DNA of 64,000 bases from Apostichopus japonicus (lineage: Eukaryota; Echinodermata; Holothuroidea; Aspidochirotida; Stichopodidae). The notes beneath the pieces were generated by a model. It was not told the origin of the DNA. It saw only the letters and a program-made list of their open reading frames with translations, and made no database searches. Positions 1 through 64,000 of the stretch are shown piece by piece (the stretch's first letter is position 1; each line of letters begins with the position of its first letter). The stretch is from NCBI RefSeq assembly GCF_037975245.1, contig NC_092570.1, positions 10,827,001 to 10,891,000 on the forward strand, read 5' to 3'. The position numbers were made by a program, and so were the translations under genes.

Positions 1-32
1 AGGGCTGATTAAAAACTACAAGGATGGCAACA
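1..32 (+). CDS. Partial exon of the unrecognised gene
   Basis: Open from the window edge to the donor gtaagt at 33. It reads GLIKNYKDGN and contributes the first base of the codon completed at 355-356. The exon start lies outside the window. It is supported mainly by the matching splice phase. Confidence 0.55.
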
Positions 33-2515
33 GTAAGTACAATTATTTTCAGTGTACTTTGATATATTTTAAAAGCTGTATGAAATTCTACTCAGAGAAA
101 TCACTGTTGAAACACTCTCCCAGTAATTCTACTGAGTAGAATAAAATAACAACATAAATAGGTTCACAATACAGCTTTTCTTTGAATATTTGTGGAAACA
201 GAAAATTTTATTACAGCCAGAGTGCACACATCACAGTAGATATAGTATGTGTAGGCTGCAGTAGTCATGCATGCATGTTACTGAAGTATTCCCAACCCTG
301 CATACAAATGTTTCATATCTTTAAACCATATTTATATTATTTGTTTTTACATAGGAGATATTTGTGCTCTGAGTGTACTAACGTACATGCTGCACAGGTC
401 AGTGAACTTGACCAAAGGAAAATCTGGAAAGACGTCATCGTCTAGTCGTGCAGATGCTCTGCAATACCTAATCCAGAATGTGCCTGTAAGTAATGTATAT
501 TAACTAGTGTTTGCACGGGTTATCCGGGTACCCAGGTACCCGCCCGACGTGATACTACCCGGTTCCTAATTTATTACCCGAATCTTAAGCAAAGTATGAT
601 TTAAAAAAAAAAAAAAAAATGGCAAACCGACGGTTAGGCAGATTTCCCATTGACTTAGTGTGGTGTTAGGCTACAATGTAGTCGAAGATAACAGCACTAA
701 CGAAGAGGTCCGCTCGACGCGATACTACCCGGTTCCTAATTTATTATCCGAATCAAAAACAAAGTGTGATTGTTTAAAAAATAAAATTGCAAACCGATGG
801 TTAGGCTGATTTCCCATTTTCGTTATTGCTGTTATCTTCGAACACATGGTAGCCTAACAACACTTAGTGTGTTGTTAGGCTACCGTGTGTTCGAAGATAA
901 CAGCAATAACGAAAGCTTTCCATTCATATCTTATAACTGCGTCACAATTTCAGCTAATAAACAGATGGCTATTGGCTAGCCTAGACTACCCGCATTGACT
1001 TAGTGTGGTGTTAGGCAACCATGTGGTCGAACGTAACAGCAATAACGAAAGTATTCCATGGATGTCTTATAACTGCGTCACAACGCCAGCAAATAAACAG
1101 ATGGTTAGGCTTAGCTAGATTTCTCATTAACTTAGTGTGGTGTTAGGCTACCATGTGGAAGAAATTATTATATATTCATTCGTTTATTTCAAAGAAGGAA
1201 AGGCTGACAAGGAATTTTACGCGATGTTTATGGATTATAGACGGGGATAACTAAAAAATAGTAATCGCAAGTGGCTTTTTACTAATCGTTTATTCCAAAT
1301 GCGATCAAATTGCGCGAATCGCGCAATCTCGCGGCTAATGCGAACCATGGCTGCATAATAGATAGTAGTAGTATTTTAAGAGCTAAATTGGATATTTATA
1401 TGGTTTGATCCAATAGACGTGAACGAGCTAGCATAAGCAGCGGCGGCAGTTCGATGTTAGTAGTAATGCTAATTATAATTAAATAATTAATTTATTAACA
1501 AGTTAATGAAAGAAACAGAAGTAAATAAAAATTATTGAGTGAGGTTTTATACCTTACACCTACGTATTTGAACATGAAAACATTGTCAGTAGAGAATATA
1601 ATGCATTTATTACAGCATCCAATATGAAATTTCTTGAAAATCGTGATACACCAGGGTAAACAATTTTTTTTTCCGGGTACCCGGATATCCGACGGGTAAC
1701 GGCCCTCGGGTACCCGGTTCCAGATTTTTGGACCCGTGTAAACACTAATATTAACCACTAGGAAAATGTTATAATTGTAATATCTCCATTGTTGAGGTAT
1801 TGAGGATGCGGCAGCCATGCAGTGTTTGCTGTAGGCATTCATATCAAATTAATTCTGCTATCTTTGATCCACCAGAAGTTAACAAATATTTTAAGATGAG
1901 AATTTATGTATACCCTTCATTAATGTGACTGGTAATGCAAGTGTGTTATACCTGGAAGTCTTGGATGAGTAACCAATTGGTAGTGTTAACATCTCTTGAA
2001 CAGTTTTAATAATACGACTGATAGAAGGGCAAGTTGTTTTATAGTTCTTCAGAAAAGCAGTTCAACATATTTTTCAAGCTTAAGCGTTAAAGAGTTAGCT
2101 CAACTGCAGAAATCATCCTCATTTCAGAAAATGGATGAAAGGAGAGCATTACCATGTGTTACAGTTATTACTCTTTTCTACTTGTTATCCACAGGAAGGA
2201 ACAGATGTAGAAGAAGCAACCAAGTTGAAAGAAGATCGTTTCAAACAACCATTGTTGCTATCCCTTGGTGCAGAAAAAGATCCCAAACAGTTTTTTGTAA
2301 TATTGGATCGTATTCCAATTTCAGGAGGGCTTCATGTGGTGGATGCTCTAGACAGACTGTTCAAGTGCCATTATGTTTTTAATGTGGAGTACTCTCCAAG
2401 TCTGCAACAATTTTGGGAATTTATTGCTGCAATGATCTACGAAGTTATACCTCCAGCAACAGCAAAGCCACAAGTCCGAGCTCTTGGTGCAGCAATAAGA
2501 GCACCACCCAAGTAA
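1..2515 (+). CDS. 3' end of an unrecognised conserved multi-exon gene (three exons, 5' part outside window)
   Basis: Three exons join in one reading frame: up to position 32 (donor gtaagt at 33), 355-485 (acceptor ...acatag, donor gtaagt at 486) and 2195-2515 (acceptor ...tccacag, stop TAA at 2513). The phases agree: exon 1 ends with one base of a codon, exon 2 supplies the other two and ends on a codon border, and exon 3 starts in phase 0. The visible C-terminal part is about 160 residues, starting GLIKNYKDGN. It is rich in hydrophobic and aromatic residues, including LHVVDALDRLFKCHYVFNVE, and ends ...AAIRAPPK. The pattern of a short aromatic helix near 'FKxHYVFNV' resembles the C-terminal part of uncharacterised proteins common in invertebrate and fish genomes, but I cannot name a family or function. 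The intron between exons 2 and 3 holds a complete hAT element. Confidence 0.72.
355..485 (+). CDS. Internal exon of the unrecognised gene
   Basis: Acceptor ...tttttacatag and donor gtaagt flank 131 bases open in the required frame. It encodes DICALSVLTYMLHRSVNL followed by a Lys/Ser-rich stretch and ADALQYLIQNVP. It ends on a codon border. Confidence 0.72.
505..1747. mobile_element. Non-autonomous hAT element with 8-bp target duplication
   Basis: Terminal inverted repeats tagtgtttgcacgggt (505-520) and acccgtgtaaacacta (1732-1747) match at 15 of 16 positions. They are flanked by identical 8-bp duplications atattaac at 497-504 and 1748-1755, the hallmark of the hAT superfamily. Inside each end are GGGTACCCGG-type palindromic subterminal motifs, which are probable transposase binding sites. 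The body carries about four diverged copies of a unit beginning near 'gcaaaccgatggttaggct' and containing 'gacttagtgtggtgttaggc'. No transposase frame is visible, so it depends on an element elsewhere. It sits in the last intron of the gene at 1-2515. Confidence 0.9.
2195..2515 (+). CDS. Terminal coding exon of the unrecognised gene
   Basis: Acceptor ...cttgttatccacag precedes 106 codons and a TAA stop at 2513-2515. It begins EGTDVEEATKLKEDRF and contains the FKCHYVFNVEYSP segment. A longer overlapping frame starting at 2135 simply reads back through the intron. Confidence 0.78.
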   Translation, partial: EGTDVEEATKLKEDRFKQPLLLSLGAEKDPKQFFVILDRIPISGGLHVVDALDRLFKCHYVFNVEYSPSLQQFWEFIAAMIYEVIPPATAKPQVRALGAAIRAPPK

Positions 2516-3179
2516 TGATATTGACTTAAAATGGTGTTTACTGATGAAATATAAATAATAGACTTAGCATTTAAAACAAGCATGCATAATTTTAGTTCAG
2601 CTCGGTATTCTTACCAGGTTTCTTTGTTATAACAAAAAGGGACATAGCCTCAGTTTTTTAATCCAATTCAGGTTCTTATTTGCCTATTGTATCTATAGGA
2701 AAGGCTAATTATTCAAATTTTCCTTTTACACCTGATAACATCTTCAGTATGTTATTGCAAACTTCATTCTTTAACTTTAGCACATCTTTAGCACATGAAA
2801 ATGATTATACTTATGGAACTCTAGTATTTCCCATGTTTTGTTTATCACTGCATCAGTAAATGCACGCCAGTGTTTTAATTATGTTTTATTTTAGCCTTCA
2901 TCTTTAGCACCTGAAAATGTTAGAATTATGGAACTCCAGTATTTCCCATGTTCTGCATGTTTTGTTCTTCACTGCATCAGTAAATGAATATAATTTGTCT
3001 ACATAGTACATTCTGTGTTTTCTGTTCATTGTGTTTCTGGTGTTTTCCTAAAGCGAAAATAAGTGGACATACTCTTATGTTTATAGCTTCTGTTTGAGAA
3101 TAATTTAATTGGGTGACAAAACCAATTGTTTTCAATATATCTTTACAAAATTAACGTTGAAAGCTTAAACAGACAAACT
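2516..3179. other. 3' flank of the first gene with a ~117-bp tandem duplication
   Basis: No coding exon seen. Two diverged copies of a segment starting 'catctttagcac' lie at about 2782 and 2899, each running through 'ttcactgcatcagtaaatg' or a close variant. The 3' UTR of the upstream gene should lie at its left end. No clear AATAAA was found. Confidence 0.5.
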
Positions 3180-3640
3180 GCAAAACGAGTGAAAATCATG
3201 ATCATATTGATTGACAGTCCCAATCATATAAATAAAAAACATTTTTAGACTAATAGTCATTCTAAATTAGATTCTAAAGTCAATCTATTAGATTTCTACC
3301 TTTTCAATCTATAACAGATTGAAAGTCAGTTTTTATGATCAAAGAGTCAATCATATGGAATGACTTTTATCAGTCTAATTGACTGATAGTTACAATCGTT
3401 TTAGATTGAAATTGTCGTTGGCTTTAAAAGTCAATCCAATTCAGATTAAGAAAATCAATCCATTAGATTGATATATTAATCTTAAAAAACACTGACTTTC
3501 AATCTTTTAAGACTAATTTTTTTTCAATCTTAAGACAGACTGAAAGTCAGTCTAAGCCGATTGGTCCCTAATATCAATCTGCCAAAGATTTAAAATTCAA
3601 TCTTAAAGAGTGAAAAGTCAATCTTACGAATTAAGAGAGT
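3180..3640. repeat. Field of degenerate palindromic 'agattgaaagtcaatct' motifs
   Basis: About 460 bp is built of imperfect copies of AGATTGA and TCAATCT half-sites in both orientations, often as a palindrome around AAAGTC. Examples are 'agattgaaagtcag' near 3317 and 'agactgaaagtcagtct' near 3536. It looks like the subterminal repeat field of a DNA transposon whose ends I could not define. No coding capacity. Confidence 0.5.
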
Positions 3641-4188
3641 ACTCTTTACAAACTTCATTTAATACAGTCAAGGAATTCTGTAAAGAACAAGTAACTTGAC
3701 ATTTGAATACAATTCTTCCGGTGACAGGCAGTGTAATGCTTATTTTAAAGAGCAAAAATATTTCAAACTTAGTGGAACGCTCCATCTCATGAATTTGTTG
3801 CTAGCTCGAGATGTGGTTGATTGAATGTAACCTATTTTGATTAGCTGAACCCTCGATTTTCTAGGTAGAATGTCACAGTTTGTGGCCTTTGGTGTCACCA
3901 CAGATTGTCTTCTAAGCTTTTCTTTCCGATTATAATTCTCTTGTTAATTTACCTCTCAAGTAAACATGGTACATTTGCAATGTTTTCTTACATGTCAATG
4001 TTCTCAGTATTCAAAATAACACCAATTTTAAATTTTTAACATCAATAATTAGATTTTTCTGTCGAAAAGTTCATATCATTGCCATACAAACTTCTATGAG
4101 GATGAAACATTCCAACAAGTTTATTTGTAATCAACTGTAGCCAAGGCAATATCGCTTTATTATACCGAGTTGGTGAACACCGTACCGT

Positions 4189-4272
<84 letters not shown>
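4189..4272. repeat. (AT)n microsatellite
   Basis: Uninterrupted AT dinucleotides, preceded by short catac repeats. Together with 4874-4968 it is one tract split by an hAT insertion. Confidence 0.95.
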
Positions 4273-4971
<699 letters not shown>

Positions 4972-5083
4972 TAGAGCGGATATGTCACCAAAACAGAACT
5001 AGTATTGTTCGATACAGGTGACGGACATCTACAGTGGAATTACGGCCTTCCTTGCCGGTTTCGAGCCTCTCGACATACAATCG

Positions 5084-5154
5084 GCGTTCATGGCCTGGTG
5101 GGAAGGGTGTCCGCATATAAAGCGGGAGGCCCGGGTTCGAATCCCGGTGGAGGC
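5084..5154 (+). tRNA. tRNA-like cloverleaf (pseudogene or tRNA-derived SINE head), anticodon ATA
   Basis: A 71-nt stretch folds as a full cloverleaf. The acceptor stem gcgttca/tggaggc pairs at 6 of 7 positions, one of them a G-T. The D stem is gcct/gggt with an 8-nt loop. The anticodon stem tccgc/gcggg has a 7-nt loop atataaa giving anticodon ATA with T33. There is a 4-nt variable loop, and the T arm ccggg-ttcgaat-cccgg pairs perfectly. A and B boxes (tggcctggtggg, gggttcgaatccc) are present, and a T6 run at 5161-5166 could end Pol III transcription. An A-starting anticodon for Tyr is abnormal, so a decayed tRNA or a SINE head is likelier than a working gene. Confidence 0.55.
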
Positions 5155-5166
5155 TAGAAGTTTTTT

Positions 5167-6879
5167 CACTGTTCTGAATTTCTCGCTACAATTTCAAGTA
5201 CTTACATAAAGTACTTAAGGAATAGGAATCCCATCTTTTTCATGTCATGCTTACCATTTGAAAATTACAGGCAAGCCTGCTTCAGTTGGTATAATATATT
5301 GCTCACTACATCTAAGGGTTCATTCGTTACTATCTATTATGAAGCCTTTACCTATCAATGTCGAACCCATACGTTAAGATGTAGGCATACACATGAAGCT
5401 GCGTGCTGTTTTCTTATTAATACGACCCGTAAATATATCAATAGCCAACATTTTTTCTTCAGATATTGTACGTCAACGACACTTATGTTACTCTTAAAAA
5501 CCCGGATCCTCTGTGTAGTTTTCTTTGTGTTCTTGTTGTCCAACTACATTTAAAATTAAATATTATTCATTGCCACATAGAACTGCACATGAATAATGAC
5601 TCGAATTGTTTTCTCTACTTCAAATGAGTTAATTGACAGGTAATAAAACTGTTCCAGGTCTAATAAAGCTACGGACACCTTCGTTACTACACACTCATAA
5701 TATAGACTACATAGAATAATTGATCAAATCCACTACAGTGGCCAGTGGCTTCGAATCAGTTTGCTGAGTAAACAGTCAATATTCCTATTAACCGGACTAA
5801 TTTAAGTTAAAAAAAAAACGTTTCCAGTAGTGACGTAGTATTCCCACGTTACTTCTTAAACTGATAGCTTTCCCTCGGAAAGGGCACGTTTCTGTTACGG
5901 CAACCATGTCAACTGGATGTATGGAGCTACACAATGAGCCTGCGCAGTGGCTTACACAACGCCGAATGAGTAGGCTATATATAATGCGTTGTAGCTGCTA
6001 TTCCAGATTATTAGTTCAATAGCTGTTGAGGTAGTGATACACACTGGGTGGAGAGAGTAGACGTAAATTGCTTGTAAGTATATTATCGTGAATGGATAAC
6101 ATATTTACCAGACAGTTAGCACTTGGACGAGTCTTTGCTAGCTGTTCAAGAAGAGAGTTCTACTTTCAGATTAAAGATATACATCAGGAGAGGAAATGTT
6201 AACTCAGTAATCTTTGTTTATCTTCTTTATATTTAACTGAAAGATGTGTGAGGTTTCCTACGGAATATCTGCGAATAGTCTCACGTTCCCAAGGAAAAAT
6301 CAATTGCTCTTTTAATTTTTACAATATAGACGTATAAGAACTTTTTTCGGACAAGTCATCAGCTTTATTTTACAGCAAAATGTCTTTGCTTTCTCTGACC
6401 AGCTGTCTACACATGCTTTTTGCTTTTGGAGATCACATCGATAGAAGCAACATGCTTAAATTTACGTTATTCCATTCCAACTATTGAATTGCTCGATAGC
6501 CTTACGTAATTAATGGAGTTTGTGGCAGCATCCATATTTAAACTCTTTCACGTAACACTATTATTCGAGATGTTTCTGCGGATACCTAACCAGACTAAAA
6601 AACTTTTCATACGAAAATTGCTTTCTGTTTAAAACTAGCGACGTAGTTTTTTATGTGGATTATGCTTAGTATTTTATATACTGAAATCTAGTGCTTAAAA
6701 ATACCACTCGTCATTACTATATAGCACTGTGAGAAAGACGTTAAGGCAGCAGCATCGCTTCATAATATATTTCATATATATAATACAAAATATCGTATAA
6801 ACACAAAGTCAAATACGGTATTGCTAAGACGAAACGGACGTAACTATCATTAATATACTGATTATATCAACTGAACTAG
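5167..6879. other. Upstream region of the PTB/PID gene; no other gene seen
   Basis: About 1.7 kb without recognisable coding exons or repeats. The right part probably holds the promoter and 5' UTR of the gene starting at 6880. Confidence 0.4.
5976..5984 (+). promoter_or_regulatory. Possible TATA box of the PTB/PID gene
   Basis: TATATATAA lies about 900 bp before the start codon. A gtaagt at 6074-6079 could be the donor of an untranslated first exon spliced to the AG at 6878-6879, directly before the ATG. The acceptor has a poor pyrimidine tract, so this is tentative. Confidence 0.25.
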
Positions 6880-7626
6880 ATGGCAAAAAGTTCAACATTA
6901 GTCGAACAAGAAAATAAAGCCATAGGCATAAAAATGACTGGAAATGACAGAAAGAAGAGTGGTCGCAGGGATAGTTCATTTTCGGGACATGCACAAAGGA
7001 TTCTGGCTACTATCAAAAACTCTCCATACTTTCTAAGAAAGAGAATGCAAGAAGAGGTGATCGTAGAGACTGATGCTGTTCCAACGTCAAAGGAAAAAAT
7101 CTTCCACATCTTGTACAAAGGTAAAATCCAGGTGCGGGGTGCTAGGATTCATGACGCAATCAATGGCATATCCCAGCTGGTGACAGATCCGACCCTTTAT
7201 GCCCCAACTTGCAGGACTCAGAAAGGTGAAAATATTCATGATAACTACGCAGCAGAGTTGAGCACTGTGAAGGTTTGTAAGACAGATATCTTAGTGGATG
7301 GTAATGGAGAGATTGTATGTCTGCCATTGATGGACTTAGCCTTTTGTGCTACAGATCTGCGAGTACCGCAAGTAGTTTCTATAGTAACAAATACAGGAAA
7401 TGACTTCTTCTGCTATGCGCTGGTGTGTGCCAATCGAGTAAACTCGAATGAATTGGTTAATTATATTAATCAGACTTTCGAAACGGTTTGGAAGGAATGG
7501 AAGAGAAGAGAGCGGCAAGAAACTCAAAAGGAGGATGAGAAAAAAGTTGATGCAGAGCTGGAGTTCTTAGAACGACAAAGAAGAACAACTATGAAGCGTG
7601 CGGGAGAGAAAAGTAAAAAGAAATAA
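6880..7626 (+). CDS. PTB/PID-domain protein, FAM43-like, single exon
   Basis: An intact 248-codon frame with no introns. Residues 1-60 are basic and polar. Residues about 72-203 have the pattern of a phosphotyrosine-interaction (PTB/PID) domain: FHILYKGKIQVRGARIHDAI (75-94) as the first strand and helix, KVCKTDILVDGNGEIVC (131-147) as central strands, FCATDLRVPQVVSIVT (155-170), FFCYALVCAN (176-185) and the C-terminal helix ELVNYINQTFETVWKEWKRR (191-210). A charged coiled-coil-like tail follows to KSKKK. A single-exon PID protein whose last helix runs into a Lys/Arg/Glu-rich tail is the FAM43 architecture. PTB adaptors bind NPxY-type peptides, but the ligand here is unknown. ATTAAA near 7652 could serve as poly(A) signal. 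It could also be another PID adaptor family; the PTB fold is the firmer part of the call. Confidence 0.72.
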   Translation: MAKSSTLVEQENKAIGIKMTGNDRKKSGRRDSSFSGHAQRILATIKNSPYFLRKRMQEEVIVETDAVPTSKEKIFHILYKGKIQVRGARIHDAINGISQLVTDPTLYAPTCRTQKGENIHDNYAAELSTVKVCKTDILVDGNGEIVCLPLMDLAFCATDLRVPQVVSIVTNTGNDFFCYALVCANRVNSNELVNYINQTFETVWKEWKRRERQETQKEDEKKVDAELEFLERQRRTTMKRAGEKSKKK

Positions 7627-7987
7627 TCCAATTATAAGTTTAATATCGATCATTAAAATATGTTTTAAATCGTTATTAACAATAGTCATTTAATCAGATT
7701 CGTGAAGCATATTCCTTCAACTCTTTTCTCAAGAATTTTCAAATATTTCGAATACGTGAAAAAAAAGCAACGAATTATTGCATAGAAATATCGCACCCTC
7801 TGATATAGCACTAAATGACTATGAACAATCTACTCGTTAGTCGACCTATTATACTTATTCGTGTAACATAATCGAAGAAAAATATATAATATATATGCAA
7901 ATACCCATGTATAACCAGACAAACACTTACCTTCAAATTACTTTCGGTATATAAGAAGAGAATATTACAAGGCGTCAAAGAGCCAGC
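7627..7987. other. 3' flank of the PTB/PID gene
   Basis: AT-rich sequence with no coding signal. It ends where the first of two ~400-bp direct repeats begins. Confidence 0.4.
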
Positions 7988-8388
7988 TTTTACTTAAGCC
8001 TATACATTTTACTGATTCAATTCTCAAATTTACATGCATATCTACTATTACTTCATATAACTTCATATTTATATATTTTTTTTTAATTGTTTGTGGTTAT
8101 TTGAGTCATTATTAATATAATTGTTAAATTATCAAATATGACAAGCTACTGTCGTCTGGTGCTGGAAAAACCGGAAAAGGAACACTTTTGTCACACATGC
8201 AGCAGTATTCTAGGAGCATTCTCGCTAATTTGTGTTCGTAAAGTATGACATTACATTGTGCTGAGTTACTGTACGAAATCGTAACCTAATGGCCTATATA
8301 GAAAGTATATGAAAGCAATCAGATTAGCAATAAAATTATATTTAAAAGAAAAGTTTATTTAACGCACATGTTATTAACCTTTTTTTTC
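7988..8388. repeat. Direct repeat, left copy (~400 bp)
   Basis: From 'ttttacttaagcctata' to 'ttattaacctttttttt' this is nearly identical to 9068-9478, with a few substitutions and small indels. No coding frame. The two copies bracket a LINE fragment. Confidence 0.9.
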
Positions 8389-9067
8389 CCCCCTTTTTTT
8401 TGGCAACTATAACTTCACATAATATAGCACTCTAGTGGTGACTTAGGGAAAATTCCTAGATGAAACCAAATGTATTTATTTTAATACATTCTGAAGTTAA
8501 AAAAAAAATATATACCAAGGATACCAACATTTCCTCCAAACACTGCTTTTCATATTACGCAACAAAATGTTGTTTTTTTTTTGGTAATAGAAAATAGTCC
8601 CTCAGAAACAATAGTAACTTATTCTGCAGTGGAATTTCTTTCCGTACTTTGCAGTTGAAAATGAATTTCTTAACTAAAATTATAATCAAATTCAGCTCTC
8701 TGGCAATGTCCGCACCAAACAAAACTGTCTTAATGTCTAGTACTATACCAATATCTATATTATTTAACATAGTTTGGAGATGATTCCAAAGCCTAACTGA
8801 GAGTGGGCAATAATAGAACAAATGTTCAATTGTCTCAACATACCTATGACAAAAAGTATCATGAGTAATTGCTTTTATTAAATGCAAGTACTTATTGGAC
8901 GGGATAATCCTCTGAAGCAGCCTATACTGAAACCACCTCAAATTAACATCACTAGAACACTAGAACACTTGAATGGCACTGAACAATGAAAAGACCAATC
9001 TTCCTCAGTAATATCGAGGGTACCACACCATTTCGTATAGGATTTCTGAATCAACTTCGATTCCTGT
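8389..9067 (-). mobile_element. LINE (L1/Tx1-like) ORF2 C-terminal fragment
   Basis: On the minus strand an open frame at 8941-8555 reads MRWFQYRLLQRIIPSNKYLH, then FCHRYVETIEHLFYYCPLSV and LWNHL. This is the zinc-knuckle (zf-RVT) tail found after the reverse transcriptase of L1/Tx1-like LINEs. The upstream part (9067-8942) still reads as KWCGTLDITEEDWSFHCSVP-like sequence but has an in-frame stop. The fragment starts abruptly at the border of the right-hand direct repeat. 8389-8554 may be its 3' UTR. Dead copy. Confidence 0.8.
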
Positions 9068-9478
9068 TTTTACTTAAGCCTATAAATTTTACTGATTCAA
9101 TTCTCAAATTTACGTGCATATCTACTATTACTTCATATAACTTCTTATTTATATTATTTTTTTAATTGTTTGTGGTTAGGCCATTTGAGTCATTATTAAT
9201 ATAATTGTTAAATTATCAATTATGACAAGCTACTGTCGTCTGGTGCTGGAGAAACCGGAAAAGGAACACTTTTGTCACACAAGCAGCAATATTGTCTATT
9301 TAGGAGCATTCTCGCTAATTTGTGTTCGTAAAGTATGACATTACATTGTGCTGAGTTACTGTACGAAATCGTAACCTAATGGCCTATATAGAAAGTATAT
9401 GAAAGCAATCAGATTAGCAATAAAATTATATTTAAAAGAAAAGTTTATCTAACGCACATGTTATTAACCTTTTTTTTC
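9068..9478. repeat. Direct repeat, right copy (~410 bp)
   Basis: Second copy of 7988-8388 in the same orientation. It includes small insertions such as 'gtctatttag' near 9294. Confidence 0.9.
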
Positions 9479-9925
9479 TATCAGTACCGACATAAGGATT
9501 CAAAGTTGTCTTCATAGTAATTATATCACAAATGCTTAATCCATTTGCTGTGCTTTAATAAAAAGTATGAAATATAAATATTACACAAGACGTTACCGGA
9601 CACTTCAAAGGGCACTCAAGGACAACGTTGCTCTGAAATTGTAATTCCTCATACATCTGAGCCTTATAAGAGAAATAACATCAGGTTTTGGGGGTTTACA
9701 GCAACTTACAACTTTAAAATTGCTTCCAAATCATGTTCTAGTAATAAAGTAGTCACTAATTTCGCGAATGTTCCGTATCCGTATATATAGTTTAAAGGTT
9801 GTAACATGGAATCAATTTAATTACAAATGCATACTTTACATGATTTTAATACTATACCAATTACAATTTTCATCCAAATAGTCGGAAGGGCATGTTCGAT
9901 CAATGACATTGTTATCACGCATATA
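9479..9925. other. No gene seen
   Basis: Unremarkable sequence between the direct repeat and the 51-bp minisatellite. Confidence 0.4.
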
Positions 9926-11085
9926 GGCTATATGACCATCACGACATATTCCAATATAAGATTTAACATAGGCTATGACCATTAAGTATCCACGACATAT
10001 ACCAATATAAGACTTAATATAGGCTATGAACATTATGTATCCACGACATATACCAATATAAGACTTACTATAGGCTATGAACATTATGTATCCACGACAT
10101 ATATCAATATAAGACTTAATATAGGCTATGACCATTAAGTATCCACGACATATACCAATATAAGACTTAATATAGGCTATGAACATTATGTATCCACGAC
10201 ATATACCAATATAAGACTTGATATAGGCTATGAACATTATGTATCCACGACATATACCAATATAAGACTTAATATAGGCTATGACCATTTAGTATCCACG
10301 ACATATACCAATATAAGACTTAATATAGGCTATTAACATTATGTATCCACGACATATACCAATATAAGACTTAATATAGGCTATGAACATTATGTATCCA
10401 CGACATATACCAATATAAGACTTAACATAGGCTATGACCATTAAGTATCCACGACATATACCAATATAAGACAATATAGGCTATGAACATTATGTATCCA
10501 CGACATATACCAATATAAGACTTAACATAGGCTATGACCATTAAGTATCCACGACATATACCAATATAAGACTTAACATAGGCTATGACCATTAAGTATC
10601 CACGACATATACCAATATAAGACTTAACATAGGCTATGACCATTAAGTATCCACGACATATACCAATATAAGACTTAATATAGGCTATGAACATTATGTA
10701 TCCACGACATATACCAATATAAGACTTAACATAGGCTATGACCATTATGTATCCACGACATATACCAATATAAGACTTAATATAGGCAATGAACATTATG
10801 TATCCACGACATATACCAATATAAGACTTAACATAGGCTATGACCATAATGTATCCACGACATATACCAATATAAGTCTTATCATAGGCTATGAACATTA
10901 AGTATCCACGACATATACCAATATAAGACTTAACATAGGCTATGAACATTATGTATCCACGACATATACCAATATAAGACTTAATATAGGCTATGAACAT
11001 TATGTATCCACGACATATACCAATATAAGACTTATTATAGGCTATGACCATTATGTATCCACGACATCTACCAATATAAGACTGT
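9926..11085. repeat. 51-bp minisatellite, ~22 copies
   Basis: Tandem copies of a 51-bp unit containing 'aggctatgaacattatgta' and 'ccacgacatataccaatata', with few substitutions. Because 51 is a multiple of 3, long stop-free frames appear on the minus strand as a 17-residue repeat. No gene context supports translation. One copy (near 10473) is shortened. Confidence 0.95.
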
Positions 11086-14000
11086 CAGGTTGTTTCTCCA
11101 TCTCGTCCCTTCAGCCATTCTCAGTCAAAGCCGCTTAACATTTTTGTGGACGTCAGGAAATGACTCGGAAAATGTTCTATTTCTGAAATGTATTCACTGC
11201 ATATTTTGACAAAGAATTACATGTACGTATACATAAATTACAAGAATACACTGCTCAAAGTGCACATGACATGTATAGGCCTATGAATAAATACTGTTGT
11301 TTACAGTGATCGTATAGGAAATGTGATCTACTTATATTCGGAGACAATTTGTGCGATTCCTGCTTTAATTGTTTGACAAAATTAAAGGGCTTATGTCGTG
11401 CAAACCTGTCATCTCATGCTTATTGATGCCTCATTTATTGTAATAAACTATGCGAATATTATCGTAAATGAACGAACAGTGTTATAAAAATGTACCTAAA
11501 ACTTCCCTCTTGTGATCCTGTCTTCCCGTAGTCTGACTGGTGTAAGCATGGTCGTCAAGTGCCCCCTATAGTCCAACACTCTCCCTGACAACAAATACAT
11601 GTGTTTTAATAAGCTTCTGGATAAATTGTTCTAGAATAAACATTCTTGGGAACTTTTACCCCGCAACGTCGGTCTTTGACGTAACTATGACATCAAAGGT
11701 ACTTGTAATATATAGATGTGAACACAATGTATATGCAAAGCCCAGTTACCGGTGTATCGATCAATCTGTTGCATTTCCATTTGTTTCATCAGACGTATTT
11801 TCTGTATTATTATGATACAGTGACTTGGAATGATTATGAACACCGCCTTAGTATCTGCTTATTTTCTCGAACAGAATATCATTTTGCATTTGGTTTCTTC
11901 GAGCGTAATTGTCATCTATAATAGCATCTGCTTCTTCGAATGTAAACCTTTTGCATGATTGTGCTAACACATAACTGGAAACCTTATTTATAATGAATCA
12001 AAACTGATTGACTTTCCCGAATTTCCATACTGATGAGAATATAAACCTACGCCCTTGTTTACATATAGTGTTACTAAATCATAGATCTTTCAAAAGCTCT
12101 GTCTATTGTGTTTTGAACTTCAAGTCAGATTAACATTCGATACGAACACAAACTGTACACGGATACCAATATATCTGAAAATGTTATTATGTCACAGAAA
12201 TTTTAGTTCTATTTGGATGGAAAAGGAAATTCTAATACAGGTTTAAATCCTTCTAAAAAAAATTCACCATTGAATTGTAATTAGAATCACTGCAGAAGCA
12301 ATGAGAATATGCATGTGAATGAACAGACTAAGTATAGGATATGCTATGAAATGAAGAAAACAAAATAAGATGTATGTTACAAACAATATAAGTAGTTGTT
12401 ATCACGAAATGTTATAGTGGAATTTAAACAAAACTAAAATATTTTAGTGTTTATGATAAGGATCGTGATACTAAAATACCAGAGAAATGGACTTTTCCTT
12501 GTCATATGTCCTCTGTGTCTGGCACTGAATGATAATTATGGTAAATAAAATCAAGAGGGCAATTTGCGGAAGTGCATATCTCATCGCAAAACTCTTTCCT
12601 GAACATTTGAATATGGACTTCATAAAAGCATGTTATTGGCTACTGAACAAAACAGCATTTAGCCCGTCTGATTTTAGACATCAGTCGCCATGGTAACCGT
12701 GTATTTTGATATTGCATTACGGAGCAACTTCTGTGACCAAATCTGAAGAATATTGGATGGTTAAGGAGATTTTTATATCTGTAAGAATTAAAATTACACA
12801 TTGAACCTTTTACTTCAGTTACGTTGGTACCCACATATTTTGTTAATATTTCACATTCCCATTAAACCTGTGAAGATTGGTTGTCAATCACTGTTCCCCC
12901 ATGTAGTTATGCATGCAACAAAATAACTTGCCATTGCATTTTCCACTGGCTTTTTTAACCTTACATTTTTTCTGAAAGTTTGTCTGACACAAGTTCTCAT
13001 CATTGGTCACTTTCTAATAAAGTTGAAAAATAAAAGCAATGTAGGGGGATTTTTTTGTCAAAAATTAGACATTTCGTTTTATAGTTGGCGTCTGCTTCTA
13101 AGAGATCTATGTGCGCAAGGACAATATGATGAACAACGGCCGAGCTCCTTCACATCTCAAAGACCTTCCTATTGTGAAATATGAGGGATATTACCGGGAA
13201 ATCACGGCCACACATGTGTTACGGTCACGGTAATTGTGGCTTTCTATGTTCAGGGGTTACACTGGGAAAGAGTAGCCTACGCTATCTATCCCTTGGAAAT
13301 CGAATATATGAAATTCCTAATCTATCGAGGTGAAATCTAAAATATCTGCTGTGCTGTCTGTGTAGTGATAGCATTCGGTAAATGATTAAATTGACGCATT
13401 TTACGACCATATGAATCACTTCAAAGATATGACATGACTGTATCACGTTCAAACAACTGAAGCTATATCACTCTACAGTAGATCACTGCACACGTCTTAA
13501 ACCCGATAGATATACTATAGACTATAAGATATGTGTATAATATGAGCTATACATGTACAGAGTGAACTAAAATTAGCAAAGCAATCGTTTACTAGCACGT
13601 TTATGAAAGGTGGCAATGTTTCTCCATATTGGTGTAACAAGATATGAACCAATTACTTTGCAACGACATGTGCGGCCTTGGTAGTGTGAATTTTTCCACT
13701 TAACGGCGTGATCGAGATATGGACAAAATTTACTTTTATTCTAAGATAATAAGATAAATAGTGTTTTGACCCAATGCGAAGGAGTCTAAGATGTCTTTCC
13801 CTTTCAAAAGATCATCTTTGCGGAGTGTCTATATTATTCATGCAATTGAGTAGAAATGGAAATCTCAATGGAGAAACCCCAAAGGACGAGTCTTCAAGAT
13901 TATTTCACGCTTACCAAGGTAGTATTCGATATGCATTCATTTTGCCCGCAAACGCGGTGATGGCTAATATAGTCTGCTTAATGGCTGCCGAACACAAAAT

Positions 14001-14115
14001 TCAGTTTTCATTTCGATTGCTTGAAAGATCTGCTTGTCTACTAACTATTACACCTCAGTTTGTAAATGTTTCATCGAAATGTGATCTATGGAATTCCATT
14101 TCGTAATATGCATAT
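11086..14115. other. 3-kb stretch with no gene recognised
   Basis: Only short frames occur, with no splice-consistent coding pattern and no recognised domain. The 110-codon frame at 13774-14106 has no family resemblance. It may contain old, unrecognised repeats. Confidence 0.4.
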
Positions 14116-14263
<148 letters not shown>

Positions 14264-15309
14264 GTCAGGTGGCTTAGCAACTTTAACGTTACCGGCCGGA
14301 CAAAAGTACCAAATTTGGCATGGAGTTTCTTTTCGACCTATCTATCGATTTTATCCGTGGAACCCACTTTATCGGTTCCGATTTTTCAAGATGGCGGCCA
14401 AAATCCAAGATGGCCGCCAGAAAAAAAAAAGGAAATGTCATATATCTGGCTGTAAAAATCGGAGATGAACAAATGAGGGGTCAATTCAGGTGTTTCCGGG
14501 GCCACTGAAACAGATGATGATCATGGCATGTTGCTTGAGTAACCCACTTCCAAGATGGCGGCCAAAATCCAAGATGGCCGCCAGAAAAAAAGGAAATGTC
14601 ATATATCTGGCTGTAAAAATCGGAGATGAACAAATGAGGGGTCAATTAAGGTGTTTCCGAGCTCACTGAAACAGATGATGGTCATGGTATATTGCTTGGG
14701 CCACCCACTTCCAAGATGGCGGCCAGAATCCAAGATGGTCCCCTGGAAAAAAAGGAAATTTCATATATATTCATTCCCCAGACCCCTGTGCCCTTTCTGA
14801 TCGGGACCATCAAACCTTCCGTCCTCAAACGTGTAAATGAAACCGGGCTAGCACCCTGACTATATGTTATGGCTGGTATTCTAATTGTGTCACTTTGGTT
14901 CAGGAAGCCACTTAGGACTTATTGTGGAACTTTGAGGTGTGATCGACCGTGGATAGACACTGTCGCAAAGCCCGTTCTTATATGGGAGTTACGAGTGTCA
15001 TGTAAGACTGATTACATTGAGTCAACTATATAATAGGGTAACCTGAGGGAAAACCGACTAGATGTGAATACCGACTCATTGAGAGATTTTGTACGATTGT
15101 GCACCCTTCATAAACACAACGTCAATTGTGCGAACAACACACGCTAAGCAGGTCACTAGTCATCTGAGGTATTTAAGTAGTCTTTTCGAACCTGTACTCC
15201 AGGGCTACTGTTAGCGAGGATCTCCAGGAAGACTTGTTGTCTGGTATAGCCAAGGCCCCCCCCCCCCTCATAGTAAAACGATAGCTTGGGTTCGAATCCC
15301 TCCGTTGGT

Positions 15310-16740
15310 GAGCTCTGGACAGCGGTAGCAGCGATGAAGAAGGGAAAGCCCCCGGTCCCGATGGCCTCCCTGCTGAGTTCTATAGGACCTTCTGGGAGGT
15401 TCTCGGTGGGGACTTTAGAGACGTGTTCGCTACCGCTTTCCAATTGAATTACATGAGCCAAACACAGAGGGCTGGAAATATTGTTCTCCTCCCAAAGTCG
15501 GGAGACCCTTTAGACCCTAATAGGTGTGCAATAACGCTGTTAAATCGGAACTACAAAATCCTGGCCAAAGCATTAGGAAATCGCTTAGCGGATGTGATGC
15601 CGGATATTGTAGGTCCTCTCTAGACTTGCGCTGTGCGAGTCCTTCGGATTGAACTCGAATTTACTTAACGAATTTAATTAACGAATTTACTTCTGGTCCC
15701 TTCCCGGTTCGAAGGGGAGTCCGTCAGGTTTGTCCCCTCTCCCCGTTGTTGTATGTTCTCTTCAGCGAAACGCTCAGTACCTCGCTGGACAGATGCTTGG
15801 GATTTCGGCCTTTCAATGTACCGGGTGGGGCTAGAGTTAAATGCGTGCAATATGCCGATGACGTCACTTGTATTGTGTCGGACCTCGTCTCCTTCAAGCC
15901 TTCATCGAAGGTTTTGGCCACCTTCCAAGAGGCTTCTGGTGCCAGACTTAACAAGTCCAAGACCAAAGGGCTGCGTTCAGGAGGTTGGCGTGGCCAATCC
16001 CTCCCGTTCGATGCTACTTGGTCGGATGTCATGATCAGGGTAATCGGTATCTTCCCTGGGAAGGTAAGTTGTCAATCGTTTTATTGTTCTTCTCCGTTGG
16101 TATCCTGGTACGGTGATCGCTGCACCAGATTATGCCTTGGTGCGATTGGAGAGGATCATTTTTTATTTAATTAAGGGAAAGTGCAAACCAAACTTTCTCA
16201 AAAGGACCGTTCTGTAAAAGACCCCCTTGAGCGGGTGGGCATGGTTTGGTACACCTACCATCTTAACTGCGCTTTCTCCTTTTGAAAGGTTTTTTCGTTG
16301 CGTTTGAGAATCCCTTTGCCGTTTGCCTTTTTGTTAGGTTCTGGGGTGGTTTTCTTTTTCGCCACTACTGGCCCGGATCCTTTTCCAACAACCGGCTTCG
16401 GGGGTGTATACTAAGATTGGTGACTCACTTAATAGAATCAAAGAGGAGGGTGGGCCAGATGTTCTGCTGAACGTGGCCCCCTCGGCTTGCCAAACCATCA
16501 TCTCTCCAGGTGTGTGGCAGTCTGTGTGTTGTAAGTCACTAGATAGCCGTCTCCTGGACTTGGCGAGGAGGATTGCACATGGGGTCCTCATCACTAACCA
16601 TTTCGCCTAGTCAGGTGGCGATTAGGTTATGGGATTTGTCCCTGTAAGGGCTGTAAAGCCATCAGGACTATGCAATACCTTTTGCTGGAGTGTCCCTTTG
16701 TCCGGTTGGTGTGCCTTCATTATTGGTGTTATTGGTTGTT
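15310..16740 (+). pseudogene. LINE reverse transcriptase remnant (L1/Tx1-like), frameshifted
   Basis: From about 15322 the frame reads EGKAPGPDGLPAEFYRTFW, a typical LINE RT block. It continues through GNIVLLPKSGDPLDPN and LLNRNYKILAKALGNRLADV to a stop at 15621. After a short broken stretch, 15746-16174 reads MLYVLFSETLSTSLDRCLGF and then VQYADDVTCIVSD, with the YADD catalytic motif. Further frames to about 16610 (ARRIAHGVLITNHF) resemble the region before the C-terminal zinc knuckle. Stops, frameshifts and a missing block between the 'GPL' and 'PLYVLF' regions make it non-functional. It lies between the inverted arms of the surrounding element. Confidence 0.82.
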
Positions 16741-17339
16741 ATTGTTGTTGTTGTTTTAGTTATTAGTGTTATTTGTTGACCTCAGATGACTAGTGACCCG
16801 ACTTAGCGTGTGTTGTTCGCAGAATTGACGTTGTGTTTATGAAGGGGGGGGGGGGTTGTCTATACCAGACAACAAGTCTTCCCGGAGATCCTCGCTAAAA
16901 GCAGCCCTGGAGTACAGGTTCGAAAAGAACGACCTAAATACCTCAGATAACTAGTGACCTGACTTAGCGTGTGTTGTTCGCACAATTGACGTTGTGTTTA
17001 TGAAGGGTGCACAGTCGTACAAAATCCCTCAATGAGTCGGTATTCACATCTGGTCGGTTTTCCCTCAAGTAACCCTATTATATAGTTGACTCAATGTAAT
17101 CAGTCTTACATGACACTCGTAACTCCCATACAATAACGGGCTTTGCGACAGTGTCTATCCACGGTCGATCACACCTCAAAGTTCCCCAATAAGTCCTAAG
17201 TGGCTTCCTGAACCAAAGTGACACAATTAGAATACCAGCCATAACATATAGTCAGGGTGCTAGCCCGGTTTCATTTACACGTTTGAGGACGGAAGGTTTG
17301 ATGGTCCCGATCAGAAAAGGGCACAGGGGGTCTGGGGAT

Positions 17340-17407
17340 TATAATATATATATATAATATATATATATAATATAATATATATAATATAATATATATATAT
17401 ATAATAT
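17340..17407. repeat. (AT)n tract inside the right inverted arm
   Basis: Imperfect TA repeats with AATAT breaks. The left arm has only a short equivalent near 14762. Confidence 0.85.
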
Positions 17408-17912
17408 GAAATTTCCTTTTTTTCCAGGGGGCCATCTTGGATTCTGGCCGCCATCTTGGAAGTGGGTGGCCCAAGCAACATACCATGACCATCATCTGTT
17501 TCAGTGAGCTCGGAAAAACCTTAATTGACCCCTCATTTGTTCATCTCCGATTTTTACAGCCAGATATATGACATTTCCTTTTTTTCTAGCGGCCATCTTG
17601 GATTTTGGCCGCCATCTTGGAAGTGGGTTACTCAAGCAACATGCCATGATCATCATCTGTTTTAGTGATCCCGGAAACACCTGAATTGACCCCTCATTTG
17701 TTCATCTCCGATTTTTACAGCCAGATATATGACATTTCCTTTTTTCTGGCGGCCATCTTGGATTTTGGCCGCCATCTTGAAAAATCGGAACCGATAAAGT
17801 GGGTTCCACGGATAAAATCGATAGATAGGTCGAAAAGAAACTCCATGCCAAATTTGGTACTTTTGTCCGGCCGGTAACGTTAAGCCCCAAAATTGTTGCT
17901 AAGCCACCTCAC

Positions 17913-17928
17913 TATATATATATGTATG

Positions 17929-17972
<44 letters not shown>

Positions 17973-18007
17973 TGGAGGTGGAGAGAGAGAGGTGGAGAGA
18001 GGTGGAG
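17913..18007. repeat. (TA)n-(GA)n compound microsatellite
   Basis: TA/TG repeats to 17940, then GA repeats grading into GGTGGAGAGA units. Confidence 0.95.
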
Positions 18008-20088
18008 AGCTGTGCACTCTGTTCAATCATCACACTTGGGTAATACATTCATAGTAACACAACGCCAGTCCCAAAAGGACGAAACCGGTCGTGAAGTGGA
18101 TTTTTGCTAGTGTGTTGATACACACACAACTTGACCCAGTATATATATTTGATGTATGCGCAAAGCTATTTTAAACATGTATACGGAAAAGTAGTTATAA
18201 CATTAGCATGAGCTACAATTGAAAAAGATAAAAAATAAGAACTGAAATCAGATATCTTGTCAAAATCAGTGTGATTGTACTAATATGTTCATATCGCTAC
18301 ACTATACGTTCACATATAGCCATGTTCATACATTATACAAAAACATTAACAATACATGATGTTAGTGAGTGTCTTCCTTTGTATCACTCATTACTTACAC
18401 TTAAGTTTGATCTTTCATGTCTGACGGTGTGAGTCTATCGGACACAATAAGATTTACATATGAAGAAAACATTTCTTTTATCAGTCTGTGTCGCTCCTCA
18501 GTATTACAATATTACGTTGCATATACATCCGTGATTAAGCAGGGAAAGCCATTGCTGTTGTGTTTCACTCCCTTGGGAGAACCAAAGTATCATATGAAAT
18601 AGCTCATAGCTACCGCCAAACACGAAGCTGATAAATATGCACATCTTATAAATTTTCAAATTTTAATTCTCGATCTTCATGACATTTGAGAAAAGTTTAA
18701 AGGGCCTATATAGAAGAGACATTGAACAAATCAATGTGAGCCTACGTTTACTCACATTGGCTTCCTGGTTGATCTATATTGGTTTCAGTGGGTGGTTTCA
18801 TTGTTTGACTGGAAGTGCAAGTTGACATTCAGTCAGTTTCATGAATCAGCAAATTACCCTAATTTGACATTTTCAATCATGCCGTAACATTATTTTCTTT
18901 TATGTCGATATGTTCGTTCATAACTTTGATCAAAGATGATGTCATCGTCTTCATTTTGTCAAATGGATGGTGAGAAGGTTTTGCTCTGCTACAGTCACCT
19001 GAGGGGTTTAAAACTCAGAGAATCTGCATGTGCAGCATTATTTGATTGAGAAAAGCGGATACAGACCTCAGCTCTTCTCATAGACGATCAATTTATCCAG
19101 AGCATATCGGAGACATTGAAGGGTTCTGTGCAGAAAGACCTCGAAATGAACTAATGTCGAATAAACTAATGATATAGCCTTGCAATTCCTAAAATCGAAA
19201 TTGGCAACACATTAGCTATAAGGCTTCTTTCACTGCTTTCATTTATTTGTAAATTACTCAGTATCGTCATTCAGCAATGACAGGAAACAGTATATAAGAA
19301 GTACAATAAAATGTATTACTTGAAGTTTTCTATATAATAAGATATATTTTTAAGTCCTCAGCAATCATTCAGATGGCATATAGAATAAATCCTGTTGCAA
19401 TTTGTAAATGCTATTGTTGGTCATACCATTAAAGATATTACATAGCTTGGGAAATATTGTTTCATATGCGAATATTGGCACAGCGTTTCAAAAACTACAA
19501 GAAGAATATGTCAACAATTTGTTTTCGACAGTTTCCCAATTTGTATGCGTAATACCGTCGTTTGCCAAGTGATCACGCGGTGACATAAACTCTGCAAGTG
19601 ATCGTTCACTGAATTTGGTACCATCAACATATGTTATTTTTTTTCTAAGTTCAGTCCCTTTATTACCCTTTAAATCAAACTTCGAATGCCCTAACCAGGA
19701 TGGTTAACAGGCCTATTATATAAATTAATGCATGTCGACACCTTCGGTTTTTCTCTTTAAAGCAATAACTTCCAATTAAGCATTTGATTGAAATATAATT
19801 AAAGTGTCAGTAACATATCTCACGAGTTAGTAATGCAATTTTCATGTACGACTGTATGTCTTACAAGATCAAACATTTACTTTTAGAAATTTTTCACTTA
19901 CTTTCATGAAAGTGCCCAGAATGAATAAGCTGAACTTCTGGAGAATTATTTGTTATTCATGAGTGTTCCCACAAGAGCTGAGATTGCACGAATTTAATTC
20001 TCTCAGGCAGTCAAACTGTAACTCACTTTACATGACAACGAACACAAAAACCGAGTTTTTATATACTTTTTAAGGTACTATACTAAGA
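18008..20088. other. No gene recognised
   Basis: About 2 kb with only short frames and no coding pattern or clear repeat. Confidence 0.4.
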
Positions 20089-20096
20089 ATGTACGT

Positions 20097-20813
20097 CAGA
20101 GGGGGCCATGCCAGAGGGGGCCATGGGGGCAATGCCCCTCAAATTTGCTTTGAGCTACAGTCTTGCCCCCCCCCCCCCAAAAAAAAAACTTCTTTTTTAC
20201 ATTTTTTCGAGTTCTAATCACAAGTATTCATACCTCAGGGCTCATGTTCATACTTCATATAAGGTCAGAACTTGGTAATCAGACCGAGATATTACACATT
20301 TGGGCCTTCATCATACCCACATACGGAGACTATTACAAACTAGCGCTAGCAACCCATGTGCATTTTCAGCGACCAATGATGCCACTCGTGGAGAATTTTT
20401 ACTGCACGTATAGGCCCTATAGGCCTATAGTGAAACTTGTTTGTGTGGAAATCTGGGCATGTGACTTAGAGTAGCTAATTTATTCATTGTATCCTTTTCA
20501 TAATGTGCGAAATTATTTATTCATTTACACACGCTGCATTACTGTTATTTTGTTAAAACGTAGGCCCCTGTGGCGTATTTCGAAACGATGGAATTGAAAG
20601 ATTATTATATTCAATTTCATATCTGCAATAGAGGTAAATTAAGAGAAAGTGTGTCATGTTCCACTGAACCATTGGATGTGTATTTATGCAGACGAGATGC
20701 CCATTAATACATGCATTTCTTGGTAATTCCTACCATCAACCATCACGGGGTTGCCCCCCCCCCCTTAAGAAAAATCTTGTCCCCCTAACAATAGAATGCT
20801 GGCTATGCCACTG
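20097..20813. mobile_element. hAT-like element with 8-bp target duplication
   Basis: The left end cagagggggccatgcc and right end ctggctatgccactg form a short imperfect inverted repeat (CAGNGGC-type, as in many hAT elements). They are flanked by identical atgtacgt at 20089-20096 and 20814-20821. The left subterminal region has 'gggggcaatgcccc' and poly-C, the right end poly-C. No transposase. Confidence 0.85.
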
Positions 20814-20821
20814 ATGTACGT

Positions 20822-22162
20822 CTAGTTGAAACATTCTTCGTCTGCCTCGTATTTGCTCCTTATACAGATATGCACCTACAAGGTATAAAGTTTATATTTC
20901 CATGACACAGAAACATTTTGCGAGGAATTTGCATAAGTTATGATCAGATTAACACTGCAATTATCTAAGAGGATAAGCAGGTCCTATACTCTTTTATGAG
21001 TTTTAAGAATATCCTTGTAGTGCTGATATAAGACACAGAACTTGATCACATAGAAGCTACTTCCCGCTTGTCGCTTGCAGCAATTTGAAGACCAACAGCT
21101 CACCCAAATGCGTCAACCTACACTGCTTTATTATACGTAGAGTCTTAAAGATCTGCTTTATTGGCACGCTATAGCTAGGAAAGGTTTGTGATTACGTAAT
21201 CGACCTCCCACCGTCGTAAATCAACCTCAGGCTCTACCCTTAGCCTTCATAGCATTTTAACACCATTAGGCTCTTTGTGAAACACTGTGTGGAAATATGT
21301 TCATGTCTACAGTGTAGTATAAAATCATACAGTGTTCACACAAAGACCCTCGTACAAGAAAAAAATATGTGGCAAGGGTTGCAGACTAATTGGTAAAAAG
21401 TAGTCATTTTACGACCAAAGGCAGGTCGATTACGTATAATCTCAAGATTTTTTTCCATGATAGCGTGCTATAGTTGGTGTCTATACAGCAGACCTTTAAC
21501 GTTAGGCAATGAAGTGCACAATTAATTTTCCAGATTTTGTAAGAAATTCTAAGAATAAAAAAATAATATGAATACAAGCCACTTGAAAGGTGTATGTATC
21601 GGAATGTAAAGCGAAAAGGAATCTTTAACATGTTTTTATAAATAATAATAAAAAACAATATTCCACGAAACAGTTTTATTCTGCTCGATCTGCACTACTA
21701 GGACGTAACAACACTTAACAGTGCCTATCCACGGAAAAGCATACTACTCCGTTAACGTTTCAAGGTTCCGAGAAATTGAAATGTGGCTTTTAAAGTGAAC
21801 AAATATACAACTCGTAGGATGTAACCCAAGTTTCCATCGATCAGCGATCAGTATTAGATTACCGCTAGACTGCGTCTGTTCTTTGGCATTTCTCTTGCAG
21901 TGACACAGACGGGCGACAGCACATGGATTGCCTAACCTATAGCTACAAGTTATATAACTAGTACTAGTACTAATACAACCATAAAGTTAACGTTGTATTA
22001 ACGCTACAGTATTAACTATGTAGCAGCTAAATACCCCGTGAGTTGTAATTCATTTGAACTAATATTTTCCCCCACAATATTGGAACTAATCTGGTGCACC
22101 AAGAGTTTCTCTGTCTGAAAATACGATAAGATTAGATTACGTCATAAAATTGAACAGCGGGA
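20822..22162. other. No gene recognised
   Basis: Unique-looking sequence with only short frames. Confidence 0.4.
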
Positions 22163-22340
22163 GACAACAACATCGAAGGTGACAACCACATTGAAGGAGA
22201 CAACAACATCGAAGGTGACAACCACATTGAAGGTGACAACCACATTGAAGGAGACAACAACATTGAAGGAGACAACGACAATGAAGAAGACAATAACATT
22301 ATATGAGACAGCAACATCAAAAGAGACAACAACATTATAA
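22163..22340. repeat. 18-bp minisatellite, ~10 copies
   Basis: Tandem 18-mers of the type gacaacaacatcgaaggt, degrading to the right. In one plus-strand frame they read GDNNIE/GDNHIE hexapeptides, but stops lie directly before and within the array, so it is not a coding exon. Confidence 0.9.
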
Positions 22341-22647
22341 CAAAGAGCATAGAAGTTAACAAAATACTACATTACCCTTTCGGCGTTCCATAGGCAAGCA
22401 GGCACGATATAGCTTCCATGTATTAATTTCTGTGGTGCACCCTTTGGTGAAGAGGGACAGAGTCTGCCAAATGACTAAAAAGGTGATTAGACTAAAAAGA
22501 AGGTTAGACGAAAAAGGTGATTTGAGGGAGTCGTCTTTTTTGAAAATCAGTATTTCATATCATTTTATTCAACATTAAGTATGAAAATCAATGTCGATTG
22601 CTAAAACGTGGCATTCATTCACTTACACAGGTCCGTTTAAGCATAGG

Positions 22648-22862
22648 CGTAGGAGGCGGGGGGGCTGGGGGGCTGCAGCCCCCCCCCCCAACCAAAATTT
22701 TTGGTGAAAATTCTGGCAATATGCTGAGAATTTTTCGGGCACCTACTGAAAGAAGAATAATTTGCAATGTGTTTTTTATTTTTTTGGGGTGAAAATTCGG
22801 GCAATGTGCTGAGAATTTTTCGGGCACCTACTGAAAGAAAAATAATTTGCAATGTGTTTTTG
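22648..22862. mobile_element. Fragment of a 'gcgtagga'-type hAT element with internal duplication
   Basis: It starts near 'ataggcgtaggaggc' followed by G- and C-runs, like the end of the element at 38546-38943. A ~75-bp segment containing 'gctgagaatttttcgggc' is present twice (about 22721 and 22808). No opposite end or target duplication was found, so it is probably truncated. Confidence 0.55.
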
Positions 22863-22875
22863 AATAACTAGTACA

Positions 22876-25800
22876 GTACACATGTTACTTATTCGGTAAC
22901 GGATTCGATATACATCTATGGAAAGCAGAAAGTTCGTTCGAAATCATTAAGATTGTCGAGAAAGTACATTTTAGTGTATTTTTCCAAAGATAATGAGGGT
23001 TTATCAATGGGTCATTTGAACTCTGAAGACGATGTATAAAATTACCACAATGCGTCTTCCCCGGGCCAAACAGTGCTTGACCAATTCACATGACCACTAT
23101 ATCATCACTTATAAATTGGATGTAAAGGGGCCACGAACAACTTTGGGCCATAATCAAATCAAGCACGCCTTGGACCACCAAACCAATAAGTAATATGAAC
23201 TTTAATGACAAGGAAGAATACCATCCTAATGCATTTTGCCCGGTCCAAAGAGTGCTTGACCAATTCACATGACCACTACACAATCACTTCTTAAATGCAT
23301 GGATGTAACGGGACATCGAAAAAGTTTTGGGCCCGAATCAAGTCCAGAGCGCCTTGGACCACCTAACCAATGCATGATATAAACTCCAAGGACAATGCAG
23401 AAGAGTACCATAATCCACCCAACACGCATTGGATCACCTAACCGATGGGTAACATGAACTCTAATGACAATTTAAAAGAGTACCATAATGCGTCTTGCCC
23501 GGTGCAAAGAATGTTTGACCAATTCAATTGACCACTACATCGTCACTTCTTAAATAAATACAAAGGGGCCACGAAAAAGCTTTGGCCCTAAACAAGACCA
23601 GCACGCCTTGGACCACCTAACCAATGGGTCATATGAATTCTTAGGACAACGTAGAAGAGTACCATAATGCGTCTTGCCCGGTCCAAAGAATGCTTGACCA
23701 ATTCAATTGACCACTACACCGTCACTTCGGAATACAAAGGGACCACGAAATTTGGTCCCTAATCCATCCAGCATGCTTCAAAATGTATACAGTGTGAGAT
23801 TCGACTAACGTTTTGTGTCACCTGCAATGTTTAAAGTATTTGAAAAGACAACTTTCGGTAAAAATAAGCCTATCTTTATAAATTGACTAGAACGACATCT
23901 TACACGTTTAAAGTGCATGCTAATGATTGTAGAAAGCTATCTCCAGGTACATAAAATATGATCAGTTTATTTGGTCTATACTTATGTCCATTTGCAACAA
24001 GAGTCCATCAAATTATATATTTTGGATGAGAAACCAACAACATAGCTTGATTTTTCACTTGAAATTTTCACATACAAGGTTTCAAAGTTAAAATACTACT
24101 CAAAAATAAAAATAACGTATATTCGAGCTCAACCAAAAACTAAATTTCATGTTAAAGAAATCAGATGTGATACTCTGGTGTCTCAAACTTTAATTGGTAC
24201 CATCCTCCTGTTACTACATACTTGGGTTTTCCTAGTTTTGTTGTCCAAATTTAAAGAAAAGATCTCAGACGGTCCATGAATTCAAGTTATATTTAAAGAA
24301 AACACTTTTTCCAGTTGAAAATGATGACTTTTCGATAATTTTACATAAAAATGACTGTAAAGTTGGCCGCTTAGTTGTCAATTTCTCAAACCCTAAATTT
24401 AGGATTCATGTGGCTTAACTGTGTAAAGTATAGCACTGCACACTAAGTCAAATTGAGTTTTTTTTTATTTTATGCGATGAAGCCCGCCCCAAACCGCAAA
24501 CTGGCCAGGACGTTCTTAAAGGGAGTGAAGACTCGGGCACAAAGAAACGTCTGATGCCGGTAATCTGACATAGTTTCGAATGAGGTGTAACAGAAGTGTA
24601 TAGACACCACCATCGATCCCAGAAAGTACACACACAGCTTGCCACCGTCGGTAAGTAGATACTAGTGTATAGTCAATACATGCAGCTACGGTCAATACCC
24701 ACAACACAGTGTACATAGCAGCGATGGACATCTCAGGTCCAGATAAAAGATAACAAGGTATCACGTTTCATTACTGTCTGCATTTTGTAGCGACAAGAGG
24801 AAAACTTCACTTGCAATTGCAACGGAAAGTTAACTTTTTTTTCAGAGGGCGGCACGTGGTTTGGGGCGAGTCTTCAGTGCCTTTAAAAGAGGAAAATACT
24901 AATAATTAGGTCACCACTCAACGGATTTTCATGCAGAAATTTCATGCAGAAAAATCGATTTTCAGAAAAACGGTACCTATAACTTTTTTTTAAATTATGA
25001 TGAACCCATTATCAGACGTTGCTTTAAAGATAAGACTAATTTTCATTACTGCGCTTTGCTCGGTTCGTTGTTAGAATAAAGATTTGATATTAGAGGGTCA
25101 TTGGGAAAATAGAGACCTTTTTCATTTTGAACGCAGTACACATGCATATATATATATATGACGGATTCAGGAGCGTCTCCCACGAGAAAAATGGAAAACG
25201 AAGACAGTCGGTAAGCCGTATTTGTTGTGCATTGTCTTAACATTAAAGCACCGGGATGGTGGGGAGGGAGGGGAATCATTTAAACTATACTTTTCCAACT
25301 TTTACTTCTAATTTGAGAGACAAACCTAGTACACTTTACACTTATTATGATATACAGTACAATTTGGGGTACTGTTGTCAGTTTTGAGTACTAGGTAGTG
25401 GAAAATTTGAAAGTGCCTCCTCAAATTAATTTCTATGTCTGAGCTTCATTATGTGTTTTTTTATTGAAAACAAGTCTTTGAATTAAAATTGTCCAACTTT
25501 AACTGACTATTACAGACAAGAAACTAGTACACCTTGCATATGACCGGGCAAGACGTATTATAGTACACTTGCACATTGTCCTAAAAGTTCCTAGTACCCA
25601 CTGTTAGCTAGGTGGTCCAGGGCCCAAAGCTTTTCATGGCACCGTTACATTTATTGAAGAAGTGATGATGTAATGGTCATTGGAATGGAAAGGCACCCTT
25701 TGGACCGGGCAAGACGCATTATGGTAATCTTCTACATTGTCAATAGAACTGACATGACCCATTGGTTAGGTGGTTCAAGATGTGCTTTTGATTATGACCT

Positions 25801-26426
25801 AGAGTTTTCTATTCATGGTCCCAAGTTACATTCATTTAAGAAGTGATGATTTAGTGGTCATTTGATTAGTCAGCTAACCCTTTGGACCGGGCAAGACGCA
25901 TTATGGTACACTTCTCAATGTCATCAGAGTTCATATGACCCATCCGTTTGGTGGTTCAAGGCGTGCTGGTCTTGATTTGGGCCGAAAGAAATTGTTTTCG
26001 TGGTCCCGTTGCATTCATTTAAGAAGTGATGATGTAGTGGTCATTTGAATTGGTCAAGCACTCTTTGGACCAGGTAAACTGCATCGTGAGACAATTCTAC
26101 CTTGTCTTTAGAGTTGATATGACCCGTTGGTTAGGTGGTCCAAGGCGTGCTGGTTTTGATTAGGGCCAAAATGTTTCCATGGTCCTGTTACAAATTCATT
26201 TAAGAAGTGATTGTGTAGTGGTCATTTGAATTGGTCAAGTATTCGTTGGACAGGGTAAGACGCCTTGTGAGAGTTTTCTAACAGAGTTCATATGATAAAC
26301 CTCTTTTATTTTTGGAAAATACGCTAAAATCTTGCTTTTCCACGACCAAATCTTGAACATCTTGTAAGATAGCATTCGGCCTGCCATAGGTATTACGTCG
26401 ATAGCACTGTCGAATAAGTAACTGAA
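22876..26426. mobile_element. 3.5-kb fold-back element with tandem-repeat arms
   Basis: The outer ends gttacttattcg (left, ~22884) and cgaataagtaac (right, ~26426) are inverted, as are the adjacent segments (left 'gataatgagggtttatca', right 'tgataaacctcttttatt'). Each arm is an array of ~180-bp units that are opposite in orientation between the arms. On the left 'ttgaccaattca' recurs near 23079, 23258, 23517 and 23696. On the right the complementary unit 'ggaccgggcaagacg' recurs at about 25541, 25702, 25884, 26066 and 26248. The centre (23770-25530) is mostly unique but holds a small piggyBac-like MITE. No transposase frame. No certain target duplication. Confidence 0.75.
24516..24886. mobile_element. 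piggyBac-like MITE (TTAA borders)
   Basis: Bordered by TTAA at 24516-24519 and 24883-24886. The inverted ends TTAAAGGgagTGAAGACTCG and its counterpart ending AGTCTTCAgtgCCTTTAA differ only at the three lower-case bases. At 371 bp without a coding frame it has the size of a MITE. TTAA duplications point to piggyBac-type transposition. Confidence 0.65.
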
Positions 26427-26468
26427 TGAGGAACGCGGAATAAGTAACTAACTTCACACCGGTTCAAG

Positions 26469-26618
26469 ATGGCTTCGTCCTTAAACCAGCATGCTCTTCG
26501 CACATCGGAATTGATTTTATCAATTCTGAAGTCAAAAGGGGAAGAATCCAACTTAAGCGACCCCCTTGTTTTAGAAAAAACAGTTAATTCTACGTGTGAA
26601 TTACTACTCTTCAGACAG
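26469..26618 (+). CDS. PELP1: PELP1 exon 1 (residues 1-50)
   Basis: ATG at 26469 with A at -3 (caagATGG). Fifty codons end CELLLFRQ, then donor gtgtgg. The segment matches the family's N-terminal 'CLLRLHGS' region when joined to exon 2. The fold-back element ends about 40 bp upstream, so promoter and 5' UTR are short or lie within the element. Confidence 0.85.
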
Positions 26619-29600
26619 GTGTGGTTTCAAGCTTAGGCTGGCTGGCTAGACTAAAACTAAAAGTTAGGCTAAACGTTATGCTAAGTAAGGCAACTACTAT
26701 TAGGCCTATTCTGGTACTGTACTTGCTAATGTTACTAGTGTCAGGCCCAGGTAAGTGAGCCTTAAATCTAGCCTAGTACTACTACTAGGCTTTATTAAGC
26801 AAGTTATGCTACATTTTAAGCACTAATTGCTTAGAGCCCAGGAAGCCAGTCAATATGAACAACTTTGAAGTTAAATATTATGCCAATGATCAGACAGTAG
26901 TTGGCTTCAGCTAGACCGGCTTGTGATTGGACTAGCCAATATCATAGAACATGTACTGTTAAGGTGGCTGCGATATTTCTGTAGCATCCAGCTTGTGGAA
27001 AAACTTCGAGAGTAAACACTATACAGAACTGGCAAGTAGCTGGTGAGCTTGGTCCGCGACCTACTGTACATTACCATGGCAGTGTATTTGCATTTGCGCA
27101 CAATTTCAGCTTTTGGGGCAAAAAGTTTTGTGCATTTAAGAGGCGTTCTGTACTTTTAAGGATAACTGTGTATTATAAGATAGATATCAACTTATTAACG
27201 ATCACCTTGACAGCTCTCTTCTGCAAAATTTCTTGGTTCACCGACTGTTTGGTTACTTGCCTTAGGCAGGCTAGTAATTAGGGTTGGGCGATATTTGCTT
27301 TTTAATGTCACGATAAATAGTTCAAAAATTATCGCGATATTTCGATAATTACGATAATTTTTTCTTGTTGTTTTTAGTGTGTTCGCGAACACACTAAAAA
27401 CAACTGCCGATTTCCCACCGGTGTTTTCACGCAGCAAACACACCGAGCATAATGGCGTGGGGTTCAGGGCCCGCCTTAGAGCCCCGTTGGGGTCAAGGGG
27501 TGGAACTCCTTGTGGGGGTCCAGGGGCGAAGGCCCCCGGAAAAGTTAAGTATTTTTGCGTGTCTGGCGATAAATAATTTGCAATTGAGGATTCAAAATAC
27601 TGACTAACTTTATGAATTTAAATTGTCACGAAACTGATGAAAGTTTTAAAATGACAAGTTAGAGTAGCTATATTATGTGATAAAATGAAAAGAGAATTAA
27701 TCTGTCTTACAATCTTTATAAAGTTTTACTTACAAAACTGTCGATATTATGAAACAGACTACGTTCGGCAAAGCCCCGTTTCTAGACTGCCTAACAATCA
27801 GTTTACAACTGCAGTGTTTAACCGTACTTTAATATCACGGTAGGCTAATGTGCTTCAAATTTTCGCAGGTATCTTGCAAAACAACGGCCCTGTCTAACAC
27901 CTGTTTGTTAACATTTTTGGCACGGTTCCAAAAAACTTTTCATGGAGTAAACTTTTTTGGCTCCACCCTAGAATTAATTAGGTCAGTCAGTAAAGGATCC
28001 GTAAAGTTATGCGAAATATTATCTTAGACGTTCAAGGAAAGTAGGTAAATATCCCCGTAACATTAAGGTAAGTAAAACACACCTCAAGCCAACCGACTCC
28101 TCCGCATGAACAAAACAAACTATTCCCCATGATACACGAGGCACAGTCTATACCATACAGACATACTGTAGCACGATATCAAGGCCCCAATAGCTACAGT
28201 ATGGCCATCTTTATGAAAGTAAACCTTGTAATTCCATGTTTTAGGCCACCAGGCATGATTAACTTAATGCTAAATATTGTTTCCATGTCCTTGTAGAAAT
28301 CGTCAACTTCGCAAAATACAATTAGTTGTGTTTTTGTTGTTACGTGAGATCCGTAACCGACGAAGTGGTTAGGCTACTTACTATACACTTAACTATGGTA
28401 GGATATTATTATTATTATTATTATTTTTGGGGGGAAACTCTAGAAAATACTTTCTTTCCCCCGCTTTACACCAGATGTGGTCTTCTGGTTTATTCATAAA
28501 TGGGTGTACTAGAGCCTTGTTTACATGACACTTGTTGCATTTAGCAACTACAAAAACACAACTAATTGTATTTTGCGAACTTGACGTTTTCTACAAGAAC
28601 ATGGATATAATATTAAGCATTTTGTTAATCATACCAAGTGGCCTGAAACACATTTTATTACAAGGTTTACTTATAAAGATGGCCATACTGTAGCTAGTGG
28701 GGCCTTGATGTGCTGCGTGTATGGTATGGACTGTGCCTCGTGTATCAATACTCCATGAAACGTTTCTTGGAAACGTGCCAAAAATGTTAACAAACAGGTG
28801 TTAGACAGGGGATTAGCGTGCAGTTGTTTGGTAAGGTACCTGGGAAAATTCGCAGCACATGTACAGTAGCCTACCGTAGTATTTAAGTAGGGTTAAACCG
28901 TACTGCAGTTGTAATCTGATGTACGTATAGTGTGCGCTAATCATTGTTAGGCAGTCTATAAACGGGCTTTGCCGAACGTTGTTTGTTTCATAACATCGGA
29001 AGTTCTGTAAGTTAAACTTTTTAAAGATTGTAAGACAGATTAAATCTCTTTTCATTTTATACCATAATATAGCTACTCTAACTTGTCATTTTAAAATTTT
29101 CATCAGCTTTGTGACAATTTAAATTAAAAAAGTTGTCAGTATTTTGCATCCTCAACTGCGAATTTTTTATCGCCAGACACGCAAAAATACCAAAATTTTC
29201 CAGGGTCTTTGCCCCTGGACCCCCACAAGGGGTTCCACCCCTTGACCCCACAAGGGCCCTAGGGCAGGCCCCTGGACCCCACGCCTTTATGCTCGCAAGC
29301 TACGCGTGCTCGGCATGTTCGCTGGGGGAACACCGGCGGGAAATCGGAAGTGTGTTCCCGGGAAATTGAACAAGGTTTTCCAACTGTGGCCTCTCATGGC
29401 CAGTTTGAGGATTTTCATTCATGAGGCAAAATTCCCTCCTGAAATGTTTTTTACAAACAGGGTGGTTCTAAATCTCTTGTAGAGAACATCATCAGATTTT
29501 TACAACGTGATGCTTTTTGAATTATTGGCTGTCAAAGACAACCTCTTTTGTACATCAGAGCAACTACATCCTCAACAATTAATATTGAGAAAAGGAAAAA

Positions 29601-32600
29601 ACCCTGAAATTTAGTAGGTTGTAAGAACTTTATACCTTTAAATTAAGTAAGCACAAATACAGCTCTCACATGGTTATGTTGGTAAACAATTGGCATCAAA
29701 ACCCCTTCCTCATGCTGAATCACAGCATGAAATAGCAACTTTTGAGCTGCGCGACTAACAAATAAATTACAGGAAAGCATTGTAATCATAATTTTGTATT
29801 GTCTGGACTGGACATACTGTAATAACCTCTGAAAGAATCAAGTATCCTGAAGCAATAGTTTTAAGAGCAATTTATCACTAATAAAATTAGTACAGTAGCA
29901 CATACAGTATTTTAGCAAAAAATACCGAAATTGAATATTTTTGCACTTTCAAGTTGACCTAACTCCACAAGACATTGCTTGTTGTTTATTCCCATATCTG
30001 TGAGATAGAATCTATGGGCTTCTGTCATAGGATGGTAGTAGGTTGATTAATTGCTGAGTAATCTGACAGAAATCAAGAAAATGCCAAGTTAGCCACAAAT
30101 TGCGGAATTTCAAAGAGTGATAAATGGGCAAATTTTGAAGCAATGCAACTGAAACTTTTGGAATATGCTTATTGTAGGTGTTCCGAGCATACAATTAATT
30201 TAAATATTTTTTAGTGGGGGTCGAACTACGACGTACTACAAAATCTGGTGATTTGCTATGGAATAACCCACATGCATGGTAGATTACCAAATGATATAAG
30301 TTAAATTGCTGCACAATTTGATAGGTGAAAGCTCATTTAAGGTTTGCAGAAGTCAAACCCTACGAAATTTCTTTAAGGTCAGGTCTCAATGAAAATATGA
30401 AAATTATGCTGATTTGACTTCCTCATATGCAGTAGAACCTCCTTGCTATTTTAAGGTGGAGGTCAAAGGTTGGCTCAGATATATACATGCAATATGAAAA
30501 TCAGCCAGGGTTAGCTTGCAAACTACTGTACTCCTGTGCTGCATATTTACAACAAGTTCTCATTTACATGAGTGAATTGACCAATATAATCTCTCGCCAC
30601 AAAGGTGTGTGATAAACCACATATTCTGTCTGGAGTATCGGGAGAAAAGTGTCACAAAACGTGGAAGTGTAAACAACCTTAGAAACAATATTACTACAGT
30701 AGATCAGAAATAATCGTGAAATGAGAATTTGATTCTTATCATATCAGATATTAAGGGCCCATAGTGTCACTAATTCATGAATTTTAAATACTCGAAACTC
30801 AAAATATCCAGGTTTAACTTTGTAAGAGAGTGGTGTGATTTGTAGTGCTTTCATGTTTTTTTTTTCTATAAACAGGATCTCAATGTGTTCAAACCAAGTA
30901 GGTCTAGTATACATTGGTACTCAGTATTTGGTTGCAACAAACTGTTGCAAAGGACACTGGAGTGTTGATTTGTCACAGGCTGTTAGGGTCAGTGTTGTAT
31001 TCGAACATTGTAATGACTATTGCATATATTTTAGTGTGGAAAGCAACTAAGTTGCACTATGCCTTTTAGTCATTACTGCCACTGTACAAGTCAAAAGTAT
31101 TTCTTTAAATTTTCTTCCAAGATCACAACTTTATAAAACTACCCAAATGAGTGGATCTGGGTAGAATCATAACTCCTAGGACCATGAGTATAGGCATACT
31201 CATTGCCCAAGCCAACCTAACATGTGTTGTTTCTGCGACAGGCAATACCATTTATTATTAAAAAATAATAAGTAGTAGCCCAACGCTACATGGAAATCAA
31301 ATATGTCCAAAAAAGAAATTTACAACATTGAAACACAATTTACTGATTTCCAAAGCAGAAACTTGGTGGCTCTAGTTGTGTTACTTTCTATTTATATGTA
31401 TAATAACCTGGATGTGTTTCCTTGACCTACTATTTACACACACAAAACTTGACTTGACCAGTGCAAAGATGCATAGCAGTTTTGTACCCAGGAGCTATAC
31501 TTTACTTTACATCACTGATGCTTCTTAGGTGTTAGCATATCACGGGAAATTTGAGTCACATAGTTCCAAAATTGAAACAAATTAATTAAATACCTTAATA
31601 TCTTGCCTTTTTTGCTCCTAGGATGGTTCTCATTACAATGATCTGGTTGGTTACATCAATAGGTGCCTTGGAACATCATCAACAAGGTTTGTTTTTATCA
31701 ACAGTTGCTGTTTTATTGTGTCTGAGTAACTTTAAAAACATTAAAACGAATATGTTTAGTGATAGAATACTATTTTGTTGGCCATTTTAAGCAATTGTAA
31801 ATTTAAACTATCCAGTGATCATTAAAAGAGACATAGTTTAGAGTTCACAACAGCAACTTTTGTTGAAATATCTCAAAGTGATGCCTACATACCATTAACT
31901 GTGATCCTTACACTACTCCAAACATGTGCCAAACATTTTGCATTGCCATGATTGATTTGTTTCATTCCTACGGACGACTAATACACCAACTACCGTTAGT
32001 AATTGTTTGGGAGAACAAAATTGTCAATTTTTACGAAAATGTTAGTTAATCATGAATTAGGGTTAGCTGACTAAAACTTCTATCTTCCATCAACCCCAAA
32101 TTATATACATGAGTGACAATGGAATGCTAAAAAGTCCAGATGAATGCAATTTTGACCTTAAAGTTCAATGTCCAATTTGTATTTGTATTTAGAGTGAAAT
32201 GCACTGGAAGTTTTAGATGTTTGTAAATGACAAACTTTACTTAAACATTACACTAAATTTGTACAATTTTCACCATTATATTTTTGTATAATTATGAGGG
32301 TCTAATCTATATTGTCACAGTGGTGCCATATGGCACCATTGTGACAATATAACTCTCTTAGACTGAAATATATGTACTTACAGTCAGTGTTATGCACATG
32401 ATTTCAAAGGTGTGGGGGATGGATACAAATTCACAATTTTCCCTGACTGATTTAGGTACAGGGCTGAACTTATATGGAAGGGTACAAGGCAAACTAAATA
32501 TTTATATAGCATGGGGCTGCCATGGGGCCACTGAAGCCAACACCTATGTAGGGGCCCTCCCCAGAAAATTGTTTAAACATTTACACTTCAAATGTTGCAT

Positions 32601-35600
32601 TGTGAGGTCTATCTAGTCTATAATTTATGTCTGTATATGTACTGTAGCTCTTACTGCAAGATTGTGCTAATAAATAATAAACTCAAAACATTTGCAAACT
32701 AATTTTGATTTAGTGCCCTGAATGTTTATGGGAGGGCTAGGTACAAGTGAAGTATTTTCCATGGTGGGGTGTTGCCATGGGGTCATTGAAGCTGACACTC
32801 TGGTGGGGGGGGGTCATTATAGGTGGTCCAGGAGAATTGTTTTTGTTTAAATGGTATGTTCCCAGGTACAGTATATTTAGCCTGTAATTTTGGTCTAAGT
32901 AGCTTAAGTGGAAGGTTGTGCTAATAAAGCTTAAACTTTTCTTCCAACAGATTTAGGTGGGATCCTGAACCTTTATGAGGATCCAAGTCAATTATAAACT
33001 TGAAGTCAAGGGGTGCATTCTGAGGCATATTTTAGCATGTAAGTTAGGTCTATATAAGTAGCTCTAAATGGAAGATTGTGCAAATAAGTATCAAGAATAA
33101 TAAAAACAAATCCCCAACTGCTTCATTTTACCTGCCCGCCCCCCTCTCGCTGTGCACACACCACTGCTTACAGTAAATTTCTTCTTTGTACAGAATTGCT
33201 GGATTGGCTCTCCTAGGACCACTCGTGTCTCAGGCATCTGCTCAGCAGTTTCAGCAGCACTGTCTGTCTTGGCTACATCTTTTATTGCAAATAATTCAGG
33301 TACTCACTTATTTGTTTTCTTTGTAAATAAGATAAGAAAACCTAATAAGTAACTAGTGTGTTTCAGCTTCTACTCAACATCAAATTAGTTGCTAATAACA
33401 CAGTGTCAATTCTTTCATATCAGATTTGATATGCATTTCAGCTTTGATGAAAAGAATAGTCACACAGAAAATGATAATACAATTGTACGGGCCACACTTG
33501 CTGTGAGTTGAAAGAAACAGCATCTTCAAGTAGCACTTATGGACTTTAGTTCCTACCTTTAACAGTGAACCAGCAAATATTACAAGAAAATATTATCTAG
33601 GACTGTGTACATACAGTATGCCCTTCAAATGTTGGATTCTTGAGAGATTTTAATATTATGTAACTGAAAATGAAAGTATAATGATGTTTATGTATGTGTC
33701 TGATTGTGGCTGTGGATGTGTAAGCAGACTTTGCACAGGCATTTGTGTTCATGTTGGATGCAAGGCATTGGCTTGTCATGCGATAACTCCAAATGTACAT
33801 TGTGGGTAAATGTGAAACTTGGTATGTGGATCAGGATGCATCTTCCTCAGTACAATAACCTTCTGTTTCTTGTGAAAGTCAAAGGTCTTTTGAGGTCAAT
33901 AGAGGTAACATCTGAAAACCTTTATTAACAAAACTTCACAAGCAAAATGTGGATGATTTTCAAACTTTGTATGCGGATCCAGGCTATTGCTTTGCTTAAA
34001 GTCATGTGCACACATCTTTAATATATGAAAAGTGTCTTGGAATCACTACACCTTTGGCTTTCTGATTTTGAGGTTTTTGAGGACAGAATATTATCATGTA
34101 CTGTAGGGTTAGATGCTGAAGTACATGCATAAGTCAAGATTGATAGTGCTTTATAGCTTGTCTAACTCTCTCCCATTTATCAGCCACACACTCAACTCTC
34201 TCAATTGAAACTATGTTCATCCTTGGTTAATCAAGTGCTCTCAAAGGCTTCTAGCTATCCTGATGTCAGCAGAGAATTAGCCAGTAAACTGATTCAACCT
34301 CTGGTGGAAAAAGCTTTACAAATTAAAGATGAAGTAAGTACTTAAATTCCATTCATCAAACTTTGTTGAGGCTGCTAAGAGTGACATATTTGTCTTATTA
34401 AATCAAAAGCCAAACTAACTTTAAAGGTTTCATGACAGTTAAGAGCAGCAGAAAGTGACACTTACAACACTTTCTATCAACTTTGGAAATATATATTTTG
34501 AGCATTGTATCATCTTTCATGCCACTGTAACCCACATTCAATGATCCACTGCAATTATTCTGTATAATTTGCAAGTTTCAATGATGTTCAATTCAGTGCA
34601 GCATGTAGTGGCTTGCAGCTTATCACAGCCATTTTTTCATGATACTTTCTCTTTTTTAAGCAAGCTCTTTAATTAGTCTATGAAACCCATTTTGGTGTGA
34701 GATCTTGTGCTCTGATTTTGTACTAAAATGAAAGTGAGACACCCAAAAGCTGAAAGCTATGTTTTGTTTCAATATTTCCAAATACAAGCTCTTTAATTAC
34801 TCTGTGAAACCCATTTTGGTGTGAGATCTTGTGATCTGATTTTGTAATAAAATGAAAGTGAGACACCCAAAAGCTGAAAGCTATGTTTTCTGTTTCAATA
34901 TTTCCAAATCACAACTTTATAGGCATCCAAATACATGACAAATAATTGCATGTAGAGCAGCACAAAGTTAAAGGTGAAAGTTACTTTCTATTCAGAACAC
35001 TATTGATAACTTATTATGTATAATGTATTCATCAAGTATCTTTTGATCTAAATGTGTTGCATAACTTGTGAAGCTAGACTATGAAACTTCCTCTGTATAG
35101 CTGCATATTCTCCTCTTTCATATCTCTCTAGAGAGTGCTGTGTGGTCTAGAAGTCCTTTTAACCTGCATGAAATTCTTCCCTGGCCCATGTGGGGCAATG
35201 AGAAATCAGCTGGTGAATCATTTAATTGTTATCATTGGCAACAGCAAAAATGACCATGTGGCAGAGGTATGTAAAGTCATTTCAGTTTAATACGTACTGA
35301 CAAAAGGAAAATACAAATTGAAACAGTTTGCTGTGAGCAATGAAATTATTTTTGGTAATTAGTACATAATTCTTTCTTCCTATTTTCATAAAGGGTTTAA
35401 GTCTGAGAGAGCTATAGCACTTTGCTTAAAGTACAAATCATTGTAAAAATCCTGCACAACTTAAAAATTCCATTTGAACCAAAGAGTAGGCAAATTATGG
35501 TAAATGACGTCAATCAGGCAGAGTTAGAGATGTTGAAGCTCTTCAGATGAAATTCTTCAAGAACAATATTATGTGCCTTTTTTCAAGTGTAACATGTGCT

Positions 35601-38600
35601 GATAATAAGACCATAATGGGTGGAAGAACTTTGAAGAGTTTTGGCCCATTTTTAAAATCTAGACCCATTATTAGATAATGGCGTTTTGCATGTAGTGGGA
35701 AGAAGAAAAGTACATGTGCTTCCTTCATATTTAAACACCCTACCATCCTCCCACGCATTTGTCATTTCCACCAAGGGTGCAACATGACCATTAAAAAGAT
35801 TAGGTTTAATAGATAATTGGTTGCAGTTCTGCTGCATCTAGTCTTGTGTGATTTGTAGAAACTGTTAGTAATGGTCCAGGCTCTGAAAATGGCAAGCAAG
35901 CAACAGATAGACTAGAACCCCACCTCTCACTTTTTTGGAGTAGGCTATGTTGGTCCATTTTTGTACCTTGCTGAAAACAAAAAGAATATTGCAGTCATGA
36001 TGCCGTGTGTATGGGTGCGTGTATGTATGTTTGTATGTGACACCTTGGCTTGTAAACACGATAAGTCAATATTCTACAGGTGGATGAACTTCAAACTGTG
36101 TATGTAGATGCACCATATTGATTTCTGATTAAGGGTCGTGCTAGGTCACCAGAGGTCGAACTGCGTAAACATTGTAACCACAATATCTCAAGAAGGGAAG
36201 CTTTGATGAATTTCATGTTTGACATATTGATGTCCCATATTGAGTAAAGAAAACCTGTTGAAATTGTTGGGAGTCAAAGGTCATTTACAGTCAACATTTA
36301 AGTCAAAGTCTGAAAATCTTGTAAACATGATAAGTCAAGAAGTACATCTTTCTTGAACTTAGTATGTTGATCCAGCTTGGTGAGTGCAAGAACCCTATTG
36401 AAATTGGTAGAGGTCAAATCTGAAACCCTTTACACATGAACTTTATTTTATACTTAGTTCTATGATGTGCTTTTCAAGTTTACTCAGTTTGGTATCCTAT
36501 TTGTGTAGGGCAATAAACACTGGTTTGAGTATTTCTAGCCCAGTTGTCAACATTATTAAGTTCTTTTCTTTCATATTCTTTTCTTTCTTTCAGACAGCTG
36601 GAAACTGTTTTGCCTTGCTTCCTTCAATTGGTGGTGGCGGTGTTGGTGGGGTACTCTACAAGGAAGCCTGGTCTTACTACATGAAGAAACTTTTAAACAC
36701 TTTGAAGGATCTATTTTCTAAACTCTACAAGGATCATGATTCAGGTGAAGAATAAAGTCAAATGTCATTTCAGTTGTTACGATACAGGATCATAACAATC
36801 ATTAACACAAAACTACAACTAAGTGAAGGAAGCCTTTAATAGTTTGGAGAAGAATAGACAACTAAGTCTGTGATGTTTGTTGCAACCATCTTTGCAATTT
36901 GTGGCTATATTGGACACTGGCATAACATCAAAATGGAGGACACATCAATGACTCCCGGAGGTACAAGATAACATGAGCTGCTAAATGAACCATGTTTAAA
37001 AGCTTGTGAAGAAACATTTAGGTTACATATTCACAATGACAATAGGTCCTACCCTGTACTTGTTCACATGATGAACAACACAATCAATGTTTGCACTGTG
37101 GTAAATGCTTATACATGTATGAATGCCTCCATTTGTATACGGAAGCCAGTTGAGTACACCACAAATAGTGTTTTTAAACTGTAGTAGCCGTAGGTTTTAG
37201 AATCCAGACACATAGACTGCATCGATCAACAATGATGCAATATGTGTTTAACTTTGTTACTGTTTGACAGCTTTTGAGAACCAGGAAAAGGGAAGTGACA
37301 TCATTCCTCTTCCACAACCAACTTCTGATGAGCCACAACAGACATTTACACTGGCAGAACAGGCTCAAAGGATGTTGCATATTATGAGATCAATGCTAGA
37401 GTAAGTAAGAACCCTTTTTTTTTTTTTTTTTTTTTTTTTAACCATAGACTGCACCAATGATTCATTGTAATAGAACTCAATCCAACATTGATTCATTGTA
37501 ACATAACTCAATGCACCGATGATTCATTCCAACAGAACCTAATCCAACATTTATTCATTCTAATAGAATTCAATGTACCAACGATTCATTGTAATAGAAC
37601 TCAATGCACTAATGATTGATTGCTAATAGAACTCAATGCAACAATGATTCATTCCAATAGAACTCAATCCAAGGTTTATTCTAATAGAACTCATGCACAA
37701 ATGAATTCATTATAGCATGTATACCTCAATGTACCAACGATTCATTGTAATAGAACTCAATACACCAATGATTCATTGTGATTTATTCTAAGATAAGCCT
37801 GTTCATTGTTTTCATGTCCATAATATTTTAGTGTATTGAGTTAGAAACTAGCTTACAGGATCTAGTGTCAGGTCTCACACTCCAGATTTGTGAAGTTAGG
37901 CTTGGCAAAGAAATAATTTTTGCTACTGTTTATTGCTGCTACTCCAACTGTCTAATGTTGATCCTGCTTTGATGGTACCCATGTTTCTTTTTCAGAAATA
38001 TTTTCCCAGCAACAGTTATTATTCCACACAGAGACATCCTTGCCATGATTTGCAACATCTTAGCTGTGACGGGTAGCTCATTGGTATGTTCCTTTATTTA
38101 TTCCTGCTTTTGAATTTATGAAATAAGCTTTCCTTATTTGAGTCTCCCTTTTAGCTGTAAACACTGGTAGACCCTTGAGAAAGGTAAAATACTCAAAGAG
38201 TGAGCTTGAGTCTAGTGTTCAACCGATTATGCATAACAGAAAATACCGATTACCGATTATTTTTTCCATAATCGTACCGATTCCGATTATTTGAAAATGA
38301 GAAAATATCCCGTATATACTGTACGAAATCGCCAATAAAGTTTGACAGAAACAATAATTGTTGTGATTTTCCCCTGTTTCCTTTTGCTTCGTTGTTATAC
38401 AAGGCTATAAATAAATATGAAATATGACATCCTACCTAGTCAGTACTGTGCTAAGCGAATGGCCTAACCACCTCGACGTGAATGTCACCTGTTAATGGCT
38501 TGAAATGGGCTAAGAATAGTTACTCAAAATATCCATCTCAAAAAGCAAGGGCGTAGGAACCGGGGGGGGGGGCTGGGGGGGGGGGCTGGGGGCGCCAGCC

Positions 38601-41600
38601 CCCCCCCCCCCCAGTGAAAAATATGGGGGGCGGAAGTATCATTCCGCCCCCCTGCTCCGAGAGTCAGAAAACCCCTTTTTCATTTCCAAATGAGAAAAAA
38701 ATCTCATTTGGAGCACCAAATTGCATCTATAAGGCCAGGTGAAAATGCAAAATTATTTACAAAGTGGAGTGGGTGTTGAAGTGTGCTATATTGCACCAAA
38801 TTGCATCTGAGGCCACCTGGAAATGCAAAAAAATTCCAAAGGGGAGGGGGTGTCCCCCTCCCCTTTGGAATTTTTTAGACCCCTCCCCAGGCCGGCCATC
38901 AGTCTTCAGCCCCCCCACTCAAAAGTACCTTCCTACGCCACTGTCAAAAAGTATCTCAGACAGGCTTGGGGTAATCGTAATCAGTAATCGTAATTGATTA
39001 CAATCGATTACATTTTTTGAAGTAATCGTAATCGTAATCGATTACTTTTGTGAAAATTACAAAGTAATCGTAATCGTAATCGATTACAAGGGCAAAGTAA
39101 TCGTAATCGTATTACATTTATGATTACAGTGAAATTTGAATGAGAAGGGCAAAATTAGTAGAAATGATTAAAACTAATTCTTACTATTGGCTTTTAGTGT
39201 GACCAAAGAAGTGTTCCTGCTTCTAGAATTCTCTAGCACAATAAACATTTCAATGTTCATTAGTAAAACGTTAATTGTACTCATCTCATGTTGTGGGGAA
39301 AAAAGTTATTCAGAAATTTGCCTACATTCCATTGTCCAACAACCCATCCAACTTTGCACCATTTACACCTCTTTAATTAATGTAATTAACCTTGTTGCTG
39401 AAAAAAATCACTGCAAATTAAGTATTTTGGTGGATCAGAATTTGCTTTACCAGAGTTGACCACTTTTTGATGAAAATAATTTACTCTTACTTTGGCCTTC
39501 CATGTCCCATGTACTGTGGAATGCCCCATTTCAAAGCTGTTTAGTGTTATTTTGGTGTTATAATGTAAAAGAGTTTTTAGTTTTGCTGCTATGTAGAAAT
39601 TATTAGTTTACAAAATATAGTGTTGCATGAAAATCTTCATTTGTTTTACTTTAGTATTTGTCTGTTTACTCTTTGTCTGTTTAAATTGTATTTTTTACTG
39701 GACTTATGGGTTACACATCTTAAACGTGTTGACAGGCGCGTAGCCAGGAATTTGCCAAGGGAGGGGCGAAACTGTAGATTCGGCATTGCAAACTATCTAA
39801 GCGTAGCGCCATCATGTTGGCGCGAAGCGTACAAGAAAATTTTGGCTGAATATGCCTCCCAGGTCGCTGGAAATGGCACTTCCCAGGCCTTGTAAGTTGC
39901 ATCTTAGCATTTTCTCTTTTGAAATACTAGCGATATCATAAAAACATTTTTATTTTTTTTAAATATGCTCAAGGAGGGGGGGACGGCTGCCCCCTTCGCC
40001 CCCCCCTGGCTACGCGCCTGCGTGTTAAGGCATAAATGTGTAATGCCTGGTAGGAATTGTAGATAAACTTCCACAATTTTGTCCATATATACTGTAAATG
40101 TCCTTCCTTTGCCCTATTTCATTGCCCTATTTCCCGGCAGAGAGTTATATTAAACAGCTATGCAGAGGATTTTGCAAGTAACCACAATGTAATCATGATT
40201 GTAATCACGATTACATTACAATGTAATCGTAATCGTAATCGATTACTCCAACTTTAGGCTGTAATCGTAATCGCAATCGTAATCATACATTCTCAAGTAA
40301 TCGTAATCGTAATCGATTACATTCAGATGTAATCGCCCCAAGCCTGATCTCAGACAAACCATCCATCTTCAATCTTTACCAAAGTGTAAATTTTAATGAC
40401 ATGTTGCCTTCATTCCGACATTATTTTCTACTTATTTTCAGTATTATACTGTTTATGAACAAATAGAAATGTTACGAACTTCAAGTTAAACATATCTATT
40501 CGTTACCTATTTAACTCTATTCAGGTTCATTTAGAAAATGTAAGCTTAGGCCAATCAAACTGAAAAGCAAATTGTACCATCGTAACTTGTTTAAAATTAC
40601 TCTAAAATGTAATACCAGATTGATGTAAAGAAATAATAACAACTAGAAACTACTTCAATATAAAATATAACATTCCCTCTATAAGACATATCACTTACAG
40701 TACCTTCCAAACAAATGCCGATTTCCAGCAAATTGAAAGTTTGCTACGCATTTTTTTTTTTTTTTTGGCAAACCGATGGTTAGGCTACAGTTCTCATTGA
40801 CTTAGTGTGGTTGTTAGGCTAACATGTGGTCGAAGATTGCAGTTTCCGTGGATATTTTTATTTTTTATTTGCCACACAACTAGAGCGAATAAACAGATGG
40901 CAAGGTTAGATTTCCATGCAGTTGACTTAGTGTGAAGTAAGGCTACCCATGTGGTCGGAGATTTGTGAGGATTTTAGGTTATTTTCGCTGGTACTGAAAT
41001 TGCTTCGTGCACGCCGTAATTTTCCACGGTAACTTCCCGGGGATTGTGCGCGACCCTACCGCACTGCTTCAAATTTGATGCGGAATGTGAAAACTGTTTG
41101 CGCGATTCGCGCTGCAACTGCAATTCCTAGCTAAAGCAAACGCATGTCACAATTAATTTTACACAGACACCTGATATAACGAGGGCGATTTTCTTATATT
41201 TCTTTTTCACACTCGTAATTGTGCTTTATGAGGGCTTTTTAGCACATCGCTCCCGCTTATTTCCGATCCTGTCAAGCACATTCGTTAATTCGTGAAATTG
41301 GTATTGCTGCTATGCCTACTGTGACAAGAAATTTGAAGTCACTAACCACGAGGGAAGCAAAATCGGCGACCCTGGCAGCGTAAATTGATGAAAGTATACA
41401 CTGAAAGACGGATAGAGGGTGTCTTATTTTAATATTTCGTAGTAAAAGAACAAACCTAATACATCAGTTGATATTTTCAACTTCCATATGTTTTTGAATA
41501 ATGATATTTTCACCTTCCATATGTTTTTGAATAATCGGTATGAAATAACTGGTATTCCACGTAATTTTTACCGATTCCGATTATGTTCCGATTATGCAAT

Positions 41601-44600
41601 ATTCGTACCGATTCCGATTCGGATTAGGTTAATCGGTTGAACACTACTTGAGTCAGTTATACCTGAAATAGCAGCTCCCAATCCTAATATCACAATATAT
41701 CTATAAATGGCATGTGCATTAATAGTACATACATGTTATTTAATCATGCTCTGGTAGAAGCATGGTAGTTGATGATTAAAACCCTTTTTAATTAACTCCA
41801 ATCTTCTTCTTTGTCTGAAAACAAAAGAACAATCGTTTCTTGTCCACTGCAGACATTTGTTACTTGAATTGTCAGTTGTGTTGCAGTTGGATCTCACTCT
41901 GGTTCAGTTTCAAGCTAGAATTTCAAAATTGCATGTTTAAAAACAGGAAGTTTCTATGAATAGCCCTCACCTGTATGTTGTATGAATGCTACAATATCTT
42001 TATGATTATAAAATTAATGGTTTTAATGTTTCAAGTTTCATAAACAATTGATACTTCTCTATTCGCCCTGTTTTTGTTTTAAAACAACTCTAACTGCAAG
42101 CAACAATTTGACTTAATGACAATTGATATCAATTTGACTTTAACTTTAAACATGGTGCTCATTATTCTTGCTAAAGAGTACAGTGATAGCTTATGTAGTA
42201 AACAAAAAAGAAAAATGAACCAAGCGTAATAAAAAGGAACTCTATACTTCTTTTACAGACACTGAATGGCTCCACACAGTCATGTTACTTGTTGATGGTG
42301 TTGACTGGCATACATGAAGCATCTCTGGAATTGCTAAATGCTTTTATTCTAAGGTAATAATATAGCCATTGTCATGTTACAACTAACAAGGCTTTATTCA
42401 TACTGTATCTTTTCATTTTATAGCACATGTCTATAACTTAATGTAATTGCAGTGCCTTAATTGTCAAGCAATGTTAACCGAAGCATTCACAGCTGGCATA
42501 TCATGAGTGGTATAATTTTCATTCGTTCAGACTATTGAAGACAATCCAGAACGGATGCCCTCTTGGAGTGACAATTCCAAAAGGCTTTTAAGAATATGAT
42601 AGTTACCCAACAGTGGTTTATATTTCTATGGTTTAATGTTCTTTTTATTTTTTGTCATTTTTTGGGGCAATTAATTCAAATAATGTTCAAAGAATTAAAT
42701 ATCACATTTGAAAGAATGAAAGCGGGACCAAACAGTATGTGGACAGCAAAGACAAACATCATTTTTATTATTTTGCCTTACATTGTATATATTGTTTCGG
42801 GGCATAGGGGAAACTGAAGGTAAATTTGTTTACCATCAATATTTCTATCACACAAGATTAAAGCAATAAGTTTGCTTTAATCTTGTTTTCAATGTTAAGT
42901 TTTTTCAGCCGCGTTCACAACGAGTCAGCAACTGGGGGAGGTAGTAGGCAGCAAGTCATTTTGATTAGCGGCCATCATAGGCTCAAATCTTGGTTAAACA
43001 TTCCAAAGAATTAACCAATAACAGGCGAGTATACCTCACATGGCACATGTATTCTGGGGTTGTGGTAGCACTCTCATGATACCACATGAGAGTGCGTCAC
43101 GTACTCGTTGCAGGGACAGAAATCTTCTTTCTGAGGATAAATAATATGTGAATGTGTCTGTAATCTGTCTCTCAGGTGTAGCAATCATCTGTTACCACAT
43201 GGAAAGGTCATCAACCAGCTCCTATTACAACTACTCAATTGGACAGCCTTGTGTGATGCAGATGCCAAAGTCAATAGCTTTAAGTTCAGGTAACTAAATT
43301 CAAGCAGTTGTAATGTCATTAAAAAAAAAAATGAGTAAACCATTGACAAGATGCTGCCCAGAAGTAAATGATGCTGTAACTTTATAAGCAAGGCTTTGAT
43401 GAACGTTAATCCCAGTAAGATATGATAAGATGGATCTACCATAAGTGGATGTACCATATTATGGAGTACAAGAATCAAAATGTCTCTGTAATGTGTCCTG
43501 GCAACAATATGGGTTGGCAATATTGTCAAACCCTGACAGAAGTCATATAGGAGAAATGTTTCTTAATATAAGGCATGCATGAAGTTACTATGTGAAAACC
43601 TGAATTGCTTTTTATTTTGTGTGAAGCTGTTTGTAGATGAGCCTATATGTCTCTTCTACTTCCTTTACAGGGGTATTAAATGTCAAGTTTATAAAACCTA
43701 TCGCACATGGTTGATTGGAGTGGGTGCATCAGCTTATATGGGAGAAAATGCAGCCAAACTGATTGCACACATTATGAATGATGCTCACTTACAAGAAAGC
43801 CCACAACAGGTACAGTAATTACTGCACTGCTGTCTTACATTGTCACATAATCTCATATTACAGAGAAAGCACTTATGTTAACCATTTTTGGTTCCGATGC
43901 TGAATGCTCAGTAACCTTGAAATTGTGTTGGTGTGTGTGCATGTGACGACCAGCTTGTAAATTTGATATTTCAACAACCGCAAGTTTAAGTCAATGTCAT
44001 ACTGTAGATGTGCCCTATTGTTTTGGTTCCCATCTCATGAATATTAATGATGGGTGTGGCTTAACAAAAAATTCTTAAAATGTCAATATCTCTTCATCCC
44101 TATCTCCAATTTAGTTTATACTTGGTATAGTGATGAACCTACATTAATATTCATGAGTGGTGTGGGGCTTGTAAACATGATATCTCAACAACCAAAAGTT
44201 TAATCAATGTGATACTCGGTAGATATGTGCCCCATGATGAGTAGATGTACCTTATTAATCTTGGTTCTTATTTCATGAATATCAATGAGTGGGCATGGCT
44301 TACCATAACATTATTAACATGTCAGTACCTCTGCAGCCATATGTCCAACTTTGTTCATACTGGTATGGTGATGTTGCTACATAATAAACACATTCATGAC
44401 ATGGCATTACATTACATTACTATTCATCACATTTGGTAGACATGGCTTTTAAACACAAGAAAAGAACCAAATATTCCATGATTTTGGTCCTTGACATATT
44501 AGGTTGGTCGCACTACATTCATACAGTCAACTTGTTGTATTTTGTGTGCAATAAATGAATTTGAGTCATAGAACACAAAATTCTTCATCAGATATCAGTG

Positions 44601-47600
44601 AAATAGTATGTCTAATTAGCTTTATACATATTTACATGGATAGTAAAATGTAAGTAGAGTATATACAGACAGTACATGCTTATGAGATCATAAATTTTAC
44701 TTCATGAATATTCATGCATGTATATGTTTTATACGACTTTGTCTACATAAAAATGATTCCTAGTACCATCCTTTATATGTTGCCGCATTAGTCAATAAAT
44801 AATCCATTTTCATTTTGGTGTTCACAAGTTCATGAATATTGACAATATGCTTGTCCATTGGAACCACAAAACATTTTCATTTTCTGGGTTGCATTCTAGT
44901 TGATGGTACATGGACATGTGTGTACAAGGCTTACAAGCAATGCTCAAGAGGTTCAAGTAACAATTCCAAAAATTTAGTTCAATGAAAGTCATGTCATGGT
45001 TTCTACAATGCATTATGATCTACAGTCAGAGAAGGCTATTACCAGCATAAGCATACAGTTCATGAACTAGTTAACAAAGTACAGAGTGTTGAAGTATGCA
45101 GGTATTAAAGACAGTGTCTACCTTACATTGGCTGCATCGTAAATATGAGGCTAGTATAAGACATGCCTGTTGAAATATTACCTTCCAAACAGCAATTTTG
45201 TGTCACTGTCCATAGTCTGGCTTCTAATTTAATTTAATTTATCTGTTCCATCTCCAATTAAAGGAAGGTGGGAGGAATAATGTGAAGCACTGCTTAAATT
45301 CTGAATAATTAACTGTTAATGATTAGCTTCAAACTTTAAATAATGAAGAAATGAAAATCATAACTGTTACAATTGTGATGGCATGCATTTTTATGTGACA
45401 TTTTGCTTGTAAACAAAATATATAAAGAAGGGAAAATATTGATTGTAAACTTTGTATGCTAACTATTCTTGGTTTGGATCAAAGGTCATCAGAGGCCAAA
45501 CTGTGAAGACTTAACACAATATTGTTTTTATGTGTTGTTCCATATTGTGTAGATGTAGCTTACTGTTTTTAGAGGGGATTAAAGATTAGCAGAGGTTGAT
45601 ACGTGAAAACTTTGTAAATAAAATATCTCAATTAGTGAAGCTTACATGGATCCCATAAGTAGTTTGATGTAGCTTAATGTTGAGATTGAGTAGATGTTTG
45701 TAGTGGAAGGTCACTTGATGTCACAACAATTGAAAATGTTACAACCATGTATACAGCAGTTCAAAGGAATGGTTTCATTCTTTGTGTGTGGAACTGTGGT
45801 GTGTGGAACTGTGGGTGCACTATCTTCAGTGGATGAAGAATTCAAAGGTTATTTGAGGCAAGTGAAGGTCAAAATATGAAAACCATGTAAATATGGTATC
45901 ACCAGAAGGGAAAGTGTATGGATTTTGAGCAAATGAAATAAACTGGTTTAGTGGAAAACAAGGATCATTGTGTGAAGCAGATGTCAAAATTTGTAGGTTT
46001 GAGCATGAAGATGGCTTTTTCTTAACTTCCATTGCCCTAAATATTGCAGCTCAATTATGGCTTCATTAAAAACATGTTCAACCTTACAGAAGTTTTTTAT
46101 TGTAATTGCACTGTTACAATAAATATATGTTGTTTGCTTTTCTGAACAGGAATCAAATCTAAAAGAACCAAAGCAAGATCCATCTGGCCCCAGGAAAAAA
46201 AAACAAAAGAAACATCATCAGTGGAAAGTGGAGCCAGTTGGCAGTAGCAAGCATGACAGCACTAAACAAGTAGAACACCTTTATGTGACAGTCTTGGCAG
46301 GTATCTATCTCTCATATACAACTTTACTCAATGCAGTTCTTCCCCAGTTTAACAAATAGGCCCATTTGTTAAATGTGTCAGAAAACAACCTTGGTAGCAG
46401 TTTACCTTCATGAGATTAGATTCCAGAACTTTCAATGGGAGAGAGACTGCAAGAAGGTAGTCTGATATCAAGTGCTTTTTGGTTCCTTGCTAAAAGCAAA
46501 GGAACCTATGTATTCAGGTTGGCGTGTATGTGTGTATGTGTGTGTGACGCTTTAGCTTGTATGCACGATAACTCAACAAGGGATTGACTGATCATGATCA
46601 AACTTGGTGGGTGGGTGGCCCATAGTGAGTAGATGAACCCTATTGTTTTTGGTGCCCACAAAGGTCAGTTATGGTCCAAAAACCCAAAATACTAAAACTG
46701 CAATAACTCCCAGTGCCAATGTGCGACAAGGTTGATATTTTGGGACAAGTTGTGAACTGGTTAGGGGAACATTTTGAAACTTAACGGTCATGTGATCTGA
46801 GGTCACCAAAGGTCAATGAATGTTAAAAAACTAGTATTTTTGCGATAACTTGAGAATGAATTGTCCATTTAGGGTTGGGAGTTGTTTCAGTGTAATCCAA
46901 TTGTCGACCCACATCTGGGTGACCCTTGACCTCAATTTGACCTCTGGTGACCTTTTCATGTTTTGGGGATTTTTACAGTTTCGATGCTATTTTCAGATGT
47001 CAAAGGTACCTTCCGATCATAAATATCGATAGGTTGACCCCCGTGTGACCTTTGTGTGCGAACTTATATGGGGTCAAAGTTTTCGGTCGGAGTTAGGATG
47101 GCTGTACAGACTTGTCGTGTTGATTTTTGGAATCGGCAGATCAAACTACATTTGAAACCAAGGTCAAAAGGTTAAAGGTCACATTAGAAAAAATGTGCTT
47201 AGTTTGGGAGAAAACGGGCGAAAAAGAAAATGTTTGGTTTTGATGCTAGATTTGGATATCAAAGGTACCTTCCGATCAAAAATGTCAATGGGTTGACACC
47301 CGGGTGACCTTTGTGTGTAAAGTTATACAAGGTCAAAGTTAATTTTCAGACATTTAATGCAATAACTCCCAGTGCCAAGGTGTAACAAGGTTGATATTTT
47401 GGGACAAGTTGCAAATGGTATAGAGGAATATTTTCAAACTTAACGGTCATGTGATCCGAGGTCATCAAAGGTCAATCAATGATAAAAAACTAGTATTTTG
47501 GGTGAGAAAATGGGCAAAGAAAAAAATGTTTGAATTTTTACAATTTTGATGCTATATTCACGTCTCACCAATCAAAAATGTCAGTAGGTTTACCCCAGGT

Positions 47601-50600
47601 GACCTTTGTGTGTGAAGTTATATGAGGTCAAAGTAAATTTTCAGACATTTAATGCAATAACCCCCAGTGCCAAGGTGTGACACGGTTGATATTTTGGGAC
47701 AAGTTGCAAATGGTATAGGGGAATATTTTCAAACTTAACGGTTATGTGATCCGAGGTCACCAAAGGTCAATTAATGATAAAAAACTAGTATTTTTGCGAT
47801 AACTTGAGAACGAATTGTCCGTTAGGGTTGGGAGTTGCTTCAATTTAATCCAATTGTCGACCCGCATCTGGGTGACCCTTGACCTCAATTTGACCTCTGG
47901 TGACCTTTTCGTGTTTTGGGGATTTTTACAGTTTCGATGCTATTTTCGGATGTCAAAGGTACCGCCTGATCATAAATGTCAATAGGTTGACCCCCGTGTG
48001 ACCTTCGTGTGCGAAGTTATACGAAGTCAAAGTTAAAAAATATTAATGAGGTCACGGGTCAAACGTGAAAAACTCCCAAGTTGCAATAACTTGGCTACTA
48101 TTTATTGGAATTTCGTCAAACTTGGTATGATGATATTGGTAGATAGTCTCCACACACTGATGTGTGTAGCAATTGATATCATGCATGTTTATAAGGGGGG
48201 GGGCCTAGCATTATTTCGTTATGAAAAGTTTGTATGCACAATAACTCAACAAGGGAATGACCAATCATTACCATACTTGGTGAGTGGGTGGCCCATGGTA
48301 AGTAGATTAACCCTGTTGATTTTGGTGCTCATATCATGAATATTAATGAGGTCATGGGGTCAAACGTGAAATACTCAAAATTGCAATTACTTGGCTACTA
48401 TTACTAGTCGGAATTTCGTCAAACTTGGTATGATGATAATGGTAGATAGTCTTCACACACTGATGTGTGTTGCAATTGATATCAGGGCTTAGCATTACTT
48501 TGGCAACAAAAGTTTGTGAGCATAAATTACTGTTGTTGTATTAGGGCTTTGTTAGAAATTTCCCTATGAATGGAACTAATGAACAGCAGCAAGGAACCAT
48601 GAAATGTTTTCATTCTGGTTATTAATGTTAATGAGGTATGCACTGGTGATAATAGAAGTCGAATATCTGTTTGACTGCATGCTAGTTATTCATTGGAAGG
48701 AAAGAAATTGTAGTTGCATGTGTTAGCTGTATTTGCTAATGCATTCTCAGTAATGAAGTACTATTGTGAACAATTTTATAATGTACAGTAAGCAATGTTT
48801 AATTCCCTTTTGCTGCTAAAATATTCCCTTATGCTAATTGCTAAGCAACAACAAAACTATTTTTACTGTTTTTACTTCCAGTATTGAGGACTCTGTTTTT
48901 CACATGTGGTTCTAGACTGAAGTGGACATTACACAGGGTTTGTTTTCACTATTCAGTGTGTTTCATTGTACCATGGAGCTATGTTTATAGCTCCATGATT
49001 GTACCCAGCTATATGTTGATATGTGTAGTGTTCAAACGATTATTGGAATTTGGCCGATTATTGCACAATCAGAACATGATCGGAATCGGTAAAACTTACG
49101 TGGAATACCAGGTATGTCATACCGATTATTCCAAAACATATGGAAAGTGAAAGTATCAACTGATGTTCTACGTATCAGCTGCTCTGTTGCATGATGTGAT
49201 AATGTTTTGCCAATGTAGAATTATCGGCGACATACACGTGATTGATACTTCAATTGAAATTGTGTCTTCAGCTTTCTTCGGCTTGTACGATGAATAAAGC
49301 CAGCCATGTACAGTAGACTAGTGTTCTCCTGCAACAACTATCCAACTTCTGTGTCACTATTACTGTTGTATTATGGCTATGTTCTTAATGTGAACCATTG
49401 TGGGAAAGACTGAAACCTCAATGCTTAATTTTTAATAACCAATGGTCAACTCATTCAAGACCACAACATATATTCCATCTGTCTATAGATGGTAACTAGT
49501 TATATCAGTCATTCAGTAGATCAAATCAAGTCTTATTGCGGATGATGCTAATTACATGGAAAGCTTTGCATAGAGAATAAAACTTGGACCATACAAAACT
49601 AACATTAATTTGTAGATTCAAGGGCAGCAGCTCTTTTAATTCTTTCATGGTATGATAAATTGCAAGCTCCACTTGGTCATCTCAATATTGGCTTGTGTGC
49701 CTAAAGCTTATCAATATGGCTAGGAATATCAGCATGGTATTTAATAATTAATTGTATCTTCTCACACAATATATTTGTTTCTCTACGAATGGCTCCTATC
49801 TCTATTATATAGTTCACTGCTGATGTTAACAGTTCCTTAAACTCATCTAGTTTGTTGTATGAAATTTAAAGTCAGGAAATACAAAGTTTGTTCGTTACTG
49901 TATAAATGCGGTGAACTTGTCAAGAAGTAATTCAGAGTTCACCCAAGGTAATTAGTAGGAAACATGGATTACGGTTGTAAATGCACAAAGTAAAGTTAAA
50001 GCATAGGCCATCTATCAATTATGATACATTCAGATCACCTCATTTTGGTTGCTTGCATGCTTAAATTATATGGCAAGTTTACCTTCTCTATTCAGTTTCT
50101 TGTGGATATTCATTGGTCATGTAGACCTGCACAACCACAGCTTCTCAGGTATCTGTAGACAATCATGTATGATTTGACCCTACAAAATGAATCATATGAA
50201 GGTTTCACCATGTTAAGGTTGGTCATATTATCAAATTCACTGTATCTGTATTTCTATCACTCTGTGTTAACAGGATACACACTTAGCTGTTACCAGAGCT
50301 TTACTGCAATGCCAGAGTGGCCTAGCTTCCTCAGTCTACCAATCAGCTGCATGTAGAAAAGAGCTTTATCATGTTCTACTTGCCTCTGTTCTGGTTTCAA
50401 GTCCAAGTTGGTCAGTTCCGCTCAACAGCTGCATTTGCATTTTCTCTCAGGGAAGATTAGACTGTAGCTTTCAGGTAAGTTTTATTTGTTGTTTTGTTTT
50501 ATTTTCATCATCCTGAAAAGTTTGATTGCTGTTGTATTACAAAATGTGGTGGACCTCAAAATGTAATCTCAACTGTGAAAGCCAATCATACTAATTTATG

Positions 50601-52241
50601 ATCACATATAAATGAATTCCATGTGACCTAGTTGTTAAAAAATTTGCATAGGGGCAGTCATTAGCCATAGGGGCAGTCATTAGCCATAGGGGCAGTCATT
50701 AGCTTTGTGCTTGCTGTTCTAGAAGGCACAGTTACCATCTTAACTTCGAAGAATCCATTACTACTCTTTAATATTATGGAAGCAACTTTGCCAACAATGT
50801 GGGACACCTTGGTTTTGCAAAATTATTGGAATTTATTAGTTATTTCATGTGCTCTTCAAACTTACCACAAATGTTTTTTCAGAACAATTACCATTTAAAT
50901 GTTTCTTAATGGTCTGAAAAATACCCTATAAGGATAAAGAATATCTATATTCTTGCTGCTCTATTGATCCATTCCCTGGCTGCACCACTGCCCAACATTG
51001 GTCATAGTTTTGTTTTAAATTTCAGATATTGAAGTTAGAAATTTAAAACACCAGATAAGTGTTCATATTTACTCTCTAACAAGTACAATTTCTACTAGGC
51101 AGTGTAAAGTGTAGTATTGCTAAAACATTAGTAATCGTACCAATGGGATACAAGGTGTCAAATTAAGTGTAAAATCAACTTTTACAATAACTACTGCAAA
51201 ACAGCTCAGATAGCTACTACCTTGCTTAAGAAATGTAGTTGTGTGTTATAATCGTGTGGACTGCACCTAAATGGCTTGTTTTCCTGGTACTCAGTGGCAA
51301 TAGTTACACAGTTCTAAGAACCTCTGTGAAAGATTGTCTTGAAAGTTAAGTACTTTCTTTTACCACAAGCCTCATTCTTTATTACAGGTTAAAGAATTTT
51401 GCACTGAAGCTATCACTGTATGTGAAAATTTGATCCACCCTCGAATGCCACAGATACCTATTGTAAGGATTCCCGAAGAAGAAACAGAAGCAAATTTATC
51501 TAGTCATCTACCATCGTTATGTTTTCCTGGTAAGGGACACTTTAATGTTAACACAGTCACAGAATCAGAAATTTCCCCAAACCTAGATCAACAGGATGTA
51601 ATATCAGAGATTGTGCCTGAAGACAAGCTGCTTCACTCAGATATCACCACTGGGGGAAACTTCAAGGAAACCCAGTCCCAAAGGATGGAAATATCTTATG
51701 TAGGAGAACTTAATCAAACTGAGGAGAAAGGTGAATATGGCCATGATGGAGATCATCCTAAAAAACATGAAGATACAGAGCAATTTGATGATATAGCCAT
51801 AGATAGGGAGGAAGATAATACAGACCAAGAGGAAGAGACATTAGGTAGTGATGGAGAAAGTGGAGATGTCGATGAAGTGGAAAAAGTGACATCTGAAAAC
51901 AACATCATGCTGAAAGAGGGTGGAGTAGAAGAAAGTGGAGGAAGAATTAAAACACTAACTTGTGACAATCAGGTAGGCAACTGGATTTTGTCATTCATTT
52001 TAAGGGCTTATAAAAAATGGTTAAATCTGTGATTTCTGGGTCAAAGATCTGAGTGGTAGGCACTATTATAAAAACAAAATGAAAAACCTGAAATGATATT
52101 GAAAACCCTTTTGTTGTATATCTTACTTTGCTAATAACTTCTCCTGTGGTTTCTTTCTATTCCTAAACACAGAATAACAAAGGATCCATTGATGAGATGC
52201 TTGCATCATTTTCCACAGAGGGACCCGACATTGAAGCCTAG
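26469..52241 (+). CDS. PELP1: PELP1 (RIX1-domain nucleolar/nuclear-receptor coregulator), 16 coding exons
   Basis: Sixteen exons join without a phase break into a 794-residue protein: 26469-26618, 31622-31686, 33194-33299, 34184-34333, 35132-35266, 36594-36744, 37271-37400, 37996-38083, 42259-42353, 43176-43289, 43671-43809, 46150-46300, 48882-48937, 50274-50474, 51388-51972, 52173-52241. PELP1 is the animal RIX1 relative. With TEX10, WDR18 and SENP3 it acts in 60S subunit maturation, and it coregulates nuclear receptors through LxxLL motifs. Conserved blocks include GLEVLLTCMKFFPGPCGAMR (residues ~162-181), CFALLPSIGG and YQSAACRKELYHVLLA. LxxLL motifs occur at 99-103 (LHLLL) and 373-377 (LLQLL). 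A basic PRKKKQKK stretch (455-462) looks like a nuclear localisation signal, and ~688-760 is acidic. The C terminus DEMLASF matches the family's MLADF end. Vertebrate PELP1 has a much longer Pro/Glu-rich tail; here it is short. The start is ATG in ttcaagATGG. Confidence 0.93.
26619..31621 (+). other. PELP1 intron 1
   Basis: A 5-kb intron. It contains a gggttgggcgatat transposon-end-like stretch (27283-27360), a perfect 38-bp palindrome (27367-27404) and a ~2-kb inverted-repeat element. The part 29360-31621 shows no exon or clear repeat. Confidence 0.7.
27386..29359. mobile_element. ~2-kb fold-back element with ~0.8-1-kb inverted arms
   Basis: The left arm (~27386-28346) and right arm (~28548-29359) are diverged reverse complements; the ends share 'ccgatttccc' and its inverse 'gggaaatcgg'. 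The spacer of about 200 bp contains an (ATT)n run at 28404-28424. The outer arms hold 'gggtccaggggc'-type G/C-rich blocks, and the inner arms include 'aatacaattagttgtgttt' and its inverse. No transposase and no certain target duplication. Confidence 0.75.
31622..31686 (+). CDS. PELP1: PELP1 exon 2 (residues 51-72)
   Basis: Acceptor ...tttgctcctag, donor gtttgt (a weak but reused donor form, see exon 13). Encodes DGSHYNDLVGYINRCLGTSS and the first two bases of Arg72. Confidence 0.88.
32309..32350. repeat. 42-nt near-perfect hairpin in PELP1 intron 2
   Basis: Two 21-nt arms around gccatatggc are exact complements except one base. Could be a tiny MITE remnant. Confidence 0.8.
32450..33115. repeat. 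Three diverged ~240-bp tandem units in PELP1 intron 2
   Basis: Units share 'gccatggggccactgaagc'-type sequence and 'agattgtgctaataaa' tails (near 32665, 32915 and 33075). The T/C-rich end of the second unit includes cttccaacag, which could be mistaken for an acceptor. Confidence 0.7.
33194..33299 (+). CDS. PELP1: PELP1 exon 3 (residues 72-107)
   Basis: Acceptor cttctttgtacag, donor gtactc. Encodes IAGLALLGPLVSQ and QQFQQHCLSWLHLLLQIIQ, closely matching the family's 'LFQQHCVSWL' block. Contains the first LxxLL motif. Confidence 0.93.
33660..34080. repeat. Interspersed repeat of the 'aggtca' family in intron 3
   Basis: Diverged copy with 'tgtatgcggatccaggc' and 'gtcaaaggtc' phrases, related to the larger blocks at 36000-36450 and 46490-48540. 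Confidence 0.5.
34184..34333 (+). CDS. PELP1: PELP1 exon 4 (residues 108-157)
   Basis: Acceptor ...tcccatttatcag, donor gtaagt. Phase 0 at both ends. Encodes a helical segment with LKLCSSLVNQVLSKASSY and SKLIQPLVEKALQIKDE. Confidence 0.92.
34661..34911. repeat. 124-bp tandem duplication in intron 4
   Basis: Two nearly identical copies starting 'caagctctttaatta' at 34661 and 34785, so the duplication is recent. Confidence 0.9.
35132..35266 (+). CDS. PELP1: PELP1 exon 5 (residues 158-202)
   Basis: Acceptor tatctctctag, donor gtatgt. Encodes RVLCGLEVLLTCMKFFPGPC and a helix to NSKNDHVAE, one of the best-conserved RIX1/PELP1 blocks. Confidence 0.94.
36000..36450. repeat. 'aggtca'-rich interspersed repeat in intron 5
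   Basis: Contains 'gacaccttggcttgtaaac', 'ctaggtcaccagaggtcg' and 'gagtcaaaggtcattt' phrases shared with the blocks at 45400, 46490 and 58540. Confidence 0.65.
36594..36744 (+). CDS. PELP1: PELP1 exon 6 (residues 203-253)
   Basis: Strong pyrimidine tract and cag acceptor, donor gtgaag. Encodes TAGNCFALLPSIGGGGVGGV and EAWSYYMKKLLNTLKDLFSK, matching the family's 'CYSRLPSLG...SW' block. Confidence 0.94.
37271..37400 (+). CDS. PELP1: PELP1 exon 7 (residues 253-296)
   Basis: Acceptor ...ttactgtttgacag, donor gtaagt. Encodes AFENQEKGSDIIPLPQP and a helix with AEQAQRMLHIMRSMLE. Confidence 0.9.
37414..37790. repeat. Poly-T run followed by ~33-bp minisatellite in intron 7
   Basis: A run of T at ~37412-37439 is followed by about ten loose copies of 'aatgattcattgtaatagaa' plus 'ctcaatgcacc' with variable length. 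Confidence 0.85.
37996..38083 (+). CDS. PELP1: PELP1 exon 8 (residues 296-325)
   Basis: Acceptor ...gtttctttttcag, donor gtatgt. Encodes NIFPATVIIPHRDILAMICN ILAVTGSSL. Confidence 0.93.
38546..38943. mobile_element. hAT-like element nested in the 38213-41646 element
   Basis: Ends caagggcgtaggaa and ttcctacgccactg are inverted, flanked by identical tcaaaaag at 38538-38545 and 38944-38951. Long G- and C-runs lie inside the left end. The body repeats 'gcaccaaattgcatct' twice. Confidence 0.85.
38961..40346. mobile_element. hAT element nested in the 38213-41646 element
   Basis: Ends caggcttgggg and ccccaagcctg are exact inverses. Target duplication atctcaga lies at 38953-38960 and 40347-40354. 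Subterminal regions are arrays of 'taatcgtaatcgatta' on both sides. It is itself interrupted by the element at 39733-40020. A 90-codon frame at 39187-39459 has no family resemblance. Confidence 0.9.
39733..40020. mobile_element. Innermost hAT-like element (288 bp)
   Basis: Perfect 16-bp inverted ends caggcgcgtagccagg and cctggctacgcgcctg. Flanks cgtgttga (39725-39732) and cgtgttaa (40021-40028) match at 7 of 8 positions. Its interior is homologous to part of the element at 4273-4873. A MITE by size. Confidence 0.9.
42259..42353 (+). CDS. PELP1: PELP1 exon 9 (residues 326-357)
   Basis: Acceptor ...tacttcttttacag, donor gtaata. Encodes TLNGSTQSCYLLMVLTGI and HEASLELLNAFIL, matching the family's 'IHLEALDLLSALIL' block. 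Confidence 0.93.
43176..43289 (+). CDS. PELP1: PELP1 exon 10 (residues 357-395)
   Basis: Acceptor ...ctgtctctcag, donor gtaact. Encodes CSNHLLPHGKVINQLLLQLL and NWTALCDADAKVNSFKF. Contains the second LxxLL motif. Confidence 0.93.
43671..43809 (+). CDS. PELP1: PELP1 exon 11 (residues 395-441)
   Basis: Acceptor ...tacttcctttacag, donor gtacag. Encodes GIKCQVYKTYRTWLIGVGAS and EENAAKLI-like helix sequence, ending HLQESPQQ. Matches the family's 'VYAILELWVQVCGASAGM' block. Confidence 0.94.
43900..44420. repeat. 'gcttgtaaac...atctcaac' interspersed repeat in intron 11
   Basis: Two to three ~200-bp units with 'cttgtaaacatgatatctca' (near 44170) and 'tatttcatgaatatcaatga'-type phrases. The same family recurs at 57530-58640. 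Confidence 0.65.
45400..45980. repeat. 'aggtca' family repeat, second block of intron 11
   Basis: Diverged units with 'atcaaaggtcatcagaggcc' and 'atatctcaattagtgaagc' phrases. Confidence 0.55.
46150..46300 (+). CDS. PELP1: PELP1 exon 12 (residues 442-492)
   Basis: Acceptor tctgaacag, donor gtatct. Encodes a hydrophilic linker with the basic run PRKKKQKKHH, then KQVEHLYVTVLA. This corresponds to the basic, low-complexity linker that carries a nuclear localisation signal in vertebrate PELP1. Confidence 0.9.
46490..48540. repeat. Large 'aggtca'-rich tandem repeat block in intron 12
   Basis: Two kilobases of long tandem units, roughly 300 and 600-1000 bp. They contain direct repeats of AGGTCA or TGACCT, for example AGGTCA-ccaa-AGGTCA at 46800-46815 and TGACCT-caatt-TGACCT-ctgg-TGACCT at 46927-46953. 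Copies recur near 47459, 47755 and 47880. Phrases such as 'ttgatattttgggacaagtt' occur three times. No coding frame survives. Confidence 0.8.
48882..48937 (+). CDS. PELP1: PELP1 exon 13 (residues 492-510)
   Basis: Acceptor ...tttttacttccag, donor gtttgt after CACAGG. Encodes LRTLFFTCGSRLKWTLHR, matching the family's 'LSRTILMCGPLI' block. Choosing the donor after AGG keeps phase 0 into exon 14. Confidence 0.88.
49026..49165. mobile_element. Solo end of the 38213-41646 hAT family in intron 13
   Basis: It starts tagtgttcaaacgattat and follows the reverse complement of 41646 down to about 41480 with moderate divergence, including 'acgtggaataccag' and 'acatatggaa'. The other end is missing. Confidence 0.75.
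50274..50474 (+). CDS. PELP1: PELP1 exon 14 (residues 511-577)
   Basis: Acceptor ...tctgtgttaacag, donor gtaagt, phase 0 both sides. Encodes DTHLAVTRALLQCQSG, then YQSAACRKELYHVLLASVLV, matching the family's 'SRCRRELYCLLLALLLAPSP'. The frame is only revealed by splicing; a longer frame from 50165 reads the wrong phase. Confidence 0.94.
50648..50703. repeat. 19-bp repeat, three copies, in intron 14
   Basis: ataggggcagtcattagcc repeated three times in tandem, nearly perfect. Confidence 0.9.
51388..51972 (+). CDS. PELP1: PELP1 exon 15 (residues 578-772)
   Basis: Acceptor ...attctttattacag, donor gtaggc. Starts VKEFCTEAITVCENLIHPRM, the end of the conserved helical region, then a Pro/Ile/Glu linker. 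An acidic stretch follows, with HEDTEQFDDIAIDREEDNTD and DGESGDVDEVE (about residues 700-745). The acidic tail is far shorter than in vertebrates. Confidence 0.94.
52173..52241 (+). CDS. PELP1: PELP1 exon 16 (residues 773-794, stop)
   Basis: Acceptor ...tcctaaacacag. Encodes NNKGSIDEMLASFSTEGPDI EA and TAG at 52239. The DEMLASF end matches the conserved extreme C terminus of the family. Confidence 0.9.
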   Translation, partial: NNKGSIDEMLASFSTEGPDIEA

Positions 52242-53133
52242 AGTTATATGGAAATGAAACGGTGCTCAAAGTTGCAGTCTAAAGATTTTTGAATACGCTA
52301 TTTTGAAATAATGCTTCTCTGGGGCTGGTTGTGCTTGCAACATGTTTACTACTGTACAAAGACATTATTGACCAAGAAATAATTGTTACTTGTTTCAAGT
52401 GTTTCAAAGGTATTTCATGCATTTAGAAAGGCAATCTACCTTGCAAAACAAGTGTGAAGGCAAACAACACTTTTGCAGCAGATGTAAACTAGGACTAGCA
52501 TGTTTAGTTTCATTGCAGTCTGATTGCATATTTAAACATTTTTTATTTTAAAACACTGAAAGGTTAGTATTATAACAGAGCTATGGTTCACAGAAATCAC
52601 CTATGCCAGAACAAAGCTGTAAACATCAATATTGGCCCCAAATGTGCTAGATTGTCAAATACTTTCACTCATGTTCCAACTCCAATTTAGTAACATCCTT
52701 GAAGTATTTGCTCACTAAGCATTTGTCTAATTCAACACCCCTTGACATCTGGAAGTAACTTCAAGATACAGAACCTTCTCCAAAGTACTTTTGGAACTCT
52801 GTTTCATGCATGTAAAGCATGATAAAATGTGGAGCCAATACTGCTATGTGAATACTATACAATACTAGTATGTCTGCTATAGAGGATGTAGTAAGTCTGG
52901 CAATTACTACTATGGCATACCCAGTTAAATTTAGGGGTAGGATAGATGGTTGGAGGAATAGTGGGTAATTGTCTCTTCTCCACACCTCTTATTTTGGGTT
53001 AAGCTACACATGCTAGAGCAGCAATGCTGCAGAATCTCAAAACTATTAACAAACTTGTACTTTGAGGCTAAGTGTATCAGTTATTGCAAGGTATTGCATG
53101 GGGTTGTTATTTTAAGACACTTTATGAACAGAG

Positions 53134-53139
53134 AATAAA
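53134..53139 (+). terminator. Possible PELP1 poly(A) signal
   Basis: AATAAA about 0.9 kb after the stop. It is the first clear canonical hexamer I found downstream; no experimental support. Confidence 0.4.
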
Positions 53140-53159
53140 TTACAACCAGAAAGTCAAAA

Positions 53160-55212
53160 GACTTTGAAAATCCTTGTTCATTAGAGATATTTTGTAAGTG
53201 CTTTGATCTCAAATTGAGAGTTTTAGATATATCATGTTGTATTAAGATATGCACACATTGTCAGCTGAACTTTTAACAGATCATCAGGAAAATCAGCTGT
53301 CATATTTGTCATTATTTACGTACTGTATATAGCCAAATTAAATACAGACATTGTAATTGGTAGGACTATAGAGGACTGGTGAAAGGGGAGCATGGGCGGG
53401 CGGTTGTTAAATAAGGTTGTCAACTCATAGTTTACATAACTTGAAATGTACATCTATTAGAGACAATACCATGACATAGAACAAAGCCACTATCCAACGA
53501 ATCCTTGTGAGAAATAGCCAGCAAGTATTTCCAGTTTCCATGTGCTATGATGCTGATTTCAGAGGACGTATTTCTGTGAAAGTGTAGCTATACACGTAAA
53601 CTCTGAAATATGAGCTGCAGACTACAGAGATATATGTGCAATAAGCAAACTATAATACATGTAAAGGACTATACAAGCTTGGCCTAATTTTGAATGTGAC
53701 CTATGTAATGCTTGAACATCAAACATGATCTTTGCCAAATCACATATAGTAATACCAGTGCTGGTGACCAAGGCTCACGACAAGGATATGACAAAACTAT
53801 CCACTCTTCAAATAGTGTCTAACCATGTACACCGCAGACTGATCTGTGGTGACCTCTTCTTTCCCCAATAACTGATTTATTATTCAAAGCAAATGTAAAA
53901 CTGAAGAGAATTGCCTACCTCAAACATGCTTATGTACTCATTCTAGCCAGTGGCTAAGATGTACAATAATAAGATACAAAGGCAACTCATAAGGACATAA
54001 TAACAAGACTGTTATCCTGGAATAGTTTATCACAATTATCAAGAAATGACACTACTTATTCCATCCTACCAGCGTTTGGAATGGTAGCAGCAGTCTTAGT
54101 TCCTGTCCAGTCCTGGTAATATTATACTTGAAAATTATGGAATTTTTGTCAAAGTCACAACATCATAACTTTCACCTAGGTACAATAAACAGAAAATGCA
54201 TGTCTGGAAGTTGTAATGCCAAAATCTTTATTTACAAATGCAAGAACACTTATTGCAGATATCAAAGAAATAGAAGAAAAAAGGAAAACGTTCAAACTCG
54301 CCACAATTGCCTATTCATTTAAATCACTTGATGTTACAGATTTTTTTTACAAAATTCTGCCATTGGAATGATATAACATATTTCACACATTTACTTCATG
54401 CATCATAAGTTTAAAAGTTAACTTTTTAAGAAATTTTTTAGAAAGGCACTATATAGCAAAATGAGCAAGTAACAAAAAATGAAGTTTGGGATTTAGACCC
54501 AGCAAACTTCTCACTGTTAGCCTTCAAGTGCTGGGGATGTCCTCTTTATGTTTACCTACTTTCCTGCTGTGATTCTTAACAAAGTTGTACCTTTCATGTT
54601 CTACACTGTCAGCCGGTTGTCCCCAGAATGTCTTGTTGGTTGATATGACCTAGAATGCCAGACTATAAACAGTGCAGTTATAATCATTCAAGATCTCCCT
54701 AAAACATCACCCACTGAGCAACATGAATAGAAAGGAAAGTATATAGTAGACTTTTATATCCACACCTTTAATTCCTCTCCTTTTTACTCTTAAACAAAAC
54801 ATTGGATTGTGATAATTTCCACAATCTGGTAAATCCATGTGGAAATCAGGTCTGAAAAAATCCCAAATCCAGTGCATCCCTAGATGTTAAATAAAACCAG
54901 TACCATGGCTAGATTGAATGGACTCTCAAATCAGATTACAGTTATTTGGATCATGTACTATTTGATCATCAATGTTATTCAAACATATACAAAACCGTAG
55001 GTTGTAGTGTGGAAAAAGCATTGGCTCACAGTTTGTTTTTGTGTTTTGGTACTGTACCAAATGAGAGAAACAGTTTGAATGAGCCACATGAAACAGTTAA
55101 GGCGTTTAACCTGTTCAATAAGTATGTTCCAACTCCTGCACAGTTAAACTCAAGTTAAGCAATATTCTGAAATCACAATCTGATCTATAGTGAGTAGCAG
55201 GCAAGGAGACCC
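53160..55212. other. Intergenic stretch between convergent PELP1 and NME7
   Basis: No coding exon recognised on either strand. The 70-codon frame at 54946-55158 has no family resemblance. NME7's 3' end reaches in from the right. Confidence 0.45.
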
Positions 55213-55218
55213 ATTTAT
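55213..55218 (-). terminator. Likely NME7 poly(A) signal
   Basis: AATAAA on the minus strand (tttatt on plus) about 31 bp after the NME7 stop codon, implying a very short 3' UTR. Confidence 0.5.
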
Positions 55219-55248
55219 TACATTTATGTGACAAAGAATTGTTGGAAA

Positions 55249-55497
55249 CTAATCAGAGAGGATTCTGAAAAAGTATTCAACTTCAAGGGCACCATCTTCT
55301 GGTAGATCTGTACAGTGAATAGCGTTATTAATTTTTGTGTGGCCAAACTTGGCTCTCAAAGTGTTGGGTCGAAGGTGGCGTGCAATCTCTGGATCTGCTG
55401 GGCCCACAAATTCTCGAAACTTTGTGGGAATATTGTCACCTTGGCCAGTCACTTCCAGAACAATGCATGGTCCAGAAGATAATTCGTTCACCATGTC
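55249..55497 (-). CDS. NME7: NME7 last coding exon (NDPK-B C-terminal half)
   Basis: Minus-strand acceptor ctcatttcttctcag, phase 0, stop TAG at 55251-55249. Encodes DMVNELSSGPCIVLEVTGQG, then FREFVGPADPEIARHL, the histidine segment NNAIHCTDLPEDG and EVEYFFRILSD. Confidence 0.96.
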   Translation of the reverse strand, partial: DMVNELSSGPCIVLEVTGQGDNIPTKFREFVGPADPEIARHLRPNTLRAKFGHTKINNAIHCTDLPEDGALEVEYFFRILSD

Positions 55498-58400
55498 CTG
55501 AGAAGAAATGAGATGTACTAAATGTGATACATCAACATACTAAGTATGGCATCTGCCTTTGTTGAATATATTGTGTTAAACAAGGTTTTCACAATTTGAC
55601 CACTGGTGAACTCGAAAGACCATTGACCTTTGCCCACAACAATAGGCTTCTTGTACTCAATGTGGTACAATAAGATGTATACCATATATGCGATCTATCC
55701 AAGCTTCCCTTGCGATATTATATTTAGGAAGGGGTGTATTGTAAAGAGACAGGGAAGAGGGGAGTGAAGTGACTGTTTGACATTTATTGACTTCAAATGA
55801 CCTTTGGCCTCCACCAAAAACAATAGGCTTCTTGTACTCAATGTGGTACTTCTACACTAAATCATGAGGTTTGACCAAACTATCTTGTTTGAAAGGTTTT
55901 TACAATTTCACCCCAAATTACCTTTGACGTCCACCAAAAACAAGAGGCTTCTTGTATCCAATGTGGTACTTCTACACACCATATATGAGGTCTGCCTAAG
56001 CTTCCCTTCTTAAGATACTGTGTTTACAAGGTTTTCACAAGTTGACCCCAAATGACCTCCACCAAAAACTATAGGCTTTTTGTACTCAATGTGGTTTGTA
56101 TACATGATAAATATGAGATCTGCCCAACCTTCTTGAGATGTTGTGTTTACAAGGTTTCACAAGTTGACCCTTGGTGACCCAAAAGACCTTTGACCTCCAC
56201 CACAAACAATAGGCTCAAGCTTCCAATATTGAGATCTTGTTTACAAGGTTTTCACAATTTGACCTCTGGTGACCCCAAATGACCTTTGACCTCCACAAAA
56301 AATAGGCTTCTTACACTCAATGTGGTACTTCAACACACTACACATAAATTGGTCTGACCTTCCCTTCCTCAGATAACATGTTTACAAGCTGGGCGTCACA
56401 AACGCACACATATATACATCATCATTAATGCGAGGTTATGATTATCATGAAACCAAAATGTTACTTTCTAACATTATACTGCTGTTTATTTACTGTTTCA
56501 TGTGATACATTGGCTTAGTTGCCAATGTTCTTAGAATTCAATCACTACGAGCTGTTATTTTCCTTAAGTTGGTAGACAAACATTTTATAAAGTATAGCAA
56601 AAACCAAAGTTTTGGGGAGGCTTATTTTTCATAATATGAACTTGCTGTGCTGTTGCCAGATGCATTACAAAATTGTCCCCACAATTGAAACCACAAAGTC
56701 AAATGGCTAAGTGATTATAAAATATATAATGTAACACTGCAGACAAGATTTCAACCATTGCTGAATTCACATGATCAAATGGGTTCTTTTACTCACTAAG
56801 TTGGATCCACATACCAAGAATGAAGTTCTTCCAAGCTTTGTTGTGGAAATTATACACCTAAGGCTTTCAAACTCTGACCTCAAATGACCTTTGAAGTTAA
56901 AGGTCATCAAAGTTTTCATAATTTTGATCACTGGCTAAAATGATCTACGGCCCCTATGAGTTCTTGCACTTATTATGGTGGATCCACACACTGAGTTTGA
57001 AGTTCATCCAAGCATTGCTTATGAAGTTACAGGGTTACAAGGCATTTAGACTTTGACCTCTGGTGAAATCTATTCCCTTTGACCACCACAGATAGCAATA
57101 GGGTTATTCTGCTCTCGTAGATGCTACCATGAACATTTTGAGAGAGTGAGTTTACAAGCCAACTATTGATTGATTGTTTTTGCCTTTGGCAGGAAATCTA
57201 CATGTAGGTACCACAAATAGTACTTGAAAGTAACTCAAAGTATAACTGAATCAATACCTCCTATATAAAGACTGTTCAAAGTTGTAAAGTTACATTCAGA
57301 TACCATTTCATATAATTTGAAATACTCACTATATATTCAGCAACAACTCCTTTGTAGACTTCAAAGAATTCTTCTGCATTTGCTTTCTCCATGTGAAACA
57401 TCTGCAGCCCTGTTACCTGATAACCCTGAGCAGTAATTGCAGCCATAATCTCACCAGCTTTATCTGTAAACAAAACAGTAAAAAGGTTTGCAATATTCCA
57501 TTTGGTTACTAAGGGGCAGGAACCTTTGCAATCGTGTTGGCATGTGTATGCGTGGGTGCATGTGTGTGGATGTGACCGCTAGCTTGTAAACATGATGTCT
57601 CAACAACCACAAGTTGAGTCACTGTCATGCTTGGTAGGTTGATGTCCCATAATGTGCCCTATTGTTTGTGGTTCCCATCTCAGGAATATTAATGAGTGGG
57701 TGGGCCTGAACATGAAATTCTAAAACTGTCAATATCTCTCTAATCCTATGTCTGACTTAGTTCATACTTGGTTTGGTGATTTAACTATATAGTAAGTAAA
57801 TGTTATTTGCAACAAGAACATTTACCTCATTAATATTCATGCTTGGGTGGGGCTTAATGAGAATTCGTAGAAAACGGCTTGTAAACACGATACCTCAACA
57901 AACACAAGTTGAATCAATGTCATACTTAGCAGGTAGATGCCCCATGATATGAAGATGTGCCCTATTGTTGTTGGTTCCCATCTCTTGAATGTTAAGTGGG
58001 CGGGGCTTAACAGAAAATTATTTAAATTGTCACTATCTGTGCAACCGTATGTCCGGTTACTTTATACTTGGTACAGTATGGTGATGTAACTATTAGTAAG
58101 TATCTTCTTGCATCAACATGTTTTTACTTCCTTAATGTTCATGAGTGGGTGGGGCTGCAATGGGAATCCTTGAAACCGCTTGTATACACAATATCTTAAC
58201 AAACACTTGTTGAATCAATGTCATACTTGGTGTTAAATGCCCTAATTATGAGTAGATGTGCACTATTGTTTGTAGTTCTCATCTCATGAATACTAATGAG
58301 TGGGCAGGGCTTACCATAACATTTGTAATGTCAATATCTCTTCAACCATTATGTGCGATTTATTTTATAGTTGGTATGGTGATGTAACTACAAAGTAAAT

Positions 58401-61400
58401 ACATGTTCTTTGCAACAACAATTTTACAGAGCATTAAGATTTATGTGTGGGTGGTTTTAATGGGAAATAGTCAAAAACAGCTTGTAAACAGGATATCTCA
58501 ACAAACACAGGTTGAATCAATGTTATATATGGTAAGTAGATTCAGCTTGGGGAGCACACTAACCCTATTGAAATTAGTAGATGTCAAAGGTCACATGAGG
58601 TTGACAGTTGTCAAAGTCTGCAAACCTTTTAAACATGATAACTAAAAATTTCAAGCTACCATTAATTTTTGAATTCTCCAATGCTATGATTGTCTTTTTG
58701 TGAACATAGTTTGGTCTGTTTAGTTTTGTTAAGGTCCCTATAAGACTTCAAGAAAACATGCAATCATCCAGGAAATGAAATCTGCATCAAAGTGTTGCTT
58801 TAAACATGACCTGACACTGTGGTTATGAGTTTTTAACCTCTGACCTTCTAGGGGTCAACAGGTTATGTCACATGGGCTCAAAATTTCCCATTTTCCCTGA
58901 GATTTATACTAGATGACTTTTGCTTTTGGCAGTAGGTTGTGAAAATATTTCAGAGTATTATAAACAATACAATGTAACTCTCATTCATTAATAACAATTA
59001 TTAAAGGGATGTTTCTGTTGCAGAGGTGACTTCCTAGCTCAAATTAGTAAAAGAAAATGTTCCTTTATTCATCTATGTGTCTATGACTCTCATGGGAAGA
59101 CTGTCCTTTCTGGATATATTAACACTTTGGAATAAAAATTCTATACTGTAAAATCCTTACCAGTGAATGAAATTGTTAAAGGCCCACAAGGGAGAGTGCT
59201 ACAAATAAGATCTGCAAATCTCTGATATTTTCTGGGTCTCACTTAATTCTTGGACAAATTTAATTCGCTAGCTCCACATGAATCAGATAGTTATTTTGAA
59301 AATTGCTAAAACCTAATTTCTAAGTTTTTTGACATTTGGCCTATGATGTCATCAATCACCCAGGCACGAGTTAACATGTTCAAACACCTACCCACCTTTT
59401 TGAACTTCATCGAACCTACTGTCATAAAGTTAGGCCAATTTTACCTTTGACCCTGACCCTAAATCTGTCTTATTCCAAAACAAATTCTCATCATTCTCTA
59501 AATAACGTGTGGTTTTAATGCATTTTTTCAACATGTCGACATGCAAAAATATGGCTATACCAAGTTTTAGATATCTTGACCTTTGAACTTTGACTAATGA
59601 TGTCATCAAATGTGTAGGCACTACTTTACATGGTTAGGCACCCACCCACCAAGTATGAACTTGATTGGAATTAGGGCCTAGGAGGAGTTTGTGACAACTT
59701 TTTCGCACAATTTAGGACATTTTTACCTTTGAACTCAATTGACCCCAACCCTAAACAATCTGTCTTATTTTATAATTTGTCTCATCATTCTTTACATATA
59801 GGTTGAGGACCTCTGAGCTTTGTTCTATGACATCATGAATCACATACTCACAATTTAACATGGTCAGACACCTTCCCACAAATGAACTTGATAGGACTTA
59901 GGGTCTAGGAGGAGTTCGCAAAACACTTTTTTTGTTCACTCACATACACATACACACACACCCACATCCTCACATTTCTGATGTGGGGTGAAGTACAATA
60001 TCTCATCTCCATATACATTACATGTAGGGAGGTGAGATTATAATATTGTAGTTGTTGCTTCAATAACCAACTTGTTGAAGGCTTGAAGTTTGTAGGAGAA
60101 CTTTATTTTAGTGAGTGTAGGAATTGAAAAACAGAGAGAGATAAGTACTGTAATGTCTCCAGTGGGATTGTGGCAAGAAGGATTATGTAAGGTACCATAC
60201 CATTCATCCTAGAGGGACAAATATCAATGTATTCCTTTTACCTATTGACTGTCAGTATCTTCTGGATTCATAAAATGCTTTTTCAGTTTGAAAAGGTTGG
60301 AAAGCGACTGATTTAGGCTAGTAAACAATGTTACTATACAGTTTTCAGTCTTTTAGAATATTCTTGCCAACAAAGGCTGTCTCTAATCTCGGTTTCATTT
60401 GGCATTATGCAATTTTCAATGATCACCTTAACTATAGGGGTCTGAAATTTTGTTGATGTCTATACATTATACAACACCACCATTGTAGAGAATTTGTAGC
60501 AAATCGTTGATAATTATCGTTGATAATTGTAGGAACTCAAAGAAAGACTTTTTTGAAATAATTTATTTTGGGAGTTATACTAATACAGCACTGTATCAAC
60601 TATGTACAACCACCATCCAACTTTGAAAGGATGGATACAACTATCATGAGAACCATGAATAACACCAACATCACTCATTGACATAGTACATATCTATCTT
60701 CAAACTTACTTGTATCCACAGCACTTGGTTTGATGATACAGCAGGTACTGCCTTGATGCATAGCAGTATTACGTCTGACTTTTGAACCAAAGAAAAAATT
60801 ACATTCACGCTGTGCTGACATAGTGGAGTCTGAACCATGGCATGCATTCTGTGTTTGATCTGATGACAAGAAGAGAAAATATATCAGAGGATGTTATTTC
60901 ATTAATAAAACAACCAATAGTTACTTCCAAGTTTCATAAATTGAGTGCAAAAAACAAACCTCTAGGCATTAGAGAAACTCAGTTGTTTAGCTTAGAAACA
61001 GTCCAGATATTTAAATGCTTCCACTTTATATGCATGCATCATATAATTTCTCTGTAATGATCATTATTCTAAGCACAACAGATAAACTCTTATCTAGATT
61101 TTGTTGGAAGGAAATGTTACTTTAAAAGGATGCAGTATTTGGTCAGGCGCAATGGAAGCAAATGGTTCTATGGAGAATCAAAGAGTAAGTACCAATCAAT
61201 ATGACAAACAGTGCACAAACAGTATGACAAACAGTTTGTTCCAAAACTTAGCATATTTTGTTACCAATCTCAGACCTTTGACTTTAATGTTATCCAGAGA
61301 AGTATTATGTCATCCTCTCACGTCTCCTTAAGTATGTAGCATTACTGACATGCATTACTCACCAGTTCCAACATTAATTATGTAGCATTACTGACATGCA

Positions 61401-62937
61401 CTACTCACCAGTTCCAACATTAAGTATGTAGCATTACTAACATGCACTACTCACCACTTCCAAACATTGCTCTGATGCTATTGGGGGCATCGCTTAACAT
61501 TACTGACATGCATTACTCACCAGTTCCAACATTAAGTATGTAGCATTACTGACATGCACTACTCACCACTTCCAACATTAAGTATGTAGCATTACTAACA
61601 TGCATTACTCACCAGTTCCAAATATTGCTCTGATGCTATTGGGGGCATCGCTTAACATTACTGACATGCAGTACTCACCAGTTCCAAACATTGCTCTGAT
61701 GCTATTGGGGGCATCGCTTAACATTACTGACATGCACTACTCACCAGTTCCAACATTAAGTATGTAGCATTACTGACATGCACTACTCACCACTTCCAAC
61801 ATTAAGTATGTAGCATTACTAACATGCATTACTCACCAGTTCCAAACATTGCTCTGATGCTATTGGGGGCATCGCTTCACATTACTGACATGCATTACTC
61901 ACCAGTTCCAAACATTAAGTATGTAGCATTACTGACATGCACTACTCACCACTTCCAACATTAAGTATGTAGCATTACTGACATGCACTACTCACCACTT
62001 CCAAACATTGCTCTGATGCTATTGGGGGCATCGCTTAACATCACTGACATGCATTACTCACCAGTTCCAACATTAAGTATGTAGCATTACTGACATGCAC
62101 TACTCACCACTTCCAAACATTGCTCTGATGCTATTGGGGGCATCGCTTAACATCACTGACATGCATTACTCACCAGTTCCAACATTAAGTATGTAGCATT
62201 ACTGACATGCACTACTCACCAGTTCCAAACATTGCTCTGATGCTATTGGGGGCATCGCTTAACATCACTGACATGCATTACTCACCAGTTCCAACATTAA
62301 GTATGTAGCATTACTGACATGCACTACTCACCACTTCCAAACATTGCTCTGATGCTATTGGGGGCATCGCTTAACATCACTGACATGCATTACTCACCAG
62401 TTCCAACATTAAGTATGTAGCATTACTGACATGCACTACTCACCACTTCCAAACATTGCTCTGATGCTATTGGGGGCATTGCTTAACATTACTGACATGC
62501 ATTACTCACCAGTTCCAAACATTAAGTATGTAGCATTACTGACATGCACTACTCACCACTTCCAAACATTGCTCTGATGCTATTGGGGGCATCGCTTAAC
62601 ATTACTGACATGCATTACTCACCAGTTCCAAACATTAAGTATGTAGCATTACTGACATGCACTACTCACCACTTCCAAACATTGCTCTGATGCTATTGGG
62701 GGCATTGCTTAACATTACTGACATGCATTACTCACCAGTTCCAAACATTAAGTATGTAGCATTACTGACATGCATTACTCACCAGTTCCAAACATTGCTC
62801 TGATGCTATTGGGGGCATCGCTTCTTGCTTTACTGCTGTCTGTGGGTCCAAGTAACTCTCTCCAAGCACCAATAGCTCCATCTTTCATCAATTCCATTGC
62901 AATAATTGGGCCACTGGTCATGAATCTTACCAGATTG
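55249..62937 (-). CDS. NME7: NME7 (nucleoside diphosphate kinase 7), last four coding exons
   Basis: Minus-strand exons 62937-62783, 60859-60710, 57463-57330 and 55497-55249 join with matching phases into the C-terminal 228 residues; human NME7 is about 376. NME7 has a DM10 domain and two NDPK domains (A and B), and associates with the gamma-tubulin ring complex and cilia. The DM10 domain and first half of NDPK-A lie beyond the window. NDPK-A shows GPIIAMEL, then the active-site histidine in NACHGSD. NDPK-B starts CCIIKPSAVDT and runs through FEVYKGVVAEY and FREFVGPADPEIARHLRP to the second histidine in NAIHCTDLPEDG, ending EYFFRILSD. Both catalytic histidines are kept. Splice joins recreate Asp (G|AT) and Asn (A|AT) codons. 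Confidence 0.95.
55560..56400. repeat. Tandem ~125-bp 'aggtca' family units in NME7 intron
   Basis: About six units with 'ataggcttcttgtactcaat' and 'tgacctttgacctccacca' phrases. TGACC half-sites recur. Confidence 0.8.
56780..57130. repeat. Further diverged units of the same family
   Basis: Phrases 'ctgacctcaaatgacctttg' and 'ggtggatccacacactgag' continue the pattern between exons. Confidence 0.55.
57330..57463 (-). CDS. NME7: NME7 exon (start of NDPK-B)
   Basis: Acceptor ...ttgtttacag, donor gtgagt after ATA. Encodes KAGEIMAAITAQGYQVTGLQ and FHMEKANAEEFFEVYKGVVA EYI. The first codon, shared with the upstream exon, becomes Asn. Confidence 0.96.
57530..58640. repeat. Tandem ~230-bp repeat units in NME7 intron
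   Basis: Four to five units with 'cttgtaaacacgatacctca', 'cccatctcatgaatattaat'-like and 'gtgggtggggctt' phrases. Same family as 43900-44420. Confidence 0.8.
58800..60000. repeat. Diverged repeat with 'gatgtcatcaa' and 'tgacctttgaac' phrases
   Basis: Units around 59300-59950 repeat 'ctatgatgtcatcaatcac', 'cacccaccaagtatgaact' and 'ttaggacatttttacctttg' variants. Ends with a CA-rich stretch near 59940. Confidence 0.6.
60710..60859 (-). CDS. NME7: NME7 exon (end of NDPK-A, start of NDPK-B)
   Basis: Acceptor cttgtcatcag, donor gtaagt. Encodes QTQNACHGSDSTMSAQREC, a linker FFFGSKVRRNTAMHQGS and TCCIIKPSAVDT. Carries the first active-site histidine. The acceptor before ATCAAACAC (not the inner cacag) is needed to complete the Asp codon. 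Confidence 0.95.
61331..62782. repeat. Higher-order tandem array derived from the NME7 exon end and splice donor
   Basis: Two subunits alternate. One of about 65 bp contains an exact or near-exact copy of the last 41 nt of the NME7 exon at 62783 plus its gtgagt donor and start of intron. The other, about 47 bp, holds a donor-like ggtgagt but no full exon end. They combine as 65+47 (112-113 bp, seven steps in the right half) and as 65+47+47 (158-159 bp, left half), with one 65-bp step. Eleven exon-end copies lie near 61469, 61627, 61692, 61851, 62010, 62122, 62234, 62346, 62458, 62571 and 62684. About 27 donor-like sites in total. It lies wholly in the intron downstream of the exon. Confidence 0.93.
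62783..62937 (-). CDS. NME7: NME7 exon (NDPK-A core), parent of the tandem array
   Basis: Acceptor ...gataacaatgcag, donor gtgagt at 62782. Encodes NLVRFMTSGPIIAMELMKDG, then AWRELLGPTDSSKARSDAPN and SIRAMFGT. Phases 2-in and 1-out agree with the next exon. The last 41 nt are repeated many times downstream. Confidence 0.95.
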
Positions 62938-63020
62938 CTGCATTGTTATCAATATAAATACAAATTTAATCAAATAAATCAGAGTACAATGCAATTTACA
63001 AATATCATGACTACTGTACT

Positions 63021-63760
63021 ATGTTTGTCACTCTATTTCAGGATAATATCATTATAAGTTGACATAGGACATATCATCAATAATCTCTAGTTCATACTGT
63101 ACAGTACCCTCAATCAACTTCATGTTTGTCACTCTATTTCAGGATAATATCATTATAAGTTGACATAGGACATATCATCAATAATCTCTAGTTCATACTG
63201 TACAGTACCCTCAATCAACTTCATGTTTGTCACTCTATTTCAGGATAATATCATTATAAGTTGACATAGGACATATCATCAATCATCTCTAGTTCATTCT
63301 GTACAGTACCCTCAATCAACTTCATGTTTGTCACTCTATTTCAGGATAATATCATTATAAGTTGACATAAGACATATCATCAATAATCTCTAGTTCATAT
63401 TGTACAGTACCCTCAGTCAACTTCATGTTTGTCACTCTATTTCAGGATAATATCATTATAAGTTGACATAGGACATATCATCAATAATCTCTAGTTCATA
63501 CTGTACAGTACCCTCAATCAACTTCATGTTTGTCACTCTACTTCAGGTTAATATCATTATAACATTTTAACATAAGTTGACATAGGACATATCATCAATA
63601 ATCTCTAGTTCAAACTTTACAGTACCCTCAATCAACTTCATGTTTGTCACTCTATTTCAGGTTAATATCATTATAACATTATAACATAGGTTGACATCAG
63701 GCAGAGCATCAATAATCTCTAGTGCATACTGTGGAGTACCCTCAATCAACCTCAATCAAT
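63021..63760. repeat. 101-bp satellite, seven copies, in the preceding NME7 intron
   Basis: Units begin near 63022, 63122, 63223, 63324, 63425, 63526 and 63640 with 'atgtttgtcactctatttca'. Spacing is 101 bp except for a 13-bp insertion in the sixth unit. Very low divergence. Confidence 0.95.
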
Positions 63761-64000
63761 GCTCTGAAGGACTGTTGGATTCATCCAACAAGGAGTCCTA
63801 CAATTAAGAGTATGTACACCATCTTACCCAAACTAATCAGAAAACTGCATGTATTTTCACTATGAATGAGAAGTGTAATCTCAAATATGACAATGTTTGG
63901 GCAACTTTATGCATCTACATTCAATGCACTGACACAAATAGGTGAACTGTTTGTTAACACCTTTCAACAGCTTCCTTTCTACATTCAAGGAAAACCTAAG
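63761..64000. other. Intron of NME7, no exon seen
   Basis: I looked on the minus strand for the preceding NDPK-A exon and did not find it. The upstream exons must lie beyond the window. Confidence 0.5.

Follow-up and report, generated by a model that had tools for sequence, protein, structure and literature searches.

The window analysed here is a 64,000-nucleotide stretch of the Apostichopus japonicus genome (NC_092570.1, positions 10,827,001 to 10,891,000), and all positions are counted from its first letter. Its minus strand carries NME7. A 155-nt coding exon of this gene, in NDK domain 1, lies at 62783..62937 between an acceptor read from the sequence (ATGCAG|C at 62938/62937) and the true 5' splice site GTGAGT at 62777..62782. 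The exon ends at an intron of phase 1, and the GAT codon is completed by the next exon. Its product matched Pfam NDK (6.6e-13). The top sequence match among solved structures was the nucleoside diphosphate kinase 8snb (E 4.4e-27), and the next four matches carry the names NDK 7 or homolog 7. Both earlier and later NME7 exons surround it in gene order. The later ones start on the minus strand at about 60859, 57461 and 55500, and they correspond to the next exon (60710..60859, acceptor TCATCAG|AT), an exon at 57333..57461 (ends approximate, from tblastn) and the last coding exon at 55252..55500 (5' end approximate). The gene had been named NME7 in the preliminary description, and these matches and the exon order confirm that identity. 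A separate 101/114-nt tandem array (63021..63754) lies in the preceding NME7 intron and stops short of the exon, and Rfam and tRNA scans returned one tRNA only.

The exon (62937-62783) is continuous with a 1.49-kb array that occupies about three quarters of the following 1,923-nt intron. Counted by a 24-nt core, the array (61331 to 62823, minus strand) holds 12 exon ends, of which one is that of the real exon and 11 are extra copies. GGTGAGT occurs 27 times between 62782 and 61362, as the true donor and 26 extra donors (61357..62735). The 26 intervals between donors are made of 11 A units and 15 B units, the A unit having 66 nt (25 of intron and 41 of exon) and the B unit 46 or 47 nt (32 of intron and the last ~14 exon nt). 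Nearest to the exon, at 61927..62823, TRF detected a regular A+B dimer of 112/113 nt (112 nt x 8.0 copies, 98% match), and the order of units is less regular with distance from the exon. The last donor and the intron edge (CTACATACTT|AAGGAG) are at 61331..61362, with single-copy sequence beyond the edge. All copies share the splicing orientation of the gene, and in the whole window GTGAGT was found 35 times on the minus strand and 10 times on the plus strand, so that the donor array is not due to chance. The position and counts of the array, its two-subunit make-up, the amplified exon end (41 nt), donor and intron start, and its uniform orientation all agree with what had been described at first; the 98% match over eight dimers likewise bears out the proposed recent amplification or homogenisation.

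All 27 donors pair with U1 equally well (-10.6 to -10.8 kcal/mol) and read CTG|GT or GTG|GT rather than AG|GT, and TGCATG stands at +9 of each. All 27 copies keep both the donor and TGCATG, as a regulatory array would also do. Pairwise differences averaged 0.024 between the 12 copies of the 41-nt exon part, 0.041 between the 11 copies of the A intron part and 0.026 between the 15 copies of the B intron part. The B exon part, where a length difference of one base inflates the diversity, is left out of this comparison. The exon part of the array is preserved no better than the intron part. The low decay of the exon copies stressed in the preliminary description is thus real, but it is not special to the exon. 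The 8 donor columns are invariant, but placing the 6 variable columns at random would also spare them in 15% of cases. Neither column variation nor the comparison of exon and intron divergence gave a signal of selection on the array donors; selection on the donor was rejected, since there is no excess of donor conservation and the exon and intron parts diverged alike.

The first donor gives an exon of 155 nt and the other donors would give exons of 202 to 1,575 nt. As anticipated, the use of a distal donor leads to an immediate stop (...FGT-GE-stop). The copies were also considered as repeated real exons, and this was rejected because neither an acceptor nor a pyrimidine tract precedes them and the exon's reading frame meets a stop immediately. 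On the gene strand of the array we did not find the polyadenylation signals AATAAA or ATTAAA. Three of the 11 extra copies match exactly the 41 nt preceding the true donor, and each of the three has a single base change from the true-donor copy within the first 23 intron nt. With a context so nearly identical in the extra copies, the true donor must be marked by the upstream exon body, by length or by the order of transcription. Masking of the extra donors by local RNA structure was rejected, as the true donor ranks 25 of 27 in predicted folding accessibility.

The array of NME7 is not the only one in this genome. Among 30 kinase exons examined, three carry donor arrays, which amounts to two independent loci, and the preliminary view of such arrays as uncommon was therefore too strong. 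Two paralogues of a CDK11-like exon (L036, L037) are followed by 70-nt units in 12.0 and 11.0 copies, mostly AAG|GTGAGC. The arrays of this pair represent one event, and the copy numbers differ between loci, not alleles. A PRKG-like exon (L061) has 42-nt units x 7.8, with GGCAG|GTAATC at 6/8 sites. The printed units of the CDK11-like and PRKG-like arrays contain no TGCATG. In a fourth kinase case, an SGK/AKT-like exon (L057/L058), two decayed downstream copies have TT in place of the donor GT. The repeats of one further locus (L063) were rejected as exon-derived and are a low-complexity intron. At L012, a 466-nt x 3.0 array (2592-3990) showed no evidence of a gene and is only a candidate acceptor mirage. 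In 12 fixed-coordinate 10-kb stretches, 4.0% of the sequence lies in arrays of >=100 nt, and with this cover two independent cases in 30 exons are about as expected if exon ends are unprotected. Of 27 arrays in 284 kb (the window and L011-L032), the NME7 array alone has the donor motif, one hit among 54 strand-consensi where 0.67 would be expected. Two genome-wide donor-triplet patterns gave 1,626 matches against 953 in the reversed control (1.7-fold) and 1,046 against 760 (1.4-fold), where matches cluster inside arrays, are non-independent and do not give a number of loci. These modest ratios and the 1/54 against 0.67 do not demonstrate an excess of donor arrays across the genome.

The tandem copies span the 3' end of the NME7 exon and its donor, in two unit types and, at the sensitivity used, at a single locus. 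In amphioxus this layout has already been named mirage, in the portion of the report covered (PMC3902484), and it was thus not without a named example as first thought. Like a mirage, the array has an authentic coding exon at one end (the NDK exon is open and aligned), its units carry splice signals (GGTGAGT in 27/27), and they are homogenised in a concerted manner, as seen from the 98% match over the 8 exon-proximal dimers and from a block, B5-B3-A, that occurs at two places. It is most probably a mirage-type minisatellite that arose from tandem duplication over the exon end and is neutral and tolerated. "Satellite", the word used at first, is too large for a 1.5-kb single-locus minisatellite. 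The array may have started when a short stretch over the exon/intron boundary was duplicated in tandem once or twice, the copies being joined at microhomologies of 2-3 nt that were read from the sequence (AA for the B junction and AAG for that of A); the AAG route needs an 8-nt loss and is one possible route only. Unequal exchange or slippage would later have enlarged and homogenised the array and produced the recent 112-nt dimer adjoining the exon. Splicing would commit to the exon-proximal donor, which defines the 155-nt exon and is transcribed first, and we infer that this donor wins. The array would then be tolerated because a duplication across the donor keeps the normal exon length at the first donor and the exon-proximal donor is chosen. 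Any leak to a distal donor would add Gly-Glu-stop, and nonsense-mediated decay should clear such transcripts. We regard the array as most likely neutral: probably it is tolerated without being useful.

The extra donors with TGCATG could instead compete with the true donor or draw U1 or Rbfox-type factors, so that the copy number tunes the amount of productive NME7 mRNA via nonsense-mediated decay. The equal U1 pairing, the TGCATG at +9 of every donor and the immediate stop would suit such a rheostat, and the VNTR of 38-bp repeats in intron 6 of human TERT reportedly alters splicing (PMC3948165). Of 73 events that an RBFOX decoy affected in human cells, 39 had UGCAUG in the downstream intron, and repeats of the motif work as decoys, according to the part of the study covered (PMC6453957). 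Against this, the donors carry no signal of selection, TGCATG is already present in the true-donor copy and would come along with it, and its count outside the array is ordinary (32 on the minus strand and 33 on the plus strand of the window). The CDK11-like and PRKG-like units do without it, and regular splicing is reported to be undisturbed by amphioxus mirages in the passages covered (PMC3087553, PMC3902484). We therefore regard this reading as unlikely. A stronger version is very doubtful. In it, 27 equal donors, each next to a UGCAUG, would bring U1 and an Rbfox-type factor to the NME7 intron; exon definition and the fraction of transcripts decayed would depend on the length of the array, and donor mirages would be a copy-number-tunable gene control common to invertebrate deuterostomes.

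It is also very improbable that the array marks the beginning of intron gain or exon remodelling, its units offering donors and exon pieces for later recruitment, as proposed for amphioxus globins. That model was put forward for mirages (PMC3087553, in part), and novel introns can arise from human tandem repeats at exon-intron boundaries (PMC2812944, in part). However, the NME7 donors are not AG|GT, so the units have no matching acceptor; the exon-end copies are not preceded by a visible pyrimidine tract, and the reading frame that leads from the exon into the array meets a stop immediately. An assembly artefact in the form of a false expansion is highly unlikely. Assembly of tandem arrays is error-prone, but if the genome is a PacBio HiFi assembly, with reads over 10 kb, the reads would span 1.5 kb. 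One amphioxus mirage was apparently aberrantly assembled in the draft genome, as stated in the part of the report covered (PMC3087553). Here the variants that distinguish the copies follow an order (14 different unit sequences among 26 intervals), and more donor arrays occur in the same genome, the CDK11-like one at two loci that differ in copy number. That a general satellite drew in the exon end would suit a genome rich in tandem arrays, but deserves almost no credence: the exon-derived part runs on from the true exon, and the single-locus matches contradict it at the sensitivity of the genome search, all 15 matches listed for the 112-nt dimer (at least 15 in total) falling inside the NME7 array, which upholds the single-locus claim.

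The best reading is that the NME7 array is an extreme new case of the known mirage type. With it, mirage minisatellites reach beyond amphioxus to an echinoderm, in several genes of one genome, and among the papers listed in our literature searches, judged by title, there was no report of echinoderm mirages. Mirages may thus be general in some invertebrate deuterostomes and not a cephalochordate oddity. The array is also a natural experiment on how the spliceosome would pick the first of 27 donors that have equal U1 pairing and a near-identical local context. A homogenising array exposes the exon end to conversion from unconstrained copies and is a possible source of coding changes.

The NME7 array resembles the human TERT VNTR in being an intronic minisatellite inside a coding gene. 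The internal tandem repeats of human segmental-duplication genes are alike in that minisatellite expansion runs over exon-intron boundaries and is able to change splicing; they differ in having on average 30-bp units x 4, in lying in recent paralogues and in giving, in part, new introns with transcript support (PMC2812944, as far as covered). Intron birth from tandem duplicated AG|GT segments (Rogers 1989 and later, via the covered part of PMC3087553) also duplicates in tandem an exon segment with a splice signal, whereas the NME7 case duplicates the boundary of an existing intron, with a donor CTG|GT or GTG|GT and no acceptor in the unit. The passages covered on amphioxus describe mirage minisatellites in Adh3, BflGb6, BflGb9 and TnC and similar repeats in PGBD5 (PMC3087553, PMC3902484). 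Their copy numbers (6 and 3 units in BflGb6; 2 or 7 and 3 or 6 in PGBD5) are smaller than the 27 donors of NME7, and in those passages both kinds of boundary occur among the amphioxus mirages, whereas the sea cucumber array stands on the donor side only and has two unit types that form a dimer.

The NME7 exon at 62937-62783 (minus strand, 155 nt), read directly from the sequence, ends in ...TTTGGAACTG and is followed by GTGAGTAATGCATG. In a domain search it was found to encode an NDK domain. Its best solved-structure match was 8snb, a nucleoside diphosphate kinase that we take to be a sea urchin protein, and the next four were named NDK 7 or homolog 7. The first rank of 8snb is by whole-chain E-value; for the last NME7 exon alone, an NDK 7 chain scored slightly higher per domain (115.4 versus 113.7 bits). 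A tblastn search with a human NME7 sequence placed later exons at about 60859, 57461 and 55500 and earlier ones in a neighboring fetched stretch (L011), all in order, with exon matches that leave some residues uncovered. The exon after the array opens with AT, so that splicing from 62782 yields a GAT codon across the junction, in support of this donor. Between the two exons lies an intron of 1,923 nt, about three quarters of which the array (61331-62823, minus strand) occupies. Another tandem array, of 101/114-nt units, lies at 63021-63754 in the intron directly before the same exon, and tandem arrays make up 39% of window positions 55252-64000. Elsewhere in the window, an ORF at 51343-52029 (plus strand) with an acidic tail gave a weak match to the PELP1 middle domain (E 0.0044, under the curated cut-off) and is likely part of a neighboring gene.

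When the array was cut at GGTGAGT, 27 donors and 26 intervals were obtained. Eleven intervals are A units, 66 nt long, each joining the first 25 nt of the intron to the final 41 nt of the exon. The other 15 are B units, which measure 46 or 47 nt and combine 32 nt from the start of the intron with the final ~14 nt of the exon. A 24-nt core at the exon end is present in 12 copies, one of them in the real exon, and the count of eleven extra exon-end copies and about 27 donors in the preliminary description was thus confirmed. In the exon-proximal part, A and B follow each other in regular alternation as a 112/113-nt dimer (8 copies, 98% match); in the exon-distal part the unit order is irregular (B-B, A-A) and the block B5-B3-A recurs. 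Past the last donor, the intron goes on as single-copy CTACATACTT-AAGGAG. At the B junction the intron edge meets the exon at a common AA. The A junction could share AAG, provided that 8 nt were lost, which judging from the sequence is one possible route among others. Short tandem duplications usually show junctions of this look.

Counts of the motif GTGAGT in the window are 35 for the minus strand and 10 for the plus strand. The 112-nt unit was searched against the genome (671,581,487 bases, 35 contigs); at least 15 matches were found, and 15 of these 15 fall within the NME7 array. Elsewhere in the window only short matches were seen, the longest exact one being 14 nt. The array is a real, single-locus minisatellite of the mirage type, that is, with an exon-intron boundary in the repeat unit, as named in amphioxus (PMC3087553, PMC3902484).

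Among 32 core columns compared over the 27 copies, 6 are variable and the 8 donor columns are invariant, an outcome that random placement of the variable columns gives in 15% of cases. The mean pairwise difference is 0.024 for the exon part, 0.041 for the A intron part and 0.026 for the B intron part. The near absence of decay noted earlier in the exon part therefore holds as a value but is not exon-specific: the similar divergence of exon and intron parts means that it belongs to the whole young array. All 27 donors pair with U1 at -10.6 to -10.8 kcal/mol and all 27 carry TGCATG at +9, an RBFOX1/2 motif according to a passage of PMC6453957; outside the array, the window holds 32 TGCATG sites on the strand of the gene versus 33 on the other. 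The array is most likely neutral and tolerated.

With the first donor the exon is 155 nt long, and with the remaining donors it would measure 202 to 1,575 nt. Translation from a distal donor would read ...FGT-GE-stop, in line with the preliminary description. Three extra copies are identical to the true exon end over 41 nt, with a one-base difference in the first 23 nt of the intron, and predicted local folding gave it no advantage over the other donors (the first donor ranks 25th of 27). Any duplication that spans a donor keeps the original exon length on offer at the first donor, which explains how such arrays can be tolerated if the exon-proximal donor is chosen. We infer that this is the choice made in NME7. 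For the amphioxus mirages, regular splicing is reported in passages of PMC3087553 and PMC3902484.

When the genome was searched for kinase domains, 134 matches were obtained, and 30 of them were inspected (20 with ~800 nt on each side, and 5 + 5 with ~300 to 500 nt). An array running from the exon 3' end into the intron was present in three of the 30. Two are CDK11-like exons with 70-nt units, L036 (C11:6326300-6328120, 12.0 copies) and L037 (C11:9612420-9614240, 11.0 copies), each with 11 GTRAG sites, nearly all AAG|GTGAGC or GAG|GTGAGC; being 94% alike, they were counted as one event. The third, at a PRKG-like exon end (L061, C6:18781687-18782460, positions 446-774), has 42-nt units x 7.8 reaching the end of the fetched stretch, with sites GGCAG|GTAATC (6/8) and GGCAA|GTAATC (2/8). 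With two independent loci in this sample, "uncommon", the word used at first, does not fit; the number is about that expected from array density, if exon ends are unprotected. At an SGK/AKT-like exon (L057, C9:14703211-14704060), two separate exon-end copies lie ~210 nt downstream (L057 758-850, on into L058). Both have TT in place of the donor GT, and they are a candidate for a decayed or re-inserted mirage. L056 was rejected as a 13-nt chance match and L063 as a low-complexity intron. No acceptor-side arrays were seen in the 30 kinase exons, where domain-match edges often fall short of exon ends. Elsewhere, a 466-nt unit x 3.0 (100% match) in L012 (C10:10901001-10911000, positions 2592-3990) contains a pyrimidine tract and CAG, and is possibly an acceptor-side duplication or a recent duplication of another kind.

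A result on the other side is that, among 27 arrays (period 20-300, at least 2.5 copies) in 284 kb comprising the window and L011-L032, a donor motif occurs only in the NME7 array (1 of 54 strand-consensi versus 0.67 expected). Genome-wide, GGTGAGT triplets gave 1,626 matches versus 953 for the reversed control and AGGTRAGT triplets 1,046 versus 760, an excess that is suggestive only because the matches are clustered. The GGTGAGT triplet pattern also pointed to 40-nt repeats of CTGGTCAG|GTGAGT at C1:4703609-4705357, a candidate further mirage. Arrays of at least 100 nt cover 4.0% of twelve fixed-coordinate 10-kb stretches (L021-L032; 4,805/120,000 bases) and 11% of the window (14 arrays, merged by hand). 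At 9940-11083 the window carries a 51-nt x 22.5 array (94% match) with long open stretches in some frames, and a 22-nt satellite of at least 27 kb (L014-L016, C10:10923423-10951000) begins ~32 kb past the window end.

The mirage-type repeat is a known kind, and the earlier remark that no named example with this layout was known needs correction. Passages of PMC3902484 describe similar repeats in PGBD5 and cite TnC as a further case, and human minisatellites at exon-intron boundaries can form novel introns according to PMC2812944. Three features appear to be new, being without precedent in the literature searched: the occurrence of a mirage in an echinoderm, the presence of several mirages in one genome, and a mirage with 27 donors in a two-unit order. 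The NME7 array widely extends this little-known class and offers a natural test of donor choice.
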